Shown here in pieces: positions 1-15,531 of a stretch of 15,531 nt of DNA. Origin of the DNA: Comamonadaceae bacterium (GTDB taxonomy: Bacteria > Pseudomonadota > Gammaproteobacteria > Burkholderiales > Burkholderiaceae_C); NCBI GenBank assembly GCA_947483455.1, contig CANKNK010000007.1, forward strand, positions 1 to 15,531, in the 5' to 3' direction. A program made the position numbers and the translations under genes. The notes beneath the pieces were generated by a model. It searched no databases and was not told where the DNA came from. It saw nothing but the letters and a program-made list of their open reading frames with translations. Within the stretch, counting starts at the first letter, position 1. Each line of letters opens with the position of its first letter.

Positions 1-1
1 C

Positions 2-310
2 AAAGACATCATCATCTCTGGCGGCGAGAACATCAGCTCGCTGGAAGTGGAAGATGCGCTCTACCGCCACAGCGCCGTCATGGCCTGCGCGGTGGTCGCC
101 AAGCCCGACGATAAATGGGGCGAAACACCGGTCGCCTATGTGGAGTTGAAAGAAGGCGCCAGCGTCAGCGCCGCAGACTTGCTGGCGCATTGCAAATCCC
201 TGCTAGCGGCCTACAAAGTGCCACGCGATTTTCGGTTCGAGGCTATTCCCAAAACCTCTACCGGCAAGATCCAAAAATTTGAGTTGCGCAAGCGCGCGGG
301 TTTGGCATGA
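2..310 (+). CDS. Acyl-CoA synthetase, C-terminal fragment (5' truncated by window edge)
   Basis: This is the mobile C-terminal domain of an AMP-forming acyl-CoA ligase of the ANL superfamily, which makes acyl-CoA from a carboxylic acid, ATP and CoA. The frame is open from base 2 and the true start lies left of the window. A GTG at 47 is internal, because the family's hinge and A8 motif (KDIIISGGENISSLEVEDAL) is read just before and across it. The A10-type motif KTSTGKIQKFELR near the end carries the catalytic lysine (K in GKIQ). About 102 residues are present, whereas whole enzymes have 500-550. Similarity in style is to short/medium-chain ligases (FadD3- or DmdB-like), but the substrate cannot be read from this part. 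The stop overlaps the next start (ATGA, 307-310), so translational coupling with the downstream adenylase is likely. Confidence 0.9.
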   Translation, partial: KDIIISGGENISSLEVEDALYRHSAVMACAVVAKPDDKWGETPVAYVELKEGASVSAADLLAHCKSLLAAYKVPRDFRFEAIPKTSTGKIQKFELRKRAGLA

Positions 311-1887
311 GCCTGAGCGCGCTGCTGTTTGATGCGGCTAGCAGCCACCATGATCGCTATGCATTACACCTAGGCGATGCGCGCACGACGTATGCGGACC
401 TTACGCGCAGCGCCCTTGCCATCGCCGCCCGCTTGCAGGCGCTGGGCGCGCAGCGCGAGGCGGTCGGCATTGTGGGTCAGCGCAAGTACGGCAGTTATGC
501 GGGGGTGCTGGGTATTGTGTACGCGGCTTGCCATTACGTGCCGCTCAAGGCCAAAGCCCCGCCCGATAAAACCATTGCGCTGCTGCGCGCCGCGAACATC
601 CGTTATTTGGTGGGCGACGCGGAGGACTTGCGCCAGCTGCAAGCGCAGTTACAGGGCACCGGGCAAGGCGAGCGTATTCAAGCCTACATCGCGCCAGACA
701 GCGAATGCCTGGGTGCTGGTCCATGGGAGGGTGTCGGCGCAAAGTCGATAGCGCCACTGGGCGCGCCGCTGGCTTGTGACGCTGATGCTTTGGCCTACAT
801 CCTGTTCACCTCCGGCTCATCGGGTACACCCAAAGGCGTGAAGGTCAGCCATGCGAATGTCTTGGCCTATCTGCGCGCTATCCATAGCATGTGGAATTTG
901 GAGCCAGGTTACCGAGCTTCGCAGTTTCACGATTTCTCATTCGACCCGTCAGTGTCCGATTTGTTCACCACCTGGTCGCTAGGCGGCGAGTTGTGCGTGG
1001 TGCCCGAAGCTGAGTTGATCGCCCCGGCGCATTTCATACGCCGCAGCAATTTGCAGGTCTGGAGTTCGGTGCCCTCCATCGGCACGCTTATGCATAAGTT
1101 GGGCATGCTCAAAGCCGATAGCTTTCCCACACTGCGCATCAGCCGCTTTGCTGGCGAACCCTTGGCCCGTCGCATGGTGAAGGCCTGGCAAGCGGCAGCG
1201 CCGGCCAGCACGGTGGAGAACCACTATGGCCCCACCGAGGCGACGATCGACGTGGCGCGCCATATCTATTTGCCTATTGAAGCAGAATTGCCTTTTGCGA
1301 ATGACATCGTGCCCATCGGCAGCGCGTTTCCCGGCATGCAGACTTGCATCCTGGACGAACAGCGTCAGCCCGTGCCCCAGGGCGTCACCGGGCAGATTGC
1401 CTTCAAAGGCCCGCAGCTTTCGCAAGGCTATTTGAACGATCCGGAGAAAACAGACGAGGTGTTCGTGCGACTGGACTGGGACGCTAGCGGTGCCACCTGG
1501 TATTTGTCAGGCGACGCGGGCTTTGTGAATCCGCAAGGCCAGATTGAGTGCCTGGGCCGCATGGACAGCCGAATCAAAGTGGCGGGGCGGCGGGTGGAAA
1601 TCGGCGAAATCGAAGCGGCGCTTGCCAGCTTTGCGCCGCTCAGCGATGTAGTAGTCGTGGCCGTTAAAGATGCGCAAGGCTTGGTCACCGAATTGGTGGG
1701 CTTTACGACTGGGCAAGTAAGCGCGCAAGACTTGGCGGACATCAAAAAAGCCAGCGCCCGCAGCCTGGACGCGGTGTTTTTTCCCAAGCGCATCGTGGCC
1801 TTGGCGCAATTGCCTTATGCCGTCAGCGGCAAAGTGGACCGGCGGGCTTTGCTGGAGATGGCACGCCCACCGGCTACCAAAGTCTGA
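307..1887 (+). CDS. Stand-alone amino-acid adenylation enzyme (DltA / NRPS A-domain-like)
   Basis: This 526-residue AMP-binding enzyme most resembles D-alanine:carrier-protein ligase (DltA) and NRPS adenylation domains. It would activate a carboxylate as an aminoacyl-AMP and load it onto a carrier-protein thiol. Core motifs appear in order: A3 P-loop LFTSGSSGTPKG (166-177), A4 FDPSVSD (212-218), A5 NHYGPTE (305-311), A7 YLSGD (399-403), A8 GRMDSRIKVAGRRVEIGEIE (417-436) and A10 SGKVDRR with catalytic K509. D213 matches the aspartate that binds the substrate amino group in NRPS domains, so an amino acid is the likely substrate. Which amino acid is unknown: the pocket sequence DPSVS does not match the DltA sequence I recall. 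There are no condensation, carrier or thioesterase domains, so a carrier in trans is needed. One is encoded 76 bp downstream on the opposite strand. The start overlaps the stop of the upstream ligase. Confidence 0.88.
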   Translation: MSLSALLFDAASSHHDRYALHLGDARTTYADLTRSALAIAARLQALGAQREAVGIVGQRKYGSYAGVLGIVYAACHYVPLKAKAPPDKTIALLRAANIRYLVGDAEDLRQLQAQLQGTGQGERIQAYIAPDSECLGAGPWEGVGAKSIAPLGAPLACDADALAYILFTSGSSGTPKGVKVSHANVLAYLRAIHSMWNLEPGYRASQFHDFSFDPSVSDLFTTWSLGGELCVVPEAELIAPAHFIRRSNLQVWSSVPSIGTLMHKLGMLKADSFPTLRISRFAGEPLARRMVKAWQAAAPASTVENHYGPTEATIDVARHIYLPIEAELPFANDIVPIGSAFPGMQTCILDEQRQPVPQGVTGQIAFKGPQLSQGYLNDPEKTDEVFVRLDWDASGATWYLSGDAGFVNPQGQIECLGRMDSRIKVAGRRVEIGEIEAALASFAPLSDVVVVAVKDAQGLVTELVGFTTGQVSAQDLADIKKASARSLDAVFFPKRIVALAQLPYAVSGKVDRRALLEMARPPATKV

Positions 1888-1963
1888 GTAGCGTTGGCGC
1901 CAGGTCGCGGTGCATGACAGCACTTGCTGCTTTATGGCGCTATCAGGCAAGAGCCTTAAAGCG

Positions 1964-2227
1964 TTACCGCGTTGTGGCGCGGCTATGTTCTGAAATGAAA
2001 GCGGCGATATCCGCAACCGTATCGAGCAGCGGCGCTTCAAAATGCACGCTGGAAAAATCGATCTGGTAGTTTTCCTCTAGATGCATGACCAGTTGCATGA
2101 GCGAAAAAGAATCGATGCGACCACTGAGAAACAGCGAGTCGGTGTCCGAAAATTCCTGCGTGTCCATGGCCTGCGTTAGCAATTGCTGCAAATAGGGGCG
2201 CAGGCTTTCGCGGATGTCAGTGCTCAT
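1964..2227 (-). CDS. Acyl/aminoacyl carrier protein (DltC-like)
   Basis: This 87-residue acidic, helical protein has the size of DltC, ACP and stand-alone PCP proteins. The motif SGRIDSFSLMQLVMHLE contains DS-F, where Ser40 is the predicted 4'-phosphopantetheine attachment site. A hydrophobic helix II and a typical end (TVADIAAFI) follow. It would carry an acyl or aminoacyl group as a thioester in the cytosol. Its ATG overlaps the TGA of the membrane-protein gene (ATGA read on the minus strand, 2227-2224), so the two are almost surely co-translated. It converges on the adenylase gene that probably loads it. No holo-ACP synthase is visible, so a housekeeping phosphopantetheinyl transferase must act on it. 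It could instead carry a fatty acyl chain, since its family alone does not settle the cargo. Confidence 0.85.
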   Translation of the reverse strand: MSTDIRESLRPYLQQLLTQAMDTQEFSDTDSLFLSGRIDSFSLMQLVMHLEENYQIDFSSVHFEAPLLDTVADIAAFISEHSRATTR

Positions 2228-3666
2228 AGCGGTAATCCAAAAAGATAAAAAAGAAATTGCATGCGTTCGGCCAGGCTGTGGCTGCGGGTTTCATCACCGA
2301 AGATTTGTAAGAGGCTCACAAAGCCCCAAATCAACACAAAGGCTTGGATACGCCCGGCCACGGTGCTAGAGGGACGATGCCCCGCGCTCATGCGCAATTG
2401 CGAAATACCAATGGCGCAGGCCAACACCACACAATAAAAGGCATAGCTGCTAAAGCTGGTAAATAGCTCCACCAAACCCATGTCTGCGGCCAGGTCGATA
2501 TCGCGCAAAAAGTGATAGACCATATTGCCCACACCAGCGGCCATAAAGGTGGCGAAAAACATGCGCACGCGCGGATGCTTTTTGAAATAGCGTAAAAAAC
2601 TGGGCGTGAAAAACAAGTCCACCATCAACTCTTTGAAGTAGTAAAGAATACGATTGAAATAATCCACCATGGTGCGCGACTCCAGCGGACGCCAGCTGCT
2701 GCGCGGCAGTCGAATGCCGGCAAAGCGTGCGGTGGCGATCACCATATGGCCCCACAAGCCGAACCACAGGGCAAAGTCTAGTTGGGACCATACCAAGCTC
2801 AGTGCCAGCCAGGGGCGCGACGAGGGGTGGTGCGCCAAAAAGGCGCTGATCTCGCTTTCCACACTGCGCACCTGCAGCACGGTTTCAAACACATAGCTCA
2901 GTACCGTATCCAGCCCATATAGGCAGATGGCCCAGACCAGCAATTTGAAGCCTTTGATTTGCGTCACTGCCAGCGCCTGCGTGCTGCTGGCACGCGCTTT
3001 GCGCAATAGCGCAGCGCCTTTGCCATAGGGCAGGGTGGTAGAGCCCCAAAACGGATGCAGCATGCCCAGTTGCACCGCATCGCTGCTACGCGCCTTGGCG
3101 CTTTGGTCCAAAAGCGCAAAGGCTAAAAACCAGACGTAGGCGCAATAGGTCACCAACATGGACCAGGTCAGTACCCGCGCCATGCCGTGCAAGAGCCCGC
3201 CGCAGCTCGCCAGCAGCAAGGCAAAGGCCAGCGACATCAAAACCCACACCGGCCTGCGCGCAGCCATGGATTGCGGGTGGCGCCGCACATACACCAGCGC
3301 CAACCAGGCCAGCAACACAAACACGCCATAGATGAATAAAGAAATTTCCCATGCCGGTACGTCCTGGATGTGCTCTTGCGCCATGACCTTGGCAACGTCA
3401 CTATTGAAGTAATTGGACGAACTGGCGATACGGTAAATCCCCAGCGACTGGGTAAACACCAACAGCGTGAGGTTTTGGTGCCTTGGCATATAGGCAAACG
3501 TAAATGCCAGGCCGAGCAGCAAAAGCGCCTTCACGATGTCTGCGCTCTCGATGCTAAACAGCAGTACCGCCAACACAAACAGCAGTGCCCGTCCGCGCCA
3601 GCCCTGCAAACCCGCGATGATTTTTTCGTTCTTGTCTAAGGACGAGAACTGTTCTAACAAATACAT
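2224..3666 (-). CDS. Polytopic membrane protein, MBOAT-like candidate acyltransferase
   Basis: This 480-residue protein has roughly ten hydrophobic segments from residue 28 to 480 and no cleavable signal peptide. I cannot name the family with certainty. Two polar, conserved-looking blocks stand out: HPFWGSTTLPYGKG (204-217), and Y336-FNR followed by ILYYFKELMVDLFFTPSFLRYF. About 46 residues after YFNR comes H385 in GNMVYH. In DltB and other MBOAT enzymes an F-W-x-R-W-H block is followed at a similar distance by the catalytic histidine, so an MBOAT-like O-acyltransferase is my inference. The first MBOAT histidine appears replaced by leucine (L341). The ATGA overlap with the carrier gene implies a shared role: the protein probably moves an acyl or aminoacyl group from carrier to an envelope acceptor. 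No clear Shine-Dalgarno precedes the ATG. An alternative reading is an unrelated membrane protein of the same conserved neighbourhood. Confidence 0.72.
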   Translation of the reverse strand: MYLLEQFSSLDKNEKIIAGLQGWRGRALLFVLAVLLFSIESADIVKALLLLGLAFTFAYMPRHQNLTLLVFTQSLGIYRIASSSNYFNSDVAKVMAQEHIQDVPAWEISLFIYGVFVLLAWLALVYVRRHPQSMAARRPVWVLMSLAFALLLASCGGLLHGMARVLTWSMLVTYCAYVWFLAFALLDQSAKARSSDAVQLGMLHPFWGSTTLPYGKGAALLRKARASSTQALAVTQIKGFKLLVWAICLYGLDTVLSYVFETVLQVRSVESEISAFLAHHPSSRPWLALSLVWSQLDFALWFGLWGHMVIATARFAGIRLPRSSWRPLESRTMVDYFNRILYYFKELMVDLFFTPSFLRYFKKHPRVRMFFATFMAAGVGNMVYHFLRDIDLAADMGLVELFTSFSSYAFYCVVLACAIGISQLRMSAGHRPSSTVAGRIQAFVLIWGFVSLLQIFGDETRSHSLAERMQFLFYLFGLPL

Positions 3667-3756
3667 TATTTAGGGAGTGGCTGTTGTAGCCGTGGTTTTT
3701 CGCATCTGCTCACTATGCATGCCTGCAATAGGTGAATTGCGTAAATTGTTGAAATT

Positions 3757-3762
3757 ATTATA
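3757..3762 (-). promoter_or_regulatory. Candidate -10 box for the membrane protein/carrier operon
   Basis: The 189-bp spacer 3667-3855 has an unusually A+T-rich core at about 3740-3772. Read on the minus strand it contains a perfect TATAAT at 3762-3757, which would place a transcript start near 3750 and give a leader of about 84 nt. No good TTGACA lies 16-18 bp upstream, so this rests mainly on the -10 match and the composition. A short dyad GGCT-N5-AGCC lies in the presumed leader. Nothing else in the spacer looks functional. Confidence 0.35.
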
Positions 3763-3855
3763 TTTTTTAGTTTCAGTTGGGTGGCAGTGGGTCGCCTTGG
3801 CGACGATGCTTGGTTTTAGTCAACACAAAGTAGCCGCTCTTTGGTGGGGCAGGCC

Positions 3856-4797
3856 CTAGCCTGTGGTTGCGTCCTTGGGGACGGGGGCTTCTTGCGCCAA
3901 CGGTTTACGCCGATTCACCAGCGAAATCCCCACAAACACCATCGCCAGTGCCCCCACCAAGGAAAGCGTAATGTCCTCGCCCAGCCAGAGTGCACCAAAG
4001 AGGAGCGCGAACAGCGGCGTAGAGAAAGCGAAAGCACCGATTTTGCTGGCCGGGTAACGACTGAGCAGCCACATCCAAGACAGGTAGCTGGCAAAGGCGC
4101 CGACCAGGGTTTGCAGGAGCAGCGAGCCCATGGCGAAGTGGCTGAAGTTCCAGGGCCAGGACCAGACTTCGCCTAGGTTCCAAGACAACAGGGGCAGCAC
4201 CACCGCGCTAGCAGCCACTTGGTAGAACAGCATTTTTTCAGCACCCACGCGGCTGAGCACGGTGGTGCGGATAGTGACCGTGGTCAGCGCCCAGGCAATG
4301 CCGCCACCCACGCCCAGCAAATCGCCCCAATGTTGCAGCGGCGTCTGGCCGCCCACAAAGCCTTCGCGCAGCGTGAAGGCCACCGCGCAAAACGCAAGCA
4401 AAAGGCCCCACCATTGCACTGCGCGCAGACGCTCCGAGGGCACAAACCAATGCAGCACCAATGCGGCCCACAAGGGCGAGGTGTATAAAAACACCGTCAG
4501 CCGCGAAGCAGCGCTGTATTGCAAGCCGCTAAACAAGCAGAAAAATTCCATGGAGAATAAAAAGCCGGCCAAAAGGCCAGGCCACAGGCTGCCGTCACGC
4601 TCAAAAAGCGCAATGCCGCGCCAGCGGCACCACAGCCACAAGACCACCGTGGTACCCACAAAGCGCACACCGGCCTGAAATACAGGTGGCAAGTCGGCCA
4701 GCGTGGCTTTGACCAGCACTTGCTGAAAGCCCCAGAAGGCACAGCACACTATCAAGAGGCCCATGGCAAAAGCGTCCAGGTTTTCCTTGCGATCCAT
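3856..4797 (-). CDS. EamA/DMT-family transporter
   Basis: This 313-residue protein has about ten transmembrane helices in two EamA repeats (about residues 12-143 and 157-293), the hallmark of the drug/metabolite transporter superfamily. Typical elements are the N-terminal CCAFWGFQQVLVKATL, the YTSPLWAALVLHWF segment ending the first repeat, and FSTPLFALLFGALWLGED in the second. The protein sits in the inner membrane. Relatives export amino acids, metabolites or drugs, and the substrate cannot be deduced here. The gene follows the flavin reductase after only 20 bp on the same strand, so it is probably the last gene of the aap transcription unit, although no clear Shine-Dalgarno is seen. An efflux protein behind an amino-acid uptake operon could relieve amino-acid overload, but that is speculative. 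Confidence 0.85.
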   Translation of the reverse strand: MDRKENLDAFAMGLLIVCCAFWGFQQVLVKATLADLPPVFQAGVRFVGTTVVLWLWCRWRGIALFERDGSLWPGLLAGFLFSMEFFCLFSGLQYSAASRLTVFLYTSPLWAALVLHWFVPSERLRAVQWWGLLLAFCAVAFTLREGFVGGQTPLQHWGDLLGVGGGIAWALTTVTIRTTVLSRVGAEKMLFYQVAASAVVLPLLSWNLGEVWSWPWNFSHFAMGSLLLQTLVGAFASYLSWMWLLSRYPASKIGAFAFSTPLFALLFGALWLGEDITLSLVGALAMVFVGISLVNRRKPLAQEAPVPKDATTG

Positions 4798-4817
4798 AGC
4801 GAAAAAACTGGAGGTGC

Positions 4818-5351
4818 TTAACGCAGGCCGCCGCTGTAAAACTGGCTGGCGTGATAGACCAGTGGCGTGGCGGCGTCGCGATGGGTGCAGCCCTCGACTT
4901 CACCCACAAAAATCACATGGTCCCCTTCGGCATAGCGGCTGCGGTTAAAACAGGCAAAGGTGGCGACTGCGCCATCGATCAAAGGCAGCCCATAGGCGCC
5001 GCTGTGCCAGTCCACGCCTGCAAAGCGGTCTATGTCTTTGGTGGCGAATTGCTTGGCCAGCGCTTGGTGTTCGGCACCCAGTACGTTGATGGCGTAATGC
5101 GTGCAGTTGCGCAGCACGTCCATGGACGCCGAGCGCAGGCCCAGACTCCAAAGCACCAAGGGCGGGTCTAGCGAGACCGCGTTAAACGAGTTCACCGTCA
5201 GGCCCACCAGGGCGCCGCTGGCGCTGCGCGCGGTCACCACGGTGATACCGGTGGCGAACTGGCCCAAGGCTTGGCGAAACTCGGTTTGGCTGAAGGCGGG
5301 CGCGCTGGCAGTGGGTGCGTCTAGCTCCTCGGTGCGGGGGATGTGGTTCAA
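4818..5351 (-). CDS. Flavin reductase-like FMN-binding protein
   Basis: This 177-residue single-domain protein belongs to the flavin reductase-like family (HpaC/RutF type). It would use NAD(P)H to reduce FMN or FAD and supply reduced flavin to a partner monooxygenase. Family motifs are FRQALGQFATGITVVTA (25-41), GLTVNSFNAVSLDPPL (50-65) and GDHVIFVGEVE (143-153). The ligand-contact S/T-N-S-F turn and the GDH motif are both intact. The only usable start is TTG at 5351, since no other initiator codon precedes the fold. It lies one base after the aapP stop, which suggests termination-reinitiation coupling. No partner oxygenase is encoded nearby. It might instead be a flavin-binding oxidoreductase of unassigned role. 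Confidence 0.88.
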   Translation of the reverse strand: MNHIPRTEELDAPTASAPAFSQTEFRQALGQFATGITVVTARSASGALVGLTVNSFNAVSLDPPLVLWSLGLRSASMDVLRNCTHYAINVLGAEHQALAKQFATKDIDRFAGVDWHSGAYGLPLIDGAVATFACFNRSRYAEGDHVIFVGEVEGCTHRDAATPLVYHASQFYSGGLR

Positions 5352-5352
5352 A

Positions 5353-6096
5353 TCAATGGCCTAATATTTTGGACAGGAAGTCGCGGCTGCGCTCACTTTG
5401 CGGGTTGTTGAAAAACGCCTCGGGCGTGTTTTGTTCCACGATCTGCCCCTCGTCCATAAAGATAACCCGATCGGCCACCGCCTTGGCAAAACCCATTTCA
5501 TGTGTCACGCACACCATGGTGATGCCTTGCTCAGCCATCTCGATCATGACATCGAGCACTTCCTTGATCATCTCCGGATCCAGCGCCGAGGTCGGCTCGT
5601 CAAACAGCATGATTTTAGGCCTCAGGCACAAAGCACGCGCAATCGCCACCCTTTGCTGCTGCCCGCCGCTCAATTGCAGCGGGTATTTGAGCGCTTGCTC
5701 GGCAATGCGCACGCGGCGCAATTGCTCCATGGCTTTTTCTTCGGCTTCTTTTTTGGGCATACGGCCCACCCACATAGGCGAGAGCGTCAAGTTCTCCAGC
5801 ACCGTGAGGTGCGGGAACAAATTGAACTGCTGAAACACCATGCCGACTTTTTTGCGTACATCGTCAATCGCTTTGAGGTCGTCGCTAATTTCCACGCCAT
5901 CAACGACCAAGCGGCCTTGCTGATGCTCTTCCAGGCGGTTGATGCAACGAATCAGCGTGGACTTGCCCGAGCCCGAGGGCCCGCAAACCACGATGCGCTC
6001 ACCGGCGCCCACTTGCAAGTCGATGTCGCGCAGAACATGGAAGTCGTTGCCATACCATTTGTTGACTTTGTCGAAGCTGATGATGGGCTCGGTCAT
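5353..6096 (-). CDS. aapP: General L-amino acid ABC transporter, ATP-binding protein AapP
   Basis: This is the cytosolic ATPase of a polar amino-acid ABC importer, 247 residues from the chosen start. Walker A is GPSGSGKST (39-47), followed by the Q-loop ([10 protein letters not shown]), the ABC signature [15 protein letters not shown] (142-156), Walker [14 protein letters not shown] (161-173) and the H-loop H199 in THEMGFA. All catalytic residues are intact. The frame stays open 25 codons further upstream into aapM, but the ATG at 6096 is preferred. It follows AAGGA by 5 nt and begins the canonical N-terminus ([16 protein letters not shown]), and it avoids overlap with aapM. It is the fourth gene of aapJQMP. 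GlnQ/GltL-type assignment would fit the domain alone, but the paired long permeases indicate Aap. Confidence 0.95.
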
Positions 6097-6101
6097 GGCT
6101 T

Positions 6102-6112
6102 TCCTTAACGCT
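6102..6112 (-). promoter_or_regulatory. Stop/ribosome-site overlap at aapM-aapP junction
   Basis: On the minus strand AGCGTTAAGGA contains the last sense codon and TAA stop of aapM, with AAGGA serving as the aapP Shine-Dalgarno 5 nt before ATG 6096. The same 11-mer occurs at the aapQ-aapM junction. The arrangement favours coupled translation and decides the aapP start. Confidence 0.7.
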
Positions 6113-7199
6113 GTTTGCTTTTGTTCACTTGCGCTTCGATCCATTGGCTGTAAAGTGACATCGCATAGCAAAACACAAAATAAATCAGGGCGATAAACAA
6201 ATAGCCCTCGATACGGAAAGGGCGCCAGTCGGCTTCAGAATTCATCGCCATGCCCATAGCGCCGGTCAGTTCGTACAAGCTGACGATCGCTACCAGCGAC
6301 GTGTCTTTGAAGGTGGAAATAAAGTTATTCATGAGGCCCGGCACCACCATGGCCAGCGCCTGCGGCAGCACAACCATGCGTTGGGTTTGCCAGTAGCTCA
6401 GGCCCAGTGTGGCGGCCGCTTCGATCTGCCCTTTGGGGATGGCTTGCAAGCCGCCGCGAATCACCTCGGCCATATAGGCCGCGGCAAACAAGGTAATGCC
6501 AGCCAGCACGCGGATCAGCACGTCGATGTTGAAACCTTGCGGCATCAAGAGCGGAAACATAAACGAAGCCATAAACAGCACCGAGATCAGCGGTACGCCG
6601 CGTATCAACTCCACATAGACGGTACACAGGCTGCGAATCGCCGGCATAGCCGAGCGCCGTCCCAGCGCAATGCAGACCGCAATCGGGAAGGCCATCACCA
6701 TAGACAGCGAGGCCAGCAAAATCGTCAACGGCAGGCCGCTCCACAAATCAGTTTCTACAAAACGCAGACCGGCAAAGCCGCCGCGCATCAGCGCCAGGTA
6801 CACCACCAGCACCCCCAGCCACAGTGCCACCAGCCAAGGTCGCCAAAAAGCGCGGGTACAGCTGGCCAAAATCAGGCCCAGCAACATGGCGGTACACAGC
6901 AAGGCCCGCCAGTGTTCTTCGTGTGGATAGCGGCCAAACAAAATAAAGCGGAACTTCTCGCGCACCACCGCCCAGCAAGCGCCGCTGGCTGCGTGGCAAG
7001 TTTCGTAATTGCCGTACCACACGGAATTCGTAACAGCCCACTGAAATAGGCGCGGCAACAGCCATAGCAAAATCAGACCGATCAGCAGCGTGCCGGCGCT
7101 GGTTCTCCAGTCGTGGAATAAATTGGCCTTGCACCAGGCCAGCGGCCCACTGTTGGACTGCGGGGCCGGACGCGGGGCGATGGCGTTAAACGTGGACAT
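6105..7199 (-). CDS. aapM: General L-amino acid ABC transporter permease AapM
   Basis: This 364-residue inner-membrane permease belongs to the HisM/AapM group of polar amino-acid importers. The N-terminal part holds several hydrophobic helices ([29 protein letters not shown] and others) that extend it beyond the usual 220-residue GlnP-type permease, as is typical for AapM. The transport domain begins near the segment [20 protein letters not shown]. The EAA loop that docks on the ATPase is visible as [25 protein letters not shown], with the conserved E-A-A and G. It should pair with AapQ as a heterodimer and with AapP below. Translation starts at ATG 7199, 13 nt after the aapQ stop, with an AAGGA ribosome site. 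No frameshift or missing motif is seen. Confidence 0.94.
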
Positions 7200-7209
7200 A
7201 GGTGCTGTG

Positions 7210-7220
7210 TCCTTAACGCT
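7210..7220 (-). promoter_or_regulatory. Stop/ribosome-site overlap at aapQ-aapM junction
   Basis: The second copy of AGCGTTAAGGA on the minus strand holds the aapQ CGT-TAA end and the AAGGA ribosome site, 10 nt before the aapM ATG. The identical 11-mer is at the aapM-aapP junction. Confidence 0.65.
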
Positions 7221-8391
7221 CTTGGATCGCGGCGCGCGCGTTGTACCAGTTCATGAGCAAAGAGGTGAGCAGCGAAGTTGTCAGGTAGACCAACATGATG
7301 AGTGCAATGCATTCCACTGCGCGGCCGGTTTGGTTGATGGCGGTGTTGGCAATAGAGACCACGTCCGGGTAGCCGATGGCCACAGCCAGCGAAGAATTTT
7401 TGGTCAGATTCAGGTACTGGTTGGTCATGGGCGGAATGATCACGCGCAGCGCCTGGGGCAACATCACCAGGCGCATGCTCTGGCCTTGCGAGAGGCCGAG
7501 CGCGCTGGCCGCCTCGGCCTGGCCCTGCGACACTGACTGGATGCCGCCGCGCACCACTTCGGCCACAAAGGCGGCGGTGTAGATGGTCAGACCGACCAAC
7601 AGCGCCAGAAATTCGGGTGTCAGCGCGCCGCCGTTTTCAATCGCAAATTCGCCTTGGATCGGGGCGTTGATTTCGGTAGGTGCGCCGCCGAGCAACCACG
7701 CGAGGAAGGTCGCTAAAAATACCCATACCAGTGGCGCCCAAAACATACTGTGCGGCTGCCCCGTCGCTTCAAAACGGCGCCGTGCACGGCCACGCCACAG
7801 CCAGCCCGCACACAGGCCCGCTAGCAGCCCCCCAGCAGCCCACACATGGCCGCTGGCCCACACGGGGATTGGGAAATTCAGCCCGCCTTTGCTCAGAAAT
7901 AGGGGGCCTAGCGTCCAGGGCTGCGTGGCATCGGGCAGCACTTCGGTAAAAAACAAATACCACATCAGCAATTGCAGCAGCAGCGGGATATTGCGAAACA
8001 ACTCTACGTAAATGCGGCACAGACCGCGCACCAACGCGTTGCGCGAGAAGCGCCCAATGCCGAGCAGCGTGCCCAGCAGCGTGGTCAGCACCATGCCCAA
8101 AAGCGCGACGCGCAGTGTGTTGGTGACGCCCACCAGATAGGCCTGCAAATACGACTCCCCCGAGTCAAAGGCATACAGACTCTCGCCGATATCAAAGCCC
8201 GCCGTCCCCAGCAAAAATCCAAAACCGCTTTGGATGCCGCGCTGGCGCATATTGGTGGCGGTGTTGTGCGCCAAAAACCAGACGACGAGCGCGATCACTC
8301 CAACCGCCAGCACTTGGTACACCAGCGCGCGAAAGGCTTGGCTGCGCCAGGACCAGCGGTTTTTCGCGGGGGGTGTGGATGCTGCGCTCAT
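7213..8391 (-). CDS. aapQ: General L-amino acid ABC transporter permease AapQ
   Basis: This 392-residue inner-membrane permease is the first of the two Aap permeases. An N-terminal helix (FRALVYQVLAVGVIALVVWF) is followed by a periplasmic stretch with NTATNMRQRGIQSGFGFL, characteristic of AapQ/YhdX proteins. The transport domain begins at YLVGVTNTLRVALLGMVL. An insert of further helices in the middle explains the extra length over ordinary GlnP permeases. The EAA loop reads QAEAASALGLSQGQSMRLVMLPQAL and is intact. The gene lies 115 bp downstream of aapJ, past a terminator-like hairpin, so its transcription probably depends on read-through or on a second promoter in that spacer. No convincing Shine-Dalgarno is visible before ATG 8391. 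Confidence 0.94.
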   Translation of the reverse strand: MSAASTPPAKNRWSWRSQAFRALVYQVLAVGVIALVVWFLAHNTATNMRQRGIQSGFGFLLGTAGFDIGESLYAFDSGESYLQAYLVGVTNTLRVALLGMVLTTLLGTLLGIGRFSRNALVRGLCRIYVELFRNIPLLLQLLMWYLFFTEVLPDATQPWTLGPLFLSKGGLNFPIPVWASGHVWAAGGLLAGLCAGWLWRGRARRRFEATGQPHSMFWAPLVWVFLATFLAWLLGGAPTEINAPIQGEFAIENGGALTPEFLALLVGLTIYTAAFVAEVVRGGIQSVSQGQAEAASALGLSQGQSMRLVMLPQALRVIIPPMTNQYLNLTKNSSLAVAIGYPDVVSIANTAINQTGRAVECIALIMLVYLTTSLLTSLLMNWYNARAAIQER

Positions 8392-8435
8392 GCAAAGATG
8401 CGGTGCTTGTTAGTCGGTAGTGCAAGCGCCGGTAC

Positions 8436-8472
8436 AGAAAAAGGGCAGTGCAACAGGATGTGCAACTGCCCT
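8436..8472 (-). terminator. Intrinsic terminator or attenuator between aapJ and aapQ
   Basis: On the minus strand an 8-bp stem AGGGCAGT/ACTGCCCT (8472-8465 with 8449-8442) is extended by three further pairs (TGC/GCA) past a one-base bulge. It closes an 8-nt loop and is followed directly by a run of five T (8442-8438). This is the classical shape of a Rho-independent terminator, 35 nt beyond the aapJ stop. Because aapQMP continue on the same strand, it probably ends most transcripts after aapJ and lets a fraction through. It could instead act as a 3' stabilising hairpin. Confidence 0.8.
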
Positions 8473-8506
8473 CGTGGCTGCGCCTGGCCGCTCGCGGCCC
8501 GCTGGT

Positions 8507-9541
8507 TTAGCGGATGGGCGGGGCGTACTGGATGCCGCCTTTGTTCCACAAATTATTTAAGCCGCGCGGCAATTGCAGCGCTGAATTGGGGCCGACATTG
8601 CGCTCAAAGATTTCGCCGTAGTTGCCGGTCGCTTTGATAGCATTGGCCAGCCACTCTTTTTCTAGACCCAGCAGTTTGCCGGTGTCTTCGGTGGTGCCCA
8701 GAATGCGTCCGACAATGGGGTCTTTGCTAGTGGCCTTGAGCGCTTCCAGATTGGCTTGCGTGACACCGTTTTCTTCCGCTTCGAGCAGGCCGTAAATCGT
8801 CCACTTCACAATCGCAGTCCACTCGTCGTCGCCACGGCGCACCATCGGGCCCAGGGGTTCTTTGGAAATCAGCTCCGGCAGGATCATGTGGTCGGCGGGG
8901 TTCTTGGCGGACTTGTTGCGCACCGATGCCAGGCCGGACGCATCCGTGGTGTAGGCGATGCAGCGGCCTGAGAAGTAAGCGCCTTCCACGGCGTCGAGTT
9001 TTTCAAACACCACGGGTTTGATATTCAAAGCATTGGCTTTAGAAAAGTCGGTCAGATTTTTCTCGGTGGTGGTGCCCGATTGCACGCACACGGTTTGGCC
9101 CTTGAGCTGCTTGGCGCTTTTGATCTTGCTCTTGACGGGCACCATAAAGCCCTGGCCGTCGTAATAGACCACCGCGGTTTGGCTCAGGCCAATCGATGCA
9201 TCGCGGGTGAGGGTGAAGGTGGTGTTGCGGGAAAGTACGTCGACTTCGCCAGACTGCACGGCGGCAAAACGGGCTTGCGCGGTCAGCGGTACGAATTTGA
9301 CTTTCTCCGGATCACCCAGGGTGGCGGCGGCCACGGCGCGGCAGATGTCCGCGTCGATGCCGGACCATTTGCCGTTCGAGTCGGCCGCGCTAAAACCCGC
9401 CAAACCGGTGTGTACCCCGCAAATGACCTGGCCGCGCGCCTTGATGGAATCTAGGGTTTTCCCTGCATGTGCAGGTGCGCCCATGAGGAGGCTTGCGGAG
9501 GTCAAAACAGCACCGAGGCCGTACAGGGGATTGAATTGCAT
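8507..9541 (-). CDS. aapJ: General L-amino acid ABC transporter, periplasmic binding protein AapJ
   Basis: This 344-residue solute-binding protein of the polar amino-acid family (SBP_bac_3) captures L-amino acids in the periplasm and delivers them to AapQM. The N-terminus is a signal peptide with a hydrophobic core (LGAVLTSASLLMG) and a probable cleavage after AHA at residue 26. Its n-region has no lysine or arginine, which is unusual, yet no other in-frame start exists before a stop codon upstream. The mature N-terminus, KTLDSIKARGQVICGVHTG, is typical of AapJ. Four cysteines (C41, C67, C152, C194) could form two disulfides. The Shine-Dalgarno GGAG lies 8 nt before the ATG, inside a perfect 10-bp palindrome. 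The gene is first in the minus-strand unit and followed by a terminator-like hairpin. Confidence 0.95.
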   Translation of the reverse strand: MQFNPLYGLGAVLTSASLLMGAPAHAGKTLDSIKARGQVICGVHTGLAGFSAADSNGKWSGIDADICRAVAAATLGDPEKVKFVPLTAQARFAAVQSGEVDVLSRNTTFTLTRDASIGLSQTAVVYYDGQGFMVPVKSKIKSAKQLKGQTVCVQSGTTTEKNLTDFSKANALNIKPVVFEKLDAVEGAYFSGRCIAYTTDASGLASVRNKSAKNPADHMILPELISKEPLGPMVRRGDDEWTAIVKWTIYGLLEAEENGVTQANLEALKATSKDPIVGRILGTTEDTGKLLGLEKEWLANAIKATGNYGEIFERNVGPNSALQLPRGLNNLWNKGGIQYAPPIR

Positions 9542-9543
9542 AT

Positions 9544-9553
9544 GGAGTACTCC
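9544..9553. promoter_or_regulatory. Perfect palindrome GGAGTACTCC over the aapJ ribosome site
   Basis: The ten bases GGAGTACTCC are a perfect inverted repeat without a spacer, just upstream of the aapJ ATG. On the minus strand the left GGAG is the Shine-Dalgarno, and a run of seven T precedes it. Without a loop it cannot form a stable simple hairpin, so it would more likely be a DNA site or chance. Its function is unproven. Confidence 0.3.
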
Positions 9554-9639
9554 AAAAAAACAGGGTGCTCAGGGTTTGCAGCCTCAGAGCGCAATAAGAG
9601 CGGAGCCGCCATTGTGCCCCACGGCGAGAATTTATCTTC

Positions 9640-9667
9640 AATTCCGGATTTTTGGCAAGACGGCTGA
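9640..9667 (-). promoter_or_regulatory. Candidate sigma-70 promoter for aapJ
   Basis: In the 266-bp divergent spacer (9542-9807) the minus strand offers TTGCCA, then 16 bp, then GATAAA. It lies in a locally A+T-rich stretch about 100 bp upstream of aapJ. The match is moderate (a 4/6-type fit for each box), and other combinations with TTGAAG exist nearby. The call is tentative. Confidence 0.25.
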
Positions 9668-9751
9668 ATCAAGCGCATCCATGGTGGGCGGTCTCTCGCG
9701 TGACAGCGGCCATTGCCATCGTGCACCGCGCGGCTTATCGTCAAGCCAGTG

Positions 9752-9774
9752 TGGCAGTTGCACGGCGACTGCCA
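9752..9774. promoter_or_regulatory. Dyad (7-bp arms, 9-nt spacer) upstream of acyl-CoA ligase
   Basis: TGGCAGT (9752-9758) and ACTGCCA (9768-9774) form a perfect inverted repeat with a 9-base centre, 33 bp before the ligase ATG. The arm spacing of 16 bp is compatible with a dimeric repressor operator, and it could also fold as a leader hairpin. It lies in the divergent spacer, so it might influence both directions. There is no T run after it, so it is not a terminator. Confidence 0.35.
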
Positions 9775-9807
9775 AAGATTGAACCTATACGCAGCAAAGG
9801 CTTATGC

Positions 9808-11535
9808 ATGGCAGACTCTGTTGACACACGGCATTACCGTTTTTGGCCCAAGCGCTTGCCCAAAACCATTAGCCTTCCGCAAACTGCGTTATGGGACAAC
9901 CTGGCCATCAGCGCGCGGCGCTTTCCCAGTAAAACGGCCATGAGCTTCTTTGGTCGGCAGATGAGCTATGCGCAGTTGATGCGGCAGGCCGAGGCCTTCG
10001 CCGCCTATTTACAAAAGCTGGGCGTGCAGCGGGGCGACCGTGTGGTGCTCTTGATGCAAAACTGCCCGCAGCTGGTCATTGCGCATTTCGGCATTTTGCG
10101 GGCCAATGCGGTCGTGGTGCCAGTGAACCCCATGAACCGTGCCGAGGAACTCAAGCACTACCTCCTGGACCCCGAGGCCCGGCTGGCGGTGACTACCTCC
10201 GACCTGGCTGGTGAATTGGCCAGCGCGAGCAATGCCCTGGAGGCGGGCCAGGGGCTGGCACACCTGGTGGTCAGCCATTTCACCGACGCCTTTGATCCGG
10301 CACAGGGCGATGATGCGCCACCCGCGGCTTGGGCCGATTGGCTGCTCACCCGCCATCCGGTGCCGACGCTAAGCCGTGGCCAAGTGCATGCATGGGCTGA
10401 TGCGCTGGCCTGTACCGATGCACCGCCCGCGTTGCAAGTCGGGCCAGACGATCTGGCCGTGTTGCCCTATACCAGCGGCACTACTGGCCTACCCAAGGGT
10501 TGCATGCATACGCACGCCAGCATCATGCACAACGCTATTGGCAGCGCGATGTGGGGCAATGGCAGCATGGAAAACACCACCTTGATGGTGGTGCCCATGT
10601 TCCACATCACCGGCATGGTCAGCCTGATGCACACCAATATCTATTGCGGCGCGACCATGGTGCTGATGCCGCGCTGGGACCGTGAATTGGCTGCGCGCCT
10701 GATCGCGCAATGGCGTGTGACGCACTGGACCAATATCCCCACCATGGTGATCGACCTGCTGGGCAGTCCGAACGTGGATCGCTTTGATTTGTCTAGCATG
10801 GTCTACATCGGTGGCGGCGGCGCGGCCATGCCCCAAGCCGTGGCGCAGCGCTTGCTGGAGCAATACGGTTTGCGCTATGCCGAAGGCTATGGCTTGACGG
10901 AAACCGCGGCGCCTTCGCATAGCAATCCGCCCGATGCGCCCAAGCAGCAATGCCTGGGCATTCCCTTTATCGGCGTCGATGCGCGCGTGGTGGATCCTGA
11001 AACGCTACGCCCCATGCCGGTCGGCGAGTCCGGCGAGATCATCATGCGTGGCCCGCAAATATTCAAAGGCTATTGGCGCCGGCCTGAGGCTACGGCCCAG
11101 GCCTTTGTCGAAGTGGACGGCCAGGTGTATTTCCGCTCGGGCGATTTGGGCCGGGTCGATGAAGACGGTTATTTTTTTATGACCGATAGGCTTAAACGCA
11201 TGATCAATGCCTCGGGCTTTAAGGTCTGGCCAGCGGAGGTAGAGGCGCTGATGTTCCGCCATCCGGCCATCCAGGAGGCTTGCATCATCGCCACCCAGGA
11301 TGCCTATCGCGGGGAGTCGGTCAAAGCCGTGGTGGTGTTGCGTGGCGCGCACAAGGGCCAAGTGCGCGAGCAAGACATCATGGACTGGTGCCGCGACAAT
11401 ATGGCAGTCTATAAAGTACCACGTGCTGTCGAATTTGTCGACGCGCTACCTAAAAGCGGCGCCGGCAAGGTGATGTGGCGCTTGTTGCAAGAGCAAGAAC
11501 TGGCGCGCAGCGCTGCGGGGCAAGCCAATGCCTAA
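9808..11535 (+). CDS. Acyl-CoA synthetase (long-chain fatty-acid CoA ligase type)
   Basis: This complete 575-residue AMP-forming acyl-CoA ligase of the ANL superfamily activates a fatty or other carboxylic acid to its CoA thioester. Motifs are the P-loop YTSGTTGLPKG (221-231), YAEGYGLTE (357-365), the ribose-binding D446 in FRSGDLG, the hinge/A8 block RLKRMINASGFKVWP (461-475) and K554 in GAGKVMWR. The FKVWP form is common in fatty-acyl ligases. The frame remains open 52 codons upstream to 9652. ATG 9808 is chosen because AAAGG sits 7 nt before it and the family-like N-terminus starts there. The gene diverges from aapJ and precedes a serine hydrolase by 113 bp. Chain length preference cannot be read from sequence. 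It has no hydrophobic anchor. Confidence 0.92.
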   Translation: MADSVDTRHYRFWPKRLPKTISLPQTALWDNLAISARRFPSKTAMSFFGRQMSYAQLMRQAEAFAAYLQKLGVQRGDRVVLLMQNCPQLVIAHFGILRANAVVVPVNPMNRAEELKHYLLDPEARLAVTTSDLAGELASASNALEAGQGLAHLVVSHFTDAFDPAQGDDAPPAAWADWLLTRHPVPTLSRGQVHAWADALACTDAPPALQVGPDDLAVLPYTSGTTGLPKGCMHTHASIMHNAIGSAMWGNGSMENTTLMVVPMFHITGMVSLMHTNIYCGATMVLMPRWDRELAARLIAQWRVTHWTNIPTMVIDLLGSPNVDRFDLSSMVYIGGGGAAMPQAVAQRLLEQYGLRYAEGYGLTETAAPSHSNPPDAPKQQCLGIPFIGVDARVVDPETLRPMPVGESGEIIMRGPQIFKGYWRRPEATAQAFVEVDGQVYFRSGDLGRVDEDGYFFMTDRLKRMINASGFKVWPAEVEALMFRHPAIQEACIIATQDAYRGESVKAVVVLRGAHKGQVREQDIMDWCRDNMAVYKVPRAVEFVDALPKSGAGKVMWRLLQEQELARSAAGQANA

Positions 11536-11648
11536 TTAGGTGCGCAACACATCCTAGGTGGCTGCATACCTGCATGGTTTGTCACGCTTCGCTTGCCATG
11601 ACAGACGCCTTTACGCGAGCAATATTTTTTTAACCGAAGTCCATTTTT

Positions 11649-12860
11649 ATGATCGCACCGCATCCTCTACCCTCCGCGCCTTTGGCATCGCTAGGCTTTG
11701 ACCCGGCGCGCAGTGCGCGCCTTTTGGACACCTTGCAGGCCGAAGTGGCCAAAGGCCGTTTGCCCGGCGCGGTAGCGCTGATTGCCCGCAAAGGCAAAGT
11801 CGTGTTGCACGAGGCTGTGGGGCAACTCGATCCGGCCAGCGGCGCGGCCATGCCCTTGGACGCGATCTTTCGCATCTACTCCATGACCAAACCGCTGGTA
11901 TCGGTAGCGACGATGCAATTGGTCGAGCAGGGACGCTTGTTCCTGAGTGACCCGGTAGCGCGCTACCTGCCCGCTTTTGCCAAGGTGCAAGTGGCGCATA
12001 GGGACAACGGCGACATGCAGTTGCGCCCGCCCCGCGCAGCTATCACGGTCTATGACTTGCTGCGCCATACGGCGGGTATGACTTATGAGTTTTTGGGCCA
12101 GTCTCCAGTGCAAAAAATGTACGACGAAGCGGGCCTGCGCACCACGACGCGCGGCCACAGCAATGCGCAATTTGCGGAACTGCTGGCCAGCATGCCACTG
12201 ATGTTCGAGCCCGGCAGCATTTGGGAATACAGCCGCGCCACCGATGTGCTGGGTGCATTGCTTGAGGTCGTCTCGGGCCAAAGCCTGGGCCGTTTGCTGC
12301 AAGAACAGGTACTCGGACCGCTGGGTATGGTGGACACGGCTTTTTATGTACCGCCCGGCAAGCAGCACCGCATTGCACAGGCCGTTGCACACGACCCCGA
12401 TGGTGGCACGCCCATGGAACTGATTGATTTGACCGAAGTGCCCCAACTGGAGTCCGGCGGCGGCGGCCTGGGCGGCACCGTGGCGGACTATGCGCGCTTT
12501 TGCCAGTGCATGCTCAACGGCGGCACCTTAGACGGGCAGCGCCTGCTCAGCCCGCATACCGTGCGCTTCATGACCGCAGACCACCTGGGTCGCATGGGCC
12601 AAAACCGGACCGAAAACGCCGGCAATATGCTGGCGCCGGGTACGGGCTTTGGTTTGGGCTTTTCGGTCCGCTTGGCCGATGGCCTGGACACCGCGCCCGG
12701 CAGTGTGGGCTTGTATTCCTGGGGCGGCATCGCCGGCACCACTTTTTGGGTGGACCCGAAAGAAGCGATGTTTGCCATCCTCATGATTCAGGCGCCTAAC
12801 CAGCGCGAGTACTACCGCCCACTGTTTCGCAATATGGTGTACGCAGCGATGCTTAGCTAG
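11649..12860 (+). CDS. Serine hydrolase, beta-lactamase class C / EstB-like esterase
   Basis: This 403-residue penicillin-recognising-fold hydrolase has the SxxK motif S78-M-T-K81 (nucleophile and general base) and Y194-S-R in the position of YxN. W358-G-G (YSWGGIAGT) is in the position of the KTG box. The W-G-G form and absence of a signal peptide match the EstB family of cytosolic esterases rather than secreted AmpC beta-lactamases. Likely substrates are short-chain esters or related acyl compounds, though the natural substrate is unknown. The start ATG 11649 has no strong Shine-Dalgarno. It follows the acyl-CoA ligase by 113 bp on the same strand, and the A+T-rich spacer end (about 11621-11636) may hold its own promoter. 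Co-transcription with the ligase is possible. Confidence 0.9.
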   Translation: MIAPHPLPSAPLASLGFDPARSARLLDTLQAEVAKGRLPGAVALIARKGKVVLHEAVGQLDPASGAAMPLDAIFRIYSMTKPLVSVATMQLVEQGRLFLSDPVARYLPAFAKVQVAHRDNGDMQLRPPRAAITVYDLLRHTAGMTYEFLGQSPVQKMYDEAGLRTTTRGHSNAQFAELLASMPLMFEPGSIWEYSRATDVLGALLEVVSGQSLGRLLQEQVLGPLGMVDTAFYVPPGKQHRIAQAVAHDPDGGTPMELIDLTEVPQLESGGGGLGGTVADYARFCQCMLNGGTLDGQRLLSPHTVRFMTADHLGRMGQNRTENAGNMLAPGTGFGLGFSVRLADGLDTAPGSVGLYSWGGIAGTTFWVDPKEAMFAILMIQAPNQREYYRPLFRNMVYAAMLS

Positions 12861-12921
12861 GCGCTGCGCCTCGGTGGCCAACCGCGGGCTGGTGCCCTAA
12901 AAGCGCTGGCGTATTGCCCGG

Positions 12922-13971
12922 CTAATCGCCGGCTACTTGCAGTACTAACTTGCCAAAGTTTTCGCCGTTAAATAGTTTGAGCAATGCCTCTGGGAAGTGC
13001 TCAATACCTTCAACGATATCTTCTTTGCTCTTCATGCGCCCGTCTTTGAGGTAGCCGGCCATCTCTAACACCGCTAAATGGTAGCGGTCGGCGTAGTCGA
13101 ACACCACAATGCCTTCCATGCGCGCGCGGTTGACCAGCAGGCTGAGGTAGTTTTTGGGGCCGGCAACGGCCGTGGTGGCGTTGTACTGGCTGATAGCGCC
13201 GCAAATAATGATGCGGGCTTTGCGGTTGATGCGGGCCAGCACCGTGTCCAAAATTTCGCCGCCCACGTTGTCAAAGTAAATGTCTACGCCCTTGGGGCAA
13301 TGCTCTTTCAGGCCTTCGCGCACCACGGCGGGGCCGGCTTTGTAATCGATGCAGGCATCAAAGCCCAGTTCTTTGACCACCCAGTCGCACTTGGCTTTGC
13401 CGCCGGCAATACCCACGACACGGCAACCCTTTATTTTGGCGACCTGGCCCACGGTTTGCCCCACCGCACCGGCCGCGCCGGATACCACCAGAGTCTCACC
13501 GGCCTGGGGCTGGCCCACGTCCATCAGGCCAAAGTAGCCGGTCATCCCGGGCATGCCCAGCACGTTCAGCCATTGCGTCAGGCTGCCCATGCGCAAATCA
13601 ATTTTCACCAGCCCGTTGCGTTTGAACTCTGCGGCCCCCAAGCGCAAATACTGCTGCACGCCAAAGCCTGCGCTCACCCTATCACCTACCGCGAAATGCG
13701 GGCTCTTGGACGCAATCACGCGGCCCACGCCACCGGCACGCATGACCTCGCCGATGCCCACCGGCGGGATGTAGCTGCGCGCCTCATTCATCCAGCCACG
13801 CATCGCCGGATCTAGCGACAAGGCTAACGTCTGCAGCACCACACCGCCATCCTCCGGCTCGGCTACCGCTTCCGTCGTTGCACTCCAGTTGTCCCGCGTC
13901 GGCAGGCCCACGGGGCGCGAGGCCAGGCGAAATTGGTGGTTGGTGAGGGTGGATAAAACGACGTCGGACAT
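12922..13971 (-). CDS. Zinc-independent MDR NADP-dependent oxidoreductase (CurA/LTB4DH-like)
   Basis: This 349-residue medium-chain dehydrogenase/reductase lacks the zinc ligands. It would reduce alpha,beta-unsaturated carbonyl compounds with NADPH, like E. coli CurA and leukotriene B4 12-hydroxydehydrogenase. Visible features are the N-terminal LSLDPAMRGWM (51-61), the nucleotide-binding AAGAVGQTVGQVAK (166-179), the following CRVVGIAGG, and GVDIYFDNVGGEILD in the Rossmann domain. Late family motifs are ICGAISQYN and LVNRARMEGIVVFDY. The length is normal. The ATG at 13971 has GAGG 9 nt upstream. It converges on the serine hydrolase (61-bp gap) and diverges from the dioxygenase. The physiological substrate is not indicated. 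Confidence 0.93.
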   Translation of the reverse strand: MSDVVLSTLTNHQFRLASRPVGLPTRDNWSATTEAVAEPEDGGVVLQTLALSLDPAMRGWMNEARSYIPPVGIGEVMRAGGVGRVIASKSPHFAVGDRVSAGFGVQQYLRLGAAEFKRNGLVKIDLRMGSLTQWLNVLGMPGMTGYFGLMDVGQPQAGETLVVSGAAGAVGQTVGQVAKIKGCRVVGIAGGKAKCDWVVKELGFDACIDYKAGPAVVREGLKEHCPKGVDIYFDNVGGEILDTVLARINRKARIIICGAISQYNATTAVAGPKNYLSLLVNRARMEGIVVFDYADRYHLAVLEMAGYLKDGRMKSKEDIVEGIEHFPEALLKLFNGENFGKLVLQVAGD

Positions 13972-14144
13972 ATAGAAAGCCTCGTTGAGGGGATTAAAAA
14001 AGAGCTGATGCTAGTGGCAGTAGAGCCTAGGCTTGGTTACCGAGGCGACAAAGCCTTTGGGGTCGATGCAAGCAAGCAGCCGCGATAATTGTGCCAAGCA
14101 GCAAAGCTTCGCTGCTAGACGGCCACTATTTTGAAATCTTGCCC

Positions 14145-14888
14145 ATGCCATCCACCTCCGCATTGCACCCCCCACTGACTCCACCAAGCGAACTCGACAG
14201 CAGCTTGCGCACACGCGGCTATGCGGTCTTGTCGGCGCAACAAGTGGGTTCCCTGGCGCAGGTCCATGCCACGCACTTGCAGGCTTTTGGCGGGCTGTGG
14301 GATGACTTGCCGCCGGATGGTTTTTTGAAAGACGGCGGGCGTTACCGGCGCAGGCGGCATAGTTGTTTTGTGGTCGGGACCGATGGCCTCGTGCAACAAG
14401 CGGCGCACCGGCCGCATTGGCAGCCTTTGGAATACAACGCGCTGCACGGGGGCATGCAGCGCCATTTCGAGCCTATGGCGCAGTCCATGGCAGCGCACCC
14501 TGACTGGCTGGCTTTATTGCAATGGCTGGGACGCTTGGCCAGCCGTTTGCGCGGCGCGCAAACCTGGTATGCCGAGGCGCACCAGTTCCGCATTGACACC
14601 ACCGATGGCATCGGCAGGCCCACACCCGAAGGCGCGCACCGCGATGGCGTGGATTTGGTGGCCGTGTTTTTACTCGCCCGCCAAGGCATCAAGGGCGGCG
14701 AGACACGGGTGTTTGAGGCCGACGGCCCCAACGGCCAACGCTTTACCTTGGAAGAACCTTGGTCGGTGCTTTTGCTGGACGATGCGCGGGTGATTCACGA
14801 GTCCACGCCCATCCAACCCCTGCAAGCCGGTGGCTACCGCGACACGCTGGTAGTCACCCTGCGCGCCGGGGGTTTTCAGGGCGAATGA
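14145..14888 (+). CDS. 2-oxoglutarate/Fe(II) dioxygenase (free amino-acid hydroxylase type)
   Basis: This 247-residue protein matches the small 2OG-Fe dioxygenase family that contains Bacillus L-isoleucine dioxygenase and BsmA. Such enzymes use O2 and 2-oxoglutarate to hydroxylate their substrate. The facial triad is H165-R-D167 (in EGAHRDGVD) and H218 (VIHES), and R232 (GGYRD), 14 residues later, would bind the 2OG carboxylate. An arginine-rich YRRRRHSCF stretch near residue 67 and the YAEAHQFRI segment also fit. A GTG at 14091 gives an alternative start 18 codons earlier. Neither has a clear Shine-Dalgarno. ATG 14145 is preferred because a GATAAT-like box at 14084-14089 lies just before the GTG. 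The gene stands alone between opposite-strand genes. The substrate is unknown. Confidence 0.82.
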   Translation: MPSTSALHPPLTPPSELDSSLRTRGYAVLSAQQVGSLAQVHATHLQAFGGLWDDLPPDGFLKDGGRYRRRRHSCFVVGTDGLVQQAAHRPHWQPLEYNALHGGMQRHFEPMAQSMAAHPDWLALLQWLGRLASRLRGAQTWYAEAHQFRIDTTDGIGRPTPEGAHRDGVDLVAVFLLARQGIKGGETRVFEADGPNGQRFTLEEPWSVLLLDDARVIHESTPIQPLQAGGYRDTLVVTLRAGGFQGE

Positions 14889-14901
14889 GCGTCCAGCGGC
14901 T

Positions 14902-15531
14902 TTAGGCCTGGCGCTCGAAAATAGCGGCAATCCCTTGGCCGCCGCCTATGCACATAGTCACCAGCGCATAGCGCCCGTTGATGCGCTCCAGTTCGTACAA
15001 GGCTTTGACGGTGATGAGCGCGCCGGTTGCGCCTATCGGATGGCCTAGCGAGATGCCTGATCCATTGGGGTTGACCTTGGCCGGGTCCAGGCCCAGGTCG
15101 CGCGTGACGGCGCAGGCCTGCGCGGCAAAGGCTTCGTTGGCTTCGATCACGTCCAGGTCATTGACCGTGAGGCCCGCTTTTTGGAGCGCCAGTTGGCTGG
15201 CAGGCACCGGGCCGATGCCCATGTACTGCGGGTCCACACCGGCATGCGCATAAGCGACCAAACGCGCCAGGGGCTTGAGGCCGCGTGCTTTGGCCACACG
15301 GGCTTCCATCAACACCACAGCCGCCGCCGCGTCGTTGATGCCCGAGGCATTGCCCGCGGTGACGGTGCCGTTTTCTTTCAGAAAAACAGGCTTTAGTTTG
15401 GCCAACTCGGCAGCGGTGCAGTTGGGACGGAAATGCTCGTCGGTGGCGTAAGCCACATCGCCTTTGCGGCTCTTGAGGATGACCGGCATGATCTGGCTGC
15501 TGAAGTAACCCGCCTCGGTGGCGCGTTGGGC
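14902..15531 (-). CDS. Acetyl-CoA acetyltransferase / thiolase, C-terminal part (truncated by window edge)
   Basis: This is the C-terminal 209 residues of a thiolase, which condenses two acetyl-CoA or cleaves 3-ketoacyl-CoA. The gene enters from the right edge, and the frame is open to base 15531. The ATG at 15489 is internal, because coding sequence continues before it as AQRATEAGYFSSQI. The motifs NEAFAAQA (active-site Asn-Glu region), GHPIGATG (catalytic His) and CIGGGQG (second catalytic Cys) are present and intact. The N-terminal nucleophilic cysteine lies outside the window. It resembles PhaA/AtoB-type biosynthetic thiolases more than FadA, but this is uncertain. It converges on the dioxygenase gene with only 13 bp between stops. 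Confidence 0.93.
   Translation of the reverse strand, partial: AQRATEAGYFSSQIMPVILKSRKGDVAYATDEHFRPNCTAAELAKLKPVFLKENGTVTAGNASGINDAAAAVVLMEARVAKARGLKPLARLVAYAHAGVDPQYMGIGPVPASQLALQKAGLTVNDLDVIEANEAFAAQACAVTRDLGLDPAKVNPNGSGISLGHPIGATGALITVKALYELERINGRYALVTMCIGGGQGIAAIFERQA

Follow-up and report, generated by a model that had tools for sequence, protein, structure and literature searches.

A linked adenylase, carrier protein and divergent DltB-fold membrane protein as a candidate aminoacyltransferase cassette in a Comamonadaceae bacterium

Three genes near the start of a Comamonadaceae contig raise the question of whether the DltA-DltC-DltB logic of amino acid activation, carrier loading and membrane transfer can operate without DltD, and to what acceptor the amino acid would then be passed. 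The window, a stretch of 15,531 nucleotides, is a whole MAG contig (G000:C7; MAG completeness 58.6%). All three ORFs were verified as described in the earlier note: a stand-alone adenylation enzyme of 526 amino acids (ADEN; 307..1887, plus strand), a carrier protein of 87 amino acids (ACP; 1964..2227, minus strand) and a polytopic, DltB-fold MBOAT-like transferase of 480 amino acids (MEMB; 2224..3666, minus strand). The ATGA stop/start overlap between MEMB and ACP is read directly in the sequence at 2224..2227 of the minus strand, and the stop codons of ADEN and ACP are separated by 76 nt. A promoter scan of window positions 1-5000 found nothing, a terminator scan was near the shuffled level (11, versus a shuffle mean of 8.2), and Rfam and tandem-repeat searches gave no match.

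ADEN matches the AMP-binding family (E 5.3e-61), and the curated families nearest to it are amino-acid adenylation and DltA. Its score against AA-adenyl-dom (315 bits, E 6.9e-94) is slightly below the cut-off of 317.4, and that against the DltA equivalog (246.8 bits, E 3.7e-73) is far under the cut-off of 559.85. The amino-group anchor Asp213 (943-945, plus strand) and the catalytic Lys509 (1831-1833, plus strand) are invariant in 29/29 aligned adenylases, and as judged from these residues the enzyme would be suited to amino acid activation, as had been proposed. Pocket positions, which we take to follow GrsA numbering, yielded no confident substrate when the alignment was read by eye, and the specificity residues in the window match no code known to us. 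In the adenylase tree, the ADEN clade comprises 28 rows with 100/100 support, 24 of which are adenylases linked to a MEMB gene; two Bradyrhizobium adenylases sit outside the main clade, and one genome (G291) has a clade-type ADEN and no MEMB match.

The carrier protein matches PP-binding (E 9.8e-8) and contains a phosphopantetheine site, Asp39-Ser40, within the motif GRIDSFSL (Ser codon 2108-2110, minus strand), with both residues invariant in 4/4 sequences. Its score against the DltC equivalog is 23.9 bits, far under the cut-off of 68. The top NCBIfam match is ACP_for_OlsHI, at 39.1 bits (cut-off 130), but a link to OlsHI and ornithine lipids was dropped. Since OlsH is GH3-like and OlsI is an alpha/beta-hydrolase, and since the text of the OlsHI paper mentions neither an MBOAT nor an acyl carrier protein (PMC12493201), the family name offers no clear hint.

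MEMB itself has no Pfam or NCBIfam match in the window, and a Pfam scan of 41 MEMB members as single sequences detected no MBOAT match, which is a matter of sensitivity; its MBOAT status therefore rests on profile and fold. Profile comparison with MBOATs (hhalign) gave E 2.7e-10, an optimistic value because the 10 AlgI-type MBOAT rows used were chosen among weak matches of the MEMB profile. A structural comparison, as the earlier note had suggested, gave DltB as the top solved-structure match; the protein has the MBOAT fold and is of the DltB type. A novel, non-DltB fold is thus ruled out by the profile comparison and the structural match together. The protein that had been described as standing in DltB's place and far from it is indeed very divergent, but it is still a DltB-fold MBOAT.

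His385 of MEMB (2512-2514, minus strand) is invariant in 41/41 members; Asn381, Arg339, Lys345 and Glu346 are also invariant. His385 probably corresponds to the invariant catalytic core-helix histidine of the MBOAT superfamily, although the two align only in the realigned hhalign path, by manual column count, and the Viterbi path ends before His385. Classical MBOATs carry a histidine beside their FWRRW motif; the window has Leu341 at this position, and 23/41 members have histidine. In a tblastn search of plasmids, a Noviherbaspirillum MEMB homologue matched two genes that bear the name MBOAT, at E 3e-4 and 8e-4 and with 18-19% of the query aligned; the same plasmid search with the window MEMB or a Bradyrhizobium MEMB gave no match.

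Linkage of the adenylase to the carrier/membrane pair, on which the earlier proposal had been made to depend, is widely preserved. All three genes occur together in 32/44 relative loci: in 30, ADEN and ACP lie beside MEMB with ADEN co-directional, and in two ADEN is reversed. The convergent arrangement noted initially was seen only in the window and its closest relatives, whereas in most relatives the genes form one operon. The ACP gene adjoins MEMB in most loci, the only widely recurring neighbours are MEMB, ADEN and ACP, and this linkage across 44 relative loci rules out chance gene neighbours. Where MEMB and ACP occur without ADEN (six loci), MEMB begins at a contig edge; it does so in G016 and G005, hence the absence of ADEN cannot be inferred there. 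One locus (L070) lacks ADEN within 3.6 kb upstream of MEMB and also lacks ACP, and three genomes (G091, G136 and G176) have a diverged MEMB with no ADEN or ACP nearby and a related ADEN+ACP pair at another place in the same genome. Between the window and the same-genus genome G028, dN/dS is 0.136 for ADEN, 0.063 for ACP and 0.082 for MEMB (over its first 423 codons), with synonymous sites near saturation; all three genes are under purifying selection. MEMB and ADEN distances are correlated (Mantel r 0.873, n=24, 0/9999 permutations), also when Bradyrhizobium is left out (r 0.816, n=22). Hosts include Accumulibacter and Bradyrhizobium, and culturable ones are found in Noviherbaspirillum, Dechloromonas and Bradyrhizobium.

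With the Gram-positive Dlt pathway (DltA, DltC, DltB, DltX, DltD) the cassette shares its adenylase, its carrier and an MBOAT of the DltB fold in which one histidine is invariant, which upholds the idea of a Dlt-like front half, here in Gram-negative hosts. The delivery half is another matter. A C-terminal FxYxxF motif (last 25 residues) was found in 0/41 MEMB sequences versus 10/10 AlgI-type controls, with FxYxxF elsewhere in the protein in 5/41, and a search for DltX-like small ORFs near MEMB in 47 loci gave a single, unconvincing candidate. As previously claimed for the locus, no DltD turned up: PF04914, which matched in the B. subtilis and L. lactis controls, was found in 0/19 genomes (18 with MEMB and one with the fusion described below; G000 is only 58.6% complete). 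No SGNH group was seen among the recurrent neighbours, part of which were identified, and a search for ALGX (PF16822) was uninformative, with no match in any control either. Among open-licence papers, none was seen that describes a DltABC-like system lacking DltD and containing an MBOAT of the MEMB family.

Other envelope systems show partial likenesses. AlmEFG of Vibrio cholerae also passes from a stand-alone adenylase and a carrier to an envelope aminoacyltransferase without DltD, but AlmG is a lysophospholipid-acyltransferase-type enzyme and MEMB has the MBOAT fold. The Bordetella dra locus, likened by description alone, decorates an envelope component with D-Ala in a Burkholderiales genus and, according to the earlier note, includes a DltD. 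The Gram-negative PatAB/AlgI-type MBOAT-SGNH pairs have the MBOAT fold and remote sequence similarity in common with MEMB; according to a paper that describes the Dlt and PatAB relays, these pairs use acyl-CoA donors and a C-terminal FxYxxF shuttle (PMC12148441), whereas MEMB lacks that shuttle and is paired with an ACP of its own.

A full Dlt-type relay, in which MEMB would pass its cargo to an unlinked small tyrosine protein, then to an unlinked SGNH protein and on to an outer-envelope polymer, must be weighed against these results. The missing shuttle, DltX and DltD make it unlikely, but they are negative evidence, and an unlinked, unrelated partner could exist; DltB is, moreover, the closest solved match. 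Within the same order, a related system (L084-L086, L127) has the same three-part gene group, including ACP and ADEN, but its divergent MBOAT domain is fused to a C-terminal GDSL/SGNH domain and its adenylase belongs to another clade. MEMB aligns with this MBOAT domain up to MEMB residue 373 (hhalign, 94.8%, E 4.9e-8), and the fusion-system carrier scores 127.4 against ACP_for_OlsHI (cut-off 130); an AlphaFold model of the fusion was poor (pLDDT 42.8, three rows) and was left out. Because the fusion is linked to ACP and ADEN, SGNH chemistry is evolutionarily near MEMB.

The reading that is modestly favoured is a carrier-protein-dependent aminoacyltransferase system in which MEMB transfers directly to the acceptor, since MEMB has no C-terminal tyrosine shuttle and neither a DltX-like nor a DltD partner turned up. 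Going by its conserved residues, ADEN would activate an amino acid with ATP and load it as a thioester onto holo-ACP. The aminoacyl-ACP would then dock at the cytoplasmic side of MEMB, as the fold and the Dlt precedent suggest, and MEMB would hand the aminoacyl group straight to an acceptor hydroxyl or amine. Direct acylation of an acceptor is carried out by lipid- and protein-acylating MBOATs. The acceptor reaching the active site would most simply be a membrane lipid or lipid-linked molecule and, as no constant neighbour was seen, is probably something the hosts already make.

Tailoring of a secreted or diffusible metabolite by the same trio seems distinctly improbable, although varlaxin biosynthesis has a similar three-part logic: in a review, the AerO A domain recognises Hpaa, the AerP PCP loads it and AerQ is an MBOAT, whose role is worded as Hpaa glycosylation (PMC10143770). 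By our reading of that text AerQ may transfer Hpaa, but the likeness is by description alone, and that system activates Hpaa for a natural product within an NRPS pathway. The methyltransferase adjoining or fused to ADEN in Bradyrhizobium loci would fit tailoring; the lack of constant biosynthetic neighbours would not, nor would the condensation domain PF00668, unmatched in 14/17 genomes (the window's own and G028 included), below cut-off in 1/17 and above it in 2/17. An acyl rather than aminoacyl transferase, using a hydroxy, aryl or fatty acid, could explain the unmatched specificity residues and the acyl-CoA synthetase gene that overlaps ADEN upstream in the window, G002 and L040. The invariant Asp213, the nearest curated families and the G028 ADEN, which has no such gene upstream, make this very unlikely.

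If direct transfer is correct, a DltA-DltC-DltB front half would work without the Dlt or PatAB delivery machinery. MprF-type aminoacyl-lipid enzymes depend on tRNA; a bolder and quite tentative suggestion is that MEMB founds a bacterial MBOAT family passing carrier-bound amino acids, different ones in different clades, directly to a membrane lipid, with no tRNA, tyrosine shuttle or SGNH relay. A likely function is now suggested for a family of membrane proteins that lacks annotation and escapes library profiles, and the cassette may point to unrecognised aminoacyl decoration in environmental bacteria such as Accumulibacter and Bradyrhizobium.

The three genes lie where the earlier note had placed them, as a direct check of the sequence confirmed. 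These are the stand-alone amino-acid adenylation enzyme ADEN (307-1887, forward strand), the 87-residue carrier ACP (1964-2227, reverse strand), with its phosphopantetheine site Asp-Ser, and the membrane protein MEMB (2224-3666, reverse strand). The ATGA overlap of MEMB and ACP and the convergence of ADEN with ACP (76 nt from the end of ADEN) also hold. ADEN matches AMP-binding (E 5.3e-61) and AA-adenyl-dom (E 6.9e-94), and its next family is DltA, at 246.8 bits, far under the cut-off of 559.85. Besides ACP, PP-binding has one further match in the contig's own genome (58.6% complete). Neither Pfam nor NCBIfam gives a match for MEMB, which is an MBOAT, a member of that membrane transferase family, by fold, remote sequence similarity and histidine. 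An acyl-CoA synthetase gene (2-310), whose end shares ATGA with ADEN, lies upstream of ADEN here and in G002 and L040; it is not counted in the unit because G028, another related genome, has an ABC-ATPase gene there instead. The reverse-strand genes that lie upstream of MEMB (3856-9541) encode an EamA transporter, a flavin reductase and an ABC transporter for polar amino acids, whose permeases are long (364 and 392 aa versus 212-238 in the family models); this stretch is kept in G028 and, by gene sizes, in L040.

MEMB matches were detected in 6 of 61 related genomes, the contig's own included, with only a fragment in G032. A scan of GTDB species genomes with a MEMB alignment gave 44 loci, which are a sample, since the scan finds only relatives sharing one of two short peptides, and are partly non-independent (L060 and L070 come from one MAG). 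All 44 were examined by profile searches, counting ADEN and ACP genes up to 4 kb from MEMB. In this co-occurrence check, proposed in the earlier note, the trio is together in 32 loci, with ADEN on the MEMB strand in 30 and reversed in two close kin of the window (L040, L042). L073 has ADEN without ACP, its MEMB being near a contig edge, and six loci have MEMB and ACP without ADEN, in all of which MEMB begins no more than three bases from the contig end. Three loci near contig edges have neither partner: L041, from G028, where ADEN and ACP sit at a different contig's end (L011); L046, with 192 bases before MEMB; and L070, a real exception with no ADEN in the 3.6 kb before MEMB. The last two are L083, with no full MEMB, and L082 (9851-10282; L015, in G032), a lone 143-residue remnant of the MEMB core without ACP or ADEN.

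Most often the genes run ADEN-MEMB-ACP, all pointing the same way and in many cases overlapping by 4 bases, and ADEN-ACP-MEMB occurs in a few loci; hosts include Accumulibacter, Azonexus, Dechloromonas, Noviherbaspirillum, Comamonadaceae, Nitrospirae-labelled MAGs and Bradyrhizobium. The convergent arrangement in the window appears to be derived. In an all-against-all ORF comparison of 48 loci, some of them copies (e.g. L017 and L055), MEMB recurs in every locus, an ADEN-like ORF in 35 (that of L041 being another synthetase) and ACP in 34, and the next recurrent groups are, as far as examples show, other-frame ORFs of the trio genes and then groups of at most eight loci. From these linkage and neighbour counts, the trio is the unit.

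A Pfam scan of ten neighbours, with genes called by a crude script, includes a kinase, a protease, an aminotransferase, an amidase, two CoA-transferases, a PLP decarboxylase, a desaturase and methyltransferases. In Accumulibacter the gene that immediately follows ACP encodes a PLP-dependent decarboxylase (L052, 10098-11525), and in Dechloromonas ADEN is preceded by the gene of a class III aminotransferase (L055, 6830-8239); either enzyme may produce an unusual amino acid. The Bradyrhizobium loci L076 (7120-9893) and, as read from the same layout, L077 (6757-9581) have a SAM methyltransferase gene that shares four bases with ADEN, and in L080 (6719-9820) the two are fused; methylation of the amino acid or of the product is thus possible. 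In four Accumulibacter loci (L043, L044, L045, L047) two tandem copies of MEMB flank a single ACP (ADEN-MEMB1-ACP-MEMB2), which suggests one loaded carrier serving two acceptors. Convergent genes after ACP, encoding DUF3047, an approximately 235-aa protein without assignment and a hydantoinase A-like protein, are common to L064, L065 (4702-8310), L069 and, by gene sizes, L071 (11691-14185).

ADEN and MEMB distances are correlated across 24 loci (r 0.873; 0 of 9999 permutations as high), and across 22 with Bradyrhizobium left out (r = 0.816); shared species history contributes to this. Among 300 genomes of the order, with at most four candidates scored per genome, the best relatives of the window ADEN outside its own genome are found only in G091, G136 and G176 (36-39% identity), each adjoined by an ACP; the MEMB of these genomes is diverged (31-33% identical to that of the window) and has no ADEN or ACP close by. 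A 58-row tree places 24 linked ADEN and the G091, G136, G176 and G291 rows in one clade (100/100 support), separate from NRPS domains and from the fusion-system adenylases described below, and leaves the two Bradyrhizobium rows outside it. A MEMB search of the G291 genome gave no match, which speaks against a strict ADEN-MEMB rule.

Asp213 and Lys509, which correspond to GrsA Asp235 and Lys517, are invariant in all 29 ADEN aligned. The pocket residues, read by eye from an alignment whose rows vary, are D-P-S-S-R-A-H-I-D-K in the window clade, most commonly D-F-H-N-V-G-L-V-F-K in the other linked rows and D-L-L-Y-L-A-L-V-C-K in the fusion system, and differ enough that different amino acids are expected. 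Of 17 genomes searched for condensation domains, 14 gave no match, and therefore ADEN does not serve an NRPS in most of these hosts.

According to the account in PMC12148441, DltB hands D-Ala to the tyrosine of the DltX FxYxxF motif (the shuttle), from which it goes on to DltD, an SGNH protein. FxYxxF is absent from the last 25 residues of all 41 MEMB versus present in 10/10 AlgI-type controls; it occurs elsewhere in five of the 41, including the window's (residue 111). A small-ORF scan of 47 loci found a single FxYxxF ORF, not hydrophobic and inside the span of the MEMB gene. The absence of DltD claimed in the earlier note extends to all 19 genomes searched (18 with MEMB, one with the fusion), the control matching in B. 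subtilis and L. lactis; an ALGX search that matched nowhere, controls included, is uninformative. PF03062 had no match at all in 12 of the 19 genomes. In an Accumulibacter genome (that of L044), two adjoining PF03062 matches with one in-frame TGA each (G438:C21:43866-44578) reflect either disruption of a classical MBOAT gene or an error of assembly. The Dlt-like reading stands in part: the trio would work like the first half of a Dlt system, but it is not one, falling short of the DltA and DltC cut-offs and showing no shuttle or DltD when tested.

Fusions of an MBOAT-like and a GDSL/SGNH domain lie beside ACP and ADEN in L084 (5190-9592), L085 (5718-10156), L086 (5308-9843) and L127 (2-4078). 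Those of L084-L086 are 842-891 aa long; FxYxxF is absent from the three fusion proteins checked, and the structure model is poor. This sister architecture is possibly a DltB-DltD-like system in one piece, within the trio's own bacterial order, Burkholderiales. Searches of open-licence papers turned up no description of a DltD-less, shuttle-less system of this kind.

The genes, their linkage, the fold relation and the conserved residues are established, and shuttle and DltD were looked for and not found. ADEN would activate an amino acid and load it onto ACP, which would dock on MEMB so that the amino acid passes directly to an acceptor in the membrane. A lipid is favoured over a lipid-linked sugar, protein or metabolite: with no relay, whatever accepts the amino acid has to reach the inside of the MBOAT, as happens in MBOATs that acylate lipids and proteins. 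The metabolite rival is kept alive by varlaxin AerO/AerP/AerQ, in which an A domain, a carrier and an MBOAT belong to one pathway, the MBOAT role being worded as glycosylation in the review (PMC10143770).
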